The position numbers were made by a program, and so were the translations under genes. Source: Haloarcula halophila (GTDB lineage Archaea > Halobacteriota > Halobacteria > Halobacteriales > Haloarculaceae). Taken from it: a stretch of 64,000 nt of DNA. The notes beneath the pieces were generated by a model that worked only from the letters and a program-made list of their open reading frames with translations, searched no databases and had not been told where the DNA came from. Positions 1 to 64,000 of this stretch are shown piece by piece; the first letter of the stretch is position 1, and each line of letters begins with the position of its first letter. The stretch is from the NCBI RefSeq assembly GCF_029278565.1, contig NZ_CP119559.1, positions 1,364,001-1,428,000 on the forward strand, read 5' to 3'.

Positions 1-360
1 GACCGGCTCGACGAAGCACTGCTTCGGACCGGGCGGTTCGACCGGATCGTCGAGGTCCCGATGCCCGACGCCGACGCCAGACGGGAGATCTTCGCGGCAC
101 ATCTCGGGGATCGGGTCCACGACTCGGTCGATCTCCGGGCGCTCGCGGAACGAACCGAGGGGTACACCGGCAGCGACATCGCGGCCGTCGTCAGGGAAGC
201 AGGACTCCTCGCGATCGGGGAACACCTCCGGGATGGATCGAAGTCGTCCCGGACGCCGAAACTCCGGGCCAGGCACGTCTCGGAGGCGCTATCGGCCGTC
301 GAACCGTCTCTCTCCGAGCGGAGTCGGCGCGAGTACGAGTCGTTCGACCGGTTCGACTAG
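1..360 (+). CDS. CDC48/VCP-type AAA+ ATPase, C-terminal part (5' end outside window)
   Basis: The frame is open from base 1 and ends at a TAG at 358-360, giving the last 119 residues. It begins with the second-region-of-homology segment (LDEALLRTGRFDR), where the RTGRFDR arginines are the arginine-finger region of AAA ATPases. It continues with the C-terminal helical lid, including YTGSDIAAVVREA in place of the family's usual GADL. Such proteins are hexameric unfoldases of the archaeal CDC48 family, acting in the cytoplasm. The Walker motifs and any N-domain lie outside the window, so the exact subfamily cannot be fixed. The tail is short and acidic, as usual in halophiles. Confidence 0.88.
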   Translation, partial: DRLDEALLRTGRFDRIVEVPMPDADARREIFAAHLGDRVHDSVDLRALAERTEGYTGSDIAAVVREAGLLAIGEHLRDGSKSSRTPKLRARHVSEALSAVEPSLSERSRREYESFDRFD

Positions 361-374
361 CCGGCGACGGCTCC

Positions 375-620
375 TCACTCGAGTGTGCGCTCGCGGTGAA
401 GCGTCAGCACCGAGATCACGACGCCGGCGAGCGCGACTCCCTCGATCGCGAGGACGAGCCAGAACGCCGGCCGGAAGGCGAGGCCGAACGACTGGAACAC
501 CGGCAGGATGAACAGTCCGACGGCAGCGAGTGCGACCGAGACGACCAGCCCAGCGAGCGACCGGACGTTCAGTTCCTCCGGAGTGGGCGGGTGGTCGCTC
601 ATGTCGTCGGAATCGTTCAC
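375..620 (-). CDS. Small two-helix membrane protein downstream of bacteriorhodopsin
   Basis: This 81-residue protein has two hydrophobic segments, about residues 22-44 and 51-73, and a charged C-terminal tail (HRERTLE). The start is taken as GTG at 620 because a TATA-like element sits 22-30 nt upstream (642-650, minus strand), which suits a leaderless transcript. An ATG at 602 is the alternative. It lies on the same strand as the opsin gene, 45 bp after its stop, but seems to have its own promoter. I do not recognise the family. The position next to the opsin is suggestive only. Confidence 0.6.
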   Translation of the reverse strand: MNDSDDMSDHPPTPEELNVRSLAGLVVSVALAAVGLFILPVFQSFGLAFRPAFWLVLAIEGVALAGVVISVLTLHRERTLE

Positions 621-641
621 TGCTACGGTGGTGTCCGTCTC

Positions 642-650
642 GATAAAAAG
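642..650 (-). promoter_or_regulatory. TATA-like box of the small membrane protein gene
   Basis: On the minus strand this reads CTTTTTATC, centred about 25 nt before the GTG at 620. It also gives a T-run just after the opsin stop codon, so it may double as a transcription end signal for the opsin. Confidence 0.4.
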
Positions 651-665
651 CGCTACGGTAGGCGA

Positions 666-1430
666 TCAGTCCGCGGCGGTCTCCTCAGCGGACGGGGTCG
701 GTGCGGAGTCGCTGCCGACGACGGCGCGACTGCGCAGGAGGATGAACCCGAACCCGATCTTGGCGAACAGGTCCAGGATCATGAACAGGAGCGTCTCGCC
801 GAACAGGCCGACGAGGCCGAGCCCCTCGGTGCCGACGAGCCACGCGACCGGGTAGACGGCCCAGGCCACGAGGATGACGTTCCGCAGGGTGTTGAACGTC
901 GCCTGCGTGTCTTCGTCGGCCTCGGACGCTGCCTCGCCGACGACGACGACGAGGTAGTACAGCACGAACAGCATCGCGATAGTGCTGATGGTCCAGAAGG
1001 CGTACCGTGCGACGGGCACCTTCATCAGCGTCGCGGCGAGGCCGGTCACGATCATGAACGCGTCGATCGTGATGATCGACGCGAGGTCGCGGTTACTGGC
1101 ACCGGCGAGCAAGCCGATGTCGAGCAACAGTAACGGCGTCGTAAACAGCCAGTCGGCGTACCGCGCCCAGTAGACGTCGATGACTCGTCCGTTGACGAGT
1201 TCGACCTCCGTGAGGCCGAACCCGAAGAACATCGACAGGTAGGACGCCGCAGCGATCCCCGCGATGAGGATCGTGATCACGTAGAACTCCTTTTCACGTG
1301 GGTCTTGCACGTCCCATCCCTTGGACATGAAATACACCATGCCAAGCAGCATTCCGATGGTACCGAGCGCGAGCCATATTCCCTCTCCCTCTACCCCGAG
1401 ACTTGACATCTGCAGCGGTATTGGCAGCAT
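666..1430 (-). CDS. bop: Bacteriorhodopsin, light-driven proton pump
   Basis: This 254-residue, seven-helix retinal protein keeps every proton-pump residue in correct spacing. R90, D93 and D104 match R82, D85 and D96 of Halobacterium BR (RYADWLFTTPLLLLD). D123 matches D115, E202 and E212 match the release pair E194/E204, D220 matches D212, and K224 is the retinal Schiff-base lysine. A proton pump is therefore expected rather than a chloride pump or sensory rhodopsin. The overall sequence recalls the second bacteriorhodopsin of Haloarcula. ATG at 1430 (MLPIPL) is chosen over 1460 and 1409 because a TATA-like box lies 21-27 nt upstream. Retinal would come from the crtB-crtY-blh genes at 20.8-23.6 kb. 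Confidence 0.96.
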   Translation of the reverse strand: MLPIPLQMSSLGVEGEGIWLALGTIGMLLGMVYFMSKGWDVQDPREKEFYVITILIAGIAAASYLSMFFGFGLTEVELVNGRVIDVYWARYADWLFTTPLLLLDIGLLAGASNRDLASIITIDAFMIVTGLAATLMKVPVARYAFWTISTIAMLFVLYYLVVVVGEAASEADEDTQATFNTLRNVILVAWAVYPVAWLVGTEGLGLVGLFGETLLFMILDLFAKIGFGFILLRSRAVVGSDSAPTPSAEETAAD

Positions 1431-1450
1431 GGTACATGCGTATGAATGGA

Positions 1451-1457
1451 TTATACA
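1451..1457 (-). promoter_or_regulatory. TATA-like box of bop
   Basis: On the minus strand this reads TGTATAA, 21-27 nt before the ATG at 1430. That fits the nearly leaderless bop transcripts known from Halobacterium. Confidence 0.55.
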
Positions 1458-1472
1458 CAAAAAAGGCTATAC

Positions 1473-1487
1473 CCAAACTGATACGTG
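1473..1487 (-). promoter_or_regulatory. Possible Bat-type UAS of bop, half conserved
   Basis: Read on the bop coding strand this is CACGTATCAGTTTGG. Against the Halobacterium bop UAS consensus ACCcnactagTTnGG, 9 of 13 defined positions match, and the right half (AGTTnGG) is complete. It sits about 16 bp upstream of the TATA-like box, close to where the UAS lies in the known bop promoter. The left half is poor, so this is tentative. Confidence 0.35.
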
Positions 1488-1594
1488 TTTACGGGTAGTT
1501 CGACGTATCAACCGGTAGCAACCCGAACGGGCTCGAACTGATGGGTAATTAAATAGGTACTACATTGAAAAGTGCGTCTTCCGAAGGTCCCCGT

Positions 1595-1921
1595 ATGGCG
1601 GACGAGTCAGAGACGACCGAAGCCAAGCAGGGGGCGGAAGAGACAACCCAAGACACGGGGGAGGAAGCCGGAGCAGTCCTCGACGCCGATGCGGCAACGT
1701 CGACACAGTCAACCGACGAGCTCCGGGAGATGGTCGACGAGCAACAGAAGCGGATCGAGGAACTGGAGGACCTCCTGTTGGACCTCTCGACGCGGGTGGC
1801 CGACGGGAACAATATGGGTGTCTGTCCGGACTGTCACGGCGCAGTCATCAAAGTGAACCCGTGGTTCAGGTCGGCGAAGATCAAGTGCACACAGTGCCAG
1901 CGAGTCTTCCACGAGTACTGA
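1595..1921 (+). CDS. Coiled-coil protein with C-terminal zinc ribbon, divergent from bop
   Basis: A 108-residue protein. Residues 1-40 are acidic and low complexity. A coiled coil follows at about 41-68 (ELREMVDEQQKRIEELEDLL). The C-terminal zinc-binding module has two CxxC pairs (CPDC and CTQC). The ATG at 1595 is chosen because translation from there starts a typical acidic N-terminus. An upstream TTG at 1565 is less likely. An AT-rich box (ATTAAATA, about 1548-1555) could be its TATA element. The 164-bp gap to the divergent opsin gene carries both promoters. The architecture suggests a small nucleic-acid- or protein-binding factor. Function unknown. Confidence 0.75.
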   Translation: MADESETTEAKQGAEETTQDTGEEAGAVLDADAATSTQSTDELREMVDEQQKRIEELEDLLLDLSTRVADGNNMGVCPDCHGAVIKVNPWFRSAKIKCTQCQRVFHEY

Positions 1922-2024
1922 CTCGGGGCCCTAGTGCTGGTTCGCGCACGCGAGCGACGGACTCGAACGGGCGACCGGGACCCGACTGGGGAGAGACTAA
2001 GCGACTGGGGGTGCAACGCCTGCT

Positions 2025-2447
2025 GTGAGCTTCGAATACACGACGGATATCGCGGTCCGCTACGACGATCTCGACACCTACGGCCACGTCAACAACGTCC
2101 GGTACGGGACGTATTTAGAGGAGGCACGAATCGACTACCTCGCGGACGTCGTCGGCCGCGGGGAAGGGGGCCTGCTGTCCGCGTCGGGCGAGGGGACCGG
2201 GATCGTCATCGCCAACTTAGAGATCGACTTCGAGCAGCCTGTCCAGCTAACCGACAGCGTCACCGTCGGCGTCCGAGTCTCCCGGCTTGGCGAGAAGAGC
2301 TTCGCCTTCGAGTACGAGATCCGAAACGACGGTGCCGTCGCTGCGACCGGTGAAACGACTGTCGTCACCTACAGCCGTGCCGAGCAGGCCCCCATCCCGA
2401 TCCCCGACAGCTGGCGCGAGTCGATTGCGGATTTCGAAGGGCTATAG
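2025..2447 (+). CDS. Acyl-CoA thioesterase, 4-hydroxybenzoyl-CoA thioesterase (hotdog) family
   Basis: At 140 residues it is the normal length for a single hotdog domain. The family signature is near the N-terminus: YDDLDTYGHVNNVRYGTYLE, with the likely catalytic Asp at about residue 17 and the HVNN turn. Family members hydrolyse acyl-CoA thioesters in the cytoplasm. The substrate cannot be told from sequence. The start is GTG at 2025, directly before a conserved beta strand. No obvious operon partner. Confidence 0.9.
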   Translation: MSFEYTTDIAVRYDDLDTYGHVNNVRYGTYLEEARIDYLADVVGRGEGGLLSASGEGTGIVIANLEIDFEQPVQLTDSVTVGVRVSRLGEKSFAFEYEIRNDGAVAATGETTVVTYSRAEQAPIPIPDSWRESIADFEGL

Positions 2448-2725
2448 CCCCCGAATCGTCTGTTTTCCGGAGTCCGACGGACTGATCGGTCGGTACGTGC
2501 GTCTGACGCTATACACCAGATAGCACGATAGGAAACGACAGTGGGCGACTCGAACCTCCGCCTCCTCGATACGCTCTCCCGGTGTCTCAGAGACCCATAG
2601 TTTGAATTGGAAGTCTCCCACTAGACTCACCCGCATGGATTCGGGAGAATCGACCGGACACGTACCGCTGATCGGGCTATCGACTGCCGGCGGCAACGAC
2701 GGGGGTTCGGCCAGGACACCAACCG

Positions 2726-4165
2726 ATGAGTAGTCACGGTGAACGATCGCCGGAAGCCGAACTCGGCTTACTCGACGCGACGATGATCGGGATGGGCGCG
2801 ATGATCGGCGCCGGGATCTTCGTTCTGACGGGGCTCGCCGCCGAAATCGCCGGCCCCGCCGCACTCCTCGTGTTCGTCCTCAACGGTGTCGTCACCGCCT
2901 TCACGGCGCTGTCGTACGCCGAGTTGGCCTCGGCGATCCCCAAGAGCGGCGGCGGGTACGCCTTCGTCAGGGAGGTGTTCGCCGACCTCCCGTCGTTCAT
3001 CATGGGGTGGTTGCTCTGGTTCGCATACATGGTCGCCGGTGGCCTGTACGCGCTCGGTTTCGCGCCGAACTTCCTGGAGCTCCTCCACGTCTATGGCATC
3101 ACGGCTCCGCCCAGCGAGGTCGGCGCGGTCGCCGTCCCGGTCATCGACGTTGGGATTCCCGTCGGCATCGGGTTAGCGTTCGGTGCCGTCCTGCTGCTGG
3201 TGTCGTTGAACGCCGCCTCGACAGCCGCGAGCGGGAGCGTCGAGACGATATTCACGGCGATCAAAGTCAGCATCTTGGTCGTGTTCGTCGGCTACGGCGT
3301 CACGTCGCCACAGTTCTCCGGGGCGGAGTTCCAGCCGCTGTTCCCGGGGGAAAAGACCGCCCTCAGTATCCTCCCCGCGATGGGGTTGACCTTCATCGCC
3401 TTCGAGGGGTACGACCTCATCACGACGGTCACCGAGGAGGTCAAGAACCCCCGGGAGAACATCCCGAAAGCCATCTTCATCAGCCTGGCCGTGACGCTAG
3501 TCGTCTACGTCGCCGTGGTCAGCGTGGCCATCGGGACCCTCGGATCGGTCGGTCTCGCCGACGCCGGCGAGGCCGGAATCGCCCAGGCGGCGACCAGTTT
3601 CATGCCATCGTTCCCGGTCATCGGCAACGGCGGCGCGGTCATCGTCTTCGGCGCGGTGTTTTCGACGCTTACGGCACTAAACGCCGTGGTCATCGCCTCC
3701 TCCCGGGTGGCGTTCTCGATGGGACGCGAAGGGCAGTTGCTCCCCTCGTTTGGCCAGATCCATCACCGGTTCGGAACCCCCTTCTGGGCCATCATCGCTA
3801 GTGCAGTGGTGATGTTGAGTTCCGTCGTGTTGCCGACCCAGAGCGCGGGGAACATGTCCAGCCTCTTTTTCCTGCTCTCGTTTGTCATCGTCAACGGCTC
3901 GGTGATCAAACTCAGACGGGAACGCCCGGACATGGCACGCCCGTACGAACTGCCGTACTACCCGATCACACCGATCCTCGGCATCGCACTGAATCTGCTG
4001 TTGACCGGGGTGCTAGTGGTCTATCTACTCCGGACGGACGTGCTCGCACTGCTACTCAGCGTAGGCTGGGTGGCGCTCGGTATCCTCGCGTACTACGGAC
4101 TCAGAGCGCTCGGGGACTCCGAAGAGGGGACCGGTCAGCAGACGGCAGTCGCGGAGGACGATTAA
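2726..4165 (+). CDS. APC-superfamily amino-acid permease
   Basis: This 479-residue protein has about 12 transmembrane helices. The first carries the APC substrate motif (GMGAMIGAGIF at about residues 14-24), and helix 3 begins near the conserved GGGYAFVREVF. Such proteins are secondary amino-acid or polyamine transporters in the cytoplasmic membrane. The gene is followed after 2 bp by a TrkA-type NAD-binding subunit, so the two are probably one transcription unit and one regulated transporter. Substrate not determinable from sequence. Confidence 0.92.
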   Translation: MSSHGERSPEAELGLLDATMIGMGAMIGAGIFVLTGLAAEIAGPAALLVFVLNGVVTAFTALSYAELASAIPKSGGGYAFVREVFADLPSFIMGWLLWFAYMVAGGLYALGFAPNFLELLHVYGITAPPSEVGAVAVPVIDVGIPVGIGLAFGAVLLLVSLNAASTAASGSVETIFTAIKVSILVVFVGYGVTSPQFSGAEFQPLFPGEKTALSILPAMGLTFIAFEGYDLITTVTEEVKNPRENIPKAIFISLAVTLVVYVAVVSVAIGTLGSVGLADAGEAGIAQAATSFMPSFPVIGNGGAVIVFGAVFSTLTALNAVVIASSRVAFSMGREGQLLPSFGQIHHRFGTPFWAIIASAVVMLSSVVLPTQSAGNMSSLFFLLSFVIVNGSVIKLRRERPDMARPYELPYYPITPILGIALNLLLTGVLVVYLLRTDVLALLLSVGWVALGILAYYGLRALGDSEEGTGQQTAVAEDD

Positions 4166-4167
4166 CT

Positions 4168-4821
4168 ATGACCCAGGACAAATCAGTACTCATCGTCGGC
4201 GGTGGACGTGTCGGCTTCCAGACAGCGGAACTGCTCGCCGACCGCGGACACAAGATAACGATCATCGAGCGCGATCCCGCCACCTGTGAGGCACTGACCG
4301 ACGAGTGGATGGCGACAGTCATCCAGGGCGACGCCACGAACCCCGAGATCCTCGCCCAGGGCGGGCTGGAGAAAGCCGACGTCGTCGCCGGCTTGACCGG
4401 ACAGAGTGGCGTGAACCTCGCGGTCTGTATGATGGCGACGCGGCTGTCGCCGGACGCGAGAACCGTTGCGCGGATCGATCACGGGGACGGTGCCGGCTAC
4501 AAGCAGTTCGTCGACGCCATCGTCTACCCCGAGCGAGCGGGGGCACGTGTCGCCGCAAACGAGATCGTCGGCAGCGACGTCCAGACACTGGCCGATGTCA
4601 CAGGAACACTCGACATCATGGAGGTGCTCGTCGAGGAGGGCGCGCCGGCCGCCGGGAAGCGGCTCGCCGACGTCCGGTTCCCCGCTGGAACGCTCGTTAT
4701 CTCCGACGACGACGGTGAACGGGTCGCACAACCCGATACGGAACTCCGTCCCGGTCGTCGGTACGTCGTCGCCGTCGAACCGGATGTCGTCGACGAGGTC
4801 ATGAACCTCCTCCGAGGGTGA
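4168..4821 (+). CDS. TrkA-type (RCK_N/RCK_C) regulatory protein paired with the permease
   Basis: A 217-residue soluble protein. The N-terminal Rossmann RCK_N domain has the dinucleotide loop (VGGGRVGFQTAELL, residues about 10-23) and an acidic end of beta-2 (IIERD), consistent with NAD(H). A C-terminal TrkA-C/RCK_C domain spans about residues 140-217. RCK proteins usually gate K+ channels or transporters. Here the partner is the amino-acid permease ending 2 bp upstream, so ligand-dependent control of that permease is inferred. No K+ transporter subunit is nearby. Confidence 0.88.
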   Translation: MTQDKSVLIVGGGRVGFQTAELLADRGHKITIIERDPATCEALTDEWMATVIQGDATNPEILAQGGLEKADVVAGLTGQSGVNLAVCMMATRLSPDARTVARIDHGDGAGYKQFVDAIVYPERAGARVAANEIVGSDVQTLADVTGTLDIMEVLVEEGAPAAGKRLADVRFPAGTLVISDDDGERVAQPDTELRPGRRYVVAVEPDVVDEVMNLLRG

Positions 4822-4910
4822 CCTGCCGCCAATAGCGTCGATCGTCTCCGGTCAGGCACGCCAGCTCTCCCCGGAGCTTTGCGGATTGGTCTGCTGTCTT
4901 CGTTCTCCCA

Positions 4911-4931
4911 GTACCCGGTTGATCAGGGTAC
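4911..4931. repeat. Inverted repeat (6-bp arms) after the trkA-like gene
   Basis: GTACCC (4911-4916) and GGGTAC (4926-4931) can form a hairpin with a 9-nt loop in the 264-bp gap before the RIO2 gene. A transcription-end or RNA-structure role is possible. No T-run follows. Confidence 0.3.
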
Positions 4932-5085
4932 CGGTGGCTTCTATGGTCACTCAGAAGCGGTGAGCGAGAGCAGTGGTCCCCCGGGTGACCCGCTACCACG
5001 GAGTTCTGTATAGCGATATACTATTTAAAATCAGCTTCCACTCGACGCGCCGAGCTTTTAGGAGTCCGGCGAGTACCGTCGTGTA

Positions 5086-5994
5086 ATGGTCGAAAACGTC
5101 GCCCCCGTGGTTGCCGAACTGGAGCAGGACGACATCAACCTGCTGTCGGGGGTCGAACACGGGATGCGGTTCTCGGAGTACGTCGCCCGCGAGAAACTCG
5201 TCGAGTTCTCCCGACTGACGGCAGAGGAAGTCGACTACCGGTTGGACCGCTGTGAAGACCGCGGATTGGTCGAGCGCAAGACCATCCAGTACCAGGGGTT
5301 CAAGCTCACCTTCGAAGGGTACGACGCACTCGCGTTACACACCTTCGCCCAGCGCGAGACCCTCGAAGGCGTCGGGTCGCCCCTTGGTGTCGGGAAAGAA
5401 AGCGACGTCTACGAAGCTCAGTCGTACAAGCCACTGGCACTGAAGTTCCACCGCGAGGGGTACACGAACTTCCGGGAAGTGATGAAAGAGCGTGAGTACA
5501 CCGCCGACCGGGAACACGTCTCCTGGCAGTACACTGCCCGCAAGGCCGCCGAACGGGAGTACGAAGCCCTGGAGACGCTGTATCCGGACGTGTCCGTCCC
5601 ACAGCCCCTCGATACGAACCGCCACGCCATCGTCATGGAAAAGATCGACGGCGTCGAACTCTCCCGGACCAAACTCTCGGAGGAACAGGTAGTCCCAGTG
5701 CTCGAACTCGTCCTCGACGAGATGGCGGCGGCCTACGACGGCGGGTTCGTCCACGCCGACATGAGCGAATACAACGTCTTCGTCACCGAGCAAGGCGTCG
5801 TCGTCTTCGACTGGCCACAGGCAGTCCCGACGGACCACGAGAACGCCCGGGAACTGCTGACCCGTGACGTCGAGAACATCGTGAACTACTTCAAGCGGAA
5901 GTATCCCGCACTCGTCGGTGAGGTGCAGATCGACGACCTCACGGCGGCGATCGCTGGCGACGAGTTCGAGGAACTGGCTGCCTACGCCGAATAA
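5086..5994 (+). CDS. rio2: RIO-type serine/threonine kinase Rio2
   Basis: This 302-residue protein has a winged-helix N-terminal domain (about residues 1-90), the hallmark of RIO2 over RIO1. The atypical kinase domain follows: nucleotide loop GVGKESDVYEA at about 101-111, ALKFH lysine, catalytic HADMSEYN (H223, D225, N230) and the RIO2 metal-binding DWPQ (D242). RIO2 acts as an ATPase/kinase in small-subunit maturation. A TATA-like GCTTTTAGG lies about 26-34 nt before the ATG. The gene stands alone. Confidence 0.95.
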   Translation: MVENVAPVVAELEQDDINLLSGVEHGMRFSEYVAREKLVEFSRLTAEEVDYRLDRCEDRGLVERKTIQYQGFKLTFEGYDALALHTFAQRETLEGVGSPLGVGKESDVYEAQSYKPLALKFHREGYTNFREVMKEREYTADREHVSWQYTARKAAEREYEALETLYPDVSVPQPLDTNRHAIVMEKIDGVELSRTKLSEEQVVPVLELVLDEMAAAYDGGFVHADMSEYNVFVTEQGVVVFDWPQAVPTDHENARELLTRDVENIVNYFKRKYPALVGEVQIDDLTAAIAGDEFEELAAYAE

Positions 5995-6385
5995 CCTCGT
6001 TTGCCCCCAATCTCGCAGACGCCGTGGCGGTTTCCGCGTCTTAAACCACATGTCGCGATATGAAATCCGCGATGTCGCAACCAAGTTTCTGAGGAGAGGC
6101 CAATTCCCGCCTGACTGTCGAGTCGATCTCTCCCCACGACTGGACGCCTAGCTTTCGTCTCGAACTTCTGTACGCTCTCGGTAGCGGGAATCGTGGGCGT
6201 GGAAGTACCGAGCACCAGTCGGGATAGCCATCGTCGAGAGGTCGGAGAGCTGATGATCGTCTGAGTGCAGCACAGAGATTCGACAGTCCGGAGTTGCTCT
6301 CGGAGAGTGAGTCGGACGAACGCCTCGGCCAGTCGGTTCATGCGTTCGGTCTATCTGCCGGTGAGGGATGGGCAACCGAGAATTT
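5995..6385. other. Intergenic region before the first binding-protein gene
   Basis: About 390 bp without a convincing gene. The minus strand holds open stretches (for example 6148-6375), but they lack a recognisable domain and no start signal is evident. It could be a decayed gene or element. The only clear signals are the operators at its downstream end. Confidence 0.4.
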
Positions 6386-6400
6386 TTTGGCCGGCCTAAA
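6386..6400. promoter_or_regulatory. Upstream iron-repressor-type operator of the first binding-protein gene
   Basis: TTTGGCCGGCCTAAA is a near match to the palindrome TTAGGnnnnCCTAA seen at haloarchaeal DtxR/SirR/Idr-regulated iron genes, with one altered base in the left arm. Its centre lies about 37 bp upstream of the second operator, on the far side of the expected TATA position. Confidence 0.55.
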
Positions 6401-6422
6401 GTTCGGAACGCTTTTGTAATTG

Positions 6423-6436
6423 TTAGGCAGACCTAA
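6423..6436. promoter_or_regulatory. Downstream iron-repressor-type operator overlapping the start of the first binding-protein gene
   Basis: TTAGGCAGACCTAA has perfect 5-bp arms TTAGG/CCTAA around a 4-bp spacer and ends 4 bp before the ATG at 6441. For a leaderless mRNA, a metal-loaded repressor bound here would block the transcription start. A TATA-like CTTTTGTAAT (6411-6420) lies between the two operators. Confidence 0.65.
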
Positions 6437-6440
6437 ATTT

Positions 6441-7628
6441 ATGGAGCGCGCTAACGACGGCGAGAACGCACCGACGCGGCGTGACTACATCAAGTACGGT
6501 GGGGCAATTGTGGGGACTGGGGTATTTGCCGGCTGTTCGGGCGCTCCCCAGTCGGAGTCTACAGAATCGGCCGCTCAGTCGACACAGACTGACAGTTCGG
6601 GGACGGATGCTGGGACTGGATGGGATGGGTCGTACACTGTCGAGATCGAACCGATGGGTGCGGTGGAATTCGACGGACCACCCGAGCGATGGACCGCGTT
6701 ACTCCCGACTTTCGCGGATATGGCGTTCGCACTGGGCGGTGGACAGACGCTTGGTATTCAGAATCACGATCGGTTTGCGAACGAAGCCTTCGAAGGGCTT
6801 CCGGGTGTGGAATTCGACGCGGACGAGATCATAGAACTGGTTGACGACGGCGTGAATAAGGAACTGTTCTATAAGATGGACGCGGACGTGCATTTCATAG
6901 ACCCACATCTGCTGCGGCTCTGGTACGACTGGGATCAGGGCGACGTCGATGAGGTCAAGCAAAACCTTGGGCCGTTTTTTGGCAATTTCATCCGTCGGCA
7001 CAGTGACGACTGGCACGATTACCGCTACTACACCCTCTACGAGGCCTTCGAATTGATGGCCGAGGTCTTTCAGGCACAGGATCGTTACCAAGCATTCGTC
7101 GAACTCCACGAGCGTATGCTCGACTCGATCGAGGAGCACCTGCCGCCGGCCGAGCAGCGACCGACAGCCCTCCTCGTCTTTCCGGCCGACGGGTCGGGGT
7201 TCCAGTTCTACACGTTCCGGTTTGACGATGGCGGGGTCAGCACCAAGCAGTGGCGCGATCTCGGCCTCACCGACGCACTTGCGGCGACGGACGTGGGACA
7301 CTATAGTTTCTCTGACAGGGGGACCCTCGATCTCGAAGCCTTGATCGAGATCGATCCCGAGGTACTACTGGTGCGAAACTACGGAGGGGCGTCGGAATCT
7401 GCGTTCCAAGAGGAGGTTGTCGAGCCACTACGAGAGGAAGACGGATCGAACGGCGTGCAGGCAGTCCAGGACGGTGCGGTCTACAGCGCTGGCTATCTCG
7501 ACCAGGGACCGATCATCAACTTCTACCACACCGAACGGGCGGCAAAGGATATCTACTCGGATTTGTTCGAGGACGTGACGCTGTTCGACCGCGAACGCGT
7601 CGCAGAGATCGTCGCCGGGAATATCTGA
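6441..7628 (+). CDS. Tat-exported lipoprotein, iron-complex-type ABC substrate-binding protein (copy 1)
   Basis: A 395-residue protein whose N-terminus carries a twin-arginine motif (RRDYIKYGG, R13-R14) and a lipobox ending at C32 (VFAGC). A Ser/Thr-rich linker follows, then a class III (TroA/FepB-like) binding-protein fold. The ATG at 6441 is chosen because the operator lies just upstream and the Tat signal is placed normally. A TTG at 6420 lies inside the promoter. It closely parallels the next gene in signal, core and length. The operators suggest iron-regulated uptake of an iron chelate, but the ligand is unproven. No permease or ATPase gene is adjacent. Codon use looks somewhat less GC-rich at third positions than in copy 2. 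Confidence 0.88.
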   Translation: MERANDGENAPTRRDYIKYGGAIVGTGVFAGCSGAPQSESTESAAQSTQTDSSGTDAGTGWDGSYTVEIEPMGAVEFDGPPERWTALLPTFADMAFALGGGQTLGIQNHDRFANEAFEGLPGVEFDADEIIELVDDGVNKELFYKMDADVHFIDPHLLRLWYDWDQGDVDEVKQNLGPFFGNFIRRHSDDWHDYRYYTLYEAFELMAEVFQAQDRYQAFVELHERMLDSIEEHLPPAEQRPTALLVFPADGSGFQFYTFRFDDGGVSTKQWRDLGLTDALAATDVGHYSFSDRGTLDLEALIEIDPEVLLVRNYGGASESAFQEEVVEPLREEDGSNGVQAVQDGAVYSAGYLDQGPIINFYHTERAAKDIYSDLFEDVTLFDRERVAEIVAGNI

Positions 7629-7917
7629 GACGGTTTGCGAATACAGGACGCTCCGAAGAACGGCTTCTGTCTCGGACAGTGACACCGAACTGCTTGCGTT
7701 CGTGCTCGGTGGGGTTCACTCGGCGGTCCCGACTCGGCTCAGGAACGAACAGAGTGCGTCGGTGGCCGTGTCGAACAGCTGTTCGCCCTGCTCGGCGACA
7801 TATCGAGTCCGCCATAGACCGGTACCTTACTGGCGTACTGGAACACTCCGGCGTTCAGCCCCAGACAGACTGACAGGGGAACAACGACCGCTGGAGGGCG
7901 ACCGGAGCCGAGGCTTA
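7629..7917. other. Intergenic region between the two binding-protein genes
   Basis: About 290 bp. The only coding-like content is the decayed gene end on the minus strand (7716-7826). The rest shows no gene or strong structure that I can support. Confidence 0.4.
7716..7826 (-). pseudogene. Remnant of a gene 3' end, possibly creatininase family
   Basis: After an in-frame TAA (7827-7829) the minus strand reads 36 codons to a TGA at 7716-7718. The product contains YVAEQGEQLFDTATDALC, has haloarchaeal codon use and looks like a helical C-terminus. It resembles the last helix of creatininase-family amidohydrolases (AEKGE-type motif). A VYGG stretch just upstream is readable only in another frame, which would fit a frameshifted remnant. 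No start codon or promoter is evident. The family assignment is from memory of the motif only. Confidence 0.3.
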
Positions 7918-7920
7918 TTT

Positions 7921-7934
7921 TTAGGTTCGGCTAA
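7921..7934. promoter_or_regulatory. Upstream iron-repressor-type operator of the second binding-protein gene
   Basis: TTAGGTTCGGCTAA sits inside a longer inverted repeat (7918-7937, T-run to A-run) with one imperfect pair against TTAGGnnnnCCTAA. Its centre lies 36 bp before that of the second operator, matching the layout at copy 1. Confidence 0.6.
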
Positions 7935-7956
7935 AAACCGAAGCAGTTATGTATTT

Positions 7957-7970
7957 TTAGGTTAGCCAAA
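7957..7970. promoter_or_regulatory. Downstream iron-repressor-type operator of the second binding-protein gene
   Basis: TTAGGTTAGCCAAA matches TTAGGnnnnCCTAA except for one base in the right arm and ends 4 bp before the ATG at 7975. It would overlap the start site of a leaderless transcript. A TATA-like TTATGTAT (about 7947-7954) lies between the operators. Confidence 0.6.
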
Positions 7971-7974
7971 ATCC

Positions 7975-9198
7975 ATGGCGAGAGATGACAGAAGACAGCG
8001 TTCGTCGACTCGTAGAGAGTATCTGAAGTACGGGGGAGGAGTCCTCGGGACCGGCTTGCTCGCTGGTTGTACCGGGCGGTCAGACTCCGAGGTACCGGCG
8101 ACCCGGACCGACACAGCGGACGCACCCGCAACGGAGACCACGATGTCGGAAGACCGGAGCTATTCGGTGACGATGTCGCCCGTCGGGACGGTCGAGTTCG
8201 AGCGCCCGCCGGAGACGGCGACGGTGTACGACGCGACGTGGGCCGACATCCTCGTGGGCCTCGGCCACGGTGACGCCGTCCTCTCGCTCGGGCATCCGGA
8301 GGGATATTACGCCGGCTACTACGACCAGCTCGACGGCGTCTCCTTCGACACGGGCGGACTTGCGCCGCTCTACAACGACGGGCTCGACAAGGAGCAGTTC
8401 TACGAACTCGATGCGGACGTCCACCACCTCGATCCCGTCAACATCGGGTACAGTGGCTGGTCGGGATGGTCGATGACGGACGTCGAAGAGATCGAAGAGA
8501 ACATCGGCCCGTTCGTTGCGAACCGGTTGAGTCGCGCCCACGCCGAGCCGCCGGCGGAGTACGGCGGTGACTACGAGTACTACTCGCTCTGGGAGCTCAC
8601 CGAGAAGCTCGGACAGGTCTACCGCGAAGCCGAGCGGGCGGCCGAATTGCAGGCGATCCGCGACGGTCTGGTCACCGAGATCACGGCCGACCTTCCGTCC
8701 CGGTCCGACCGCCCATCAGTCGGCCTTCTCGTGTTCTCCCCCGACGAGGAGACGTTCTCGCCGTACAAGATCAACGCACCGGGCTACGGGAAGGCCCAGT
8801 ACCGGCCGTTCGGCGTCGAGGACGCCTTCGCCGACAGCGACAAGACGTACGCGGAGAACTACGAGGGGAGCTACGACATCGAAGGCCTCCTCGAAGTCGA
8901 CCCCGACGTGATCGTTCACAACTGGGACATCGAGCCGTCGGACCGGACCCGCGCGATGCGGGCGTTCTTCGCCGACAACCCCGTCGCCCGGGAACTCACT
9001 GCCGTCCAGAACGACCGCGTCTACGTCGGCGGCACGCCCACGCAGGGGCCGGTCATGAACATCTTCCAGATCGAGATGACCGCAAAGCAGCTGTTCCCCG
9101 AACGGTTCGGCGAGTGGAACGGCGTCGGCGAACACAGCCCATCGGAACGGCTGTTCGACCGCCAGCGGCTCGCTGACAGTATCAACGGCGACAGCTGA
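7975..9198 (+). CDS. Tat-exported lipoprotein, iron-complex-type ABC substrate-binding protein (copy 2)
   Basis: This 407-residue paralogue of the preceding binding protein has the same plan. The twin-arginine motif RREYLKYGG is at residues 13-21, the lipobox cysteine is C32 (LLAGC), then a linker and a TroA/FepB-like fold with matching segments such as LDKEQFYELDADVHHLDP. Both end in a region ending QGP(V/I)(M/I)N plus a helical tail. The start is ATG at 7975, 4 bp after the second operator. Iron-chelate binding on the outer face of the membrane is inferred from the operators and family. No transporter partners are adjacent, so it may serve a permease encoded elsewhere. Confidence 0.9.
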   Translation: MARDDRRQRSSTRREYLKYGGGVLGTGLLAGCTGRSDSEVPATRTDTADAPATETTMSEDRSYSVTMSPVGTVEFERPPETATVYDATWADILVGLGHGDAVLSLGHPEGYYAGYYDQLDGVSFDTGGLAPLYNDGLDKEQFYELDADVHHLDPVNIGYSGWSGWSMTDVEEIEENIGPFVANRLSRAHAEPPAEYGGDYEYYSLWELTEKLGQVYREAERAAELQAIRDGLVTEITADLPSRSDRPSVGLLVFSPDEETFSPYKINAPGYGKAQYRPFGVEDAFADSDKTYAENYEGSYDIEGLLEVDPDVIVHNWDIEPSDRTRAMRAFFADNPVARELTAVQNDRVYVGGTPTQGPVMNIFQIEMTAKQLFPERFGEWNGVGEHSPSERLFDRQRLADSINGDS

Positions 9199-9299
9199 CT
9201 GATTGCTACCGAGACGAAGACGGCGGAGGCACCGACGCGACGTGGGACGTGAGTCGTGGCCGACCGGGCCGCCTATCCGTGCCCGGTCCAACTGGGGAT

Positions 9300-10067
9300 A
9301 TGACCGACGACGGCAGCGGGAGCCGACAGCGTGCGATCGAGGCACTGGCTCGCCGAGAGTACGAGCGGGCCGGCGACGAGTACACGCGAGCGGCCTGGCA
9401 GCGACTCGCAACACCGCGGGCGGGCCAGTCCCCGTTCGAACCGGACGAGAAGGGGTGGGTCGGCGCCGGACTGCAGTTTCTCTGTCTCGCCGGCGTCGCC
9501 TACCGGGTCGCCGGCCAGGACGGGCGGGCGACCCGCCGGGGTGTCGAGGGAGTCGCAGTCGCGAACGATCTCGAGCGCGGTCTCGACAAGCCCGTTCAGC
9601 GAGCCTGTCTCGACGAGTTCGCCGCGGACTTCCGGGCGATCGGGGGGATGGACGGCGTCGCTGACGCCTACCGCGAGGCCCGGTCGGCCTACGAGCGGGC
9701 CGGTGACAGCGTCGACAGCCCGCAGGCGGTCGGGACGACGCCGCTGTTCGAGGCCGCGGCCGCATCGCTCAAACAGGTCGCACGGAGCCTCGATGACGGC
9801 GAGATCGCCATCGCGTGGGAGGACCTCCACGGGAGCGACCCGGCGGACGCCGGCGGCTTCCTCGGCCACCGCGCCGACTACAAGCGACGGCGGTTCCCGA
9901 GCCTCCTGGAGCGGGTGGTCGAAGCTGGATACCTCGCGGCCCCGCGCGGGACGACCGAGTACGACAACGCGAACCACCGCTGTCCCGCCTGCGAGTCGAC
10001 CGACGTCAACTGGGCGGCCGGCAACACCCTCTGTCTGCGCTGTTCGACGCCGGTCGAGCGGCGTTAG
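9300..10067 (+). CDS. Conserved haloarchaeal helical protein with C-terminal zinc ribbon
   Basis: A 255-residue protein. The N-terminal two thirds are rich in helix-forming repeats (EYERAGDEYTRAAWQ and similar), reminiscent of TPR-like packing. The last 35 residues carry two CxxC pairs (CPAC and CLRC) of a small zinc ribbon. The ATG at 9300 is chosen over an upstream GTG at 9249, which would add an atypical Gly/Pro/Arg-rich extension. The stop overlaps by 4 bp the stop of the convergent epimerase gene. I do not recognise a function. Confidence 0.75.
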   Translation: MTDDGSGSRQRAIEALARREYERAGDEYTRAAWQRLATPRAGQSPFEPDEKGWVGAGLQFLCLAGVAYRVAGQDGRATRRGVEGVAVANDLERGLDKPVQRACLDEFAADFRAIGGMDGVADAYREARSAYERAGDSVDSPQAVGTTPLFEAAAASLKQVARSLDDGEIAIAWEDLHGSDPADAGGFLGHRADYKRRRFPSLLERVVEAGYLAAPRGTTEYDNANHRCPACESTDVNWAAGNTLCLRCSTPVERR

Positions 10068-10978
10068 CCGAGCAGATCGTCCAGGCCCTCACCCAGCGAC
10101 AGCGTCGGTTCGTACCCCAACTGTTCGCGGGCCCGCGAGATGTCCGGCCGGCTTTCGCGGATGTCGCCCGGTCGGGGATCGGTGTGGACGATGTCGGCGT
10201 CGGGATCGATCCGGTCCCGGATCGCCTCGGCGAGTTCGCGGATCGTCGTCCGCTGACCGGTCCCGACGTTGTAGGCACGGCCGACGGCGTCGGTGGTCGC
10301 CGCGAGCACGTTCGCCTGGACGATATCGTCGATGTGGACGAAGTCGCGGTACTGCTCCCCGTCGCCGTCGACAGTCAGCGGGCCGCCGTCCCGTGCCTGG
10401 TCGGTGAAGACGTTGATGACCCCGGCGTAGTCGCCGCCGGTCTGTCCGGGACCGTAGACGTTGAAGTACCGCAGCGGGACCGTCTCCAGGCCGTAGAGGT
10501 CGTGGTAGAGCCGACAGTAGTGGTCGCCGCTGAGCTTCTCCAATCCGTAGGGAGAACTTGGCTCTTTCCGGTCGTCCTCGGCGATGGGGATCGACTCTGG
10601 TGCGCCGTAGATCGCCGCGCTGGAGGCGAAGACGACCCGGGCGTCCGCACGACGGGCCGCCTCCAGGATCGAGAGCGTCGCGTCGACGTTCGTCGCGTGG
10701 CTCGTCTCCGGGTCCTCGACGGACTGGGCGACGCTGACGACGGCCGCCTCGTGGAAGACCAGATCGACGCCGTCCATGGCCGTCTCGACGGTGTCCCGGT
10801 CACGGATGTCGCCTTCGACGACCGTCGCACCGTCCGGACACCGCTCGCGCGACCCCGAGGAGAAGTCGTCCAGGATGCGGACCTCGTTGTCCGGGAGCAG
10901 TGCGTCGGCGATGTGACTCCCGATGAAGCCGCCGCCGCCGGTGACGAGTACCTGCCGGCCGGTTGGCGTCTGTGTCAT
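10064..10978 (-). CDS. NAD-dependent nucleotide-sugar epimerase/dehydratase (extended SDR)
   Basis: This 304-residue protein has the extended-SDR glycine motif VTGGGGFIGSHIADAL (about residues 12-27), the serine strand FASSAAIYG, and the catalytic YGLEK (YxxxK). RYFNVYGPGQ marks the sugar-binding side. It resembles UDP-glucose 4-epimerases and related enzymes of surface-glycan synthesis, acting in the cytoplasm. The exact sugar is not predictable. A phosphosugar mutase gene lies 1.2 kb away, in keeping with sugar-nucleotide metabolism. Confidence 0.9.
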   Translation of the reverse strand: MTQTPTGRQVLVTGGGGFIGSHIADALLPDNEVRILDDFSSGSRERCPDGATVVEGDIRDRDTVETAMDGVDLVFHEAAVVSVAQSVEDPETSHATNVDATLSILEAARRADARVVFASSAAIYGAPESIPIAEDDRKEPSSPYGLEKLSGDHYCRLYHDLYGLETVPLRYFNVYGPGQTGGDYAGVINVFTDQARDGGPLTVDGDGEQYRDFVHIDDIVQANVLAATTDAVGRAYNVGTGQRTTIRELAEAIRDRIDPDADIVHTDPRPGDIRESRPDISRAREQLGYEPTLSLGEGLDDLLG

Positions 10979-11043
10979 TGTCCCGAGGATGTACCGGCCG
11001 GCGTAAATACTCGGTGGACCGCCGAGCCGTCACAGCATCCCGG

Positions 11044-11676
11044 TCACGCCCGTTTGCGGAGGCGTCCCCGGACGAACGGGCGGATCGGTGTCACACCGAG
11101 GGTGCGCCGTTCGAGTTCGAGTACGTCGAAGGCGGGGTGGGCCGCAAAGAGTGCCGCCGTCCGCCGGGTGAGGTGACAGCCACCGGCGAGTCGGCGCCAC
11201 AGCGGCGCAACCGCTCGCTGGACGCGTTCGCGCCAGCCGTCGTCGGCGACGTGTTCGAGAAAGCGGAACTCGCCGCCGGGTTCGAGGACGCGTGCGACCT
11301 CGTCGAGCGCCCCCTCGGGGTCGCCGATCGTACAGAACACCATCGACGCGATCACCGTGTCGAACGTGTCGTCGGCGTACGGGAGGTCGGCCGCGCCCGC
11401 CGACCGGAGCGCAACCGCCAGCCCAAGCGATCGCGCTCGCTCGGCGGCCTGCCGTCGCATGTGCCCGTCGGGTTCGACAGCGTGGATGGCCGACCCACTG
11501 CCGGCCAGAAACGGGAACATCGCGCCGGTACCGGCCCCCAGGTCCAGCACCGTCTCCCCGAGGTCACGAGCGAGGTACTGGCGATGGGGGCGGAGCAGTG
11601 TCCGCTCGGCGACGGCAGTCACGGGGTCGTAGATCGCTGCGAACAGCGGATGGTCGGGACCGTCGGACACCGTCAC
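11044..11676 (-). CDS. Class I SAM-dependent methyltransferase
   Basis: A 210-residue protein with the SAM-binding motif I VLDLGAGTGAMFPFLA (about residues 42-57), an acidic motif II end (HAVEPDG) and the motif around LPYADDTFDTVIASMVFC. It is UbiE/PhcB-like; the substrate is unknown. Its start overlaps by 4 nt the end of the Nudix gene on the same strand, so the two are probably cotranscribed and translationally coupled. Confidence 0.87.
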   Translation of the reverse strand: MTVSDGPDHPLFAAIYDPVTAVAERTLLRPHRQYLARDLGETVLDLGAGTGAMFPFLAGSGSAIHAVEPDGHMRRQAAERARSLGLAVALRSAGAADLPYADDTFDTVIASMVFCTIGDPEGALDEVARVLEPGGEFRFLEHVADDGWRERVQRAVAPLWRRLAGGCHLTRRTAALFAAHPAFDVLELERRTLGVTPIRPFVRGRLRKRA

Positions 11677-12083
11677 CCCTCTGTCGTGCAGTCGGCGGCG
11701 CGTTCGGTTGCGGTCGCCTGTGGGTCGCTGAGCCGCTCGATCGCGTCTGCGACCGTGAACCAGTCGGAGGCCGTGTGCTCGTCGCTGAGTGAGACCGTCC
11801 GGTCCGTGACGCGACAGTGGTAGTAGACGGCGAATCGGCCTTCATCGGCCTCGTTTCGCCAGGAGGTCGCGTGAACCGGATCGTGGATGGTCGCATCCAG
11901 GCCGGTCTCCTCGACGATCTCGCGGTGGAGCCCATCCGGCACGTCGTCGTCGCTGACGTTGAGTCGTCCGCCCGGGAGCTCCCAGCCGCCGTCGGTCGCC
12001 CGCCGGAGGAGCAACACGTCCTCGTCGGCTGTCCGAAGCACCCCGCGGATGCTCACGGTCGCGTACAGATGGCGCTCAGTCAT
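11673..12083 (-). CDS. Nudix hydrolase
   Basis: A 136-residue protein with a Nudix box running from GGRL through REIVEETGLD. The REUxEExGU half is perfect. The first Glu of the consensus is replaced by Asp, and the spacing is one residue longer (GGRLNVSDDDVPDGLH before REIVEE). Family members hydrolyse nucleoside diphosphates linked to another group. The ATG at 12083 is chosen because the domain begins immediately (MTERHLYATVS); further upstream the frame runs antisense to the mutase gene. Coupled by a 4-nt overlap to the methyltransferase downstream. Confidence 0.88.
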   Translation of the reverse strand: MTERHLYATVSIRGVLRTADEDVLLLRRATDGGWELPGGRLNVSDDDVPDGLHREIVEETGLDATIHDPVHATSWRNEADEGRFAVYYHCRVTDRTVSLSDEHTASDWFTVADAIERLSDPQATATERAADCTTEG

Positions 12084-12183
12084 ACACCACTGATGCGTCG
12101 AGCGGGGCCTGAAGCTGTCGGTGCAACGAACGTCTGCCGGTTTGTCGGCCGATTTTATACAGTGGGGTGCCCTCGTACCCGGT

Positions 12184-13518
12184 ATGTTCGGAACGAGCGG
12201 CGTCCGTGGGCCCGTCGGGGAGACGATTACGGCAGCAGTGGCACTTGACATCGGCCGGGCGGTGGGAACCGACGCCGACCGCGTCGTCGTCGGCCGCGAT
12301 GCTCGCGATTCGGGGCGGATGCTCCGTGACGCCGTCGTCGCCGGCCTCCAGGAGACCGGGACGGACGTCGTCGACGCCGGGATGGCAGCGACGCCGACGG
12401 TCGCCCGGGGGATCGAGCCACAGGACGCCGACGCGGGTATCGTGGTGACGGCGTCGCACAACCCCCCTGCGGACAACGGCCTGAAACTGTGGACGCCCTC
12501 CGGCCAGGCGTTCTCGACGGCGCAGCAGGACGAGATCGAAGCCCGGATCGAGGCCGGCGACTACGACCTCGCCGGCTGGGACCGACAGGGGACCTGCCGG
12601 GAGTGGCCGGACGCGAGCGCGGTCCACCGGCGTGCGCTCGTCGACGCGGGCCGGCGTGACGCCGACGAGGCCGGGGTTTCCCTCGACGGACTCTCGGTCG
12701 TCGTCGACCTCGGGAACGGGATGGGCGGTGTCGCAGCCGACGCCCTGTACGAACTCGGTGCCGACGTCGAGACGCTCAACGCCCAGCCCGACGGCCGGTT
12801 CCCGGGACGGCCCAGCGAGCCGACCGCCGAGACCTGCGAGACGCTCGCGAGGACCGTCGAGGCGACCGGCGCCGACCTCGGGATCGCCCACGACGGGGAC
12901 GCCGACCGGATGATGGCCGTCGCCGACGGTGGGGAGTTCGTCCCCGGCGATCTGCTGTTGGCGATGTTCGGCCGCGAGGAGGCGGGAGACGGCGAGTCCG
13001 TCGCCGCACCCGTCGATACGAGCCTCGCGGTCGACGACGCGCTGGCCGAAGTCGGCGCCGACGTGGTCCGGACCCGGGTCGGCGACGTCTACGTCGCGGA
13101 ACGGACCCGCGACGAGGGAGTCGCCTTCGGCGGGGAGCCCTCGGGGGCCTGGATCTTCCCCGCGGAGACGTACTGTCCCGACGGCCCCCTGGCCGGGGTG
13201 AAACTCGCCGTGTTGGCGGCGGCCGAGCCGCTCTCTGCACGGATCGACCGCATCGAGCGGTACCCGATCCGCCGGGCGACCGTCGAGACCGAGCGGAAGG
13301 AGGCGGTGATGGACGCCGTCGAGACAGAGATCAGGGCGGCGTACGACGACGTGACCGACCTCGACGGGCTTCGCGTCGGTACCGACGACGGCTGGTTCCT
13401 CGTTCGCCCCTCGGGCACCCAGGCACTCGTCCGGCTGACCGCCGAGTCCCGCGACCCCGAGCGTGCCGACGAGCTGCTGGCCGTGGCACGCTCGCTGCTG
13501 GACGACGCCATGGCGTGA
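12184..13518 (+). CDS. glmM: Phosphohexose mutase (phosphoglucosamine/phosphomannomutase family)
   Basis: This 444-residue protein has all four family signatures. The phosphoserine loop is VVTASHNPPADNG with S91. The metal loop is DGDADR (D237, D239, D241), the sugar loop GGEPSGAW, and the phosphate-binding loop RPSGTQALVR. The N-terminal MFGTSGVRG is typical of archaeal GlmM-like enzymes, which interconvert hexose(amine) 6- and 1-phosphates for sugar-nucleotide synthesis. ATG at 12184 is chosen because FGTSGVRG is normally at the very N-terminus. GlmM versus ManB specificity is uncertain. Confidence 0.9.
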   Translation: MFGTSGVRGPVGETITAAVALDIGRAVGTDADRVVVGRDARDSGRMLRDAVVAGLQETGTDVVDAGMAATPTVARGIEPQDADAGIVVTASHNPPADNGLKLWTPSGQAFSTAQQDEIEARIEAGDYDLAGWDRQGTCREWPDASAVHRRALVDAGRRDADEAGVSLDGLSVVVDLGNGMGGVAADALYELGADVETLNAQPDGRFPGRPSEPTAETCETLARTVEATGADLGIAHDGDADRMMAVADGGEFVPGDLLLAMFGREEAGDGESVAAPVDTSLAVDDALAEVGADVVRTRVGDVYVAERTRDEGVAFGGEPSGAWIFPAETYCPDGPLAGVKLAVLAAAEPLSARIDRIERYPIRRATVETERKEAVMDAVETEIRAAYDDVTDLDGLRVGTDDGWFLVRPSGTQALVRLTAESRDPERADELLAVARSLLDDAMA

Positions 13519-13555
13519 AAGCGGGGTTTATCAGTCGACCCGACGAAGCGGAGGT

Positions 13556-13975
13556 GTGTACTCCCGGGACCACGCGCTGGGATCGCTGGCGCTCGCGGTC
13601 GTGCTCCTGTTGGCGACGACGCCACCCGGCCACCCGGCCGTCCTACTCGCCGTCGTCGTCGGTGTCGGCGTCGGAATCGACTTCGATCACTTCCTCGTCG
13701 CCTCCCTGAACACGGGATCGACGAAGAACCTCAGGCGAGTCCTCCGCTCCCCGAAGATCGTCTTCCTCGATCAGCGGGCGATCTTCGATCCGGACGACCT
13801 CTCGCCGCTCCAGCGCCTGCTCAGCCACGTCGTACTCGCCGGCCTGGCCGTCTTCGGGTTGGTCGCGCTGGGCGAGCACGGCTGGGCGACGGTCGTGGGG
13901 CTGACGCTGTATCTCCACGTCCTCTGTGATCTGATCGCCGACGTGCGGAACGAAGCGGGGACGGCAAGCAGCTAA
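13556..13975 (+). CDS. Small integral membrane protein with DFDH motif
   Basis: A 139-residue protein with about four hydrophobic segments. The GIDFDHFLVA motif after the second segment, together with later His/Asp positions (LSHVVLAG, LYLHVLCDLIADV), is reminiscent of membrane-bound metal-dependent hydrolase-like (YdjM/DUF457-type) proteins. The GTG at 13556 is chosen because it lies outside the upstream mutase gene, 37 bp after its stop. Function unknown. Confidence 0.7.
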   Translation: MYSRDHALGSLALAVVLLLATTPPGHPAVLLAVVVGVGVGIDFDHFLVASLNTGSTKNLRRVLRSPKIVFLDQRAIFDPDDLSPLQRLLSHVVLAGLAVFGLVALGEHGWATVVGLTLYLHVLCDLIADVRNEAGTASS

Positions 13976-13999
13976 GGCCCGCCGGTCCGACGCGTCGGT

Positions 14000-14320
14000 A
14001 TGGAACTCGATCTCCTGGCAGCGGCCGACCTCGACCCGGAGCCCGGTGCGGTCGTCGACACGGAACTGGCGGTGACCGACGACGTCCTCGTGAAGGCGTT
14101 CGCGCTCGGGCCGGGGGCGGCGATCGATCCGCACGAACACGCCGGCGCGACGAACGTCTTCCACGTCGTCGACGGCACGGTCACGGTCACGCGCGACGGC
14201 GACGAAGCGACGATCACGGCACCCGGTGTCGTACTGAACGAGCGGGGCCAACTCCACGGCGCGCGCAACGAGACCGACACCGTGGCGGTCCTGACCGCGA
14301 GTCTCTGTCCGCTGCCGTAG
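14000..14320 (+). CDS. Cupin-domain protein
   Basis: This 106-residue single-domain protein has the two cupin motifs. The first includes IDPHEHAGATNVFHVVDG (metal-ligand histidines plus a central His) and the second QLHGARNETD. It probably binds a metal. Small cupins of this kind have many roles, and the substrate is unknown. It starts 24 bp after the upstream membrane-protein gene and ends 42 bp before the aldolase gene, so it may share a transcript. Confidence 0.85.
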   Translation: MELDLLAAADLDPEPGAVVDTELAVTDDVLVKAFALGPGAAIDPHEHAGATNVFHVVDGTVTVTRDGDEATITAPGVVLNERGQLHGARNETDTVAVLTASLCPLP

Positions 14321-14362
14321 CGTGGTCGGTGCGGTTATTGTCCTCACGCGAGAGGGCTAGGT

Positions 14363-15151
14363 ATGGGACCGTCACCAGCGACGAACGGACTCCGGCAGCG
14401 ACTCGAAGACGGCGGCGTCGCGCTCGGAATCCTCGACAACACGTACAGTCCGACGCTCGTGGAGTTCTACGGCGACCTGGGCGTCGACTACGTCTGGATC
14501 GATCTGGAACACGGCGGGCCGGACCCCTGGGACGCCACGAGCGTCGAGAACCTCCTGCGGGCCGCCGAGCGAAGCGGCGTGGAGTTGCTCGTCCGGCTTC
14601 CCGACACCGATCCGACGCTGGTCCGGAAGGCCCTGGACGTCGGCGTCAGGAGCCTCTTTCTCCCGCGCGTCGAGACAGCCACGGAGGTCGAGGCCGCTGT
14701 CCGGTCGGCGCGGTTCCGCTACGACGGTGACCCGGGCGACCGCGGGCTGGCAGCACCCCGAGCCAGACGCTGGGGGCTGGCAGAGGACTACGTCGAACAG
14801 GAGGACACCGAGACCCTCGTCGGAACCACGGTCGAGACGGCCGCCGCGGTCGAGAACATCGACGCTATCCTCGACGTCTCGGACCTGGGGTTCGTGTTCA
14901 TCGGCCCGCTCGATCTGTCGGTCTCGCTCGGCCATCCCGGCGAACTGGACCACCCCGAAGTGGTGGACGCCGTCGAGACAGTCCGTGCGGCGGCCGTCGA
15001 AGCGGGCGTCCCGGTCGGTGGCCTGGGCTTCGGGATGGACGACGTCAACGAGAAGGCGGCCAACGGCTACCAGCTGCTGAACCTCGGATCGACGACGGGC
15101 GCGCTCCAGCGGACACTGACAGGATGGCTAGATTCCTACGACGGAACGTAG
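14363..15151 (+). CDS. HpcH/HpaI-family class II aldolase
   Basis: This 262-residue protein is a (beta/alpha)8 aldolase of the HpcH/HpaI family, which cleaves 2-keto-3-deoxy sugar acids to pyruvate and an aldehyde using a divalent metal. Visible motifs are YVWIDLEHGGPDPW, RSLFLPRVET (metal Glu) and GFVFIGPLDLSVSLG (metal Asp). Substrates could be 2-keto-3-deoxyglucarate-type acids. It converges on a D-2-hydroxyacid dehydrogenase gene 57 bp away, which might act in the same route. Confidence 0.9.
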   Translation: MGPSPATNGLRQRLEDGGVALGILDNTYSPTLVEFYGDLGVDYVWIDLEHGGPDPWDATSVENLLRAAERSGVELLVRLPDTDPTLVRKALDVGVRSLFLPRVETATEVEAAVRSARFRYDGDPGDRGLAAPRARRWGLAEDYVEQEDTETLVGTTVETAAAVENIDAILDVSDLGFVFIGPLDLSVSLGHPGELDHPEVVDAVETVRAAAVEAGVPVGGLGFGMDDVNEKAANGYQLLNLGSTTGALQRTLTGWLDSYDGT

Positions 15152-15208
15152 ATCTCAGTTGCCCTGTGACTGGCCCTTCGCCTCGTCGATCGCAGCGCGG
15201 CCGTGGCC

Positions 15209-16171
15209 TCAGAGCCAGTCGGTCTCGGGATCGATGCGGTTCGGCGGCGTCTCGCCGGCGAAGGACGCCCGGAGGTTCTCGGCGACGGTCGCGTTCAGCT
15301 CCTCGCGGGCTTCGACGGAGTACCAGCCCGCGTGGGGCGTCACGAGACAGTTGTCGAGGCCGACGAGCGGGTTGTCCTCGGCCGGCGGTTCCTGCCGGAG
15401 CACGTCGATCCCCGCGGCCGCGATCTCGCCGCCGGTCAGCGCGTCGGCCAAGGCCCGTTCGTCGACCAGCCCGCCACGGCCGGTGTTGACGAGGATCGCG
15501 TGGTCCTGCATGGCCGTGAAGGCATCGGCGTCCGCCATTCCCTCGGTCTCGTCGGTCAGGGGCGCGTGCAGGGAGACGTAATCGGCCCGCTCGTACAGTT
15601 CGTCGAGGGTGACCTTCTCGACGTCGTCCTCGGCCATCTCGTCGGCGTCGACGTAGGGATCGTAGGCGATCACGTCGAGATCGAACCCGCTGAGCTGTTG
15701 CCGGGTCCGCCGGGCGATCGGTCCGTAGGAGACGAGCCCGAGCGTCCGGCCGGCCAGACGGTGGATTGCCCGACCGCGATTCCAGTCCCAGTTACCGGCC
15801 CGGACATCCCGGTCGTAGGCAGCGACGTCACGGATACAGTCGAGCAGGAGCGTCACGGTGTGGGTGGCGACTTCGTCGGTACAGTAGGTCGGGACGTTCG
15901 TCACGGTGACCCCGTTGCGGGCCGCCGCCGGTACGTCGATGTTGTCGATGCCGACGCCCGCGCGGGCGACGATACTGAGCTGGTCCAACTCGTCGAGAAC
16001 CGCCGCAGTCACCGGCGTGTTCACATCGACGACGACGGCATCGGCACCGGTCGCGGCGGCACGGAACGCCGCTTCGTCGGTCGTGTCCGCGGCGACGACC
16101 TCGGTGTCGAGTTCGGCGCGGAGCAACGCTACGTCGATCATCGGATCGTCACTGGCGACCACTCGTGGCAT
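15209..16171 (-). CDS. D-isomer-specific 2-hydroxyacid dehydrogenase
   Basis: A 320-residue protein with the two-domain fold of this family: catalytic-domain VARAGVGIDNID, the active-site Arg in NTGRGGLVDE, the Glu in GIDVLRQEPP and the His in TPHAGWYS. The nucleotide loop reads GLVSYGPIARR, so in GxGxxG the first and third glycines are Ser and Ala, which departs from the usual motif. ATG at 16171 is chosen because a TATATA box lies 22-29 nt upstream. The frame stays open much further upstream, but that part is antisense to the next gene. Substrate unknown. Confidence 0.9.
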   Translation of the reverse strand: MPRVVASDDPMIDVALLRAELDTEVVAADTTDEAAFRAAATGADAVVVDVNTPVTAAVLDELDQLSIVARAGVGIDNIDVPAAARNGVTVTNVPTYCTDEVATHTVTLLLDCIRDVAAYDRDVRAGNWDWNRGRAIHRLAGRTLGLVSYGPIARRTRQQLSGFDLDVIAYDPYVDADEMAEDDVEKVTLDELYERADYVSLHAPLTDETEGMADADAFTAMQDHAILVNTGRGGLVDERALADALTGGEIAAAGIDVLRQEPPAEDNPLVGLDNCLVTPHAGWYSVEAREELNATVAENLRASFAGETPPNRIDPETDWL

Positions 16172-16192
16172 ACACGTTACATCGGCTCGCCG

Positions 16193-16200
16193 GTATATAA
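16193..16200 (-). promoter_or_regulatory. TATA box of the hydroxyacid dehydrogenase gene
   Basis: The minus strand reads TTATATAC, 22-29 nt before the ATG at 16171, as expected for a leaderless haloarchaeal promoter. Confidence 0.55.
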
Positions 16201-16274
16201 CGGCCTCCGGTCTTCCCACCTGATAGGAACCGCGTGTGGGAGTCGGCGGTGATTCGACTACCGGACCAGAATCC

Positions 16275-16281
16275 GTATTTA
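16275..16281 (+). promoter_or_regulatory. TATA-like box of the P19-like lipoprotein gene
   Basis: GTATTTA lies 23-29 nt before the ATG at 16304. With the divergent TATA box at 16193-16200 it places both promoters in one 132-bp gap. Confidence 0.45.
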
Positions 16282-16303
16282 CCGTGCGGAGCCAACACGG
16301 GAT

Positions 16304-17374
16304 ATGGACCGCCGTTCGTTCCTCCGTGCCGGCAGCACTGTGACGGTCGCCGCCGTCGCCGGCTGTCTCGGTGGACTCGAAACACAGAGCACTCGCGCGC
16401 CCCCGCTGGTCGAGGACCGCCCAGACGCCGTCTACTACCCGACCCACCTCGAAGGGATGGAGATGGTCGGGACCACGGAGACCGGCGACTACGCCTTCGG
16501 GTTGATGTACAGCTATCCCCACCGTTTCTGGAACATCAACGGGAGTTCCGGATCGATGACCCCGATCGACTCCGACGACGACGTCCACCTGATGTCGGTG
16601 GTCTGGGACCCCCAGACGGGAATGGTGCTGCCCGATACCGGGCTGACCGTCGAGATCTACCAGGACGACTCGCTGGTCTCCCAGGAGACGATCTACCCGA
16701 TGCTCTCCCAGCCGATGGGGTTTCACTACGGCGCGAACTTCGGCCTGGACGGGGACGGCGACTACCGGGTCGTCCTCAGCGTCGGCGCGATGTCGACACG
16801 GCGGACCGGGAGCTTCGTCGACCGGTTCGGCGAGCCGACGACCGCCGAAATCCCCTTTTCCTACAGCCAGTCCACTCGGGACGAACTCACGTACCGGACA
16901 CTCGACAACGCGGGTGAACCCGGCGCCGTCGAACCGATGGAGATGGAGATGTTGCCCGATTCGTTCGCCCCGACCGAAGACGAACTGCCCGGGACGGTAC
17001 GGGGGACGGCGATGAGCAACGACGCTCGACTGCTCGTGACGACGCTCGACGCGCCGCCGGCCGGGGTCGACGCCGAGGGCAGCTACGTCGCCGTCTCGGC
17101 ACGGACCCGCTACAACCGGATGGTGATTCCGGCGATGGGACTGTCGGGGACGCTGACCAGCGACGGCGAGACGGTGTACGACGGACGGTTCCGGCGGACG
17201 CTCGATCCGGACCTGGGCTATCATTACGGTGCCGTCGTCGACGACGTCGCGTCGGGAGACGACCTCGCGCTGACGGTGACCGCACAGCCACAGACTGCCC
17301 GCCACGAGGGGTACGAGATGGCCTTCGGCGGCCTGCTGGGCGAGATGCCCGACGTGTCCCTGACGCTCTCGTGA
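16304..17374 (+). CDS. Tat-exported lipoprotein resembling P19/Tp34-type iron-binding proteins
   Basis: A 356-residue protein with a twin-arginine signal (RRSFLRAG, R3-R4) and lipobox VAGC (C21). Residues about 40-170 contain spaced segments (EMVGTTETGDYAFGLMYSY, DDVHLMSVVWDP, PMGFHYGANFGLDGDGDYRV) that recall the beta-sandwich metal-binding P19/Tp34 family of extracytoplasmic iron-uptake proteins, notably its M...HYG.N...G.Y.V pattern. The second half (from about 225) is a related beta-rich domain ending in LTLS. Metal binding is inferred from the motif only. No FTR1-type permease is adjacent. Confidence 0.7.
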   Translation: MDRRSFLRAGSTVTVAAVAGCLGGLETQSTRAPPLVEDRPDAVYYPTHLEGMEMVGTTETGDYAFGLMYSYPHRFWNINGSSGSMTPIDSDDDVHLMSVVWDPQTGMVLPDTGLTVEIYQDDSLVSQETIYPMLSQPMGFHYGANFGLDGDGDYRVVLSVGAMSTRRTGSFVDRFGEPTTAEIPFSYSQSTRDELTYRTLDNAGEPGAVEPMEMEMLPDSFAPTEDELPGTVRGTAMSNDARLLVTTLDAPPAGVDAEGSYVAVSARTRYNRMVIPAMGLSGTLTSDGETVYDGRFRRTLDPDLGYHYGAVVDDVASGDDLALTVTAQPQTARHEGYEMAFGGLLGEMPDVSLTLS

Positions 17375-17440
17375 CCGGGTGACACACCAGCGACGGTTCG
17401 AACATCTTAAGGGGACTACCCGGAAAGTACCTTCAACTCG

Positions 17441-17534
17441 CTGGCGGACGGGCACCAGCGGGCACCTGTGTGTACAGGTCGGGATGTGAGTCCCGCTCGG
17501 GACTTGAACCACGCAACGCCCGTGGTGAGACACC
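17441..17534 (+). promoter_or_regulatory. Structured 5' leader of the L15e gene
   Basis: The ~95 nt before the L15e ATG hold several inverted repeats. ACCTGT/ACAGGT (17464-17479) has a 4-nt loop, CGGGA/TCCCG (17480-17495) a 6-nt loop, and CCACG/CGTGG (17509-17525) a 7-nt loop. GTCCCG (17490-17495) can instead pair with CGGGAC (17498-17503), which excludes the second hairpin. Such alternatives suggest an RNA-level control site, perhaps autogenous. No known riboswitch class recognised. Confidence 0.4.
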
Positions 17535-18125
17535 ATGGCACGAAGTGCATACTCCTACATTCGAGACGCCTGGAAGAACCCGGGCGACGGAAAGCTCGCG
17601 GAACTACAGTGGCAGCGACAACAGGACTGGCGCAACGAGGGCGCAGTCGAGCGCATCGAGCGCCCGACCCGCCTCGACAAGGCCCGTTCGCAGGGCTACA
17701 AGGCGAAACAGGGCGTCGTCGTCGCCCGCGTCTCCGTCCGCAAGGGCGGGGCCCGCAAACAGCGGTTCACGGCCGGGCGCCGCAGCAAGCGCCAGGGCGT
17801 GACCCGCATCACCCGCCGGAAGGACATCCAGCGCGTCGCCGAGGAGCGCGCCGCACGGGTCTACCCGAACCTTCGGGTGCTCAACAGCTACTCCGTCGGT
17901 CAGGACGGCCGACAGAAGTGGCACGAGATCATCCTCGTCGACCCGGAACATCCGGCCATCGAGAACGACGACGATCTCTCGTGGATCTGTGACGACGACC
18001 ACACGGACCGCGTCTTCCGTGGCCTGACCGGCGCCGGCAAGCGAAACCGCGGCCTCGGCGAGAAGGGCAAGGGCACCGAGAAGACCCGGCCGTCCCTGCG
18101 CGCGAACCGCGGTAAGGGCAAGTAA
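17535..18125 (+). CDS. rpl15e: 50S ribosomal protein L15e
   Basis: A 196-residue basic protein that matches archaeal/eukaryotic L15e along its whole length, including MARSAYSYIRDAWK, the RPTRLDKARSQGYKAKQG region, VRKGGARKQR and the C-terminal GLTGAGKRNRGLG, ending in RANRGKGK. It is a structural protein of the large subunit near the peptidyl transferase centre. Start ATG at 17535 is unambiguous. It stands alone behind an unusual structured leader. Confidence 0.98.
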   Translation: MARSAYSYIRDAWKNPGDGKLAELQWQRQQDWRNEGAVERIERPTRLDKARSQGYKAKQGVVVARVSVRKGGARKQRFTAGRRSKRQGVTRITRRKDIQRVAEERAARVYPNLRVLNSYSVGQDGRQKWHEIILVDPEHPAIENDDDLSWICDDDHTDRVFRGLTGAGKRNRGLGEKGKGTEKTRPSLRANRGKGK

Positions 18126-18183
18126 CGCCCCCGTAACGCTGTTTTCGGTTCGTCACGGTTCCGATCCCAGTGGCGACACGACC

Positions 18184-18921
18184 TCACTCCAGATACGACC
18201 GGTCGACCGGCTGACCGCGGTACATCACGGTGTCGTCGGCATCGCCGTCCTCGTCTGTCTCCTCGGTTCCGTCGCCACTGGAGCCCTCGCCGTCGGTCGC
18301 AACGGGAGTGTCGTGGGCCGTGTGTCCAGGGAGAGGTTCGCCCCGGTAGGTGAGCACACTCGCTGCGGTGTCGGCGTCGCCGTCCGCCGATTCCGCGAGC
18401 CGTTGGCGGATATACTCGGTTGTCTGTTCCAAGAGATCTTCGTCGGTTCCGCGATCGAGCCAGCAGTGGTAGATCCGGTCCGGCGTGCGGATTTCGAGCC
18501 GGTTTGCCAGAAAGCCGGTGTGGTACTCGACATCGGCGACACTGGCGTGTGGAATCTCGACGACAGTGTCGTCGGGACGCGTCCCGACGAGACAGAGCGT
18601 CCGACGGCCCGTGACGAGAACGACCGTCCCCCTGTCGTCGTCGGGCGGGGTCCGATCGCGCTTCAGCCCGATCGCCAGCCCGCGTTTGGCGTCGGTCAGG
18701 ACGTATGCCGGTGCTTCGGTGTCGTCGAGGTACGCAACGGGTGGGTCGCCGACCAGACGGGAGCCAGTGAAATCCGGGCCACCCCCCAGTAGAATGTCCG
18801 TGGTCACGGACGGATGGGGTGCCATCTGAGCCATCATCTCGGCTCGTTCCGTGGCCGACTGGTCAGCCATCATCGATCCCCCAGCCGTACGGCCGGCGCC
18901 CGCTCCGAACGCATCCCGCAC
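18184..18921 (-). CDS. PH-like domain protein with YRG-motif tail
   Basis: A 245-residue protein. The middle (about residues 65-175) resembles bacterial pleckstrin-homology-like (YokE/bPH) domains: AYVLTDAKRGLAIGLKRD, VVLVTGRRTLCLVG, VEIPHASVADVEY, RLEIRTPDRIYHCWL. The C-terminal acidic part has two YRGxP motifs (TYRGEPLPG, MYRGQPVDR) like the short YRG repeat domain known from DUF4278. The start is GTG at 18921; tandem ATGs at 18873 and 18870 are plausible alternatives. No signal peptide. Function unknown, possibly membrane-surface binding. Confidence 0.75.
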   Translation of the reverse strand: MRDAFGAGAGRTAGGSMMADQSATERAEMMAQMAPHPSVTTDILLGGGPDFTGSRLVGDPPVAYLDDTEAPAYVLTDAKRGLAIGLKRDRTPPDDDRGTVVLVTGRRTLCLVGTRPDDTVVEIPHASVADVEYHTGFLANRLEIRTPDRIYHCWLDRGTDEDLLEQTTEYIRQRLAESADGDADTAASVLTYRGEPLPGHTAHDTPVATDGEGSSGDGTEETDEDGDADDTVMYRGQPVDRSYLE

Positions 18922-19179
18922 TCATGGCGATCACTCACTGCTCGTGTCTTGCGAGCGGGGCATGCTAAACCTACTCCTATTATCCATTAATCAATACGAG
19001 GCGCAGAACCGACCAACTGGGAACGGTTCGCGTCACCGACATCGATCGTCGTCGACAATCGGCGATAGCAGCGTTGAGCCCCGGGAACCGTCGCCCACCG
19101 ATCAAGAGCAAGGGGAGACCGACTGTGTTGGCGCAAAACTCCCTTATATTGATGGAATGTGGCTAGATAGTTCGTAGAT
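18922..19179. other. Intergenic region upstream of the amtB leader
   Basis: About 260 bp without a supportable gene. It is AT-rich around 18965-18995 (TTATCCATTAATCAATA) and again at 19140-19150 (CTTATATTG), the latter a candidate TATA box for the amtB leader transcript. Confidence 0.4.
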
Positions 19180-19365
19180 GTGCGTATTATTTCCGGAGAA
19201 GCGTTATATCCTCGCATTCGAGAGGTCGCTGATGAGATGATCGGGCAGACTAACCCGGAGACGAGCTGTAGTATGGACGAACGCCTGGCACTGTACTCAC
19301 GTCGGCGACCGAGCGCCGACAGCCGCGGCCGGGTACTGACGACCGGCTGTCGGGAGGAGGACTGA
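19180..19365 (+). CDS. Possible leader ORF upstream of amtB
   Basis: A GTG-started 61-codon frame that ends 4 bp before the amtB ATG and contains the amtB Shine-Dalgarno in its last codons. A TATA-like CTTATATTG (19142-19150) lies about 30-38 nt before the GTG, so a nearly leaderless start is possible. The product (begins MRIISGEALYPRIREVADEM) has no family I recognise. It may be a real small protein, a regulatory leader or chance. Confidence 0.3.
   Translation: MRIISGEALYPRIREVADEMIGQTNPETSCSMDERLALYSRRRPSADSRGRVLTTGCREED
19353..19361 (+). promoter_or_regulatory. Shine-Dalgarno sequence of amtB
   Basis: GGAGGAGGA ends 8 nt before the ATG at 19370 and can pair with the 3' end of 16S rRNA. 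It fixes the amtB start and implies a leadered message, unlike the leaderless genes around it. Confidence 0.6.
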
Positions 19366-19369
19366 TCCG

Positions 19370-20698
19370 ATGGTCGACCTGGGGACGCTCGCCAGCGGAG
19401 TCAACACGATCTGGATACTGACCGTCTCGTTTCTCATCTTCTTCATGCAGCCCGGGTTCGCGATGCTAGAGGCCGGGCAAGTCCGGGCAAAGAACGTCGC
19501 GAACGTCCTCATGAAGAACCTGATGGACTGGGGGATGGGCGTGCTCGTGTACTTCCTGGTCGGCCTCGGGATCGCGGGGCTGGCGGGCGGGCTCACGTCA
19601 CCGGGTAGCTACGACCTGGCAAGCGCGTTCTCGTATATCGGCGATCCGACCCAGTGGGTCGACTGGCTGTTCAGCGCCGTCTTCGCCATGACGGCCGCGA
19701 CCATCGTCAGCGGTGCGGTCGCCGAACGGATCAAGTTCAAGGCGTACGTGATCTACTCGATCGCGCTCACCGCGATCATCTATCCAGTCATCCAGGGGTT
19801 CGCGTGGGGCGGCGGACTGCTCTCCGCGGACGGGTTTCTCGGCATGGCGCTGGGCGTCGGCTACCAGGACTTCGCCGGTGCGACCGTCGTCCACATGCTG
19901 GGCGGCCTGGCAGGTCTGGTCGGTGCCTGGATGGTCGGGCCACGCCGCGGCCGGTTCGACGGGACGGGCACGAGCCGACCGATCCCCGGCCACTCGCTGA
20001 CGTTTACCGTGCTGGGAACCTTCATCCTCGCATTCGGCTGGTACGGCTTCAACGTCGGGACCCAGGCGACGGTCCTGGCAGCCGAGAACGGGCAATTGGC
20101 GTTCAACGCTGCCGTGCTCGGCCGTGTCGCACTCAACACGACGCTGGGAATGGGCGCGGGTGCGGTCGCTGCGGCGCTGACCACCGCCTACACGAAGGGC
20201 AAACCCGACCCGCTGTTCACTGCGAACGGGCTGCTCGCCGGGCTGGTCGCCGTTACCGGTGCCGTCCCACACGTCACGTGGTACGGTGGGCTCGTCCTGG
20301 GTATCCTCGCGGGCATCCAGACCCCGCTGGTCTACCACTTCGTCGTCAACCGGCTGAAGATCGACGACGTCTGTGGCGTCTTTGCTGTCCACGGGAGCGC
20401 CGGCGCGCTGGGGACGTGGTTGATCCCGGTGTTCGCCGTCAGCGGGTTCTCCGCGATGCAACTGGTCGCACAGACGGTGGGGATCGTCACCATCGCGGTG
20501 TGGACCGTCGTCAGCACGTGGATAGTTTTCACGCTCGCGGACGTGACCGTCGGCCTCCGTGTCGACAGGGAAGCAGAGTCGACCGGCCTCGACCGGATCG
20601 AACACGGCTACACCGCCTATCCCGAGTTCGTCGATAGGAGTAGCGACGGACAGTCGTCCCCCGAACCAGCGGGCGACAACCCCCCTGCCGACGATTGA
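19370..20698 (+). CDS. amtB: Ammonium transporter Amt
   Basis: A 442-residue protein of about 11 transmembrane helices. The Amt signature is DFAGATVVHMLGGLAGL with pore histidine H175, and the second pore histidine is H341 (FAVHGSAGALGTW). The FAWGGG and NTTLGMGAGAVAAALTTAY segments are typical. It conducts ammonia/ammonium across the cytoplasmic membrane as a trimer. The start is set by a strong Shine-Dalgarno 8 nt upstream. The PII gene glnK, usually beside amt, is not present on either side. The gene converges on blh, with the 39-bp repeats between and into blh. Confidence 0.95.
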   Translation: MVDLGTLASGVNTIWILTVSFLIFFMQPGFAMLEAGQVRAKNVANVLMKNLMDWGMGVLVYFLVGLGIAGLAGGLTSPGSYDLASAFSYIGDPTQWVDWLFSAVFAMTAATIVSGAVAERIKFKAYVIYSIALTAIIYPVIQGFAWGGGLLSADGFLGMALGVGYQDFAGATVVHMLGGLAGLVGAWMVGPRRGRFDGTGTSRPIPGHSLTFTVLGTFILAFGWYGFNVGTQATVLAAENGQLAFNAAVLGRVALNTTLGMGAGAVAAALTTAYTKGKPDPLFTANGLLAGLVAVTGAVPHVTWYGGLVLGILAGIQTPLVYHFVVNRLKIDDVCGVFAVHGSAGALGTWLIPVFAVSGFSAMQLVAQTVGIVTIAVWTVVSTWIVFTLADVTVGLRVDREAESTGLDRIEHGYTAYPEFVDRSSDGQSSPEPAGDNPPADD

Positions 20699-20730
20699 AC
20701 GGCTTCGGACGGGGGCGAGGCGTTGCCCCT

Positions 20731-20847
20731 GGTCGGCCCGGACGGACTACGACCAGATGCTCTGCTCCAGGTCGGTCCGGACAGACTACGACCAGATGCT
20801 CTGCTCCAGATCGGCCCGGACGGACTACGACCAGACGCTCTGCTCCC
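20731..20847. repeat. Three tandem copies of a 39-bp unit at the blh 3' end
   Basis: Copies at 20731-20769, 20770-20808 and 20809-20847 differ at only a few positions each and share cores such as GGACTACGACCAGA and GCTCTGCTCC. On the minus strand each copy encodes EQS(V/I)WS followed by a TAG. The innermost copy is the real blh end, and the other two are duplicated 3' ends beyond the stop. The unit is exactly 13 codons long. Replication slippage is the simple explanation. There are no spacers, so this is not a CRISPR array. Confidence 0.9.
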
Positions 20848-21853
20848 GATCCATCACCGTCACCACCACAACGTGGGGGAGCGTGACGACGGCGATGAAC
20901 ACCAGGTACAGGGCGACGGCTTCGGGAACCGTCTCCGGTCGGTTCGGAACGACCAGAGAGAGCCCGCCCAGTAGTGCGAGCGAGACGAGCGTCAGCGGTG
21001 CCGCATCCCGGGCGAACTGCAGGAACGCGGTCCGAACGTCACCGGCCTCGATGGCTGTAACTGCGGTGTCGTCGACGGCAAGCAACCGTACGACGTGGCG
21101 CAGCGAGTGCCACAGACAGAAGTAGAACCCGATGGCTACCACCGGCGGGACGAGCGCGAAGTACGCGATCAGTCCCACCGTCTCACCGGCGTCGAGCAGC
21201 CACGGCCGGACGCTGTCCGCCCGGGCGTAGCCGACAACCAAGACGGCGACGACGAGGACGCCGTAGCCGATCGCGAGAGCTGCTCTGACCTGCGGCCGGA
21301 ACGCCCACTGGAGCGCCGTCACCGCTGTCGGTGCGAACAGGCCAACCAGATCGGTCGCGACGCGACGGTACCACTCCGGGAACGAAAGCAGCGGGACCAA
21401 CATCGGGAGTCCACCCCGGACGGCGACGGTAGCGAGTCGCTGTGGAACCGACTCCAAGTGGTCGACACCGGCCAGCGCCACCAACGCGTAGAGATCGCCC
21501 TGACCCCAATGGAACCACGTGACGAGGATGAACACGACGAACGCGAGCGCAGGCGCGAGAAACCACGCGACTGCGTAGGCACCACCCACCACGCCGTAGA
21601 GGGCGACCACACGGGCGATCGCCCGGTAAGTCGGTTCTCGGCCGCGTGCGCGCGCTACCGCCAGATGGTCGACGGCACCGTGGGGTAGTCCCAGGAGAAC
21701 CGCGCTGACGATCAGTGGGAGATACTGGAGCGAGAGCGGGACAGACACGCCGGCGAGAAACGGGACAACGAGGACAACGATCACCCAGGAAGGAACCATC
21801 CCGGTATCCCGGAGCGTCTCGCGGGTGCGCTCGGGGAATCGCGTCACGACCAT
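20825..21853 (-). CDS. blh: Brp/Blh-type beta-carotene 15,15'-dioxygenase
   Basis: A 342-residue, multi-pass membrane protein of the Brp/Blh family, which cleaves beta-carotene to two retinals. Iron-ligand-type histidine motifs are present: LGLPHGAVDHLAVAR, WFHWGQGDLYAL, WHSLRH and LPHVVVVTVMD. It is the last gene of the crtB-crtY-blh unit and overlaps the end of crtY by 10 bp (its ATG lies inside the crtY 3' end), suggesting translational coupling. It supplies the chromophore for the opsin at 666-1430. Its 3' end lies in a tandem repeat. Confidence 0.95.
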   Translation of the reverse strand: MVVTRFPERTRETLRDTGMVPSWVIVVLVVPFLAGVSVPLSLQYLPLIVSAVLLGLPHGAVDHLAVARARGREPTYRAIARVVALYGVVGGAYAVAWFLAPALAFVVFILVTWFHWGQGDLYALVALAGVDHLESVPQRLATVAVRGGLPMLVPLLSFPEWYRRVATDLVGLFAPTAVTALQWAFRPQVRAALAIGYGVLVVAVLVVGYARADSVRPWLLDAGETVGLIAYFALVPPVVAIGFYFCLWHSLRHVVRLLAVDDTAVTAIEAGDVRTAFLQFARDAAPLTLVSLALLGGLSLVVPNRPETVPEAVALYLVFIAVVTLPHVVVVTVMDREQSVWS

Positions 21854-22569
21854 CTATCGACCACCCAGACGTAGAGGACGATCCCCTGGACGACGAACAG
21901 CGACGTCAACAGGAAGAAGACGGCTTCCTCGATCGGTAGCCCGAGTCCCGGGAGTTCCAGCCCGGTCGTGTACCGGTCCGAGAGCGACCAGATGTTCAGC
22001 GCCAGCGCGACGCTGTCGATCAACCAGAGGTAGCCGGTTGGGACCAGCGTCCCGACGGCGACGGTCCGCCACTCCCGGCGGAGGAACTGCCAGCCGAAGG
22101 CCCACTGGATCGCGAGGATCGGCGCACTCCAGGCCAACAGCGATCCGAGGTACAGCCCGCTGGACCGGTCGAGGAGAGCGAGGCCCGAGATTCCTACGAG
22201 GGCTGCTGCCAGGAAGCCGACGGCACGGACCCGCACCGGCGTCCGCAACGACGGCGTCGTGTCGACCCGGAAGCGAGCGAGCCAGAGGCCGACCAGGAAC
22301 GGTTGTAACAGGAAGAAGAGATACTCCCCCAGCGGCGCACGGAACCCGCGGACGAGGACCGTCCCCTCACCGTACCACCAGACGCCGCGTCCGATGAGGT
22401 AGTTGTCCCAGGGGGTCGTGTACACGAGCGCGAGTCCGGCCAGCAATGCCGTGGCCGTGAGGACAGTCCGGCGGCTAGCGAGTCGGTACGGGGTCGTCAG
22501 TACCAGTCCCACGACCACCGGGACGACGAACAGCGCGTGGAACTGGAGATAGGTGAGCAGGGCTGTCAT
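21844..22569 (-). CDS. crtY: Lycopene beta-cyclase (CrtYcd/CarR type)
   Basis: A 241-residue membrane protein with about seven helices. It is a fused form of the two-subunit actinobacterial/archaeal lycopene cyclases (CrtYc+CrtYd). Conserved segments include the N-terminal helix (YLQFHALFVVP), TTPWDNYLI, GEYLFFLLQP, and in the second half LPIEEAVFFLLTSLFVV. It converts lycopene to beta-carotene. The start is ATG at 22569 (MTALLTYLQFH), 19 bp after the crtB stop. Upstream extension of the frame would run back into crtB. Confidence 0.94.
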   Translation of the reverse strand: MTALLTYLQFHALFVVPVVVGLVLTTPYRLASRRTVLTATALLAGLALVYTTPWDNYLIGRGVWWYGEGTVLVRGFRAPLGEYLFFLLQPFLVGLWLARFRVDTTPSLRTPVRVRAVGFLAAALVGISGLALLDRSSGLYLGSLLAWSAPILAIQWAFGWQFLRREWRTVAVGTLVPTGYLWLIDSVALALNIWSLSDRYTTGLELPGLGLPIEEAVFFLLTSLFVVQGIVLYVWVVDRWS

Positions 22570-22588
22570 CGACCCGGTCGGAGAGTCC

Positions 22589-23560
22589 TCACCCGCGCCA
22601 GGTCGGCTGTCCCGGGCTAGTGACCTCGGCCGGAACTGTCCCGGGCGACTGTTCGGAGACGGCACTGACCGCGTAGAACGTCGCCTCGGGATCACCGTTT
22701 CGGCGCCAGTGCCACCAGGTCCGGGCCAACAGCCAGAGCCGGCGACGGCGGGTCAGTTCGGGCGTCTCCGAGAGGACGTCGTACCCACGGTTACGGATGA
22801 GACGGTGGTGTTCGGCGTACAGTACTGCCGACAGCAGAACGCCGAACTGACAGTCCTCGGGGAGATACCGGATGCCGGCGACTCCCTCTCGGTACAGCTC
22901 TTCGGTCCGGGCCAACTCCGTCTGCATCACCGCGCGGAACCCCTCGTCGACCTCGGCGTCGCCCAGTTGCTCTTCGGTGACGCCGTGGTGCTCCAGCGTC
23001 TCCTGTGGGAGGTAGACCCGGCCGTAATCGTGGATATCCTCGCGGACATCCCGGAGGAAGTTCGTCAACTGGAACGCCTCGGCCAGTGCCTGGGCGTGTG
23101 GGAGCGCCGTCTCTTTCTCCGGCGGGTCCATCACCATCGTCATCATGTTCCCGACCGCGACGGCGGAGCCACGCATGTACTCACGGAGGTCCTCGAACGT
23201 CTCGTACCGCGCCTGGGCGATGTCCATCTCCATGGCGTCGATGAAGACGTTGACCTCCTCGTCGGGGATGTCGTGATCCTCACGGAGCTGCTGGAAGGCC
23301 GCGAGGACCGCACCCTCGTCGGAGTCCTCGGGCTCCCGGTTGCCAAGCGCCATCTCCCGGAACTCTTCGAGCCGCTCGTGTTGGACGTTCGGGGGCGGCC
23401 CGTCCCGTTGGTCGACGACGTCGTCGGCGACCCGGAAGAAGGCGTACATCACGTAGGTCGGATGGCGGGTTCGCTCGGGGAGCAGACGGGTCGCGAGGTG
23501 GAACGTTCGGCCCGTTCGTTGCTGGATCGACTTGCTGGCCTGGATATTATCAGATTGCAT
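22589..23560 (-). CDS. crtB: Phytoene synthase
   Basis: A 323-residue trans-isoprenyl diphosphate synthase of the squalene/phytoene synthase family. Both Asp-rich Mg2+/diphosphate motifs are present: ADDVVD (D46-D50) and NFLRDVREDIHDYGR (D171-D175). It condenses two GGPP to phytoene, the first committed step to carotenoids and retinal. It is first in the crtB-crtY-blh unit. Upstream lie a Bat-type UAS, a TATA-like box and two palindromes, implying a leader of roughly 180 nt. Confidence 0.95.
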   Translation of the reverse strand: MQSDNIQASKSIQQRTGRTFHLATRLLPERTRHPTYVMYAFFRVADDVVDQRDGPPPNVQHERLEEFREMALGNREPEDSDEGAVLAAFQQLREDHDIPDEEVNVFIDAMEMDIAQARYETFEDLREYMRGSAVAVGNMMTMVMDPPEKETALPHAQALAEAFQLTNFLRDVREDIHDYGRVYLPQETLEHHGVTEEQLGDAEVDEGFRAVMQTELARTEELYREGVAGIRYLPEDCQFGVLLSAVLYAEHHRLIRNRGYDVLSETPELTRRRRLWLLARTWWHWRRNGDPEATFYAVSAVSEQSPGTVPAEVTSPGQPTWRG

Positions 23561-23620
23561 TGAATTACAGGATCGGTCAGTACGCGAGTCGTGCCTCTGG
23601 GGCAGGCATCGAAAGCGCCG

Positions 23621-23634
23621 TTCGAACGTTCGAA
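23621..23634. repeat. 14-bp perfect palindrome in the crtB leader
   Basis: TTCGAACGTTCGAA is its own reverse complement and lies 61 bp upstream of the crtB ATG. It could be an operator, or an RNA hairpin in the leader. Confidence 0.35.
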
Positions 23635-23724
23635 GCGGTTCCTCCCAGCGGTCTCGCGGTCCGTTCCGGACTGGGATACCCTCGGTCGGAGGGGAACACC
23701 GAACGCGGCGTTCCGCTGGAATCC

Positions 23725-23740
23725 AGATGACACGTCATCT
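23725..23740. repeat. Inverted repeat near the predicted crtB transcription start
   Basis: AGATGAC and GTCATCT (7-bp arms, 2-bp spacer) fall about 25-45 bp downstream of the TATA-like box, where the transcript would begin. Candidate operator. Confidence 0.35.
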
Positions 23741-23763
23741 ACATGCAAATAGTGGTACTGCGA

Positions 23764-23770
23764 CTTTAAG
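23764..23770 (-). promoter_or_regulatory. TATA-like box of the crtB promoter
   Basis: The minus strand reads CTTAAAG, 6 bp downstream of the UAS. The predicted start would be near 23740. Confidence 0.35.
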
Positions 23771-23776
23771 CTGTGT

Positions 23777-23791
23777 ACCCAACTACTTTGG
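23777..23791. promoter_or_regulatory. Bat-type UAS before crtB
   Basis: ACCCAACTACTTTGG matches the Halobacterium bop UAS consensus ACCcnactagTTnGG at 12 of 13 defined positions on the plus strand. Read on the crtB strand it matches at 10 of 13, since the element is nearly palindromic. It lies 6 bp upstream of a TATA-like box, as in the known bop promoter. In Halobacterium crtB1 is a Bat target, which supports the call. Confidence 0.6.
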
Positions 23792-23822
23792 AGGAGACGT
23801 GCAGTCGTCTCCCGCGAGTGGG

Positions 23823-25433
23823 TTACCGGGACTCGAACACCGCTGTCAGGAGCTTTCGTTCGCCCGCACGGAGATGCTGGTGGAACGTCGACGGCGTGAT
23901 ATCCATCGACGCCGCGAGTTCGTCTCCCGAGACCTCACGGGGCCACTCGAAGAACCCGCCGAGGTACCCCTTCCTGAGCGCGGCCAGTTGCCGGTTCGTC
24001 AGGTCCTCCTCGACTGACGTGAGAAACGCCTTTCTGGTCGTCGGCGGTTCGTCCCGCTCCTGGACCGAGAGGAGCTCCGTGTTCGGGTGGTGGTCCCGGA
24101 CGTGCTCGACGACGGCACGGGTCGCTGTCTCGGCCGAGAGCGTCGCCGTGAACGTCGCCCGGCCCGGTTCGACGACGATGTCCGTCGTCTCGGCACCGCG
24201 GTCGGCCAACAGCGAGACAACCGGCGGATCGGCGACGGTAAACTCGAACAGCGACGTCTCGTCACCCGAGGAGACGTGGGTCACAGCAGTGACCTGCGGG
24301 TGGTCGGCGGCGAGGGCACAGACCGCCGACGGGTCGTCCGTGGTGACGTTGAAGAACATGACCGTCTCGTCCTCGTCGGCGACACTCCCGCCGTACTCCA
24401 TCCGACAGTCCAGTTCCGCCGCGACGCCGACGAAGAAGACATCCTCGTCGGCGATCTGGAGTTCGAGTTCGGTGACGTTGTCGGCAGTCAACACCCGGCT
24501 GGTCTCGATGGCGTCGATCGCCTTCGAGGCCGCCTGCCCGATCACACCGAGGATGGCCCGCTCGCGGGGGTCAAACACGTCGATACTGTCGGCATAAACT
24601 GTCAGAACCCCGTACAGCGACTCGCCGGAAGCCAGCGGGACAGCCGCCATCGATCCCGCTTCCATGCCGGCGATCCCTGCGTGGGTGTCGCCGAACTCCC
24701 CTGTCACCGTCTGGATCTCCCGGGTCCGAGCGGCAGTCGCGACCGGGTCGTCGGCCTCGATGGAGATCCCAGCAGTCGCGTCCGGCGATCCGGCCGTCGG
24801 TTCCAGCGTCTCCCGCCGGATGTCGAAGCCCGCGATCCAGGCCACCTGGTAGGACTCGACCGTCTCGACACGGTCACAGATCGTCCGCTCGACTTCCTCA
24901 CGGGAGTCGGCCGACATCACGTCGTCGAGGACGGCGTGGACGAGGCCGTCGATCCGCGACAGGAGGTGTTCGAGGTCCTGGCGCTGGGCATCGAGCTGTT
25001 CGCTCCGGCGGTCGGCCGCGAGTTCCGCGAGCTTCCGCTGTGTGATGTCGATGTGTGCGATGACGACGCTGCCGGCCTCCTGTTGTGGGAGCGGGGCGAC
25101 CCGCATGAGGAACCACTGCTGTTTCTCGGGCGTGTGACAGGGGTACTCCAGCGTGAACAGCTCTTCCTCCCCGTCGATGACCGACTTGATCCCGTCGACG
25201 GCCGCCTGTGCGTACTCGTCGGCCTCGACGTCGGTCGTCTCGAAGTAGTTGACCCCCTCGATCTCCTCGTCTTCGACCCCGGAGAACTCCCGCCAGGCCC
25301 GGTTGGTAAAGAGGATCGTCCCGTCCTCGTCCAACACCGCGATGTTCATCGGCAGCGTGTCCAGCGTCGACCGCGCGAGTGTCTGTGATGCCCTCATGGC
25401 GAATCCGGCCACCGGTGAATGGTGTCGATGCAC
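23823..25433 (-). CDS. Bat-type bacterioopsin activator homologue (PAS-GAF-HTH_10)
   Basis: A 536-residue soluble regulator. A PAS domain (about residues 20-130; LPMNIAVLDEDGTILFTNRAW, then PAC-like HIDITQRK) is followed by a coiled linker and a GAF domain (about 165-320). A BAT-type linking domain comes next, and a C-terminal HTH_10 domain ends the protein (LTNRQLAALRKGYLGGFFEWP...). This is the order of Bat, the oxygen/light-responsive activator of bop, brp and crtB1 in Halobacterium. It sits directly upstream of crtB on the same strand. Start GTG at 25433 is supported by a TATA-like box 20-25 nt upstream; ATG at 25397 is the alternative. Many haloarchaea have several Bat-like proteins, so the assignment leans on context. 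Confidence 0.85.
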   Translation of the reverse strand: MHRHHSPVAGFAMRASQTLARSTLDTLPMNIAVLDEDGTILFTNRAWREFSGVEDEEIEGVNYFETTDVEADEYAQAAVDGIKSVIDGEEELFTLEYPCHTPEKQQWFLMRVAPLPQQEAGSVVIAHIDITQRKLAELAADRRSEQLDAQRQDLEHLLSRIDGLVHAVLDDVMSADSREEVERTICDRVETVESYQVAWIAGFDIRRETLEPTAGSPDATAGISIEADDPVATAARTREIQTVTGEFGDTHAGIAGMEAGSMAAVPLASGESLYGVLTVYADSIDVFDPRERAILGVIGQAASKAIDAIETSRVLTADNVTELELQIADEDVFFVGVAAELDCRMEYGGSVADEDETVMFFNVTTDDPSAVCALAADHPQVTAVTHVSSGDETSLFEFTVADPPVVSLLADRGAETTDIVVEPGRATFTATLSAETATRAVVEHVRDHHPNTELLSVQERDEPPTTRKAFLTSVEEDLTNRQLAALRKGYLGGFFEWPREVSGDELAASMDITPSTFHQHLRAGERKLLTAVFESR

Positions 25434-25452
25434 ACACTACTGCTGGCCAGCG

Positions 25453-25459
25453 GATAAAT
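25453..25459 (-). promoter_or_regulatory. TATA-like box of the Bat-type regulator gene
   Basis: The minus strand reads ATTTATC, 20-26 nt before the GTG at 25433. This favours the GTG over the internal ATG as the start. Confidence 0.4.
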
Positions 25460-25524
25460 CGTGGGGTCGCCAGCCACCCCGACCGGGGGGAAAGGCTATT
25501 ACGGAGTGGTCGCTACCGCCAGGT

Positions 25525-25806
25525 ATGTTCGGGTCCCGGACCGACCGGCAGACGGTGACCTGCATCGGCTGTGGCGAGAGCGTCGCACGGTCGGACGCCC
25601 GCGAGTACGACAAGCACGGTAATCGGTGGGAGCGACACGAGAAAGAGTTCGAGTTCTTCTGTACCGACTGTTTCAGCGACCTCTGTCGACAGCCACGCGA
25701 GGGATTGGAGACGACACTCGATGCGGCCGGTGCCGGTGAGACCGATCGGGAGACCTTTCTGGAACGCTATCGGGAACTCTCCGAGGAACGCAACGTCGAG
25801 CGGTAG
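25525..25806 (+). CDS. Small zinc-ribbon protein
   Basis: A 93-residue protein with an N-terminal CxxC (TCIGCGE) and, about 30 residues on, CTDCFSDLC, a likely zinc ribbon. An acidic helical tail follows (RETFLERYRELSEERN). A conserved haloarchaeal type of unknown function. The ATG at 25525 is the first start with acceptable context. It lies 41 bp before the RNB nuclease gene on the same strand, so cotranscription is possible. Confidence 0.72.
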   Translation: MFGSRTDRQTVTCIGCGESVARSDAREYDKHGNRWERHEKEFEFFCTDCFSDLCRQPREGLETTLDAAGAGETDRETFLERYRELSEERNVER

Positions 25807-25847
25807 GCCCCGACAGTCCTAACTACACCCTGGTCGTAGCCGGCCCT

Positions 25848-27194
25848 ATGACTACCGACGACGCCCAGGCGGCGGCCGGCACCGCCGAAGGGCAGGGCCC
25901 CGTCGAGATCGACGAGGAGATGGCCCGACACTTAGAGAACAAACGCGAGGAACTGTTCGAGAAGTTCGGTATCCCCGACGAGTTCCCGCCGGAAGTCCTC
26001 GAAGAGGCGAAGGCACGGACCCAGGACGTCGACAACGAGATCCGCGAGGAGATCGACGACCGCGAGGACCTCCGGGAGATGACGACCTGGACGACCGACC
26101 CCATCGATGCCCAGGACTTCGACGACGCCATCTCCGTCGAGGAACGCGACGACGAGTACGTCCTCTGGGTCCACATCGCCGACGTGACCCACTACGTCAA
26201 CCCCGACACCGCGATGTGGGACGAAGCTGTCGAGCGGGGCAACACCGTCTATCTCCCGGCCTACACAGTCCACATGCTGCCGCCGGTGCTGGCCGAGACC
26301 GTCTGCTCGCTGGTCCCCAACGAGGAACGGCTTGCTCACACCGTCGAGATGCACCTCGACAAGGAGAACTTGGGCTACGAGAACATCGAGATCTACAAGT
26401 CAGTCATCGAGAGCGACGCTCGCCTGACCTACACGGAGGCCGAGCGACTGCTGGACGATCCAGACAGCGCCGCGGACCTGCTGGAGGACCAGTCGGTCGA
26501 CCTGGCCGAGAAGACCGAACTCGTCTGGGAACTGGCCGACCGGATGCACGAACAGCGCAAAGAAGACGGCTCGCTCGTGCTCAACCCGGCCCGGGACCGC
26601 GCCCACACCATCATCGAGGAGTGCATGCTCAAGGCCAACAAGGCCGTCACACACGAACTGATGTGGGACCGCGGGGTCGAGGCGATGTATCGGGTCCACC
26701 CCCAGCCCAGTCCCGACGAGTGGGACGAGGCGCTCGTCGAGATCCAGGAACTGGACGGCGTCTCGATCCCCGGCAGCACGTGGGACGACCCCCGGAAGGC
26801 AGTCAACGCGACGCTGGAGCAGGCCCCCGGACGCCAACTGGACAAGATCCAGTGGGCCGTGATGAAGGTGATGCCACGCGCGAAGTACATGAACGACCCC
26901 TTCGGCGGCCACCACGCGCTGAACTTCGAGATCTACGGCCACTTCACCTCGCCGATCCGGCGTCTCTCGGACCTCATCAACCACTGGATCGTCTACACCA
27001 ACGACGTGCCCGAGGATCTGATCGCGCTGTGTGATCGGGCCAGCGACCGCCAGAAGGACGCCGAACAGTGCGAGCGGGAGTACAAGAACTTCCTCCAGGA
27101 GGTCGGTCTGGACCCCTCGGCGGTCAACAACCGCGGGATCGAAATCGTCGACGGCGAGGACGGGAGCGACGGAGACGGGCGCGACGAGGAGTAA
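25848..27194 (+). CDS. RNB-domain (RNase II/R family) exoribonuclease, short form
   Basis: A 448-residue protein. After an acidic helical N-terminal part comes the RNB active-site motif TTDPIDAQDFDDAIS (D84, D87, D90, D92, D93), then HIADVTHYV, the LP...ETVCSLVP segment and HFTSPIRRLSDLINHW. These are the landmarks of the catalytic domain that degrades RNA 3'-to-5'. The cold-shock and S1 RNA-binding domains of bacterial RNase R/II are absent, and the tail is only acidic. Haloarchaea are known to have such R-like nucleases. Confidence 0.92.
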   Translation: MTTDDAQAAAGTAEGQGPVEIDEEMARHLENKREELFEKFGIPDEFPPEVLEEAKARTQDVDNEIREEIDDREDLREMTTWTTDPIDAQDFDDAISVEERDDEYVLWVHIADVTHYVNPDTAMWDEAVERGNTVYLPAYTVHMLPPVLAETVCSLVPNEERLAHTVEMHLDKENLGYENIEIYKSVIESDARLTYTEAERLLDDPDSAADLLEDQSVDLAEKTELVWELADRMHEQRKEDGSLVLNPARDRAHTIIEECMLKANKAVTHELMWDRGVEAMYRVHPQPSPDEWDEALVEIQELDGVSIPGSTWDDPRKAVNATLEQAPGRQLDKIQWAVMKVMPRAKYMNDPFGGHHALNFEIYGHFTSPIRRLSDLINHWIVYTNDVPEDLIALCDRASDRQKDAEQCEREYKNFLQEVGLDPSAVNNRGIEIVDGEDGSDGDGRDEE

Positions 27195-27198
27195 CGAG

Positions 27199-27555
27199 TC
27201 AGGCACCCGTCTCTGCTGCATCGAGGTGTTCTCTGCTCCACTCCCGGAGTTGGTCGATCACCGGTTGCAGCGCCTCACCGGCGGCCGTCAGCGAGTACTC
27301 GACCCTGACCGGTTTGTCGTCGATCACCTCGCGGGTGACCAGGCCGGCCTCCTGAAGTTCGTCCAGACACTCCGAGAGTACCTTGTCCGAGATCCCGTCC
27401 AGTCGGGCCTTCAGTTCGTTGAACCCCAGGGGACCGTCGGTCAGCAGTGTCGTGATCAACAGCGGATGCCACTTGCGGCCGAGGATCGCCGTCGCCCGGC
27501 GGATGCCGTCGTGCTCACACGGGTGGTAGTCTCGTGTCTCCGGCTCACCGGCCAT
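27199..27555 (-). CDS. HxlR-family winged-helix transcriptional regulator
   Basis: A 118-residue protein fitting the HxlR family: HPCEHDGIRRATAILGRKWHPLLI near the N-terminus, with the conserved Cys, the recognition helix around LSECLDELQEAGLVTRE, and the wing RVEYSLTAAGEAL. It probably binds DNA as a dimer and may sense redox or electrophiles through Cys13. It converges on the RNB gene with a 4-bp gap. Target unknown. Confidence 0.92.
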   Translation of the reverse strand: MAGEPETRDYHPCEHDGIRRATAILGRKWHPLLITTLLTDGPLGFNELKARLDGISDKVLSECLDELQEAGLVTREVIDDKPVRVEYSLTAAGEALQPVIDQLREWSREHLDAAETGA

Positions 27556-27677
27556 ACTATCAGTTCAAAACCACACGTAAAATAGGTATTGCTGTCGACA
27601 CGAGTTGCGGGGGACTGTCCGACCCCGGTCGTCCGTTGTGATATCACGGCTTACCCCGGCACCACGGACCGACGCGA

Positions 27678-28280
27678 CTAGCAGATCGGTTTTGGATCGA
27701 GTCCCATCTCGGTCAGCGCGTCGGCGTAGGCAGTGTAGGCGACGCCGATGGCCTCGACTGCCGTGTTCCGCACCTGTTCACGGTCTTCGGTCGCGAGGAC
27801 ACCGAGTGCGTTACGCGCTTCCTCCAAGTCACTGGCCGCTGTCCGGAGTTCTCTCGCGAGCGCCGCTCCCCGCTCGTCCGCCTCGTTGACGAAGAAGCTC
27901 ACGACCTGGAGATAGAACCGGTCCAGGACCAACGGCGCGGCGACGAGCCCGGCACCGACGCGTTCCGGGGTCCCGGTGACCTGCCCCAGATGCTCACCGA
28001 ACGCGTCGGGCGCGCCCGAAGGCGCGTCGAGTCTTCTCGCCCGCTCGGCTGCCCCGTCGGCAGCCGCAGCGAACGCCGCGCCGATAGCGCCGTCGATCTC
28101 GTCGCTCCAGTCGTCGAGTGCCGACGCGAGCGCGTGTTCCCGTGTCGCCGCCGCTTCGCGCACCGCGTCGGTCTCCAGTGTCGCTCCTGTCGCGGCGATC
28201 AGTGCCTTGTCCGAACCCAACCGGTCGAGTTCGGTCGCTTGCTCGTCGCGAACGGTCGAGATGACTCCGTCGGCGTCCAT
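27678..28280 (-). CDS. Conserved haloarchaeal all-helical protein
   Basis: A 200-residue, almost wholly alpha-helical protein with many Ala, Glu and Asp residues and no membrane segment. The opening (VRDEQATELDRLGSDKALIA) and periodic His/Glu residues recall ferritin-like four-helix proteins that are often loosely annotated in haloarchaea, but the metal-ligand pairs are not convincing. It stands divergent to the rhodanese/MBL gene. Function unknown. Confidence 0.7.
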   Translation of the reverse strand: MDADGVISTVRDEQATELDRLGSDKALIAATGATLETDAVREAAATREHALASALDDWSDEIDGAIGAAFAAAADGAAERARRLDAPSGAPDAFGEHLGQVTGTPERVGAGLVAAPLVLDRFYLQVVSFFVNEADERGAALARELRTAASDLEEARNALGVLATEDREQVRNTAVEAIGVAYTAYADALTEMGLDPKPIC

Positions 28281-28350
28281 ACGGCCTCTGGGAGCGAGAT
28301 CGTCATAGACCCTCCGCCCGATTTATCGCCGCCGAGGCCCTGTCTCCGAT

Positions 28351-29523
28351 ATGACTGGCCCAGACCCACCGACAGATGCGCCGTCGGTGACACCGGCGGC
28401 GCTCCACACACAGCTCCGAGCCGGTGAACGAGTCCGACTCCTCGACGTCCGCGACCGCGACGAGTTCGAGGAGTGGCACATCGACGGCCCCTCGGTCACC
28501 GCCTCACAGGTACCGCTCTCGAAGTTCATCCAGGCCTCGGTCACCGGCGATGTCGACGAACTCGTCGCCGATCTCCCGGGCCAGGGTCCGATCACCGTCG
28601 TCTGTGGCCGCGGGGAAGGGAGCGCATTCGTCGCAGGCCTCCTCGAAGACGCCGGCATCGAGGCACAGAACCTCGCCGAGGGGATGGAGGGATGGGCGCG
28701 GCTCTACGTAGTGACCGAACTCCCGTCACCAACCGGGACGATCCTCCAGTACGAGCGGCCTTCCTCGGGTTGTCTGAGTTATCTCGTGGTCAGTGACGGC
28801 GAGGCCGCCGTCGTCGATCCGCTCCGTTCGTTCACTGATCGATACCTCGCAGACGCCCGCGACCACGGGGCGACCCTGACCTACGCGATCGATACCCACG
28901 TCCACGCCGACCACGTGAGCGGGCTCGATCGTCTGGCAACCGAGTCCGACACCGAACCGGTCCTGCCCGCCGCGGCGGTCAAGCGTGGCGTCACCTTCGA
29001 CGTGACCGCGCTGGACCCCGGCGAGTCGATCATCGTCGGCTCGGCGACCCTTCGATCACTGGCACTACCGGGCCACACGACAGGGATGACCGGCTTTCGA
29101 GTCGGTGATATCCTGCTGGCCGGCGACAGCGTCTTTCTGGACAGCATCGCGCGACCGGACCTCGAAACCGGAAGCGACGGCGTGGCGGCCCTCGCAGCGG
29201 AACTCTACGTGACGCTGACCGAGCGCCTGGCCGACCTCCCCGACGAGACGCTCGTCGCGCCCGGCCACCACGGCACACAGACGATCCCGGTCGAGGACGG
29301 GAGCTACACCGCACGCCTGGGCGAACTCCGCGAGCGACTCCCGGCCTTCGGAATGGACCGCGATTCGTTCGTGACCTGGCTCCGTGATGACATCCCCCCA
29401 CAGCCGGCCAACTTCGAACGAATCATCGACATCAATCTCGGTGTCGCGGTGGTCGACGACGAGGCGGCGTTCGAACTCGAACTCGGTCCGAACAACTGTG
29501 CGGCGACACCGGCGGACGATTGA
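28351..29523 (+). CDS. Rhodanese-metallo-beta-lactamase fusion, persulfide dioxygenase-like
   Basis: A 390-residue protein. The N-terminal rhodanese domain (about residues 12-118) has LLDVRDRDEFEEWHIDG and an active-loop cysteine C85 in CGRGEGS. The MBL-fold domain (about 125-330) has the metal motif THVHADH (H183, H185, D187, H188), H242 in LPGHTTGM and D259 in LLAGDSVFLDS. This resembles ETHE1-type sulfur dioxygenases, which oxidise persulfides, with the rhodanese domain handling sulfane sulfur. Here the rhodanese precedes the MBL domain. A short C-terminal region (about 330-390) follows. Confidence 0.88.
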   Translation: MTGPDPPTDAPSVTPAALHTQLRAGERVRLLDVRDRDEFEEWHIDGPSVTASQVPLSKFIQASVTGDVDELVADLPGQGPITVVCGRGEGSAFVAGLLEDAGIEAQNLAEGMEGWARLYVVTELPSPTGTILQYERPSSGCLSYLVVSDGEAAVVDPLRSFTDRYLADARDHGATLTYAIDTHVHADHVSGLDRLATESDTEPVLPAAAVKRGVTFDVTALDPGESIIVGSATLRSLALPGHTTGMTGFRVGDILLAGDSVFLDSIARPDLETGSDGVAALAAELYVTLTERLADLPDETLVAPGHHGTQTIPVEDGSYTARLGELRERLPAFGMDRDSFVTWLRDDIPPQPANFERIIDINLGVAVVDDEAAFELELGPNNCAATPADD

Positions 29524-29540
29524 GGCGTAGCAGCGTGGCG

Positions 29541-29834
29541 CTACAACGGTAACCGTCGCCGTAACTGTTCGAGTAACGATTCGTCTTCGTCCGGTGATGG
29601 AGTCCCCACGACGTGTTCCTCCGGACGGATGACGGTCCGCTCGCCGTCGTCTTCAACCTCGATGAGGTCGTCGGCTTTCAACGCGGCCAGTGCTCCCTCG
29701 ATCTGGTCGATACTGACGTCTGCACGGGACCGGAGTTCGAACACCGTCATCCCTTCTTGATGGCGATCAGCGAGGGCATCGAGCACCGCGACCTCCGCGT
29801 CGTCCCGGTCTCGGTACTCGGGCTTCGCTCTCAT
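29541..29834 (-). CDS. Small winged-helix protein
   Basis: A 97-residue protein with a compact helix-turn-helix/winged-helix region at about residues 10-70 (AEVAVLDALADRHQEGMTVFE, then IDQIEGALAALKADDLIEVE) and an acidic tail. This type is common in haloarchaea as a small regulator of unknown target. It converges on the rhodanese/MBL gene with a gap of 17 bp. Confidence 0.78.
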   Translation of the reverse strand: MRAKPEYRDRDDAEVAVLDALADRHQEGMTVFELRSRADVSIDQIEGALAALKADDLIEVEDDGERTVIRPEEHVVGTPSPDEDESLLEQLRRRLPL

Positions 29835-29923
29835 ACGTCTCTGTATAACTGGCTAGTTCTTGGCTTTGTCCCTCGCTGAACGGGTCGGTTCCGTCGACGG
29901 CGACAGTCAGGTGAGGTACGTGG

Positions 29924-30625
29924 CTAGATCCCTTCTTCAGGATGTGCTGGGCCAGGTTCGGCCTCACCGATGTAGAGGAAATGGTACTTTCGTTCCGATA
30001 TATTACCGTTCGCTCGGGCAAGTCCCCAGTCGTACTTGATGTATGCCCGTTCGTACAACCGGCCATCCTGCGTTCGGACGGTAACGTTGACCGTGCGGGG
30101 GATCCAGGATTTATCTTCGTCGGTAAACGGCTCCTCATTCCTAGGATACGTTTCGATAATACGTTGATATCCATAGAGGATAACGTATTGTTCCAACAGA
30201 TATTGGCTCGTGTTGTTCGTCGGTGCTCGGTGGAAGAATCGAACACTACGGTTTCGGGCATCAATCTCCGCAAGGCCGAACGTAGTAGTACTGTTCCCAC
30301 CGGCGACACCACGAACATAGTCCTCGGCAAAGATACGGTAGTGCTGTCGGCGTGATTCTATCGTTTTATTATATTCGGTGGTAGTATCAGCTTCTTCAGT
30401 TTGTTGTACTGATGTCGTCTTGGGAGTATCCGTGGAGCCTCCCGTATTGGTTGGAGTTGGAGTGGTAGATTCAGTATTGGTTGCGTCGTGTATCGGAGTC
30501 GGCGACTGTGGTTCAGACGTAGTTGTTTTTTGAGTACTGTCGGATAGTCCAGTACAGCCAGAAAAAGAGGCTATTACAACGACAAATACAATAATACCCA
30601 GTCGGATATTCATTTTCTTAGCCAT
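29924..30625 (-). CDS. Lipoprotein of unknown function, cotranscribed with the surface protein
   Basis: A 233-residue protein with an N-terminal hydrophobic signal (IVFVVVIASF) and lipobox SGC, then a long Thr/Ser/Pro-rich linker typical of haloarchaeal surface proteins, and a globular part from about residue 100 (RRQHYRIFAEDYVRG...). The ATG at 30625 is chosen because it is 2 nt after the stop of the surface-protein gene. Starts at 30661, 30643 and 30613 are possible. The DNA is clearly more AT-rich than the surroundings, which may mean recent acquisition. I do not recognise the domain. Confidence 0.75.
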   Translation of the reverse strand: MAKKMNIRLGIIVFVVVIASFSGCTGLSDSTQKTTTSEPQSPTPIHDATNTESTTPTPTNTGGSTDTPKTTSVQQTEEADTTTEYNKTIESRRQHYRIFAEDYVRGVAGGNSTTTFGLAEIDARNRSVRFFHRAPTNNTSQYLLEQYVILYGYQRIIETYPRNEEPFTDEDKSWIPRTVNVTVRTQDGRLYERAYIKYDWGLARANGNISERKYHFLYIGEAEPGPAHPEEGI

Positions 30626-30627
30626 TT

Positions 30628-32952
30628 TTAATATATCTGACATCCTGTTCCAGTTCGGCAACCTATTCTTGAATCAGCCGGGTCAGATCGGCAGGTCGGA
30701 CAGCTGCCAGTACCGTCGTCACTGTCGCCATCTTTTGTATTCATGCCATCTAAATCAATAGTTGATGATGAATCTTCGTCTTTTCCGCCAATATACCTAG
30801 TATTATATTCTTTTCTCTTATACTTTTGTACGATATTTCCGGGAATTTTGCCCCCGTGTTCCTCAACTGTAGTATCGTTCATGATTGTAACCATCTCTCC
30901 GTCCTGTGAAATTTGCAGTCCATCCTTCCCGTTCGCGTCGATCCAAACCTCTTCACCGTCGTCGCTGTAGTGGATATCCGTACTGTTTTGATCCAGACAG
31001 CCGACGAGGTCACCGTCCATATCCGTCCAGACGTAAGCGCCGTCACACGTCGAGCCGGCGTTGCTGGTATCCTCCGTGACAGGTGGGACGACGGTGACGT
31101 TCCCGCGTTGGTACCGGACGCGGATCTCGAACGTCCGCGGGAACGCACCGCGGTGTTCCAGATATCGGTTCTCCCACACCACGGTGGTCTGGCTGCCCCC
31201 GGAAATCGAGACGTACTCCTTTCGTCCCTCTAGTTTACCGTTGATGTAGAGTTCGAAGTCCTGTACTTCTTGATGGGAGTACGTGTTCGTGATCGTAGCG
31301 CTAACGTCGAAGTTCTCGTCGGTCTCGACTCGGTTCGGTACGTCGAGGCTGGAGACACGGACCTGTCCGAAATCGACAACCTCGACCGATCGTTGCTTGG
31401 TCCCGACGCTGACCGAGTAGTTACCGTCGTCGGCAAACGAGTTGGTAAACCGAACCTGTCTCTCGGCACCGACAGGCAAGGCTACAGACTGGGTCTGGAC
31501 CGATTCCCCGTCGACGGTCAGCGTCGCATCGTATGTTCCGGGTCGTTCACCGACGTTCCGAACGGTGGCGATAAACGTCCCACGCTCACCGACATCGAGT
31601 GTCTGGTTGGGCGTGGTAAGACGAACGACACGGAAGGTCGGCGGATCAGCGACCGGATCGACGACGACCGTCGTCGATTCGGTACCGATACTGACGGTCC
31701 GCGCTCCCGGAGTGTCGAACGTAGCGTTGAACGCGACGTATCGTGTCTCGCTCGGCTCGACCGTCACCGATTTGGTATCGACCGTTCGTCCGTCGATGGC
31801 AAACGGCGTGTCGAGTGTTCGGGTCGTAGTATCCGTATTGACCACCCGCCCGTAGACGGTAGTAGTCGTGCCCTCCTGGACCTCATCGGGGGCGTGGATC
31901 GTCTCGACGAATATCCGCCCACTGTTTCCGGAGACAGCGGGACCAACCTCGAGTAGCGTCGACTGGGTCCCGACGGTGAGGTTGTACGTCCCCGGTTGTG
32001 TGAACTGGTGGCGGAACGTGGCAGTGCCCGACGCTGACGGATCGACTGTCACCGGTTCCCGACCGACCTCGCTTCCGTTGACGAGCAGGCGTGCCGGATA
32101 CGTGCCACGGGCCGTCCCAGTGTTCTGGACGGTAGCCGTGACAGGGACGGCGGAACTCGTCGTCGCCCGTGTCGGTGCGGTAAGTTGGGTGATCCCGAAG
32201 GACGGGTTACCGCCACCCGGTTGCGAACCGTTCGTCGGGGGAGGGCCTGGTTCCGGTGTAGGTTGGGGCTCTCCAGGACCCGGTGGCGGTCCAGGTGTCG
32301 GTGGTTCCAGTGGTTGTGTGACAGTCACTCCGTGCGATGCTGTCCCGCGATGGCCGCCGGTGTCGTACGCGACCGCACGGACCTGTACCGAACCGGTCGC
32401 ATCGAATCGTCGGGTAAGCGATACGGTCGTCTCTGTGCCCGTAACAGGCTCACGACGGACGAACTCCCCGTTGATGACCCACGCGAGCGTATCGAGACGG
32501 CCAGCAGTAGTGGTCAGGTTGGCCTGGATGGTCGTGGGTCGTCCCTGGGATGTGGTCGCCGGCCCAGCGAGCGAGACGACCGGTCCGTCATCGGGTTCGA
32601 CGACGACTTCGAGCGCGTCGGAGCGAGTCTGTCCGTCGTCGTCGGTGACGGTGAGCGTAACGTTGTACTGCCCGACAGTGGTGGGTCTGAACGTCGTCTG
32701 TCGGCAGGACCGGCAGTCGGGCGTCACCGAGCTGCCGGCCGGTCCATCGATTCGCCATCGAACGGAAGAGAGCCGTCCGTCCGGGTCGCGTGAACCGTTC
32801 GCGTCGAGATGGACTGTCGTCCCCGGCGAGACAGTCTGGTCAAGCCCGGCATCGGCAAGCGGTGGATCGCTCGCATTCACGCTCGTCGAGGCAGCGACAG
32901 TCCCCGACAAGACAACCACGAAGACGACGACAGCGATCGTACTCGTTCGCAT
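30628..32952 (-). CDS. Secreted surface protein with PKD and CARDB-like repeats
   Basis: A 774-residue protein with a Sec-type signal peptide (residues 1-22). A PKD domain follows (about 30-120; LDANGSRDPDGRLSSVRW), then a second Ig-like domain. A Pro/Gly-rich linker at about 215-255 leads to four CARDB-type beta domains, seen as repeats of the VTATVQNTGTARGTYPARLLV kind. The C-terminal region is different: Cys-containing (CDGAYVW, SCPTCRSD), acidic and AT-richer in DNA. It has no C-terminal membrane anchor, so cell attachment is unclear. It forms a unit with the lipoprotein gene. Probably adhesion or matrix binding. Start ATG at 32952. Confidence 0.82.
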   Translation of the reverse strand: MRTSTIAVVVFVVVLSGTVAASTSVNASDPPLADAGLDQTVSPGTTVHLDANGSRDPDGRLSSVRWRIDGPAGSSVTPDCRSCRQTTFRPTTVGQYNVTLTVTDDDGQTRSDALEVVVEPDDGPVVSLAGPATTSQGRPTTIQANLTTTAGRLDTLAWVINGEFVRREPVTGTETTVSLTRRFDATGSVQVRAVAYDTGGHRGTASHGVTVTQPLEPPTPGPPPGPGEPQPTPEPGPPPTNGSQPGGGNPSFGITQLTAPTRATTSSAVPVTATVQNTGTARGTYPARLLVNGSEVGREPVTVDPSASGTATFRHQFTQPGTYNLTVGTQSTLLEVGPAVSGNSGRIFVETIHAPDEVQEGTTTTVYGRVVNTDTTTRTLDTPFAIDGRTVDTKSVTVEPSETRYVAFNATFDTPGARTVSIGTESTTVVVDPVADPPTFRVVRLTTPNQTLDVGERGTFIATVRNVGERPGTYDATLTVDGESVQTQSVALPVGAERQVRFTNSFADDGNYSVSVGTKQRSVEVVDFGQVRVSSLDVPNRVETDENFDVSATITNTYSHQEVQDFELYINGKLEGRKEYVSISGGSQTTVVWENRYLEHRGAFPRTFEIRVRYQRGNVTVVPPVTEDTSNAGSTCDGAYVWTDMDGDLVGCLDQNSTDIHYSDDGEEVWIDANGKDGLQISQDGEMVTIMNDTTVEEHGGKIPGNIVQKYKRKEYNTRYIGGKDEDSSSTIDLDGMNTKDGDSDDGTGSCPTCRSDPADSRIGCRTGTGCQIY

Positions 32953-33110
32953 CGGTAGCCGTTCGCCGCCTCCCATGGTATAAAATTTCGTAATATAGAG
33001 AATAAATATAGTCCTTTCTATATCGATACATTACTCGAGAAGCGCGGGAACACCAGTGTCGACAGAGCGACAGGGAGGGTTTAAGTACGTCACGAGAGGA
33101 GACACTGACA

Positions 33111-33902
33111 ATGGGTCTCAAATGCTCCATCCTCGGGCATACGTACGGTGAGAGTACCGTCGAGCGCGACCGAGAGGAACAGGGGAGCGAAGTCGTCATC
33201 ACCATCACGGAGACGGAGACCTGTACGCGGTGTGGAAACACACGGGTCGTCTCCGAGAACAAGGAAGTGACGGCGATCGAAACGCCCTCGGACATCGCTG
33301 GCGAGGAGGTTGACGATACTGAGGACGGGGAACAGAACACGGACGGCGATGCCACGGGCAGCGAGCCGAACGCGGTCGAACAGGAACCACACCACGGTGG
33401 AGAGACCGGCGAGGCCGTCGGCAGTTCGACGCCACCCTCGCCGACACCACCGGATGAAGACGACGCGGAGATCATCGAGAGCGAGGACGGTCCCGACAGC
33501 GGCGACACCGAACTCGACGAACCGGCGACGACGAGCGGAATTCCCGACGCGGAGGACGGGACAGCACCCGAGCCCGATCCCGAAGACGACGACGCGGTCA
33601 TCCTCGACGAGACGGACGACGACACCGATCGGGACCCCGGTGAGTGGCCCCAGGAGGCAGCGGACGACGGGACCGACAGCGAGGGGCAACGAGAGGAGTG
33701 GGAGCCGGTGTCTACGGAAGACGAGACCGACGACGGACCGGACGTCGAACCACTGGGTGGCACGGCTATCACGGTCCCCGACGGCCAGTTTCGCTGTCCG
33801 GAGTGTGGGTTTACGACCGACGTGGAGGCATCGTCGCTGCGGGCAGGTGACTTCTGTCCGGAGTGTCAGAAGGGCGCACTGGTCACGGAACACACCGAGT
33901 GA
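33111..33902 (+). CDS. Acidic two-zinc-ribbon protein
   Basis: A 263-residue protein. The N-terminal domain (about 1-55) has C5 and CTRCG. A very acidic, disordered stretch spans about 60-220. The C-terminal zinc ribbon reads RCPECGFTTDVEAS...FCPECQKG. The dumbbell plan suggests an adaptor or nucleic-acid-binding protein. It is a known haloarchaeal family type without an assigned function. It starts 38 bp before the next gene's start-proximal region and is cotranscribed by position. Confidence 0.75.
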   Translation: MGLKCSILGHTYGESTVERDREEQGSEVVITITETETCTRCGNTRVVSENKEVTAIETPSDIAGEEVDDTEDGEQNTDGDATGSEPNAVEQEPHHGGETGEAVGSSTPPSPTPPDEDDAEIIESEDGPDSGDTELDEPATTSGIPDAEDGTAPEPDPEDDDAVILDETDDDTDRDPGEWPQEAADDGTDSEGQREEWEPVSTEDETDDGPDVEPLGGTAITVPDGQFRCPECGFTTDVEASSLRAGDFCPECQKGALVTEHTE

Positions 33903-33940
33903 ACACAAAGGGTAAGACGGGGCCTCGCAAAGTCCAATCC

Positions 33941-34333
33941 ATGCGAGAGTACAAGATGCGACGGGGCGAGCATCTGGAGGACCGCGTCCCTGACATGGAA
34001 GCGTTCGTCGAGGAGTATTTCGGAGAGGTGACAGACACGGAGGACTACAACGGTAACGACCTGCTCGTCGTCGACGAGCCGGACAATCCGGTGTTCGAAC
34101 GTGTCGTCGCGGGGAGGGTCACCTACAGTGGCAAGAAAGACAAACTGGCACTACACATCGACGAGCGTCCTGCCGAGGAGGTCATCGCCGAGGGTCACGT
34201 CGAGGCAGCCGAAGACGCCGTCGCAGTCAAAAACGACTTTCTGGAGGACGCGACCGATCGTGACGCGAAGGCACGCCGGGACTCGATGAAGCGATCGGTC
34301 GAGGACGAAGCTGACAAGCCCGACAACGTCTAA
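33941..34333 (+). CDS. Conserved haloarchaeal protein, DUF5611-like
   Basis: A 130-residue acidic protein that begins MREYKMRRGEHLEDRVPDME. It has a compact alpha/beta region with VVAGRVTYSGKKDKLALHID and a charged helical tail. I take it as the DUF5611 family, common in haloarchaea, with no known function. ATG at 33941 is used because an upstream GTG-started form would overlap the preceding zinc-ribbon gene. It follows that gene by 38 bp. Confidence 0.75.
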   Translation: MREYKMRRGEHLEDRVPDMEAFVEEYFGEVTDTEDYNGNDLLVVDEPDNPVFERVVAGRVTYSGKKDKLALHIDERPAEEVIAEGHVEAAEDAVAVKNDFLEDATDRDAKARRDSMKRSVEDEADKPDNV

Positions 34334-34527
34334 GCCGGCGCCACGATAGATGTCCCGCCGGGACACCGGCGGTTCGAACAGCGATAGTCGTCGCTGTGTA
34401 TCGTTATCACGGCCGTCAAGGATAAATACGCACATGTCGTTCACTCACCTACGCCGTTCCCGGAGGCGCTCACAAGTATCCGGGCTCTGGCAGCGATCCG
34501 CTGCTACGTCATGTGTTGATGACCTCC

Positions 34528-34546
34528 TGGAGGGTGGCTCCCTCCA
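34528..34546. repeat. Inverted repeat between convergent genes
   Basis: TGGAGGG and CCCTCCA pair across a 5-nt loop in the 240-bp gap between the DUF5611-like gene and the ABC permease gene, both of which end here. It may be a transcription-end hairpin. The rest of the gap shows nothing I can support. Confidence 0.35.
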
Positions 34547-34573
34547 CGTATCCGTCATCTTCGGTCCCGGTTC

Positions 34574-35341
34574 TTACTCTGCGAGTCCGTAGCCACGCTT
34601 GAACAGCAGGAAGTCGATCGCCAGGACAGCGATCGTCGCGCCGGTCAGAACCAGCAGCGACGTGTTGGGATCGATTTCGGTCACGCCGATCATGCCATAG
34701 CGAACCCCGTTGACCATGTAGACCATCGGGTTGAACAGCGAGACGCTCCGCCAGAGCGGCGGGAGGACCTCCAGCGAGTAGAACACCGCGCCGAAAAACA
34801 CCAGTGGCCGGAGGATGAACTGGTTCATCACCGTGAGATAGTCGAAGTCACTCGCCCAGAGCCCGCCGATCACACCGAGACCGCCGAACAACGTCGTGAT
34901 GACGAGGACGAACGCGATCAGGTAGACCGGGTTGGCGACCGGGACCGAAGTAAAGACGAGTCCGACGCCGATGATCAACAGCGAGGTGACGATCCCCCGC
35001 AGCGCGCTCGCTGTCACGTACGCCGACACCATGTCCCGGTTCGACATCGGGGAGGTAGTCACCGCCTGGATGTACTCGTTCCACCGGCCGTGGAAGATCG
35101 TGAACGAGGCGTTCTCGAAGCTATCGGAGATCGCACCCAGGACGACCAGTCCCGGGAGGACGAACTGGATGTAGCTCACCCCGGCGATCGAGCCGATCCG
35201 GCTGCCGAGGATGACACCGAAGACGGCGAAATACAGGGAGTTCGTGATGATCGGCGGCAGGAACGTGTTGTACGGCCGCCGGACGAACCTGAGCACCTCG
35301 CGCCGAGTCAGTGTCAGGAGTTGTGTCGTCCCCTGGCTCAT
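34574..35341 (-). CDS. ABC-2 type transporter permease
   Basis: A 255-residue protein with six hydrophobic segments and the ABC-2 signature region (FENASFTIFHGRWNEYIQAVTT). It forms the membrane part of an exporter with the ATPase encoded immediately upstream, whose stop overlaps its start by 4 nt. Such systems (DrrAB/NodIJ-like) export drugs, lipids or polysaccharide parts. Substrate unknown. Confidence 0.92.
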   Translation of the reverse strand: MSQGTTQLLTLTRREVLRFVRRPYNTFLPPIITNSLYFAVFGVILGSRIGSIAGVSYIQFVLPGLVVLGAISDSFENASFTIFHGRWNEYIQAVTTSPMSNRDMVSAYVTASALRGIVTSLLIIGVGLVFTSVPVANPVYLIAFVLVITTLFGGLGVIGGLWASDFDYLTVMNQFILRPLVFFGAVFYSLEVLPPLWRSVSLFNPMVYMVNGVRYGMIGVTEIDPNTSLLVLTGATIAVLAIDFLLFKRGYGLAE

Positions 35342-36282
35342 GCTGACACCTCCGCGTACTCGCGTTCGTCACGGGTCATGTCGACGAACACCTCTTCGAG
35401 CGAAGCCCGACGGATGTCCAGCGACGTGACGGTGTGGCCCATCGCTTCGAGTTCACGGAGGAGCGCCGGCGCGGTCTGGCTCCCGCCCGAGGCGGTGACG
35501 CTGAGTCCGTCGTCGGTCACCTCGATATCGGTCACGCCGTCGACGCTCAGCGTCGGCGCTGTTCGGGGCGGGTCCGCGAGTCCGATCGCGATGGTATCGG
35601 TTCCCCGGGCCATCAGTTCGTCGGGCGTGGCCACCTCGACCTTGCGGCCGCCGTCCATGATCGCGACCCGGTCACAGAGCCGTTCGGCCTCTTCGATGTA
35701 GTGGGTCGTCAACACGATGGTCGTCCCCGCGTCGTTCATCCGGTTGATGATATCCCAGAGGTCGTGGCGCAGTTGGACGTCGACGCCCGCGGTCGGTTCG
35801 TCCAGGATCAGTAGATCGGGTTCCGAGACCAGCGCACGCGCGAGCATGAACCGGCGTTTCATCCCGCCCGAGAGCCAGTCGAAACGGGTATCCCGCTTCT
35901 CCCAGATACCGACGGTCTTCAGGGCTTCTTCGGCCCGCTCCGTGGCCTCCGCGCTGGAGATGCCGTGGTAGCCGGCCTTGTGTTCCAGTACTTCGATGAT
36001 CGGGAAGAAGCGGTCGACGTTGAACTCCTGTGGTGCCAGGCCGATGCGGTCACGGACCTCCCGATAGTCGTCCTCGACGTCGAACCCGAACACCTCGGCG
36101 GTCCCGCCGTCCTTGTGGACCAGGCCGACCAGCGTGTTGATGAACGTGGTCTTGCCCGCCCCGTTGGGGCCGAGAAGGCCGAAGAACTCGCCGCGCTCGA
36201 CGGTCAACTCTAGCCCGTCGAGTGCCTGCACGTCGCCGTACTGCTTGCGTACGTCACGGGCACGGATTGCCGGCTCAGTCAT
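35338..36282 (-). CDS. ABC transporter ATP-binding protein
   Basis: A 314-residue ATPase with Walker A (GPNGAGKTT), signature LSGGMKRRFMLARALV, Walker B LLILDEPTAGVD and the switch His in TTHYIEEAERLCD. The C-terminal ~85 residues form the extra domain usual in DrrA-type exporter ATPases. It pairs with the ABC-2 permease by a 4-nt overlap. Confidence 0.95.
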   Translation of the reverse strand: MTEPAIRARDVRKQYGDVQALDGLELTVERGEFFGLLGPNGAGKTTFINTLVGLVHKDGGTAEVFGFDVEDDYREVRDRIGLAPQEFNVDRFFPIIEVLEHKAGYHGISSAEATERAEEALKTVGIWEKRDTRFDWLSGGMKRRFMLARALVSEPDLLILDEPTAGVDVQLRHDLWDIINRMNDAGTTIVLTTHYIEEAERLCDRVAIMDGGRKVEVATPDELMARGTDTIAIGLADPPRTAPTLSVDGVTDIEVTDDGLSVTASGGSQTAPALLRELEAMGHTVTSLDIRRASLEEVFVDMTRDEREYAEVSA

Positions 36283-36350
36283 CGTCTAGGCAAGCGCTCG
36301 AAGGCCGAAAAACACGTCGAAGCCGGGCGCGTGTGATCCCTGGTACCGTA

Positions 36351-36710
36351 CTACCGACCCAGCCGGTCGCGGGAGATGCCGACGCCCGACGGAGTGATGA
36401 TGAGCTGGTCGTCGTCCTTCTGGACGATGTCGCCGCCGACTTCGTTCGTGACCTGCTTGAGTTCGTCGCTGATGTGTTCCATCGTCCGGTCCTGCGTGGA
36501 GTGACGGATGATGTCGGCGATGACGATGTCGCCGTCGTAGACCGCGTCCTTGATCTCGACGACGTCCTGTGTGTCGCTGATCTGTGCGATCCGGACCTGT
36601 CGGTCGACGTCGGCCCCGGACGTCTCGAAGTCGTCGGCGTTCAGTTCGACGTAGTCGTCGGTCTTCCGGGACGACCCCGACTCGCCGAGGATCGAACTCA
36701 TGAGTCCCAT
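36351..36710 (-). CDS. sepF: Cell-division protein SepF
   Basis: A 119-residue protein with a short N-terminal amphipathic segment (MGLMSSILG) for membrane binding and the SepF core from about residue 40 (VRIAQISDTQDVVEIKDAVYDGDIVIADI...). In haloarchaea SepF anchors FtsZ to the membrane and is essential for division. The ATG at 36710 is chosen because SepF proteins begin with this targeting helix. Confidence 0.93.
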   Translation of the reverse strand: MGLMSSILGESGSSRKTDDYVELNADDFETSGADVDRQVRIAQISDTQDVVEIKDAVYDGDIVIADIIRHSTQDRTMEHISDELKQVTNEVGGDIVQKDDDQLIITPSGVGISRDRLGR

Positions 36711-36814
36711 GTCCCCCACGGCGTGCCGTGACGATTTAGGTCTTACGTCAGACACAGTTTGGTTCTCCGATTGGTTCCTGAACAAAAGCGGTCTGAACGG
36801 AGAGCGAACGCCCG

Positions 36815-37294
36815 CTACACCGAAAACTCGAACAGATCGTCGCCGACGTGGTGGATCGAGGAGACGACCTTCCCGCTGTCGCCGACCATATCCGATCCAG
36901 CGGTCATCGCGCGGCCGATCGCCAGCACCTTCCCGTGGGACTCCTCGGCGATGGCGACCAAGTCACCATCCAAGATGTCCGCGTCGGCCTCGGTGATCCC
37001 GGGCCGCATCACGTCGGCGCCGTCCGAGACGAAGGAGATCGCGCCTGCGTCGACCGTGACGACGTGTTTCTGTGGCGGGTAGTCGTTGGCCCCCTCGACG
37101 GTGAGAAACGGTTCGTCGTCGACGTATAGCACCAGCGGGTCCCCGTCGACGAGGACGACGTCCCAGTCGCTGTCGTCGAACTCGACTTTCTCGTAGCTGT
37201 CGGCGTCCAACTCGACACCGAGGTGCTCAGAGAGGGCGGTCGTGATGGCGTCGACCTCGTCCGAGCGGAGGTGGTGGCGCGATTTGACGTTCAT
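36815..37294 (-). CDS. PUA-domain RNA-binding protein
   Basis: A 159-residue protein. The N-terminal ~70 residues form an alpha/beta domain, and the C-terminal PUA domain (about 78-155) has the core HVVTVDAGAISFVSDGADVMRPGI and LDGDLVAIAEESHGKVLAIGRA. This arrangement is that of archaeal MCT-1/Tma20-like proteins, which bind RNA or ribosomes. Exact role unknown. It lies 104 bp upstream of sepF on the same strand. Confidence 0.88.
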   Translation of the reverse strand: MNVKSRHHLRSDEVDAITTALSEHLGVELDADSYEKVEFDDSDWDVVLVDGDPLVLYVDDEPFLTVEGANDYPPQKHVVTVDAGAISFVSDGADVMRPGITEADADILDGDLVAIAEESHGKVLAIGRAMTAGSDMVGDSGKVVSSIHHVGDDLFEFSV

Positions 37295-37391
37295 GTGCCC
37301 CTCTCGTGTGGCAGGGAGCGTAAGCGTAACGACCTCCCACGAGCGCGGGGACGAGCGGTGCCTTTAGCCCGGGACCGCCCGTAGGAGAAGT

Positions 37392-38303
37392 ATGCGCGTC
37401 GTCACGCTCCTGCCGTCCGCCACGGAGATCGTCTACGCACTCGGGGTCGAACCCGTCGGGGTATCCCACGAGTGCGACTACCCGCCGGCCGCCCGCGAAC
37501 GACCGGCGGTCAACCGCACACGGGTCGACCCGACTGCGTCCAGCGCCGAGATCAACGAGCAAGTCGCCGACGCCGAGGCCGGCGACGGCGTCTACGCCAT
37601 CGACCGGACGACACTCGCGGAGTTGGACCCCGACCTGGTCGTCACACAGGGCGTCTGTGACGTCTGTGCCGTCGATCACGTCCAGGTGGCGACGGCCGTC
37701 GAGGAACTGGGGTTGGACGCCGAAGTACTGACGCTGGACGTCCACAGCCTCGACGACCTCTTCGAGTCGATCCACGAGGTCGGCATGGCCATCGATCGCG
37801 ACGAGCGGGCGAGCGAGTTGGTCGCGACGCTCCGGGGTCGGGTCGCCGCCGTCGAGACGACCGCCGCATGTGCCGAGACCGAACCCCGGGTCGCCGTCCT
37901 GGACTGGCTCGACCCGATCATGGTCGCCGGCCACTGGGTCCCCGAGATGGTCGAGCGGGCCGGCGGCCGCTACGGCCTGGAGGTCGCTGGCGGTGAGTCC
38001 CGACCGCGCGAGTGGGATGAGATCCGCGAGTACGATCCCGAAGTGCTCGTCGCCGCGCCCTGTGGCTTCGACATCGACCAGACGCGCGAGAACCGCCGGG
38101 ATTTGACCGACCGCCCCGGGTTCGAGGAACTGACGGCGGTCCGGGAGGGTCGTGTCCACGTGATGGACGGCCACCACTACGTCAACCGCTCGGGGCCACG
38201 GCTCGTCGAGACGATGGAGTTTCTGGCGGCGCTGTTGCATCCGGACCGCTTCGACGCGCCACCGCGGGACGCGGTCGTCGAACTGGGGACCGTCCGGGCC
38301 TGA
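37392..38303 (+). CDS. BtuF-like cobalamin-type binding protein without signal peptide
   Basis: A 303-residue class III binding-protein fold of the BtuF/TroA type: RVVTLLPSATEIVYALG at the N-terminus, the VTQGVCDVCAVD cysteine motif and the late helix DRPGFEELTAVREGRVHVMDG. It starts directly with the first beta strand and has no Sec/Tat signal or lipobox, so it should stay in the cytoplasm, unlike the two lipoproteins at 6.4-9.2 kb. Ligand uncertain (cobalamin or an iron complex). Its stop abuts the stop of the next, convergent gene. Confidence 0.85.
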   Translation: MRVVTLLPSATEIVYALGVEPVGVSHECDYPPAARERPAVNRTRVDPTASSAEINEQVADAEAGDGVYAIDRTTLAELDPDLVVTQGVCDVCAVDHVQVATAVEELGLDAEVLTLDVHSLDDLFESIHEVGMAIDRDERASELVATLRGRVAAVETTAACAETEPRVAVLDWLDPIMVAGHWVPEMVERAGGRYGLEVAGGESRPREWDEIREYDPEVLVAAPCGFDIDQTRENRRDLTDRPGFEELTAVREGRVHVMDGHHYVNRSGPRLVETMEFLAALLHPDRFDAPPRDAVVELGTVRA

Positions 38304-38684
38304 TCAGGCCGCGACGGCGAGCAGACCGACGTAGACGTTTCCGAGGACCACGAGCGCCCCGGCGGCGACGACGGCCAGCAGCCAGGCGCGCCACCAGGGG
38401 AGGGATTCGACGAACTGGCGACACTCAAGCAGGACGACACCGACGTACAGGACCGTCGCTCCCTTGAGGAGGATGACCGCCATCGGCTGGTGGCGCAACA
38501 GCAGCCGAATCCAGGGGTTGGCCTCCAGGCCAGCGCCGGCAAAGCGGGCGGCAAACAGCGTGGAGGTCGCGTCGCCGAAGCCCCAGATCAACACCAGCGC
38601 GAACACTAACTCGACGTAGCCGGGTTTCTGGAGGCGGAACGTCAACGCCCGGGCGAGGGGATGTCGTTGCTCGGGATTCGGCAT
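38304..38684 (-). CDS. Small membrane protein, DUF5658-like
   Basis: A 126-residue protein with about three to four hydrophobic segments (VELVFALVLIWGFGDATSTLF, AVILLKGATVLYVGVVLL, WLLAVVAAGALVVLG). The GDATSTLFA...EANPWIR pattern recalls DUF5658 membrane proteins. Function unknown. It ends exactly where the convergent BtuF-like gene ends. Confidence 0.75.
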   Translation of the reverse strand: MPNPEQRHPLARALTFRLQKPGYVELVFALVLIWGFGDATSTLFAARFAGAGLEANPWIRLLLRHQPMAVILLKGATVLYVGVVLLECRQFVESLPWWRAWLLAVVAAGALVVLGNVYVGLLAVAA

Positions 38685-38765
38685 GGAAGTCCTATCGACA
38701 CCTGTTCGCTAATCCGACATAAGCGTCGCTGTGCAGCTATCAGCAGTGAGAACCGCCCGTAGCGA

Positions 38766-39581
38766 TCAGTCGTCGGCGAGCGAGCACCGGCCGTCGTAGC
38801 TGGCGTCGGCGACCCGGTCGATCGCCGGGTCCTCCCCACACACCGGACAGGTCGGGTCGGGCGCGACCGGGACCTCGTCGACGGACATGTCGGTGGCGTC
38901 GTAGGCCAGCAGTCGGCCGTCCAGGGACTCGCCGTACTCCATCGCGAGTTTGACGACCTCCGTGGCCTGGAGACAACCGATAGTGCCGGGGAGCACGCCC
39001 AGGACGCCGGCGGTCGCACAGTCCGGGACGGTCCCCTCCGGCGGTGCCTGCGGGAACAGACAGCGGTAACACGGTCCCTCGCCCGAGAAGGTCGTCACCT
39101 GCCCCTCGAACCGGAAGACCGCGCCGTGGGAGAACGGCGTCCCCGAGAGGGTGCAGGCGTCGTTGACCAGGAACCGGGTGGCGAAGTTGTCCGAGGCGTC
39201 GACGACGATGTCGTAGCGGTCGACGAGGTCGGCGGCGTTGTCGGCTGTCAGCCGGGTCTCGTGGGCGTCGACGGTCACGTCGGGGTTCAGTCCCGTGACG
39301 AACTCGCGGGCGCTTTCGACTTTCGGCCGCCCGATGTCGTCGTCACGGTGGATCACCTGCCGCTGGAGGTTCGACCGCTCGACGGTGTCGTCGTCGACGA
39401 TACCCAGCCGGCCGATTCCGGCGGCCGCGAGATACTGCAAGACCGGCGAGCCGAGTCCGCCGGCACCGACGACGAGAACGTCGGTGTCCAGCAGCGCCGC
39501 CTGTCCGTCCGGCCCCACGTCGTCCATGATGATGTGACGGGAGTACCGGTCGAGTTGTTCGGGGTCCAGATCCGGACGCAT
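38766..39581 (-). CDS. ubaA: E1-like SAMP-activating enzyme UbaA
   Basis: A 271-residue ThiF/MoeB/E1-type adenylyltransferase with nucleotide loop VVGAGGLGSPVLQYLAAAG (about 38-56), ERSNLQRQV and two zinc CxxC pairs (C171/C174 and C245/C248). C188 in PDCATAGVLG is the thioester/persulfide cysteine position known from Haloferax UbaA. It activates ubiquitin-like SAMPs for protein conjugation and for sulfur transfer to tRNA thiouridine and molybdopterin. No SAMP gene is adjacent. Confidence 0.94.
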   Translation of the reverse strand: MRPDLDPEQLDRYSRHIIMDDVGPDGQAALLDTDVLVVGAGGLGSPVLQYLAAAGIGRLGIVDDDTVERSNLQRQVIHRDDDIGRPKVESAREFVTGLNPDVTVDAHETRLTADNAADLVDRYDIVVDASDNFATRFLVNDACTLSGTPFSHGAVFRFEGQVTTFSGEGPCYRCLFPQAPPEGTVPDCATAGVLGVLPGTIGCLQATEVVKLAMEYGESLDGRLLAYDATDMSVDEVPVAPDPTCPVCGEDPAIDRVADASYDGRCSLADD

Positions 39582-39641
39582 GGCCGAGGGTTGCCCCCCA
39601 GCGAAGATAAACGGCGGGATCGGCTGTCGGGCGACGCCCGA

Positions 39642-40628
39642 TCAGTTGTTCCGCTGGAGGTCCGCGACCAGGCCGTCCATCTTCCGGTTGATCGCCGCGA
39701 TCTGGTCGGTCTGTCCGACGGCCTCCTCGGCGATCTCGGCAGTCGAGTCGGCGATCGTCTGGGCGGCGGTCGTCGACTGGTCGAGCATGCTCGCGACCTC
39801 CTCGGTCGCGGCGGCCTGCTCGTCGGTCGCCGTCGCGACCTCTTCGATCCCGTGGTTGACCTCGGTAACCGCGTCACCGATCTCGTCGAGGATCTCCGTC
39901 GACTCCTCGACGGTCTCGATCCTCTCGTCGATCTCGGCGTTGCTCTCTTCGAGGCTCTCGACGGCGTTTGCGGTGTCGTCCTGGATGCCGTCGATCATCC
40001 GCTCGATCGCCGCGGCCTGGTCCTGGGACTCCTCGGCCAGCGATTTGACCTCGTCGGCGACGACGGCGAAACCCTCGCCGGCCTCACCGGCCCGGGCCGC
40101 TTCGATCGATGCGTTCAGCGCCAGCATGTTCGTCTGGTCGGCGATGTCGTTGATCACCTCGACGATCTCGTCGATCTCCTCGACGCTCTCCTGGATGGTC
40201 TGGACGTCCTGGGCGACGCTCCCGGCGGCCGACTGGATCCGTTCCATGGCCGCGTGGACGTCCTCCGCGTTGTCCTGTCCCCGCTCTGCGAGTTGCGTCG
40301 CCTCCCGAGTGGCCGCCGAGACCTCCTCGGAGGAGGAGGCGATCTCCTCGACGGAGGCCGAGAGGTTCGATACCTCGCTGGCGACCTCCGAGATCGCCTC
40401 GTACTGTTCGGCCGCCTGCTCACGGATGTCGTCGGTCTCCTCGGCGATATCGACAGAGGAGTTCTCCAGTTCGGCGATCAGTGTCTGTATCTCGCTGGCC
40501 TGCTCGTGGTCGTAGCCTGCCTGGCGATCGATGTTCTCGGCGACGTCGTCCTCGATATCAGCGTCGATGTCGTCGTCGATATCGGCGTCGCTCGCCAACT
40601 CTCCGCTATCGAGATCGCTTTTGGCCAT
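39642..40628 (-). CDS. Soluble methyl-accepting chemotaxis transducer lacking a sensor domain
   Basis: A 328-residue protein that is essentially one long coiled coil. It contains the conserved signalling tip (EVINDIADQTNMLALNASIE, then EAARAGEAGEGFAVVADEVK) and flanking methylation-helix regions. There is no membrane segment, HAMP, PAS or globin domain; the N-terminal ~50 residues are only acidic. It is therefore a cytoplasmic transducer that must sense through another protein or a ligand at the coiled coil. A strong TATA box lies about 21-28 nt before the ATG. Confidence 0.93.
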   Translation of the reverse strand: MAKSDLDSGELASDADIDDDIDADIEDDVAENIDRQAGYDHEQASEIQTLIAELENSSVDIAEETDDIREQAAEQYEAISEVASEVSNLSASVEEIASSSEEVSAATREATQLAERGQDNAEDVHAAMERIQSAAGSVAQDVQTIQESVEEIDEIVEVINDIADQTNMLALNASIEAARAGEAGEGFAVVADEVKSLAEESQDQAAAIERMIDGIQDDTANAVESLEESNAEIDERIETVEESTEILDEIGDAVTEVNHGIEEVATATDEQAAATEEVASMLDQSTTAAQTIADSTAEIAEEAVGQTDQIAAINRKMDGLVADLQRNN

Positions 40629-40648
40629 AGGAGGTCGGTCTACTCATT

Positions 40649-40656
40649 ATTATATA
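40649..40656 (-). promoter_or_regulatory. TATA box of the soluble transducer gene
   Basis: TTATATAA within an AT-rich tract 21-28 nt before the ATG at 40628, fitting a leaderless transcript. Confidence 0.55.
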
Positions 40657-40720
40657 AGAGGTGTACCAAACAGTATCAGTTTTGAAAACCGCGCCCGGCG
40701 ACTGGACGATCGATCGGCGA

Positions 40721-42220
40721 TCAGCAGTCGTACAGCGCGCGGTACTTCTCGTCGGCGTAGTCGAGGAAGTGGTCGGCGGTGAAGGACTCGCCGGTCGCCT
40801 CCTGGATCAGGTCGTCGGTCGTGTAGCGGGCGCCGTGGCGGTGGACGTGGTCGGTCAGCCAGTCGTGGATCTCGCCGAACTCGCCGGCTCGAACCTGCTC
40901 GTCGAAGTCGGCGATGTCTTGACGGACGTGGTGGTTCAACTGCGCGGCCAGTACCGACCCCAGCGTGTACGTCGGGAAGTAACCGAAGGCACCGTTGGTC
41001 CAGTGGATGTCCTGGAGACAGCCCTCGGCGTCTGTGTCGGGCCTGATCCCCAGATACTCCTCCATCTTGTCGTTCCAGACCTGTGGGACCTCCTCGACGT
41101 CCAAATCACCGCGGATGAGATCCCGTTCGATCTCGAACCGGAGGATGATGTGCATGTGGTAGGTCAACTCGTCCGCTTCGACCCGGATGAGGTTGTCGTC
41201 GTAGACCTCGTTTGCGGCCTCGTAGAACGCACGGGGCGTGGCGTCGGTTCCGAGGTGGTCGTTGGCCGTCCCGGCGAAGAACTCCCAGAACGGCAGCGAG
41301 CGGCCGACGTGGTTCTCCCAGAACCGCGACTGGGACTCGTGGACCGAGAGGTCGCGGTTCGAGCCAAGCGGGGTCCCGTACTGCTCCTGGGGTAGCCCCA
41401 GCGTGTAGGTGGCATGGCCGAACTCGTGGATGGTCGAGCCGACGGCGTCCAGCGGCTCGTCGGGTTTGAACCGCGTGGTGACGCGGGCGTCGAACTGGGT
41501 TCCCGTCGAGAACGGATGGGGCGCGGTGTCCAGGCGGCCGCGGTCCCAGTCGTAGCCCAGCACGTCCAGTGCCTCCTCGACGAGGCCGTGCTGGGTGTCG
41601 TCGTCGTAGGTTCCCTCGAATGGATCGGCCAGGGAGACGTCGCTGTCGGCGATGTCGTCGATCAGCGGGACGAGTTCGTCCCGCAGGCGGGTCAGTACGT
41701 CCTCCGCGGTGTCGATGCCCAGGTACGGCTCGTACTCCTCGAACAGTACCTCGTAGGGGTCCCGGTCGGGATCGATCGCCTCGGCGTACTCCCGCCGGAG
41801 GTCGACCAGCTCTTCGAGGGTCTCGGCGTAGGCAGAGAAGTCGTCCTCGGCCTTGGCCTCCTTCCAGACGGGCAAGGCGTTCGAGGAGGCCTCCGAGATG
41901 CGCTCGACGAGGTCGGCTGGGACCCGAACCGCACGCTCGTGATCGCGGCGGACCTCGCGGACGACGGCCCGCTGTTCGTCGCCGAGGTCCGCCTCGTCGA
42001 GTTCGTCGAGCCACTCGCCGAGTCGCTCGTCGGTCAGCAGGTCGTGATGGAGCGTCGAGACCGCCGAGGATTGCTTCGCTCGCGCCGGCGTGCCGGCGTC
42101 GGGCATCATCACCTGCTGGTCCCACTGGAGGACACCGTTGGCGTCCTGGACGTAGTGGAGCTGTCGGACGTGATCGAGGAACTGCTCGTAGGTGGAGGAC
42201 TGTTCGCTTGCGCGTGCCAT
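40721..42220 (-). CDS. M32-family metallocarboxypeptidase
   Basis: A 499-residue protein of the thermostable (Taq-type) carboxypeptidase family, full length. Motifs: HPFSTGTQFDARVTTRF (substrate side, about 235-251), zinc-binding HEFGH (H265-H269) and the following HESQSRFWENHVGRS. It removes C-terminal residues from peptides, probably as a homodimer in the cytoplasm. It lies 53 bp downstream of the M20 peptidase gene on the same strand, a possible peptide-degradation pair. Confidence 0.95.
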   Translation of the reverse strand: MARASEQSSTYEQFLDHVRQLHYVQDANGVLQWDQQVMMPDAGTPARAKQSSAVSTLHHDLLTDERLGEWLDELDEADLGDEQRAVVREVRRDHERAVRVPADLVERISEASSNALPVWKEAKAEDDFSAYAETLEELVDLRREYAEAIDPDRDPYEVLFEEYEPYLGIDTAEDVLTRLRDELVPLIDDIADSDVSLADPFEGTYDDDTQHGLVEEALDVLGYDWDRGRLDTAPHPFSTGTQFDARVTTRFKPDEPLDAVGSTIHEFGHATYTLGLPQEQYGTPLGSNRDLSVHESQSRFWENHVGRSLPFWEFFAGTANDHLGTDATPRAFYEAANEVYDDNLIRVEADELTYHMHIILRFEIERDLIRGDLDVEEVPQVWNDKMEEYLGIRPDTDAEGCLQDIHWTNGAFGYFPTYTLGSVLAAQLNHHVRQDIADFDEQVRAGEFGEIHDWLTDHVHRHGARYTTDDLIQEATGESFTADHFLDYADEKYRALYDC

Positions 42221-42273
42221 GGCCGGCCGTTAGGACCCACACGGTAAATGGACGAGGTCGGCGGTAAACGGTG

Positions 42274-43365
42274 TCAGTTTTGTGCGCCGTCCCACATCCG
42301 AGCGACCCGCCCGTAGATCGCTCGACACCGATCGAGCACGTCGATCGAGACGCTCTCGTCGGCGGTGTGGGCCTCGCCGGGTTCGGCCGCCCCGACGACG
42401 ACACAGTCGGTGCCGGCGTCGGCCAGCCACCCCGCGTCGGTCGCGTGGGGTTTGACGACCTGTTCGGGGGTGCCGTCCTGCGCGGCGGCGGCCGCCGACT
42501 GGACGGCATCGGCGAACGCGGCGTCCCCACAGGCCATCGGCGGGAGGTCCTGGTCGATCCGCAGCGAGACTCCGTCGACGGTCTCGACCCGCTCCAGCGG
42601 TGCCCGCTCACCGGGGACGGTCCGCTCGTCGACGGTCACCTCGCAGCGTTCGGGGACGACGTTCCAGGCCGACCCGCCGTCAATCTCGGTGACGGCGACG
42701 CTCCCGGACAGCGAGTGTCCCAGGACCGCCGTCTCGGGGAACTGGACGTCACGGACTACGTCGACGGCGTCACAGGCCCGGTAGACGGCGTTCTCCCCGG
42801 CCTCGGGTTCGCTGGCGTGGGCAGCCTCCCCCTCGGCGACGATGGTCGACCCGCGGCGACCCTTGTGGGCGACGGCCACGTCCGTAACGCCGGCCGCGGA
42901 GTAGCCAGTCGACCCCTCGCCGACGACGGCGTAGTCGGGCGCGAACCCGTCCTCGATAGCCGCCCGGCAGCCGATGCCACCCTGTTCCTCGCCGACGAAG
43001 GAGGCGAAGACGAGTTCGCCAGCGGGATCGACCGCGGCGAAGGCGAGCATGGCCGCCGCGACACAGCCTTTCATGTCGGCGGTCCCACGGCCGTAGAGCC
43101 GGCCGTTACGGCGCTCGACGGCGTAGTCGTCGCCCTCGATCTGCGAGTCGTCCGGCGGGACCACGTCGTGATGACCCACGAGTGCGAGCGACGGTCCCGT
43201 TCCCTTCCGGGCGATGACGTTCCCCGCCCCGTCGCGTCGGACGGTCGCGTCGGTCCGTTCCCGGAGCCACGACGCGATGAAGTCGCCGGCGGCCCGTTCG
43301 TCGTGGTCGCCTGCCCGGTGGCTCGGGATCGCGACCAACTCCTCGGTGAGATCCGCGATATCCAT
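42274..43365 (-). CDS. M20-family metallopeptidase (ArgE/DapE/CPG2 type)
   Basis: A 363-residue protein with the two-zinc ligands of M20: LVGHHDVVPP (His and active Asp), GRGTADMKG (bridging Asp), SFVGEEQGGIG (catalytic Glu, then Glu ligand) and a late His in VKPHATDAGW. A lid/dimerisation domain sits between about 165 and 275. It may be an N-acyl-amino-acid deacylase or a dipeptidase; the substrate is unclear. Next to the M32 gene on the same strand. Confidence 0.9.
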   Translation of the reverse strand: MDIADLTEELVAIPSHRAGDHDERAAGDFIASWLRERTDATVRRDGAGNVIARKGTGPSLALVGHHDVVPPDDSQIEGDDYAVERRNGRLYGRGTADMKGCVAAAMLAFAAVDPAGELVFASFVGEEQGGIGCRAAIEDGFAPDYAVVGEGSTGYSAAGVTDVAVAHKGRRGSTIVAEGEAAHASEPEAGENAVYRACDAVDVVRDVQFPETAVLGHSLSGSVAVTEIDGGSAWNVVPERCEVTVDERTVPGERAPLERVETVDGVSLRIDQDLPPMACGDAAFADAVQSAAAAAQDGTPEQVVKPHATDAGWLADAGTDCVVVGAAEPGEAHTADESVSIDVLDRCRAIYGRVARMWDGAQN

Positions 43366-43460
43366 ACCGGGGCCTCGGGGCGACGGGGCAAGAGTTCGGT
43401 GGAGTCGGCCGGCGGGACCGGTTGAACATCCTTATCAGGCGACGGGACCCTATCGACAGT

Positions 43461-45341
43461 ATGGATATCGTACCGGACACGAGCGTGGTCATCGACGGCC
43501 GCGTGTCCGAGCAGATCGAAGCCGACGCCGACCCCGACTCGACGGTCGACGGCAGGGGCTTTGCCGGCGCGACGGTCGTCGTCCCGGAAGCCGTCGTCGG
43601 CGAACTCGAAGCACAGGCCAACGACGGCCGGGAGACCGGTTGGGAAGGGCTCGAAGAACTCCAGACGCTCGTCGATCTCGCCGAGGAAGGGACCATCGAC
43701 GTCGAGTACGTCGGCCGCCGACCAGACGCCATCGAGAAACGGGAGGCCGGCGAGGGTCAGATCGACGCGCTGATCCGGGACGTAGCAGGGGACCGTGACG
43801 CGACGCTGGTGACCAGCGACGACGTGCAGGCGGAAGTCGCCCGCGCGAAGGGGCTGGACGTGGAGTACGTCGAACCCCGTGGCCGCACGGTCGAACACCT
43901 CCAGATCGAGAACTTCTTCGACGAGGGGACGATGAGCGTCCACCTGAAAGTGGGGGTCCAGCCGTTCGCCAAGAAGGGGTCGATCGGCGACATGCACTAC
44001 CAGCCGATCCGTGACGCCATCGCCACCGAGGACGAACTCCGCGAGTACGTCGAAGACATCGAGGAGGCCGCCCGCTCCTCGCCGGAGGGGTTCGTCGAAC
44101 TCGACGAACCGGGCATGACCATCGTCCAGTTCAAGGACCTCCGGATCGCGATGGCCCGGCCGCCGTTCTCGGACGCCCGGGAGATCACTGCAGTCCGCCC
44201 GATCGTCAAGACCGATCTGGACGACTACGAACACGCCGACGAACTGCGCGACCGCTTTACCGACCACCAGCGGGGCGTCCTCATCTCCGGCTCACCGGGT
44301 GCCGGGAAGTCCACCTTCGCCCAGGCCGTCGGGGAGTTCCTCGTCGACGCCGACTACGCCGTCAAGACGATGGAGAAACCCCGTGACCTCCAGGTCGGTC
44401 CGGAGATCACCCAGTACACCGCACTCGGGGGCTCGATGGAGAAGACCGCCGACTCGCTGCTGATGGTCCGGCCCGACTACACCATCTACGACGAGGTCCG
44501 CAAGACCGACGACTTCGAAGTGTTCGCGGACATGCGGCTGGCGGGCGTCGGCATGGTCGGGGTCGTCCACGCGACCCGTGCCGTCGACGCGCTCCAGCGG
44601 CTCATCGGCCGCGTCGAACTGGGGCTGATCCCCCAGATCGTCGACACCGTCATCTACATCGAAGCCGGCGAAGTCCACACCGTCTACGACGTGACGACCG
44701 AGGTGAAGGTTCCCCACGGTCTGATGGAGGAAGACCTCGCACGGCCGGTCATCGTCATCCGCGACTTCGAGACCGGCCAGCCCGAGTACGAGATCTACAC
44801 GTTCAACCGCCAGGTCGTCACCGTCCCGCTCAACGACGAGGAGGACAGCGAGGACTCCGGTGTCGACCGCCTGGCCAAGCAGGAGGTCGAACGCGAGATC
44901 CGCTCGATCGCCCGGGGCCACGTCGAGGTCGAACTCCGCGGCCCGAACACCGCCATCGTCTGGGTCGAGGACGACGACATCTCCCAGGTCATCGGTAAGG
45001 GCGGGGGCCGCATCTCCGACGTGGAGAACCGCCTGGGGATCGACATCGACGTCCGGACCTTCGAGGACCGCCCGACAGGCCCCTCCGGCGGGCCACAGGC
45101 CGACGCCAGCGGGAGCAAGCAGGGCGAGATCGTCACGCCGGAGGTCACCTCCCGACACGTGATGATCCCGCTTGAGGGTCACGCCGGCGAGACCGTCGAG
45201 GTCCAGGCCGACGGCGAGTACCTCTTTACCGCGACCGTCTCCCGTGGCGGCGAGGTCCAGGTCTCCCGTGGCTCCGGTATCGCCGAGGAACTGGAGCGGG
45301 CGATCGACCGCGGGAAGACGATCACCGTCACCCCCTCCTGA
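43461..45341 (+). CDS. PIN-domain ATPase with KH domain
   Basis: A 626-residue fusion. The N-terminal PIN nuclease domain (about 1-140) has DTSVVIDGR and acidic metal ligands. A PilT/VirB11-like ATPase follows (Walker A GSPGAGKST at about 276-284). A KH RNA-binding motif contains GKGGG (about 511-515), and a C-terminal TRAM-like beta domain spans about 560-626. This is the conserved archaeal PINc-ATPase family, probably an RNA-processing or ribosome-associated nuclease. ATG at 43461 is chosen because DIVPDTSVVID then begins the PIN fold. Confidence 0.92.
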   Translation: MDIVPDTSVVIDGRVSEQIEADADPDSTVDGRGFAGATVVVPEAVVGELEAQANDGRETGWEGLEELQTLVDLAEEGTIDVEYVGRRPDAIEKREAGEGQIDALIRDVAGDRDATLVTSDDVQAEVARAKGLDVEYVEPRGRTVEHLQIENFFDEGTMSVHLKVGVQPFAKKGSIGDMHYQPIRDAIATEDELREYVEDIEEAARSSPEGFVELDEPGMTIVQFKDLRIAMARPPFSDAREITAVRPIVKTDLDDYEHADELRDRFTDHQRGVLISGSPGAGKSTFAQAVGEFLVDADYAVKTMEKPRDLQVGPEITQYTALGGSMEKTADSLLMVRPDYTIYDEVRKTDDFEVFADMRLAGVGMVGVVHATRAVDALQRLIGRVELGLIPQIVDTVIYIEAGEVHTVYDVTTEVKVPHGLMEEDLARPVIVIRDFETGQPEYEIYTFNRQVVTVPLNDEEDSEDSGVDRLAKQEVEREIRSIARGHVEVELRGPNTAIVWVEDDDISQVIGKGGGRISDVENRLGIDIDVRTFEDRPTGPSGGPQADASGSKQGEIVTPEVTSRHVMIPLEGHAGETVEVQADGEYLFTATVSRGGEVQVSRGSGIAEELERAIDRGKTITVTPS

Positions 45342-45477
45342 GCGGGCTGCGGTACCCGAACCGAAGTTCCCGCTTCCAGTACGACTCCAGACCACGTGTG
45401 TGCGTTTCCGCGTTCGGGTTACCGGGACTGTCGGAGCGGACCGATGGATAATTCCGGGAGCGCACCGACTGATACCT

Positions 45478-46302
45478 ATGAGCGATGCAGTCGTCGGAAC
45501 GCTGCTCGATCAACAGACACTGGCGGCCCGGGTCGAAGCCGGGGACACCCCGGCGTGGGTCGCCGACCACTGGCGGACGTTCCGGGACGCGTTGACGGGA
45601 GAGCGGAACGGGACGCCGTTCCCCTGTTTCTTCGGGGCCGAGTCAGTTCGGGAGGGAGAGCCGCTGTATACGGCCGTCCCGTCGCTGACCGATCCGGAGG
45701 CACTGTTCGACCTCGGTGAAACCCTGTGCTCGTATCTGGAGCGCTATCAGGACCACAGCGAGCGGGCGTCGCTGGTGACGTTCTTTCGACCGCCCGACCG
45801 CCCGCTGACCGAATCGGAGTACCACGACGCGCTCTGGCACGTCCTCCAATTTCTCCACGTCCACGACCCGGAGCCGTGGCCCGAGGAGATACCGACCGAT
45901 CCGGCGGACCCCTACTGGGAGTTCTGTTTCGCCGGCGAACCGATGTTTCCGACCTGCCGGGCACCGTTCTACGACACGCGTAAGAGCCGGTACTGTCCGG
46001 TCGGCCTGGAGATCACGTTCCAGCCGCGCGCGCTGTTCGAAGCACTGGAGGTCACGGCTGAGACGGCCGCCGGGCAACACGCTCGGGACGTGATCCAGGA
46101 CCGACTCGGGGAGTACGACGCCGTCTGTCCACACGCGGATCTGGGAGACTGGGGCGTCGACGGCGACCGCGAGTGGCCCCAGTACATGCTCTCCTCGGAC
46201 CCCGAACAGGCCCCCGACGAGTGCCCGATGACCGTCACACGGGACCACCCGAAATCGAAGTGGCTCGTCGGACGGGCCGAGCAGTCGGAGCCAGTCGACT
46301 GA
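45478..46302 (+). CDS. YqcI/YcgG-family protein
   Basis: A 274-residue protein with the family's landmarks: [14 protein letters not shown] near residue 42, the central [17 protein letters not shown] and a [10 protein letters not shown] segment. Several conserved Cys and His residues suggest a metal or heme site. Family function is poorly known. ATG at 45478; a weak TATA-like GGATAATT lies 30 nt upstream. Its stop overlaps by 1 nt (TGATG) the isochorismatase-family gene. Confidence 0.85.
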
Positions 46303-46856
46303 TGGCCTCCGATCCGGCTCTCCTGTTGGTAGACTTCCAGCAAGGGTTCGACGACGGCAGGTGGGGACCCCGTAACAACCCCGATGCGGAGACGAACGCC
46401 CGACGGCTGTTGTCGACCTGGCGAGACCGAGGCGACCCCGTCGTCCACGTCCGACACGACTCGACAGAGCCGGACTCACCGCTCCGGGACGGCGAACCCG
46501 GTTTCGCGTTCAAACCGGGACTGGCGCCACGCAGCGACGAACACGCTGTCACCAAACGCGTCAACGGCGCTTTCGTCGGAACCGAACTGGAACCGTGGCT
46601 GTCGGACCGCGGTATCGAGACCGTCGTCGTCTGCGGGCTGACGACCGACCACTGCGTCTCGACGACGGTCCGGATGGCCGAAAACCGTGGGTTCGCGGTC
46701 ACTCTCGTCCGTGACGCGACCGCGACGTTCGACCGGCGGCTGGACGAGGAGCGGTTCGCCGCCGATCTGGTCCACCGGACGGCGCTTGCACAACTGGCCG
46801 GCGAGTTCGCGACGATCGAAACGACCGCGGGGCTGTGTGGGCGGAGAACGGAGTGA
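46302..46856 (+). CDS. Isochorismatase-family cysteine hydrolase
   Basis: A 184-residue protein with the catalytic triad of the family: D11 (LLLVDFQ), K85 (TKRVNGAF) and C118 ([11 protein letters not shown]), plus the cis-peptide VCGLTTD. Members hydrolyse nicotinamide, isochorismate or carbamoyl-type amides. Which one applies is not clear. It is joined to the YqcI/YcgG gene by a 1-nt overlap. Confidence 0.92.
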
Positions 46857-46878
46857 AAAGGGTTCGGCCCGCCGGCAG

Positions 46879-47142
46879 TCAGTCCGAGACGGCGGCGTCG
46901 GCCTCGGCCGGCTGGTCGGTGATCTCGTAGAGGTTCTGTCGCGCGTCGGCGAAGTAGACGTCTTCCTCGATGACGCCGACCTCGTCGAGTCGTTCGAGCG
47001 CGTAGCGGACCGTCCGTGCCGAGAGCATCGACTCCTCGACGATTCCTTTCTGCGTGAGCGGCCCGTCGTACTCCAGCACTTTGTACACGAGCTTGGCGCT
47101 CGGAGGGAGATCCGCGATTTCCTCCCCGTCGGATTCCGTCAT
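46879..47142 (-). CDS. Small winged-helix (MarR-like) transcriptional regulator
   Basis: An 87-residue single winged-helix protein: LPPSAKLVYKVLEYDGPLTQKG, the recognition helix around MLSARTVRYALERLDEVGVI and a wing (EEDVYFADARQNLYEI). Divergent from the EMC6-like/RLI unit, with a 127-bp shared promoter region. A TATA-like TCTTTATG lies about 28 nt before the ATG at 47142. Target unknown; the divergent unit is a candidate. Confidence 0.85.
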   Translation of the reverse strand: MTESDGEEIADLPPSAKLVYKVLEYDGPLTQKGIVEESMLSARTVRYALERLDEVGVIEEDVYFADARQNLYEITDQPAEADAAVSD

Positions 47143-47269
47143 TACCTCCACCGAGACGCGCCGGATGCATAAAGATTGAGGAGTTGATCGGAGACCCGGC
47201 CTGCCGGCCACAACGACGGCGGATCGTGGAACCGCGCCCCTTTTGACTGTGGGTAGTCCAAGTGCGCGT

Positions 47270-47566
47270 ATGGCAACGGACACGGCGGACGGCATGAGCT
47301 CGCACATGCGAGGGCTCACCGTCACGACGATCACGGCGGTGGCCGGTATCGCCGCGGCGTTCGGCTCGAACGCCGTCGCGAGCGGGGCGACCGACACCAT
47401 CGGGGTCGCGATCCTCGCAGTCGCCGTCCTCGCACAGTTCCCGGTCCTCAAAGTCGCCGGTATCGGCCAGGAGGACCTCTCGACGAAAGACGTCCTCTAC
47501 ATCGCGTTTATGACCTTCGCCCTCTGGTTCGTCAGCTGGGGCGTTATGCTGACCACGGGGGTCTGA
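47270..47566 (+). CDS. EMC6-like small membrane protein
   Basis: A 98-residue protein with three hydrophobic segments and the pattern of archaeal EMC6/Rab5-interacting-type proteins (GLTVTTITAVAGIAAAFGSN, DVLYIAFMTFALWFVSWGVM). EMC6 is a core subunit of the eukaryotic membrane-protein insertase. Archaeal homologues are proposed to act in the same way. It is followed after 2 nt by the RLI gene, so the two form an operon. ATG at 47270. Confidence 0.75.
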   Translation: MATDTADGMSSHMRGLTVTTITAVAGIAAAFGSNAVASGATDTIGVAILAVAVLAQFPVLKVAGIGQEDLSTKDVLYIAFMTFALWFVSWGVMLTTGV

Positions 47567-47568
47567 GG

Positions 47569-49398
47569 ATGGCCGAGGACAGCATCGCGGTCGTGGACCT
47601 AGAGCGGTGTCAACCCGACCGCTGTAACTACGAGTGCATGAACTACTGCCCGCCCAACCGCAGCGGGAAAGAGTGCATCGTCAAACGCGAGGACAAGTAC
47701 GAGGAGGACGAACCCTTCGAGGGCAAGCCCGACCAGGTCTTCATCTCCGAGGAGATCTGTCTGGGCGAGTCCTGTGGCATCTGTGTCAACAAGTGTCCGT
47801 TCGACGCGATCGAGATCGTCAACCTCCCACAGGAGTTGACCGAGGAACCGGTCCACCGGTACGGCGAGAACGCCTTCGCGCTGTACGGTCTGCCCGCGCC
47901 CGCCGAGGGCCAGGTGACCGGCATCCTCGGTCCGAACGGGATCGGGAAGACGACCGCCGTCCGCATCCTGGCCGACGAGATGTCGCCGAACCTCGGCCAG
48001 TACGGCACCGAACCGGGCTGGGACGAGATCTTGGACGAGTACCGCGGGACGGCGCTACAGGACTACCTCGAACAGATGCGCGACGGCGACATCACCGTCG
48101 CCCGCAAACCACAGTACGTCGACCGCATCCCCGACCAGTTCGACGGGAAAGCCCGGGAGCTGCTCGCACAGACAGACGAGCGAGGCGCACTCGACGAGCT
48201 GGTCGAACGGACCGGGATCGGCCCCGTCGTCGACAACCACATCGACGACCTCTCCGGGGGCGAACTCCAGCGGGTCGCCCTGGTGGCGACGCTGGCACGG
48301 GACGCCGACTTCTACTTCCTCGACGAGATCACGCCCTACCTGGACATCGGCCAGCGGATGACCGCCGCGCGGCTCATCCGCGAACTCGCCGAGGACGGCG
48401 ACCGGTCGATGCTTGTCGTCGAGCACGACCTGGCGATCTTAGACCTGCTCGCTGACAACATCAACGTCGCCTACGGGACCCCCGGCGCGTTCGGTGTCAT
48501 CACCGCGCCAAAGTCCACGAAGAAGGGGATCAACGAGTACCTCTCGGGCTACCTGGAGAACGAGAACATGCGGGTCCGCCAGACCGAGATCGAGTTCGAG
48601 GAGCACGCGCCCCGGACCGCCTCGACCGGCGACGTCGTCATCGAGTACCCCAACCTCACGAAGAGCTACGGCGAGGGCGAGTTCTCGCTCGAAGTCGACT
48701 CCGGAACCATCCGCGAGAGCGAAGTGCTGGGCGTCGTCGGCCCCAACGGGATCGGGAAGTCGACGTTCGCGAAGATGCTCGCCGGCCGACTCGAACCCAC
48801 GGAGGGAACGGTCGATTCGAGCCTCGACATCGCCTACAAGCCCCAGTACATCGAGATCGACCAGCCGATGCGGGTCGACGCGTTCCTCTCGACGATCACC
48901 GACGACTTCGGAACCTCCTACTGGAACACCGAGATCGCACAGCCCCTCCAGTTGGAGTCGGTGATGGAGCAGCAACTGACCGACCTCTCGGGCGGGGAAC
49001 GCCAGCGGGTCGCCATCGCCGCCTGTCTCTCGAAGGACGCCGATCTCTACCTGCTGGACGAACCCTCGGCACACCTGGACGTGGAACAGCGAGTGCTCGC
49101 GACCTCGGCGATCCGGCGCTACGCCGAGAACCACGACGCGACGGCGATGGTCATCGACCACGACATCTACATGATCGACCTGCTGGCCGACCGCCTGCTG
49201 GTCTTCGAGGGGGAACCCGCAAAGCGCGGCCACGCGACCCCGCCCCAGGGGATGCGCGAGGGGATGAACGAGTTCCTCGCGAACCTGGATATCACCTTCC
49301 GCCGCGACGAGCGGACCTCCCGGCCCCGCATCAACAAACCCGGCTCGCAACTCGACCGGGAGCAGAAGAACGCCGGCGAGTACTACTATTCGCCCTGA
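47569..49398 (+). CDS. rli: Ribosome-recycling ATPase RLI/ABCE1
   Basis: This 609-residue protein has the full ABCE1 architecture. Two [4Fe-4S] clusters lie at the N-terminus (DLERCQPDRCNYECMNYCP and CLGESCGICVNKCP). Nucleotide-binding domain 1 has GPNGIGKTT and LSGGELQRVA, with LDEITPYLD. A hinge is followed by nucleotide-binding domain 2 with GPNGIGKST, LSGGERQRVA and LDEPSAHLD. It splits terminated ribosomes with aRF1. Second gene of the EMC6-like/RLI unit. Confidence 0.98.
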   Translation: MAEDSIAVVDLERCQPDRCNYECMNYCPPNRSGKECIVKREDKYEEDEPFEGKPDQVFISEEICLGESCGICVNKCPFDAIEIVNLPQELTEEPVHRYGENAFALYGLPAPAEGQVTGILGPNGIGKTTAVRILADEMSPNLGQYGTEPGWDEILDEYRGTALQDYLEQMRDGDITVARKPQYVDRIPDQFDGKARELLAQTDERGALDELVERTGIGPVVDNHIDDLSGGELQRVALVATLARDADFYFLDEITPYLDIGQRMTAARLIRELAEDGDRSMLVVEHDLAILDLLADNINVAYGTPGAFGVITAPKSTKKGINEYLSGYLENENMRVRQTEIEFEEHAPRTASTGDVVIEYPNLTKSYGEGEFSLEVDSGTIRESEVLGVVGPNGIGKSTFAKMLAGRLEPTEGTVDSSLDIAYKPQYIEIDQPMRVDAFLSTITDDFGTSYWNTEIAQPLQLESVMEQQLTDLSGGERQRVAIAACLSKDADLYLLDEPSAHLDVEQRVLATSAIRRYAENHDATAMVIDHDIYMIDLLADRLLVFEGEPAKRGHATPPQGMREGMNEFLANLDITFRRDERTSRPRINKPGSQLDREQKNAGEYYYSP

Positions 49399-49440
49399 GC
49401 GGCCGTCTTTTGCCGAACCCCGGCCCCAACGAGCGCCCGT

Positions 49441-50106
49441 TCAGTTGAACCGCACGCCCAGGTCGTGGAGCCCGTCGTTGTGACGCGCGACGTTGATGAG
49501 CAGCGGCGTCAGCCCCTCGACCTCGGCGGCGTTGGCAAGCGGCCCGCCGTCCAGCGCACGGAGCCCCTCGATCCCTTCCGCGAGGTCCCGGACGGTCGCC
49601 TTCGCGTCGCCGTCGTCGCCGACGACGATGGTGTCCCACTCCAGCGTGGCGTCCAGATCCGAGAGCCGGCCGGCCGCGAGGTTGTGGAACGCGCCGACGA
49701 CCGGCGTCCCCTCGGGGGCGGCGTTGGCGGCCAGTTCCGTGACGCTGCCGACGCCGGGCCGGTTGTAGTGGAAGCCGTCCTCGTCGCGTTTCATCCCGAC
49801 CGCGGGTGAGACCAGGATCGCGTCGCCGAGGTCGTCGGCGACGGCTTCGACGGTGTCGGTGAGGTGGTACGCGGGGACGGCGGCGACGACCACGTCCGCC
49901 CGGGCCGCGGCTTCGGGGTTCGTCACCCCGTCGACGTCGACCGATCGGCCGCGGTCGGCGAGCGTCGCCTCGTAGTCGGCCGCGCTATCGGCGGCCTTCT
50001 CGGCGTCCCGAGACCCGACGACGAGCGTGTGGTCCGTGTCCTTCGCCCAGCGGAGGGCCAGCCCTTCACCGATATCTCCGGTCCCGCCGAGAATCGCGAT
50101 TTCCAT
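49441..50106 (-). CDS. npdG: NADPH-dependent F420 reductase
   Basis: A 221-residue Rossmann protein starting MEIAILGGTGDIGEGLALRWA, with VVGSRDAEKA for NADP(H) phosphate binding and a C-terminal F420-binding half including AFHNLAAG. It transfers hydride between NADPH and coenzyme F420 in the cytoplasm. Length and motifs fit archaeal NpdG/Fno. It converges on RLI. Confidence 0.9.
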   Translation of the reverse strand: MEIAILGGTGDIGEGLALRWAKDTDHTLVVGSRDAEKAADSAADYEATLADRGRSVDVDGVTNPEAAARADVVVAAVPAYHLTDTVEAVADDLGDAILVSPAVGMKRDEDGFHYNRPGVGSVTELAANAAPEGTPVVGAFHNLAAGRLSDLDATLEWDTIVVGDDGDAKATVRDLAEGIEGLRALDGGPLANAAEVEGLTPLLINVARHNDGLHDLGVRFN

Positions 50107-50160
50107 ACCGGGAGGGTAGGCCGAGTCGTGAATAAGCGTTGTGCGACCGGAGGTGCTTGC

Positions 50161-50550
50161 CTAGGTGTAGTGCTCCCAGGCGTACTCGAAGCCGCCGCCG
50201 TAGGCGACGTAGAGGGCGACGGCCAGTCCGATCGCGAACCCGAGGAGCTGGGCGGCGATCGCGAGCGGCGACGTGTGACCCAGGAGCGTGTTCGCGCTCG
50301 TCACCAGCGGAACCGTCGCGACGAACAGCGTGAGGATGAAAAGCAGCATCCGTCCGGGGCGGTGGGCCTCCTCTAGGGCCGCCTCGTTGCGCCGGATCGT
50401 CCAGTAGGTCGCTCCGAGCGCGACGAGTTGGAACGAGACGGCGTAGAGCGGAACGAGGTCGACGGTGGGTTCGTAGACGGCCGCACCGCTGACGATGGCA
50501 GTCCAGATGCTGACCAGGATCGACCAGGCCAGCATCGTCCGTTGGCGCAT
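50161..50550 (-). CDS. Small membrane protein, four hydrophobic segments
   Basis: A 129-residue protein with helices at about residues 6-25, 33-52, 70-90 and 98-120. It ends in an aromatic tail (YAYGGGFEYAWEHYT type). ATG at 50550 begins MRQRTMLAWSI, a good positive-inside N-terminus. No family recognised. Confidence 0.7.
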   Translation of the reverse strand: MRQRTMLAWSILVSIWTAIVSGAAVYEPTVDLVPLYAVSFQLVALGATYWTIRRNEAALEEAHRPGRMLLFILTLFVATVPLVTSANTLLGHTSPLAIAAQLLGFAIGLAVALYVAYGGGFEYAWEHYT

Positions 50551-50664
50551 ATCCGGGCGTGGGTCGCCAGCAGCCAAAGGCGTGGCGCTCTGATCGTGGT
50601 CATTGGAGATCAGTTCCGGACAGTGCCGCCCCCGGAGCCGGCGCGTACCGGTACGTCGCTACAA

Positions 50665-51528
50665 TCACTCCAGCAGGTCCGGGAGGTCGTTGACCGACTC
50701 GACGACGGCACTGGCACCGACGCCGGCGAACTTCCGCCGACCGTCCTCGCCGGAGAGTCCGCCGGTGAGGACACCGACCCCGTAGTAGACGCGGTCGTCG
50801 GTCTCGTCGGCGTTGACAGCCGTCTCGACGTCGTCCAACGTGTCGCCGACGAAGGCGATCCGTTCGGCGTCGAACCGTTCGGCCAGCGTGACGAGCGCGG
50901 CCGGGTGGGGCTTGCCCTCTTCCCAGTCGTCCATCGTGAAGCGGTGCTCCCCGGGCAGGTCCAGTCCGACCCGATCCAGCGCGATGTCGGCTTCCGCGGC
51001 CGGCCGGCCGGTGACGACGCCGACATCGTAGCGCTCGGTCAGTGTCGCCAGCGTCCCGTCCTCGACGATGACCGGTTCGTCGTGGATATACCCGGGTGCG
51101 TCGAAGGCCGGTTCGCCGTCTTCCAGTTCGCGGTACAGTTCGCTCCCGAGATACAGCGTCTGGAAGACCTCACGGAGCCGGTCCCGGTCCCAGGCGTCGA
51201 ACACCCAATCGGCGGCGGCCGGATCGAGCAGTTCCCTGAGCACGGCCTTCGCGGCGTCCAGTCCACCGCCGCGCTCGGCGATGGCGTCGGTAAAGGCCGC
51301 GAGATCCGCCACGTCGGCCTCCCGGCTGGCGAGGACGAACAGCGCCGCGGCGTCGGTGACCTCCCAGTCGTTGTTGAACCCCCCGGCGTCCTTGAACCGC
51401 TGGATCTCCGCCCGGGAAATCGTCTCGCCGTACACCCTGTCGACGGATTCGACGACGGCTCGTCGGTAGGAGTCGGCTACGTCCACGAGGACGCCGTCGA
51501 CGTCGAGTACGACCGCATCGACCTGCAT
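50665..51528 (-). CDS. HAD-superfamily hydrolase, TIGR01548-like
   Basis: A 287-residue HAD with nucleophile motif [11 protein letters not shown] (D9, D11), the Thr in [10 protein letters not shown], the Lys in [11 protein letters not shown] and the Asp in [13 protein letters not shown] long helical cap lies at about residues 20-160. The length and motifs resemble the archaeal/cyanobacterial TIGR01548 group of phosphatases, substrate unknown. ATG at 51528 places motif I at the N-terminus. Confidence 0.88.
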
Positions 51529-51563
51529 ACCCGGCGGAAGACACCCCGGCCTCAAGCCTGTTG

Positions 51564-51962
51564 CTATCCCCCGTCGGTGACCCGGTACAGCGTCACACCC
51601 CCGGGCAAGGACTCGGGATCGACGGGGACGACGGGTGGATCGCCACCGAGCGTGGTGAACCAACAGGCCGCCCCGACGGTTCGGGCGACCGACCGAACCG
51701 GCCGGTGGAGTTCCGGCGGGAGGTTGCGGGCGTAGACGACGTCAGTTCCCTCGTAGACGGCCGTCTCTGGGTCGGTGACGTCGTCGAGGACGAACTCGAC
51801 ATCCTCGGGGACGGGCCGACGCTCGATGTCGGTCGCCGTCACTGCGACCCCCCGATCACGGAGCGCGGCGGCGACCGTCGGCCGGTTCCCGATCCCGACC
51901 TCGACCGCCGACGCTGCGACGGTCGCGAGCCGGTCGGCGAGGGCCTCGTCGGGCTTGCTCAC
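51564..51962 (-). CDS. UPF0146-family protein
   Basis: A 132-residue protein of the archaeal UPF0146 family, a Rossmann-like fold related to methyltransferases ([50 protein letters not shown]). A SAM motif is suggested but the function is unproven. GTG at 51962 is the start; further upstream the frame runs antisense to the archaemetzincin gene. Confidence 0.82.
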
Positions 51963-51968
51963 GTCGGG

Positions 51969-51976
51969 ATATTTAT
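51969..51976 (+). promoter_or_regulatory. TATA-like box of the archaemetzincin gene
   Basis: ATATTTAT lies 26-33 nt before the ATG at 52002, in the short gap to the divergent UPF0146 gene. Confidence 0.45.
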
Positions 51977-52001
51977 GAGACGGCGGCGCATATGCGTTCG
52001 C

Positions 52002-52523
52002 ATGCACGTCGACATCGTGCCGGTCGGCGAGGTCTCCGCGCAGGTCAAACGCGAGGCCTCCGACGGGCTGCGGGCGACCTACGACTGCGAGGTCTCCATG
52101 CACGATCCCCAGTCCATCCCGGCCGGTGCGTACGATGCCGACCGCGACCAGTACCGCGCCGAGGAGTTCATCGACCTGGCTCGCCGAGTGGGGTCGGGCG
52201 GGAAGAACATCGCGATCACCCCGATGGATCTGTTCTACCGGCGCCGCAACTACGTCTTCGGCTTAGCGTATCTGGGTGGCTCCGGGAGCGTCATCTCCAC
52301 CTACCGGCTCCAGACGACCTCCGATGGCGGGTTCTCGAACCGCTCGGCCGGCGAGATCTTCTCGGCCCGCGTCCGCAAGGAGGTCGTCCACGAGATCGGC
52401 CACACGCTCGGCCTGGAACACTGTGACAACAAACGCTGTGTCATGAACTTCTCCCCGACGGTCCGGCAGGTCGACGTGAAAGAACCCTCGCTGTGTGGTT
52501 CCTGCCAGCGGAACGTCCTCTGA
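52002..52523 (+). CDS. amzA: Archaemetzincin (archaelysin), zinc metalloprotease
   Basis: A 173-residue protein with the full archaemetzincin signature: HEIGHTLGLEHC (H130, H134, H140 as zinc ligands, then Cys), a downstream CVMNF with Met turn, and a CGSC pair that with the earlier cysteines forms the second zinc site. Length matches archaeal AmzA. Physiological substrate unknown. Confidence 0.94.
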   Translation: MHVDIVPVGEVSAQVKREASDGLRATYDCEVSMHDPQSIPAGAYDADRDQYRAEEFIDLARRVGSGGKNIAITPMDLFYRRRNYVFGLAYLGGSGSVISTYRLQTTSDGGFSNRSAGEIFSARVRKEVVHEIGHTLGLEHCDNKRCVMNFSPTVRQVDVKEPSLCGSCQRNVL

Positions 52524-52595
52524 TCGGCGGCCGCGATCGTACCTAACGAATTAGGCTGTCCGGATAATATCCTCTACGGCTTAGGTGTGTGTGTA

Positions 52596-52811
52596 ATGAG
52601 CAAGAGCCAGTCCTCCGATCGGGCCGAAGAACTCGGTGACATCTTCGTCTCGGTCACCGGCGGTGAATCGGTTACCGAACACCAGGACGACGACGCCTCC
52701 GACCGGGAACTCCGGCCGGACGAGGAGTTCGACCCCGACGAGGTCGCCGACGGCCTCGACGACGCAGTCGCCGGGTCGGAGACTGGCGATACGAGCGACC
52801 CCGCGGCCTGA
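52596..52811 (+). CDS. Small acidic protein
   Basis: A 71-residue protein, very rich in Asp and Glu, with a short amphipathic start (MSKSQSSDRAEELGDIFVSV) and no hydrophobic segment or Cys. ATG at 52596 with a TATA-like GGATAATATC about 25-35 nt upstream. Haloarchaea have many such small acidic proteins. Function unknown. Confidence 0.6.
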   Translation: MSKSQSSDRAEELGDIFVSVTGGESVTEHQDDDASDRELRPDEEFDPDEVADGLDDAVAGSETGDTSDPAA

Positions 52812-52888
52812 TTCGGGCAGTACGTCTCGGCCCGTCGGCGACAGTGCCGTCGCTCCGGACGAAGCGAACGACGGAGAAAGGAGTTACC

Positions 52889-53155
52889 TCAGACGCCCGC
52901 TTGCTGCAGTGCGTCCTCCAAGTCGTCGGCCTGCGTGACGCCGACGAAGCGTTCGACGATGCCGTCGTCGTTCTCGACGATGAGTGTCGGCAGCGAGCGT
53001 ACCTGGTACTCGTTGGCGACGTCCTGCTCTTCGTCGACGTTGATCTTCTCGAACTCGACGTCGGTCCACTCCTCCTTGAGGTCGTCAAGGATCGGGTCCT
53101 GGGTCTTACACGGACCACACCAGTCGGCGTAGAAGTCCTTGAGTGTAACCGTCAT
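52889..53155 (-). CDS. Thioredoxin-like protein
   Basis: An 88-residue thioredoxin fold with the classic active site WCGPC (C13, C16) after strand 1 and the cis-Pro in RSLPTLIVEN. It is shorter than bacterial thioredoxin, as for small archaeal forms. Cytoplasmic disulfide reductant. A TATA-like CTTATC lies about 27 nt before the ATG. Confidence 0.95.
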   Translation of the reverse strand: MTVTLKDFYADWCGPCKTQDPILDDLKEEWTDVEFEKINVDEEQDVANEYQVRSLPTLIVENDDGIVERFVGVTQADDLEDALQQAGV

Positions 53156-53262
53156 GGTCTCTTCGATGTAACCTATGTGGCCAGATAAGGGTTGTCCATG
53201 TGCGGCGCTCGGACACGACCGAAGCCGAAAGGCTTACTCCGCGGGACTGACGAAGACTGGAT

Positions 53263-53424
53263 ATGAGCAGTAGCGACGGCGGCGGACTCATGTCCAGTGC
53301 CGGACTCGTCCGGTACTTCGACGCCGAAGACCAGAACACGATCCGTGTCGACCCGCGAACAATCGTCGCCTTCGGCGTCCTGTTCGGTGTACTGATGCTC
53401 GTGCTGAACGCCACCGCAGTATAA
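53263..53424 (+). CDS. secG: Preprotein translocase subunit Sec61 beta (SecG)
   Basis: A 53-residue protein: Ser/Gly-rich start ([15 protein letters not shown]), the conserved RYFDAED segment and one C-terminal membrane helix ([15 protein letters not shown]). This is the archaeal Sec61 beta family, the third subunit of the SecYE channel. ATG at 53263 with a TATA-like box about 28 nt upstream (GCTTACT). Convincing despite its size. Confidence 0.9.
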
Positions 53425-53664
53425 GGCCGCCGTTCTTCCTCGGGTGTCCGCACGCGCTCTCCGAGCCTGCCGTCCCACTCGCCGCGAAAACGGTTCGACC
53501 ACACTACTCACGGGTTCGCCGTGCGCGTTCTCGGTCGCGGGCTGCCCCATCCCGTTCGAGTGAGCCTCCGCTCGGCGGATGCTCCGAACGCCGTTGACAC
53601 CCGGCTGTTGCTTCCATGATGGGAAGTCGCGGCGTTTTTCCACGCTTGTCACCCAACAGCGGGT
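53425..53664. other. Gap between secG and the following gene
   Basis: 240 bp without a supportable gene. The minus strand is open across it, but the translation shows no domain. Confidence 0.4.
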
Positions 53665-54039
53665 ATGCACTTCACCCAGCGCGAACAGCACGCGCTCCGC
53701 GAGGCCGGCGTCGACCAGGCGACCATCGAGGCAGCGTCCGAGGCCGTCGTCGAGGCGACCGCCGACGCGGCCGCCGACATCGAGGCGTTCTTCGCCGACG
53801 CCGGGACCGTCTACTCCGACATGGACCGCGCGCACAGTGCCAGCGAGATCCAGGAACACACCGTCGACTACTGTGATCTATTCACCCACGCCGACGACAT
53901 CCGGGGGTACCTTCGGTTCGACCGGTGGGGTGTTCCAGTCGAAGGCGGGCGCGTCCTGAGCGACGAGCGTGTCGAACTGACGCTGGGGCCGACCGTCGAC
54001 GGCCGGGTCCGGTTCGCGTACGACGAGGACGCGCTATGA
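53665..54039 (+). CDS. Conserved haloarchaeal protein coupled to FAU-1
   Basis: A 124-residue protein: helical first half (HFTQREQHALREAGVDQATI, an Ala/Glu-rich helix) and a beta-rich second half (RFDRWGVPVEGGRVLSDERVEL). No known motif. Its stop overlaps the FAU-1 start (ATGA), so the two are translationally coupled and may act together in RNA metabolism. Confidence 0.75.
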   Translation: MHFTQREQHALREAGVDQATIEAASEAVVEATADAAADIEAFFADAGTVYSDMDRAHSASEIQEHTVDYCDLFTHADDIRGYLRFDRWGVPVEGGRVLSDERVELTLGPTVDGRVRFAYDEDAL

Positions 54040-55427
54040 CCGTCAAGCTCAGGGGCATCTACACGACGGCGCTGACCCACCTGCTGACAGAGGCCGGTCA
54101 CGAGGTGGTCCAGGCGTCCGGGCCGATCCGCGACCGGTTCGACGCCGACTTCGGAACCGAGCGGGCCGCAGTGACCGTCGCGACGACCGACGACCGCCAG
54201 GGTGTCGGCGTCAGCGGCGACGACGAGCGGGTCGCGGCCGTCCAGGAACTCGTGACCGGCGTGGGACGGGACACGCTGTGGTGGCCGGACCCGACGCCCG
54301 AGGGGGCCGTCTACGCCGGCGAGGTGACCGAGACGCTCGGGAGCGGTGCGGTCGTGGACCTGGGTGACGCCGAAGGGTTCCTGCCGTACGGCAACGCCGA
54401 CGACCGCGTCGAGACCGGCGACCGGCTAGTGGTCCAGGTGGCCGAGGCAGGCGCTCCCTGGACGGACGGCCGGCCCGTCCTGGAGACGGCCGTCGCCGTC
54501 CGCGGGTCGCTGCTGTCGCTCGTCCGGGGAGCCAGCACCGACACCGGCGGCGTCGGCGGTCCGTCGATGCTGGACCTGGTGGCGGCTGATCCCCGCGAGG
54601 GGTGGGGGGTCTCCTGGGAACGGGCGAGCGACGACGCCGACTTCGACGCGCTGGCGGCGGCACTGTCGGCAGCCAACGAACGCGCCGCGGCCATCGACGA
54701 CGCGCTCGCGGACGCGCCGCCGGCCGAGGAGACCGCTCCGCACTGCTACTGGGACGACACGACGACGACGTGGGTCTGGTTCGGCCGGGAGAGCCGCTTC
54801 GAACTGGACGAGGCCCGCCGTGCAGTGACGACGACGATGACCGGCCACCACCGGCTGAAGGCCGGCCACCGGACCGCGAGCACTGCCATCGACTACGTCG
54901 AGGCACTGTGTGACGACCCCGAGGGTGAGTTCCCCTTCGCCGTCACCGCCGAGCAGTTCGGGCCACGCGAGGGCGGGTCGCTCGAACTCGGCCACGGCAA
55001 GCCCGACGGCCGGCTCATCAGCCTGGGCAGGGGCGAGGTCACGGCCGTCGACGCCGACGGGACCGTCACCGTCGAACGGGAACTCTCACCCGGCGGCGAG
55101 TACGACGCCCTGGGCGTCCCGAAGGAGGGCGGAGACATCGCCGAGACGACCCTGAAGGAGGGTCGGTGGTGGTACCCGACGACCTACCGCGACAGCGAGG
55201 GGACGAGCAAGGGGACCTACGTCAACGTCTGTACCCCCGTCGAGATCTTCCCGGAGACGGCCCGCTACGTCGATCTGCACGTCGACGTGGTCCGTCACGC
55301 CGACGGAACCGTCGAACGCGTCGACGACGACGAACTCGACGCCGCCGTCGCGGCAGGCGAGGTCCCCGAAGAACTCGCCGAACGGGCCCGCGGCGTCGCC
55401 GCGGCCGTCGAGAACGCCCTATCGTGA
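54036..55427 (+). CDS. FAU-1-family RNA-binding protein / probable ribonuclease
   Basis: A 463-residue protein with an S1-like domain (about 85-155; VTETLGSGAVVDLGDAEGFLP) and a C-terminal DUF402 domain (about 330-430; YREG-type strands around GGEYDALGVPKEGG). This is the archaeal FAU-1 (RNase E/G-related) family; a Pyrococcus member binds AU-rich RNA, and Thermococcus/Pyrococcus members process rRNA. ATG at 54036 overlaps the preceding stop by 4 nt. Confidence 0.9.
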   Translation: MTVKLRGIYTTALTHLLTEAGHEVVQASGPIRDRFDADFGTERAAVTVATTDDRQGVGVSGDDERVAAVQELVTGVGRDTLWWPDPTPEGAVYAGEVTETLGSGAVVDLGDAEGFLPYGNADDRVETGDRLVVQVAEAGAPWTDGRPVLETAVAVRGSLLSLVRGASTDTGGVGGPSMLDLVAADPREGWGVSWERASDDADFDALAAALSAANERAAAIDDALADAPPAEETAPHCYWDDTTTTWVWFGRESRFELDEARRAVTTTMTGHHRLKAGHRTASTAIDYVEALCDDPEGEFPFAVTAEQFGPREGGSLELGHGKPDGRLISLGRGEVTAVDADGTVTVERELSPGGEYDALGVPKEGGDIAETTLKEGRWWYPTTYRDSEGTSKGTYVNVCTPVEIFPETARYVDLHVDVVRHADGTVERVDDDELDAAVAAGEVPEELAERARGVAAAVENALS

Positions 55428-56837
55428 GTGGTCGTCGCGGCGTCGACGACGGGCGTACCAGGCCGCGAGTCCCAGCGCCGACAGCGCCCCGAGGACGCCG
55501 AACCCGTCGCCGGAGACCCCCGACGCCGACCGTCCCGTCGATCCCTCGGTCGGTGTCGCGGTGGCCGTCGGCGTCTCGACACTGGCCGGGTCCGGAAACG
55601 TGTAGAGCCCGGGCTGGACGTCGGCGCCGCCGACGGCGTTCGTACTCGTCGCGACGAAACAGCCGCTGGCCCGCTGTGCGGTCCAGAACGCCGTGTCGTC
55701 GGCGTCACGCCACGTTGCGATCTCGCGTGGCTCCGACGGGTCCGAGAGGTCGTGGACCCTGACGCCGCCGTTGTACCACGCCGAGTAACACCGGCCGTCG
55801 ACCAACTCGAAGTTGTGTGCCGTCGTCAGGACCCCGCCAGGCGTGGGGTCGCTGGTCGGCGGCGGTTCGATCGTCGCGAGGTGGGTCACCGCCGACAGGT
55901 CGTCGATATCGTAGAGCGCGAGCCCGCTCGGCCCGCCGCTGTCGTCGCCGTCCAGGTCCCAGGACTCGGCACCGACCCCCAGCAGGCCGGCCGTCTCGTC
56001 GACGGTGACGAAGTGGTCGTTGCCGGGCGGTTCCGACCGCTCGGTTCCGGGGTCCTCGACCGCCGTCAACTCGGCCGGTGACCGCCCGCGAACGCGGGCC
56101 AGGCGTTCTGGGGCCGTCGGGTCCGAGACGTCGAGCACCCACGTCCCGGCGTCCCAGTAGGCCAAGTACGCCCGGTCGCCCTGGACCCACACGTCGTGGA
56201 GCGGCCGGAGCGTGGCGGGAACGTCTGCCCACCGCTCGTCGGCGTCGGTCAGCCGCCAGGTCCCGACTTCCCGGCCGGTTCGTGTATCGACGACGAGCAG
56301 CGGGTTCCCGTCGCGACCGCCGCCGGTCAGGTAGGCGTGGCGGCCGTCGAAATCACAGTTGTGGATCGTCGTCTCGACTTGGGCGGCCCCGACCTGGGTT
56401 GGTGCCTGTCGATCGCTAACGTCGAAGACGACCAGTCCGTGTGCCCCGTCGGCCGGGTGGGCCGGCCCCGCGACCAGGAGCCGGCTCCCGCTGACCGCGA
56501 GGTCCTGGACGCGGTTGATCGGTCCGGACTCGGTGTCGCCCAGCAGGTCTGAGACCCGGGTCAGCAGCCGTGGTCTGGTCGGCGTGACGAGGTCGACGAC
56601 AGCCACTCCGTCGCCGGTCGCGACGTAGGCCGTGTGGCCGTCGGGGCTGGTGACGGTCTCGTAGGCCGCCGAGAGCGCGAGAAAACCGAGCGGTCCGTCG
56701 CCGGACGGCGTCTCCGAGATCGGCGTCCGGTCGGTGCCCTCGGGGAGCGGATGGCCGGAGACGGTCCGGCCCCCGAGGCTGGCACCGACAGCAGCGCCCG
56801 TGACGCCGACGGTCCGGAGGAACGCCCGGCGGTTCAT
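55419..56837 (-). CDS. Tat-exported LVIVD-type beta-propeller protein with PGF-CTERM-like anchor
   Basis: A 472-residue protein with twin-arginine signal RRAFLRT (R3-R4). The body consists of LVIVD-type blades, seen in GVAVVDLVTPTRP, GLVVFDVSDRQAP, TWVLDVSDPTAPE, GLALYDIDDLSAV and GVRVHDLSDPSEP. A Thr-rich linker leads to a C-terminal DGFGVLGALSALGLA helix plus RRRRR. This tail has the shape of a PGF-CTERM sorting signal but with DGF for PGF. Probably cell-surface; ligand unknown. It overlaps the FAU-1 3' end by 9 bp. Confidence 0.82.
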   Translation of the reverse strand: MNRRAFLRTVGVTGAAVGASLGGRTVSGHPLPEGTDRTPISETPSGDGPLGFLALSAAYETVTSPDGHTAYVATGDGVAVVDLVTPTRPRLLTRVSDLLGDTESGPINRVQDLAVSGSRLLVAGPAHPADGAHGLVVFDVSDRQAPTQVGAAQVETTIHNCDFDGRHAYLTGGGRDGNPLLVVDTRTGREVGTWRLTDADERWADVPATLRPLHDVWVQGDRAYLAYWDAGTWVLDVSDPTAPERLARVRGRSPAELTAVEDPGTERSEPPGNDHFVTVDETAGLLGVGAESWDLDGDDSGGPSGLALYDIDDLSAVTHLATIEPPPTSDPTPGGVLTTAHNFELVDGRCYSAWYNGGVRVHDLSDPSEPREIATWRDADDTAFWTAQRASGCFVATSTNAVGGADVQPGLYTFPDPASVETPTATATPTEGSTGRSASGVSGDGFGVLGALSALGLAAWYARRRRRDDHSR

Positions 56838-56885
56838 ACCGGCGCTCGGGGACAGACGGAAAGAAGCGTTGCGGTGCGCGGGCGG

Positions 56886-57467
56886 TCAGTTCCCCTGGAT
56901 GGCGTCGATGACCATCGCGGCCGCGATGATGACCTCTTTCGGGACGGAACTGGCGTCGTCGATCGTGATGTCGTACCGGTCTTTCATCGAGAACTGGCCG
57001 TCGATGTTGCCGACGTGACCGCCCTCGCTGTCGGTGATCTCGTACTTGTGGGGGATCCACTGACCGAACGGGAGGAAGTGGCGGGCGAGCGTGATCGCGG
57101 CACCCTGGGAGTCGATCTGTGCCAGCACCTCCTCGGTCTGGGCGTCGCGGACGCGCCACGTGTCCTGCAGGATCGAGAAGTCGTTGTCGAGGACGACGAG
57201 ATCCTCGTCGGTCTGTGAGTCGGTCAGTGTGTAGTTGCCCGCGACGTCGAGCATGCTGCCGGCGTTGACCTCGAAGACGTCGTTGTCGTTTCCGTCGACG
57301 AAGGGGAACGACTCCTTGGCCTTGAACATCTTCTGTTTCCCGCGGAGGACGACGTTGTCGTTGTCGTCCATCGCCTTGTACTTGTTGCGGACGAGGCTCT
57401 GTTCGACGGTGTAGCTGTCGTCGCTCAGGTCCAGTCCCGTGATGTCGTACGTCCCAGTCGTGCTCAT
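56886..57467 (-). CDS. LURP-one-related (tubby-like) protein
   Basis: A 193-residue protein with the LURP-one/tubby C-terminal-like beta barrel: repeated short strands ending in a central helix, for example KYKAMDDNDNVVLRGKQKMF, DVFEVNAGSMLDVAGNYTLT and WIPHKYEITDSEGGHVGNI. Possible phospholipid-binding role, as for scramblase-like relatives. ATG at 57467; an AT-rich stretch upstream could be the promoter. Confidence 0.85.
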   Translation of the reverse strand: MSTTGTYDITGLDLSDDSYTVEQSLVRNKYKAMDDNDNVVLRGKQKMFKAKESFPFVDGNDNDVFEVNAGSMLDVAGNYTLTDSQTDEDLVVLDNDFSILQDTWRVRDAQTEEVLAQIDSQGAAITLARHFLPFGQWIPHKYEITDSEGGHVGNIDGQFSMKDRYDITIDDASSVPKEVIIAAAMVIDAIQGN

Positions 57468-57693
57468 ATTTTCGACCCTCGATACACAGTCACTTAGTTG
57501 TAATGGACGTAACAAAAGCAGATATATAGTCGTATAGAACCGTCTAATCCCATTCTCCGGTCCACTGGACACGTAATATATCGGCGTCGGGGACCGAAAC
57601 CTACGCACGGGGCTGGCTCTCGGTTCGTCGAGTGACCGGAGACGGACAGGAACCGACAGGGTTTCACGGCCACCGTCCTTGGGAACCCCATAG

Positions 57694-60678
57694 ATGAGCA
57701 AGGACGTCATCGAGGTCCGCGGTGCCGAGGAGCACAACCTCAAGGACGTCGACGTGGAGATCCCCCGCGAGGAACTCACCGTCGTCACGGGGTTGTCGGG
57801 GTCGGGCAAGTCCTCTCTGGCATTCGAGACAGTGTACGCCGAGGGGCAACGCCGCTACATCGAGTCGCTGTCGGCCTACGCCCGGAACTTCCTGGGGCAG
57901 ATGGACAAACCCCAGGTCGAGAACGTCGAGGGACTGTCCCCGGCGATCTCGATCGACCAGAAGAACGCCGCCAACAACCCCCGGTCGACGGTCGGGACCG
58001 TCACGGAACTTCACGACTACCTCCGCCTGCTGTACGCCCGCGTCGGGGTCCCTCACTGTCCGGAGTGTGGCCGCGAGGTCGGCGAGCAGTCCGCCCAGAA
58101 CATGGTCTCGCGTATCCTCGATCTCCCCGAGGGGACGCGACTGAAACTCTGTGCGCCGGTCGTCCGGGACCAGAAGGGCGCCTTCGAGGACCTGTTCGAC
58201 GACCTCGTGAGCGAGGGGTACTCCCGGGTGGAGGTCGACGGGGAGGAGTACGACCTGACGCTGGATCGGCCCGACTTAGACGAAAACTACGATCACACCG
58301 TCGACGTGGTCGTCGACCGCGTGAAAGTCTCTGCGGACGCTCGGTCGCGGATCACCGACTCCGTGGAGACGGCTCTGGAGGAGGCCGACGGGACGCTGAA
58401 AGTCGTCGTCCCGGACCCACCCGAGGGTGCCGCCGAGGCGCTGGGCGGGTCGACGGCGCGGTCGACAGGCGCCCTCGGGGACGCCGAGGACGAGGCGACG
58501 GCAGCCGAAAGCGACGACCGCCTCGTCGTCGAACTCTCTGAAGACCTCGCCTGCACCCACTGTGGGATCGACATCTCCGAGATCGAGACCCGCTCCTTCT
58601 CGTTCAACTCGCCTCACGGCGCCTGTCCGGAGTGTGAGGGGCTTGGCGAGACGAAAGAGGTCAGCGAGGAGCTGGTGATCACCGACCCCGGCAAGCCACT
58701 CAAGCACGTCTTCGAGCCCTGGAGCTACGACCGGACCTACTACTCCCGACAACTGGACAACGTCGCCGACCACTTCGGCGTCTCCCTGGAGACCCCCTTC
58801 GAAGAACTGGACGAGTCCATCCAGCGGCAGTTCCTCTACGGCACCGACGACGTGGTCCACTTCGAGTGGCGGACGAAGAACGGCACCCGCGAGAAGACCG
58901 AGCGCTTCGAGGGCGTGATCCCGAACCTCGAACGCCGGCACGTCGAGACCGACTCCGACCGCGCCCGCGAGCACATCGAGGAGTTCATGGCGACGACGAC
59001 GTGTCCGGCCTGCGAGGGGACCCGACTGAAAGCCGAGTCCCGCGCGGTGCTGGTCGACGGGACCTCGATCACCGCGGTCAACCGGATGTCCATCGGCGAC
59101 GCCCTGGCCCACTTCGAGGAGATGGAGGCGACCCTCTCGGCCCGTGACACCAAGATCGCCGCGGAGATCCTGAAGGAGATCCGCGCCCGCCTGGGGTTCA
59201 TGCAGGAGGTCGGCCTGGAGTATCTCACGCTGGACCGCGAAGCGGCGACCCTCTCTGGCGGGGAGAGCCAGCGCATCCGGCTGGCCACCCAGATCGGGTC
59301 CGGACTCGTGGGCGTGCTGTACGTCCTCGACGAGCCCTCGATCGGGCTCCACCAGCGGGACAACGACCGGTTGCTCAACACCCTCGAAGAACTGCGTGAC
59401 CTCGGGAACACGCTGCTCGTGGTCGAACACGACACCGAGACGATGCGCCGGGCCGACAACGTCATCGACATGGGTCCCGGCCCGGGCAAACAGGGCGGAG
59501 AGATCGTCGTCAACGGGCCACAGGAGGAACTGATGGCCGCCGAGGCGTCGATCACGGGCGACTACCTGGCCGGCGAGCGACAGATCCCGGTGCCCGACGA
59601 GCGCCGCGAGTCCGACAGCGCTCTCACGGTCCGGGGAGCGCGTCAGCACAACCTCGCGGATCTGGACGTCGAGTTCCCGCTGGGGACGTTCACCGCCATC
59701 ACCGGCGTCTCCGGTTCCGGGAAGTCGACGCTGATGCACGACGTGCTGTACAAGGGACTCGTCCGCCGGATGAACGACACCGACGTCAACCCCGGCGAAC
59801 ACGACGCCATCGAGGGGATCGACCGGATCGAGACGGTCCGGCTGATCGACCAGTCCCCGATCGGCCGTACGCCCCGCTCGAACCCCGCGACCTACACGAA
59901 CGTCTTCGACCACATCCGGGAGCTGTTCGCCGAGACCAACCTCTCGAAACAGCGGGGCTACGAGAAAGGACGGTTCTCCTTCAACGTCAAGGGCGGCCGC
60001 TGTGAGGGCTGTGGCGGCCAGGGAACGGTCACCATCGACATGAACTTCCTCTCGGACGTCGAGGTTCCCTGCGAGGAGTGTGGCGGCGCCCGCTACAACG
60101 ACGAGACGCTGGATGTCGAGTACAAGGGCGCGACCATCGCCGACGTGCTGGAGATGACCGTCGACGAGGCCTACGACTTCTTCGAGAGCCACAGCGGCAT
60201 CCGCCGCCGGCTGGAACTGTTGAAGGACGTGGGGCTGGGCTACATGAAACTCGGCCAGCCGTCGACGACGCTCTCCGGGGGCGAGGCCCAGCGGATCAAA
60301 CTCGCCGAGGAACTGGGGAAGAAAGACTCCGGCGAGACGCTGTATCTGCTTGACGAACCCACGACCGGGCTCCACCCCGCCGACGAGCGGAAACTCATCG
60401 ACGTCCTCCACCGCCTGACCGACGACGGCAACACCGTGGTCGTCATCGAACACGAACTCGACCTCGTGAAAAACGCCGACTACATCGTCGATCTCGGGCC
60501 GGAGGGCGGCGAACACGGTGGTCGACTGGTCGCCGAGGGGACGCCCGAGGCGGTCGCTCGGACCGAGGAGTCACACACCGGCCGGTACCTCCGTGATCTG
60601 TTGCCCGGCGTCGACCTGGAGGGGCCACGCGCCGACCGGGACGCAGACGAGGTCGCCGCGAAAGCGGACGACGACTGA
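57694..60678 (+). CDS. uvrA: UvrABC excinuclease subunit A
   Basis: A 994-residue protein with the full UvrA plan. Walker A 1 is GLSGSGKS (33-40), followed by YIESLSAYARNFLGQM. Zinc cysteines CPECG and CTHCG lie in the insertion, and the first signature is LSGGESQRIRLA. Walker A 2 is GVSGSGKST, the zinc finger CEGCGGQG...CEECGG, and the second signature LSGGEAQRIKLAEEL. It recognises bulky DNA damage in nucleotide excision repair. uvrB and uvrC are not adjacent. ATG at 57694. Confidence 0.97.
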   Translation: MSKDVIEVRGAEEHNLKDVDVEIPREELTVVTGLSGSGKSSLAFETVYAEGQRRYIESLSAYARNFLGQMDKPQVENVEGLSPAISIDQKNAANNPRSTVGTVTELHDYLRLLYARVGVPHCPECGREVGEQSAQNMVSRILDLPEGTRLKLCAPVVRDQKGAFEDLFDDLVSEGYSRVEVDGEEYDLTLDRPDLDENYDHTVDVVVDRVKVSADARSRITDSVETALEEADGTLKVVVPDPPEGAAEALGGSTARSTGALGDAEDEATAAESDDRLVVELSEDLACTHCGIDISEIETRSFSFNSPHGACPECEGLGETKEVSEELVITDPGKPLKHVFEPWSYDRTYYSRQLDNVADHFGVSLETPFEELDESIQRQFLYGTDDVVHFEWRTKNGTREKTERFEGVIPNLERRHVETDSDRAREHIEEFMATTTCPACEGTRLKAESRAVLVDGTSITAVNRMSIGDALAHFEEMEATLSARDTKIAAEILKEIRARLGFMQEVGLEYLTLDREAATLSGGESQRIRLATQIGSGLVGVLYVLDEPSIGLHQRDNDRLLNTLEELRDLGNTLLVVEHDTETMRRADNVIDMGPGPGKQGGEIVVNGPQEELMAAEASITGDYLAGERQIPVPDERRESDSALTVRGARQHNLADLDVEFPLGTFTAITGVSGSGKSTLMHDVLYKGLVRRMNDTDVNPGEHDAIEGIDRIETVRLIDQSPIGRTPRSNPATYTNVFDHIRELFAETNLSKQRGYEKGRFSFNVKGGRCEGCGGQGTVTIDMNFLSDVEVPCEECGGARYNDETLDVEYKGATIADVLEMTVDEAYDFFESHSGIRRRLELLKDVGLGYMKLGQPSTTLSGGEAQRIKLAEELGKKDSGETLYLLDEPTTGLHPADERKLIDVLHRLTDDGNTVVVIEHELDLVKNADYIVDLGPEGGEHGGRLVAEGTPEAVARTEESHTGRYLRDLLPGVDLEGPRADRDADEVAAKADDD

Positions 60679-60746
60679 GAGCGAGCACCACAAGACGGCC
60701 GCAACCGGACCAACGCTTTTTGTGACTGTCGACGGACACGGCTCGT

Positions 60747-61508
60747 ATGGCACAGTCGACAGCGGAACCGACGCGAAAGCGGGGCATCGGTGGGCTCGCA
60801 CAGCAGGCGAACCCGGCGTTCGCGGTGGGGGCGGTGGCGATCCCGCTGGTGGCGTTCGCCGCGGCGGTCGCGAGCGGGCGCATCCGTGCGCTGACCTACG
60901 TCCACGTGATGGCCGGGGTTCTCTGGACCGGGATCGACCTGTTCATCGGGCTGGTGTTGGGGCCAGTCCTGGGCGGCCAAGAACCCGAGCAGCGAGCGTC
61001 GTTCTTCCGGTCGTTCACGCCGAAGATGACCTTCCTGATGCCGACGCTGGCGACGGTGACGATCACCGGCGGAATCGTGTTGGCGCTCCGTCTCGGGAAG
61101 TTCCCGAACGCCGACCCGTGGCTAGCGCTCATGACCGCGGCGACGACGATCCCGATCGTCCTGTTGCTCGGCGCACAGTTCGACGCGCTGACCGACCCCA
61201 AGACGCTGCTGGCGCTCGCCGTCGCGGTCGTCGGCTCCGGCGCGTATCTGTGGACCGCCCTGCCCGACTTCGCGATGACCTCGCCCTGGATCGTCGCCAC
61301 GCTGGCCATCGTGACGCTGCTGACGGTCCAGGGCTTCGGCGTGATCCTCCCAGGGGAGGTACGCATCTACCGCCAGGTCGTCTCGGAGAACCCCGACATC
61401 GACCTGATCTCGGAGATCGGGATGCGAAACGCCCGTCTCGGCGGACTCCAGGGGGTCCTCCAGCTAGCGATCGTCTTCGTGATGGTCGGGCTGCGGTGGT
61501 GGCGTTGA
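60747..61508 (+). CDS. Six-helix membrane protein of unknown function
   Basis: A 253-residue protein with a short basic N-terminus and about six transmembrane helices (for example VHVMAGVLWTGIDLFIGLVL, MPTLATVTITGGIVLALRLG). The HV...W...D residues in helix 2 recall DUF2269-like or heme-linked membrane proteins. Not assigned. A T-run (GCTTTTTG) about 28 nt before the ATG may be both the uvrA end signal and its TATA element. Confidence 0.75.
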   Translation: MAQSTAEPTRKRGIGGLAQQANPAFAVGAVAIPLVAFAAAVASGRIRALTYVHVMAGVLWTGIDLFIGLVLGPVLGGQEPEQRASFFRSFTPKMTFLMPTLATVTITGGIVLALRLGKFPNADPWLALMTAATTIPIVLLLGAQFDALTDPKTLLALAVAVVGSGAYLWTALPDFAMTSPWIVATLAIVTLLTVQGFGVILPGEVRIYRQVVSENPDIDLISEIGMRNARLGGLQGVLQLAIVFVMVGLRWWR

Positions 61509-61555
61509 ACCCGTAGGCAGAAAGCATATTTTCGCGTCGCGAGTCGGTCGGAAGT

Positions 61556-63484
61556 ATGCCCGACTCCGACACCGACGACGTGCTGGAGGAACTGGCGAGT
61601 CTCCCGACGCTGGCACACCCGACGGCCTCCCCGGACGGGAGCGAAGTCGCCTTCTACTACGACAGAAGCGGCCGCAACGAACTGCACGTACTCGACGTCG
61701 AGACGGGCGAACACACCCAGTGGAGCGACGGCGAGGTCCCGCGGAACGCCCGCTGGTTCGTCGAGTGGGACGCCGACGGCGACCGCGTGTTCTTCCACCT
61801 CGACGACGACGGCAACGAACAGAACGACATCTACGCGATCGACCGGGACGGCGCGGTCGAGCCGATCGTCGAGTTCGACGGCCAGACCGTCCTCGCGGAC
61901 GTCGGCGAGAACGGGGAGACGCTGCTCGTCGGGTCGACGCGGGACGGCCAGATGAACCTCTACAGCCACGACCTCGCGAGCGGTGAGACGACGAAACTCA
62001 CCGATCACGACCGGGCGGCCCGCGGCGGGCTGCTCTCGCCGGCGGGCGACCGCATCGCCTACGCCACCAACGAATCCGACGACTTCGGCAACCTGGACGT
62101 CTACGTCGCGAACGCCGACGGCTCCGCTGCCCGGACCCTCGAACTCGGGGAGACGGGGTCGGAGGCGACGCCGGTCGACTGGGGACCCGACGGCGAACGC
62201 CTGCTCGTCTCGGACAACAGCGCCGATCTGACCCGCAGCGGCGTCTACGACCTCCGGACAGACGAGGTGACCTGGTTCGGCGGCGACAGCGAGGAGTCCC
62301 CGGCGTTGTTCATGCCCGACGGCCGGCGGTTCCTGGCGGTCCGGACCCGCGAGGCCGCCAAGATGCCCGTCGTCTACGACGTCGAGAGCGGCGAGTCCCG
62401 CGAACTGGACCTTCCCGAGGGAGTCGCCGGCTTCGGACTGGCCGGCGACGCCGTGCTGGGCGAGGACCGGGTCCTGCTGACCCACACGACGCCGACCCGC
62501 CGACCGGACCTGCTTGCCTACGACCTCTCGACCGACGGGACGGAGACGCTGGTCGCCGCCGAGTACGGCCCGTTCTCCCCCGAGGACTTCGCCGACGCCG
62601 AGTACCGCACGTTCGACTCCGACGGCGTCCCCGAGACGCCACAGGCCGCCGTCGACCACGATCCCTACGACACGCTGGAGATCGGCGCGTTGCTGTACGA
62701 CTCCGGCCAACGACCGTCGCCGCTGGTCGTCAACCCCCACGGCGGTCCCCGCGGGATGGACCACAAGGCCTTCGATCTGTACACCCAGTTTCTCGTCCAG
62801 CAGGGGTACTCGGTCCTGCAGGTGAACTACCGGGGCTCGACGGGCCGGGGCCGCTCGTTCGTCCGTGAGTTGTACGACGACTGGGGCGGCGCCGAACAGG
62901 GGGACATCGCGACCGGCGCCGAGTCCGTCCTCGCAGAGTACGACTGGCTCGACGGGGACCGGGTGGCCGTCTTCGGGGGCTCCTACGGTGGCTACTCGGC
63001 GTACTGGCAGTTGGTCCAGTACCCGCACCTGTACGACGCTGGCGTCGCCTGGATCGGGCTGACCGACCTCGAAGAGATGTACGAGACGACGATGCCCCAC
63101 TACCGGACCGAGTTACTGGAGAAGAACATCGGGACGCCCGAGGAGAACGGCGACCTCTACCGGGAGCGGTCGCCCATCCGGTACGTCGAGAACCTCTCGG
63201 CGCCGCTGTTCGTGCTCCACGGCGTCAACGACCGCCGGGTTCCCGTCTCGCAGGCCCGTCTGTTCCGGGACGCACTGGACGACTTCGGGTACACCGAGGG
63301 GCCGGGGTCGGAGAGCCCGCCGGGAGACGGAGAGGCCGTCGAGGCAGGCGACTACGAGTACACCGAACTCGGGAAGGAGGGCCACGCCTCCTCGGATATC
63401 GACCAGAAGATCCGGCTGTTCCGCCTGCTCGCGGACTTCCTCGACCGGCGGCTCGGTACCGAACCCGTCGTCGCCGAGGACTGA
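61556..63484 (+). CDS. S9-family serine peptidase (prolyl oligopeptidase/acylaminoacyl-peptidase type)
   Basis: A 642-residue protein: N-terminal seven-bladed beta-propeller region (about 1-370; repeated DYDRSGR and PDGERLLV-type strands) and a C-terminal alpha/beta-hydrolase domain with oxyanion HGG (NPHGGPRG) and catalytic S476 in GGSYGGYSAYW. The Asp and His of the triad follow (NDRRVPVSQ, GHASS). No signal peptide, so it is probably a cytoplasmic peptide hydrolase. Confidence 0.94.
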   Translation: MPDSDTDDVLEELASLPTLAHPTASPDGSEVAFYYDRSGRNELHVLDVETGEHTQWSDGEVPRNARWFVEWDADGDRVFFHLDDDGNEQNDIYAIDRDGAVEPIVEFDGQTVLADVGENGETLLVGSTRDGQMNLYSHDLASGETTKLTDHDRAARGGLLSPAGDRIAYATNESDDFGNLDVYVANADGSAARTLELGETGSEATPVDWGPDGERLLVSDNSADLTRSGVYDLRTDEVTWFGGDSEESPALFMPDGRRFLAVRTREAAKMPVVYDVESGESRELDLPEGVAGFGLAGDAVLGEDRVLLTHTTPTRRPDLLAYDLSTDGTETLVAAEYGPFSPEDFADAEYRTFDSDGVPETPQAAVDHDPYDTLEIGALLYDSGQRPSPLVVNPHGGPRGMDHKAFDLYTQFLVQQGYSVLQVNYRGSTGRGRSFVRELYDDWGGAEQGDIATGAESVLAEYDWLDGDRVAVFGGSYGGYSAYWQLVQYPHLYDAGVAWIGLTDLEEMYETTMPHYRTELLEKNIGTPEENGDLYRERSPIRYVENLSAPLFVLHGVNDRRVPVSQARLFRDALDDFGYTEGPGSESPPGDGEAVEAGDYEYTELGKEGHASSDIDQKIRLFRLLADFLDRRLGTEPVVAED

Positions 63485-63532
63485 AGACGGCCTCGGCGGT
63501 AGTTTTCTGCCGACTGGCCGCGTACCACCGGT

Positions 63533-64000
63533 ATGGACACCGCCTACGCCGCGCTCTCCGATCGCGTCCTCGTCGGTAGCGGCGACGCCTGGAAGGACCG
63601 TCTGGTGAACCACGACGTCGAGTGTCTCGGTGCCCACTCCGACGCGCCCGAGCGAGCGTTCGTCGGGACGGTCGACGCCGGCCTCCAGTACACGACCGAC
63701 CGCGGGGGCTCCTGGAGCACGGCACTGGATGCCGGCGACCGCGTGACCGCGGTCACTGTCGACCCGCAGGACCCCGACGTGGTGTGGGCGGGAACGGAGC
63801 CAAGCGCCGTCTACCGGTCGGGCGACGGCGGCGAGCGCTGGACCGAACGTGACGGACTGACCGACCTGGAGTCGGCCTCCCGATGGTCGTTCCCGCCCCG
63901 CCCCCACACCCACCACGTCCGCTGGCTCGCCGTCGCACCCGACGACCCCGACCGCCTCTACGTCGCCGTCGAGGCCGGCGCCTTCGTCCGGAGTCCCGAC
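63533..64000 (+). CDS. BNR/sialidase-type beta-propeller protein, N-terminal part (3' end outside window)
   Basis: The first 156 residues of a frame still open at the window end. Repeats of the Asp-box type (TTDRGGSWSTAL, RSGDGGERWTER) and WVWAGTEPSAVY strands mark a BNR or WD-like beta-propeller, as in exo-alpha-sialidase-like and photosystem-assembly-type proteins. No signal peptide. ATG at 63533. Function cannot be given from this part. Confidence 0.8.
   Translation, partial: MDTAYAALSDRVLVGSGDAWKDRLVNHDVECLGAHSDAPERAFVGTVDAGLQYTTDRGGSWSTALDAGDRVTAVTVDPQDPDVVWAGTEPSAVYRSGDGGERWTERDGLTDLESASRWSFPPRPHTHHVRWLAVAPDDPDRLYVAVEAGAFVRSPD

Follow-up and report, generated by a model that had tools for sequence, protein, structure and literature searches.

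A conserved candidate Bat-type activator box upstream of the retinal-synthesis genes crtB, crtY, and blh in Haloarcula halophila

Does the phytoene synthase gene crtB of Haloarcula halophila lie behind a regulatory site of the kind that controls bacteriorhodopsin synthesis in Halobacterium, and if so, which genes share that site and which protein is likely to bind it? In Halobacterium, the upstream activator sequence (UAS) is found near bop, brp, and crtB1 (PMC1447603; PMC1885257); Bat, Brz, and Brb act jointly, and several Bat homologues occur within one genome (PMC3184054). We analyzed a 64-kb stretch of DNA (hereafter the window; G000:C1:1364001-1428000, where G000 is this genome, 4.04 Mb in 4 contigs), for which a preliminary description had proposed a near-consensus UAS before crtB. 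At crtB, the closest named relatives belong to Halomicroarcula and Haloarcula. Pfam and NCBIfam searches gave the minus-strand order of a bat-type gene, crtB, a lycopene-cyclase-domain gene, and blh, in the following setting (window coordinates):

20825..21853, minus strand: blh, beta-carotene 15,15'-dioxygenase of the Brp/Blh family (PF15461, 2.3e-82; TIGR03753, 1.2e-75)
21844..22695, minus strand: crtY-like lycopene cyclase, ORF limits (TIGR03462, 4.3e-38)
22589..23560, minus strand: crtB, squalene/phytoene synthase family, first gene of the apparent operon (PF00494, 3.3e-71)
23764..23770, minus strand: TATA-like box CTTAAAG, read directly, 7 bp after the sense 15-mer
23778..23792, minus strand: candidate Bat-type upstream activator box of the crtB operon, TCCAAAGTAGTTGGG, in promoter orientation, matching 10/13 positions of the published consensus
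23823..25433, minus strand: Bat-type regulator with PAS, GAF, BAT, and HTH_10 domains (PF08448; PF13185; PF15915, 2.7e-41; PF04967, 4.9e-17)
25525..25806, plus strand: small CxxC protein DUF7562, divergent from bat (PF24443, 1.4e-37)

The crtB, crtY, and blh genes follow one another in the same direction, their ends overlapping, and resemble a single retinal-synthesis operon. Its promoter, at crtB, probably drives chromophore synthesis from phytoene synthase through the cleavage enzyme. Because the crtY-like ORF overlaps crtB, the true crtY start probably lies below 22589. As the preliminary description had it, the next gene upstream of crtB, on the same strand, encodes a Bat-type regulator, and its product contains the domain set expected of such proteins (PAS and GAF sensors, BAT, HTH_10). 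The DUF7562 gene near crtB is conserved across the genus, as determined by tblastn in relatives.

The 12/13 match to the bop UAS that had been reported at 23777-23791 of the plus strand (ACCCAACTACTTTGG) is real in sequence and position, and it is the sole match to the consensus with ≤1 mismatch in the 64-kb window (0.05 expected from dinucleotide shuffles), but it reads antisense to crtB; the sense reading of the same box is displaced by one base and matches the Halobacterium-type consensus ACCcnactagTTnGG at 10/13 positions. The quasi-palindromic form of the box (CCAA-N5-TTGG) explains why both strand readings score. In promoter orientation, the box is positioned directly upstream of the TATA-like box, and the 6-bp distance given earlier is exact, with 23771-23776 separating the plus-strand 15-mer from CTTAAAG. 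The promoter position implies a crtB leader of ~180 nt, which is long for a haloarchaeon; leaderless transcripts are common in this group. A Brb-like small basic ORF within this leader (53 aa in G000 and G020; 49 aa in Haloarcula species) was rejected as coding because its variable columns display no third-position bias (17/16/19 and 12/20/18) and two genomes carry a 1-nt deletion in it.

When the crtB upstream regions of 25 genomes of the genus were aligned, an island of the form TCC[A/G/T]AA-[GC][CT]AGTT[T/G]GG emerged, followed after ~7 nt by TTTAAA or CTTATN. Among 15 representative genomes, the box was the best-scoring non-coding 15-nt window of the 300 bp upstream of crtB, the only competing conserved stretch being where the bat coding sequence ends. 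Although another gene precedes crtB in G013 and G017, CCTAACACGGTTGGG-N7-GTTAAAG is retained there, which indicates that the element belongs to crtB rather than to the 3' end of bat. Outside the genus, a sense box with a TATA-like box was identified in 13 of 68 crtB upstream regions (0.1 in shuffles, 1 antisense, 7/1360 random windows), from Halosimplex, Halorientalis, Halorhabdus, Halapricum, Haladaptatus, and other genera, and crtB upstream regions of Natrialbaceae contain ACCCCACTAGTGAGG-N8-TTTTATA. Using the published consensus at a threshold of at least 10/13 together with a TATA-like box, we found sites in 30/80 crtB upstream regions of named haloarchaea, with 0.07 in shuffles and 1 antisense. 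Taken together, the sites fit the palindrome CC-NN-ACTAGT-NN-GG, which forms the core of the Halobacterium UAS. Outside the genus, there is an association between the box and a bat-like gene adjoining crtB (11/16 vs 14/52; Fisher p 0.006, phylogeny ignored), and several other genera, besides G013 and G017, have the box without an adjacent bat. Outside the genus, opsin presence does not sharply predict the crtB site: opsins occur in 15/16 site-bearing and 26/34 other genomes by the first regex. In Halobaculum, Halonotius, and others, a different recurrent stretch, CACCAACTGTTATGGTG or ACGAACTGTTATG, replaces the box before crtB.

A consensus match by itself is insufficient to discriminate genome-wide, because sites with ≤2 mismatches number 56 (7 of them with ≤1 mismatch) vs 50 for a reversed-pattern control; conservation and the TATA context set the crtB site apart. 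We used a sequence profile trained on sites from other genomes only, with this genome left out, by which the crtB box ranks first in the 4.04 Mb (13.3 bits) with a weak genome-wide E-value of 0.4 and is the best match within the window with an E-value of 0.0064. A broader profile that included DUF7563 sites (discussed below) was applied to 26 genomes, and among the matches listed, 52/57 fell at crtB (20), DUF7563 (21), or bacteriorhodopsin genes (11), a sensitivity that is partly circular in that the training sites came from the same gene families; at most 150 candidates were scored per genome, and weaker targets are possible. Only 5/57 fell elsewhere among the matches listed. The concern that unrelated promoters in number might score as well as crtB was not borne out, as no other equally strong sites were present among the matches listed for the 26 genomes. 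An alternative pattern, CC-N7-TTKGG-N-TA, was dropped because it had the wrong register for crtB. Immediately before a periplasmic-binding-protein gene (7975-9198), window positions 7937-7968 (plus strand) combine a 9/13 match and an AT-rich stretch, probably by chance.

The genome encodes four rhodopsins, one of them at the start of the window:

375..620, minus strand: small protein containing hydrophobic segments, encoded downstream of the opsin at the position described for bap (OE3107F) in PMC2253796 (ORF)
666..1409, minus strand: bacteriorhodopsin, rarer copy (BR2 type) (PF01036, 5.9e-67; motif RYADWLFTTPLLLLDIG)
1472..1486, minus strand: weaker box before the window opsin, ACGTATCAGTTTGGG (7/13; second-best profile match of the window, 7.6 bits)
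1595..1921, plus strand: CPxC-type zinc-finger protein encoded divergently to the opsin, at the position described for the OE3095R homologue in PMC2253796 (ORF with CPDCHG...CTQC)

A weaker UAS match before bop had also been described, and a 7/13 site in promoter orientation is indeed present; the 'bop' of the window, however, is the rarer bacteriorhodopsin copy, found in 3/24 opsin-bearing genomes of the genus, and the main copy lies outside the window. The window-opsin box is retained in the orthologs of G009 and G018. The main copy (G000:C1:2228553, 0.84 Mb away and ~5 kb from ATP synthase genes) is preceded by the box CCCAAACCATTTGGGTA (9/13; 10 bits). Two bacteriorhodopsin copies, one linked to ATPase genes and the other to bac and bap, are known from H. 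marismortui (PMC1885257). Across the genus, a sense-oriented box precedes the main bacteriorhodopsin copies and also most halorhodopsins, in the latter as ACCGATACCGTTTGG or a similar stretch; the halorhodopsin box is degenerate in this genome (G000:C1:538785) and in its closest relative (G020:C1:3398995). The box is therefore common to crtB and both bacteriorhodopsin copies here and to halorhodopsin in relatives, that is, to opsin and retinal/carotenoid targets as for the Halobacterium UAS. The blh gene of the window sits within the crtB operon and hence behind the crtB box; for the second Brp/Blh copy (C1:1665532), there was no profile match above 5.9 bits in the surrounding 7 kb. The promoter of A-type ATP synthase subunit K, near the main bacteriorhodopsin gene, contains a strongly conserved stretch, GAACCGTTTTGGGAAGCTTTATGAA (also GAACCGTTTTGGGAAGCTTTATG), that resembles half the box; it was rejected as a regulon member because the CC half-site is not conserved.

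The profile trained on crtB and opsin sites independently identified a further target. Its second-ranked box genome-wide lies 60-80 bp upstream of a gene for a 49-aa DUF7563 zinc-finger protein at C1:2026191 (G000:C1:2026191-2026417). The most palindromic version of the box, for example TACCCAAGTATTTGGGTA, is located before this gene in nearly all other genomes of the genus, where the upstream palindrome follows the pattern TACCCAA-nnA-TTTGGGTA, and a related box lies at -76 of the DUF7563 gene in four Halosimplex genomes. The earlier proposal of one regulon spread over two loci thus holds insofar as the same type of box precedes the crtB operon and the bacteriorhodopsin genes, but the box is found in addition at DUF7563 and the second bacteriorhodopsin copy. 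The accompanying suggestion that carotenoid supply may be more responsive than the opsin is not supported: it rests on the weak site of the rarer copy, and the site of the main copy is better.

Two genomes of the genus, G001 and G022 (99% complete), contain no rhodopsin and no Brp/Blh enzyme but keep bat (70-71% identity), crtB, and the box, as TCCAAAGCAGTTGGG-N7-TTTAAA and TCCAAAGTAGTTTGG-N7-TTTAAA. Likewise, no opsin was seen in Halostagnicola A56 (site 12/13) and Natronorubrum texcoconense (10/13). Because the box is kept without opsin or blh in two genomes, opsin supply may not be its sole role: either opsin and blh were lost recently, or the box additionally controls carotenoids with other functions, for example bacterioruberin. 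A tentative scenario, which we regard as possible and somewhat short of an even chance, is that of an ancient haloarchaeal carotenoid regulon with a core of crtB and DUF7563, which opsins would have joined in phototrophs and which would survive as bacterioruberin control after loss of the opsins and retinal enzymes; DUF7563 would then be a new partner or target. Opsin-less genomes that bear the box could serve as natural controls for distinguishing a circuit for phototrophy from one for general carotenoid supply.

The crtB box, with the sequence, orientation, spacing, conservation, specificity, and common targets observed above, is very probably a real, conserved regulatory site, and we consider it probable that it is the activator site of the crtB-crtY-blh promoter, in the class of the Halobacterium bop/brp/crtB1 UAS, with the adjoining Bat-type protein as its likeliest binder. 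By analogy with Halobacterium, we infer which protein binds, which signal acts, and that the effect is activation and not repression. A quasi-palindrome of the form CC-NNA-N4-TNN-GG ~7 bp upstream of the TATA-like box would allow a dimeric activator to reach the TBP/TFB complex. The likeliest such activator would be the PAS-GAF-HTH_10 protein encoded immediately upstream, perhaps joined by a small zinc-finger partner as in the Bat, Brz, and Brb system of Halobacterium. Under low oxygen or light, phytoene synthase, retinal synthesis, and the bacteriorhodopsins would then all be raised by this activator. Since the box occurs without an adjacent bat (G013, G017, and several genera) and without opsin (G001 and G022), another HTH_10 paralogue or dimeric factor with the same palindrome is conceivable. 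The fullest form of this alternative, in which a different factor (an HTH_10 paralogue or a zinc-finger protein such as DUF7563) binds for general carotenoid control and the adjoining Bat-type protein does not, would accommodate those genomes, including the absence of blh from the opsin-less pair, as well as the placement of the most palindromic box before the DUF7563 gene. We judge it unlikely, in view of the association between bat-like genes beside crtB and the box outside the genus and the presence of the same box at bacteriorhodopsin promoters.

The nearly constant spacing to the TATA-like box, and the similar conserved stretch GAACCGTTTTGGGAAGCTTTATG at the ATP synthase subunit K promoter, could also be expected if the box were a core-promoter (TFB-recognition) element of strong promoters generally rather than a regulator site. 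Such a general element should occur at many more promoters than the few (5/57 profile matches in 26 genomes, among the matches listed) outside crtB, bacteriorhodopsin, and DUF7563, and the box is palindromic, making this explanation very improbable. Least credible of all is a functionless chance match to a loose consensus: the near-equal numbers of ≤2-mismatch sites in the genome and in the reversed control are what it would predict, but the fixed TATA spacing conserved in many genera, well above shuffles, and the first rank with an independently built profile argue strongly against it.

A UAS before crtB1 is already known in Halobacterium, and the crtB box of H. halophila extends that circuit. 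It resembles the Halobacterium bop/brp/crtB1 UAS (PMC1447603, PMC1502140, PMC1885257) in its palindromic core, its place just upstream of the TATA box, its target types (bacteriorhodopsin and phytoene synthase), and the linkage of a Bat-type gene. It differs in gene order, crtB being the first gene of a crtB-crtY-blh operon that directly follows bat and is separate from bop, in a left half of TCC instead of ACC, in the occurrence of the box at two bacteriorhodopsin copies and a DUF7563 gene, and in its persistence in genomes without opsins. Similarly, the pairing of a PAS-GAF-HTH_10 protein with nearby small CxxC zinc-finger genes (DUF7562 beside bat and the OE3095R type beside the opsin) is shared with the Bat/Brz/Brb system of Halobacterium salinarum (PMC2253796, PMC3184054), whereas no brz or brb orthologue was established here and the crtB-leader ORF failed the coding test.

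Most work on control by Bat and the UAS concerns Halobacterium salinarum; with the conserved box and a short list of strong targets, the circuit becomes testable across Haloarculaceae and Natrialbaceae, and DUF7563 is a concrete new gene for such tests. Among individual relatives, a good box, ACCAAACTGTTTGGG, was also found before a small acidic ORF starting MSKSQSPERVAELRD (G009:C4:40499), and G012 and G015 have profile matches ~30 kb from crtB, a distance similar to that of the small-ORF box in G009.
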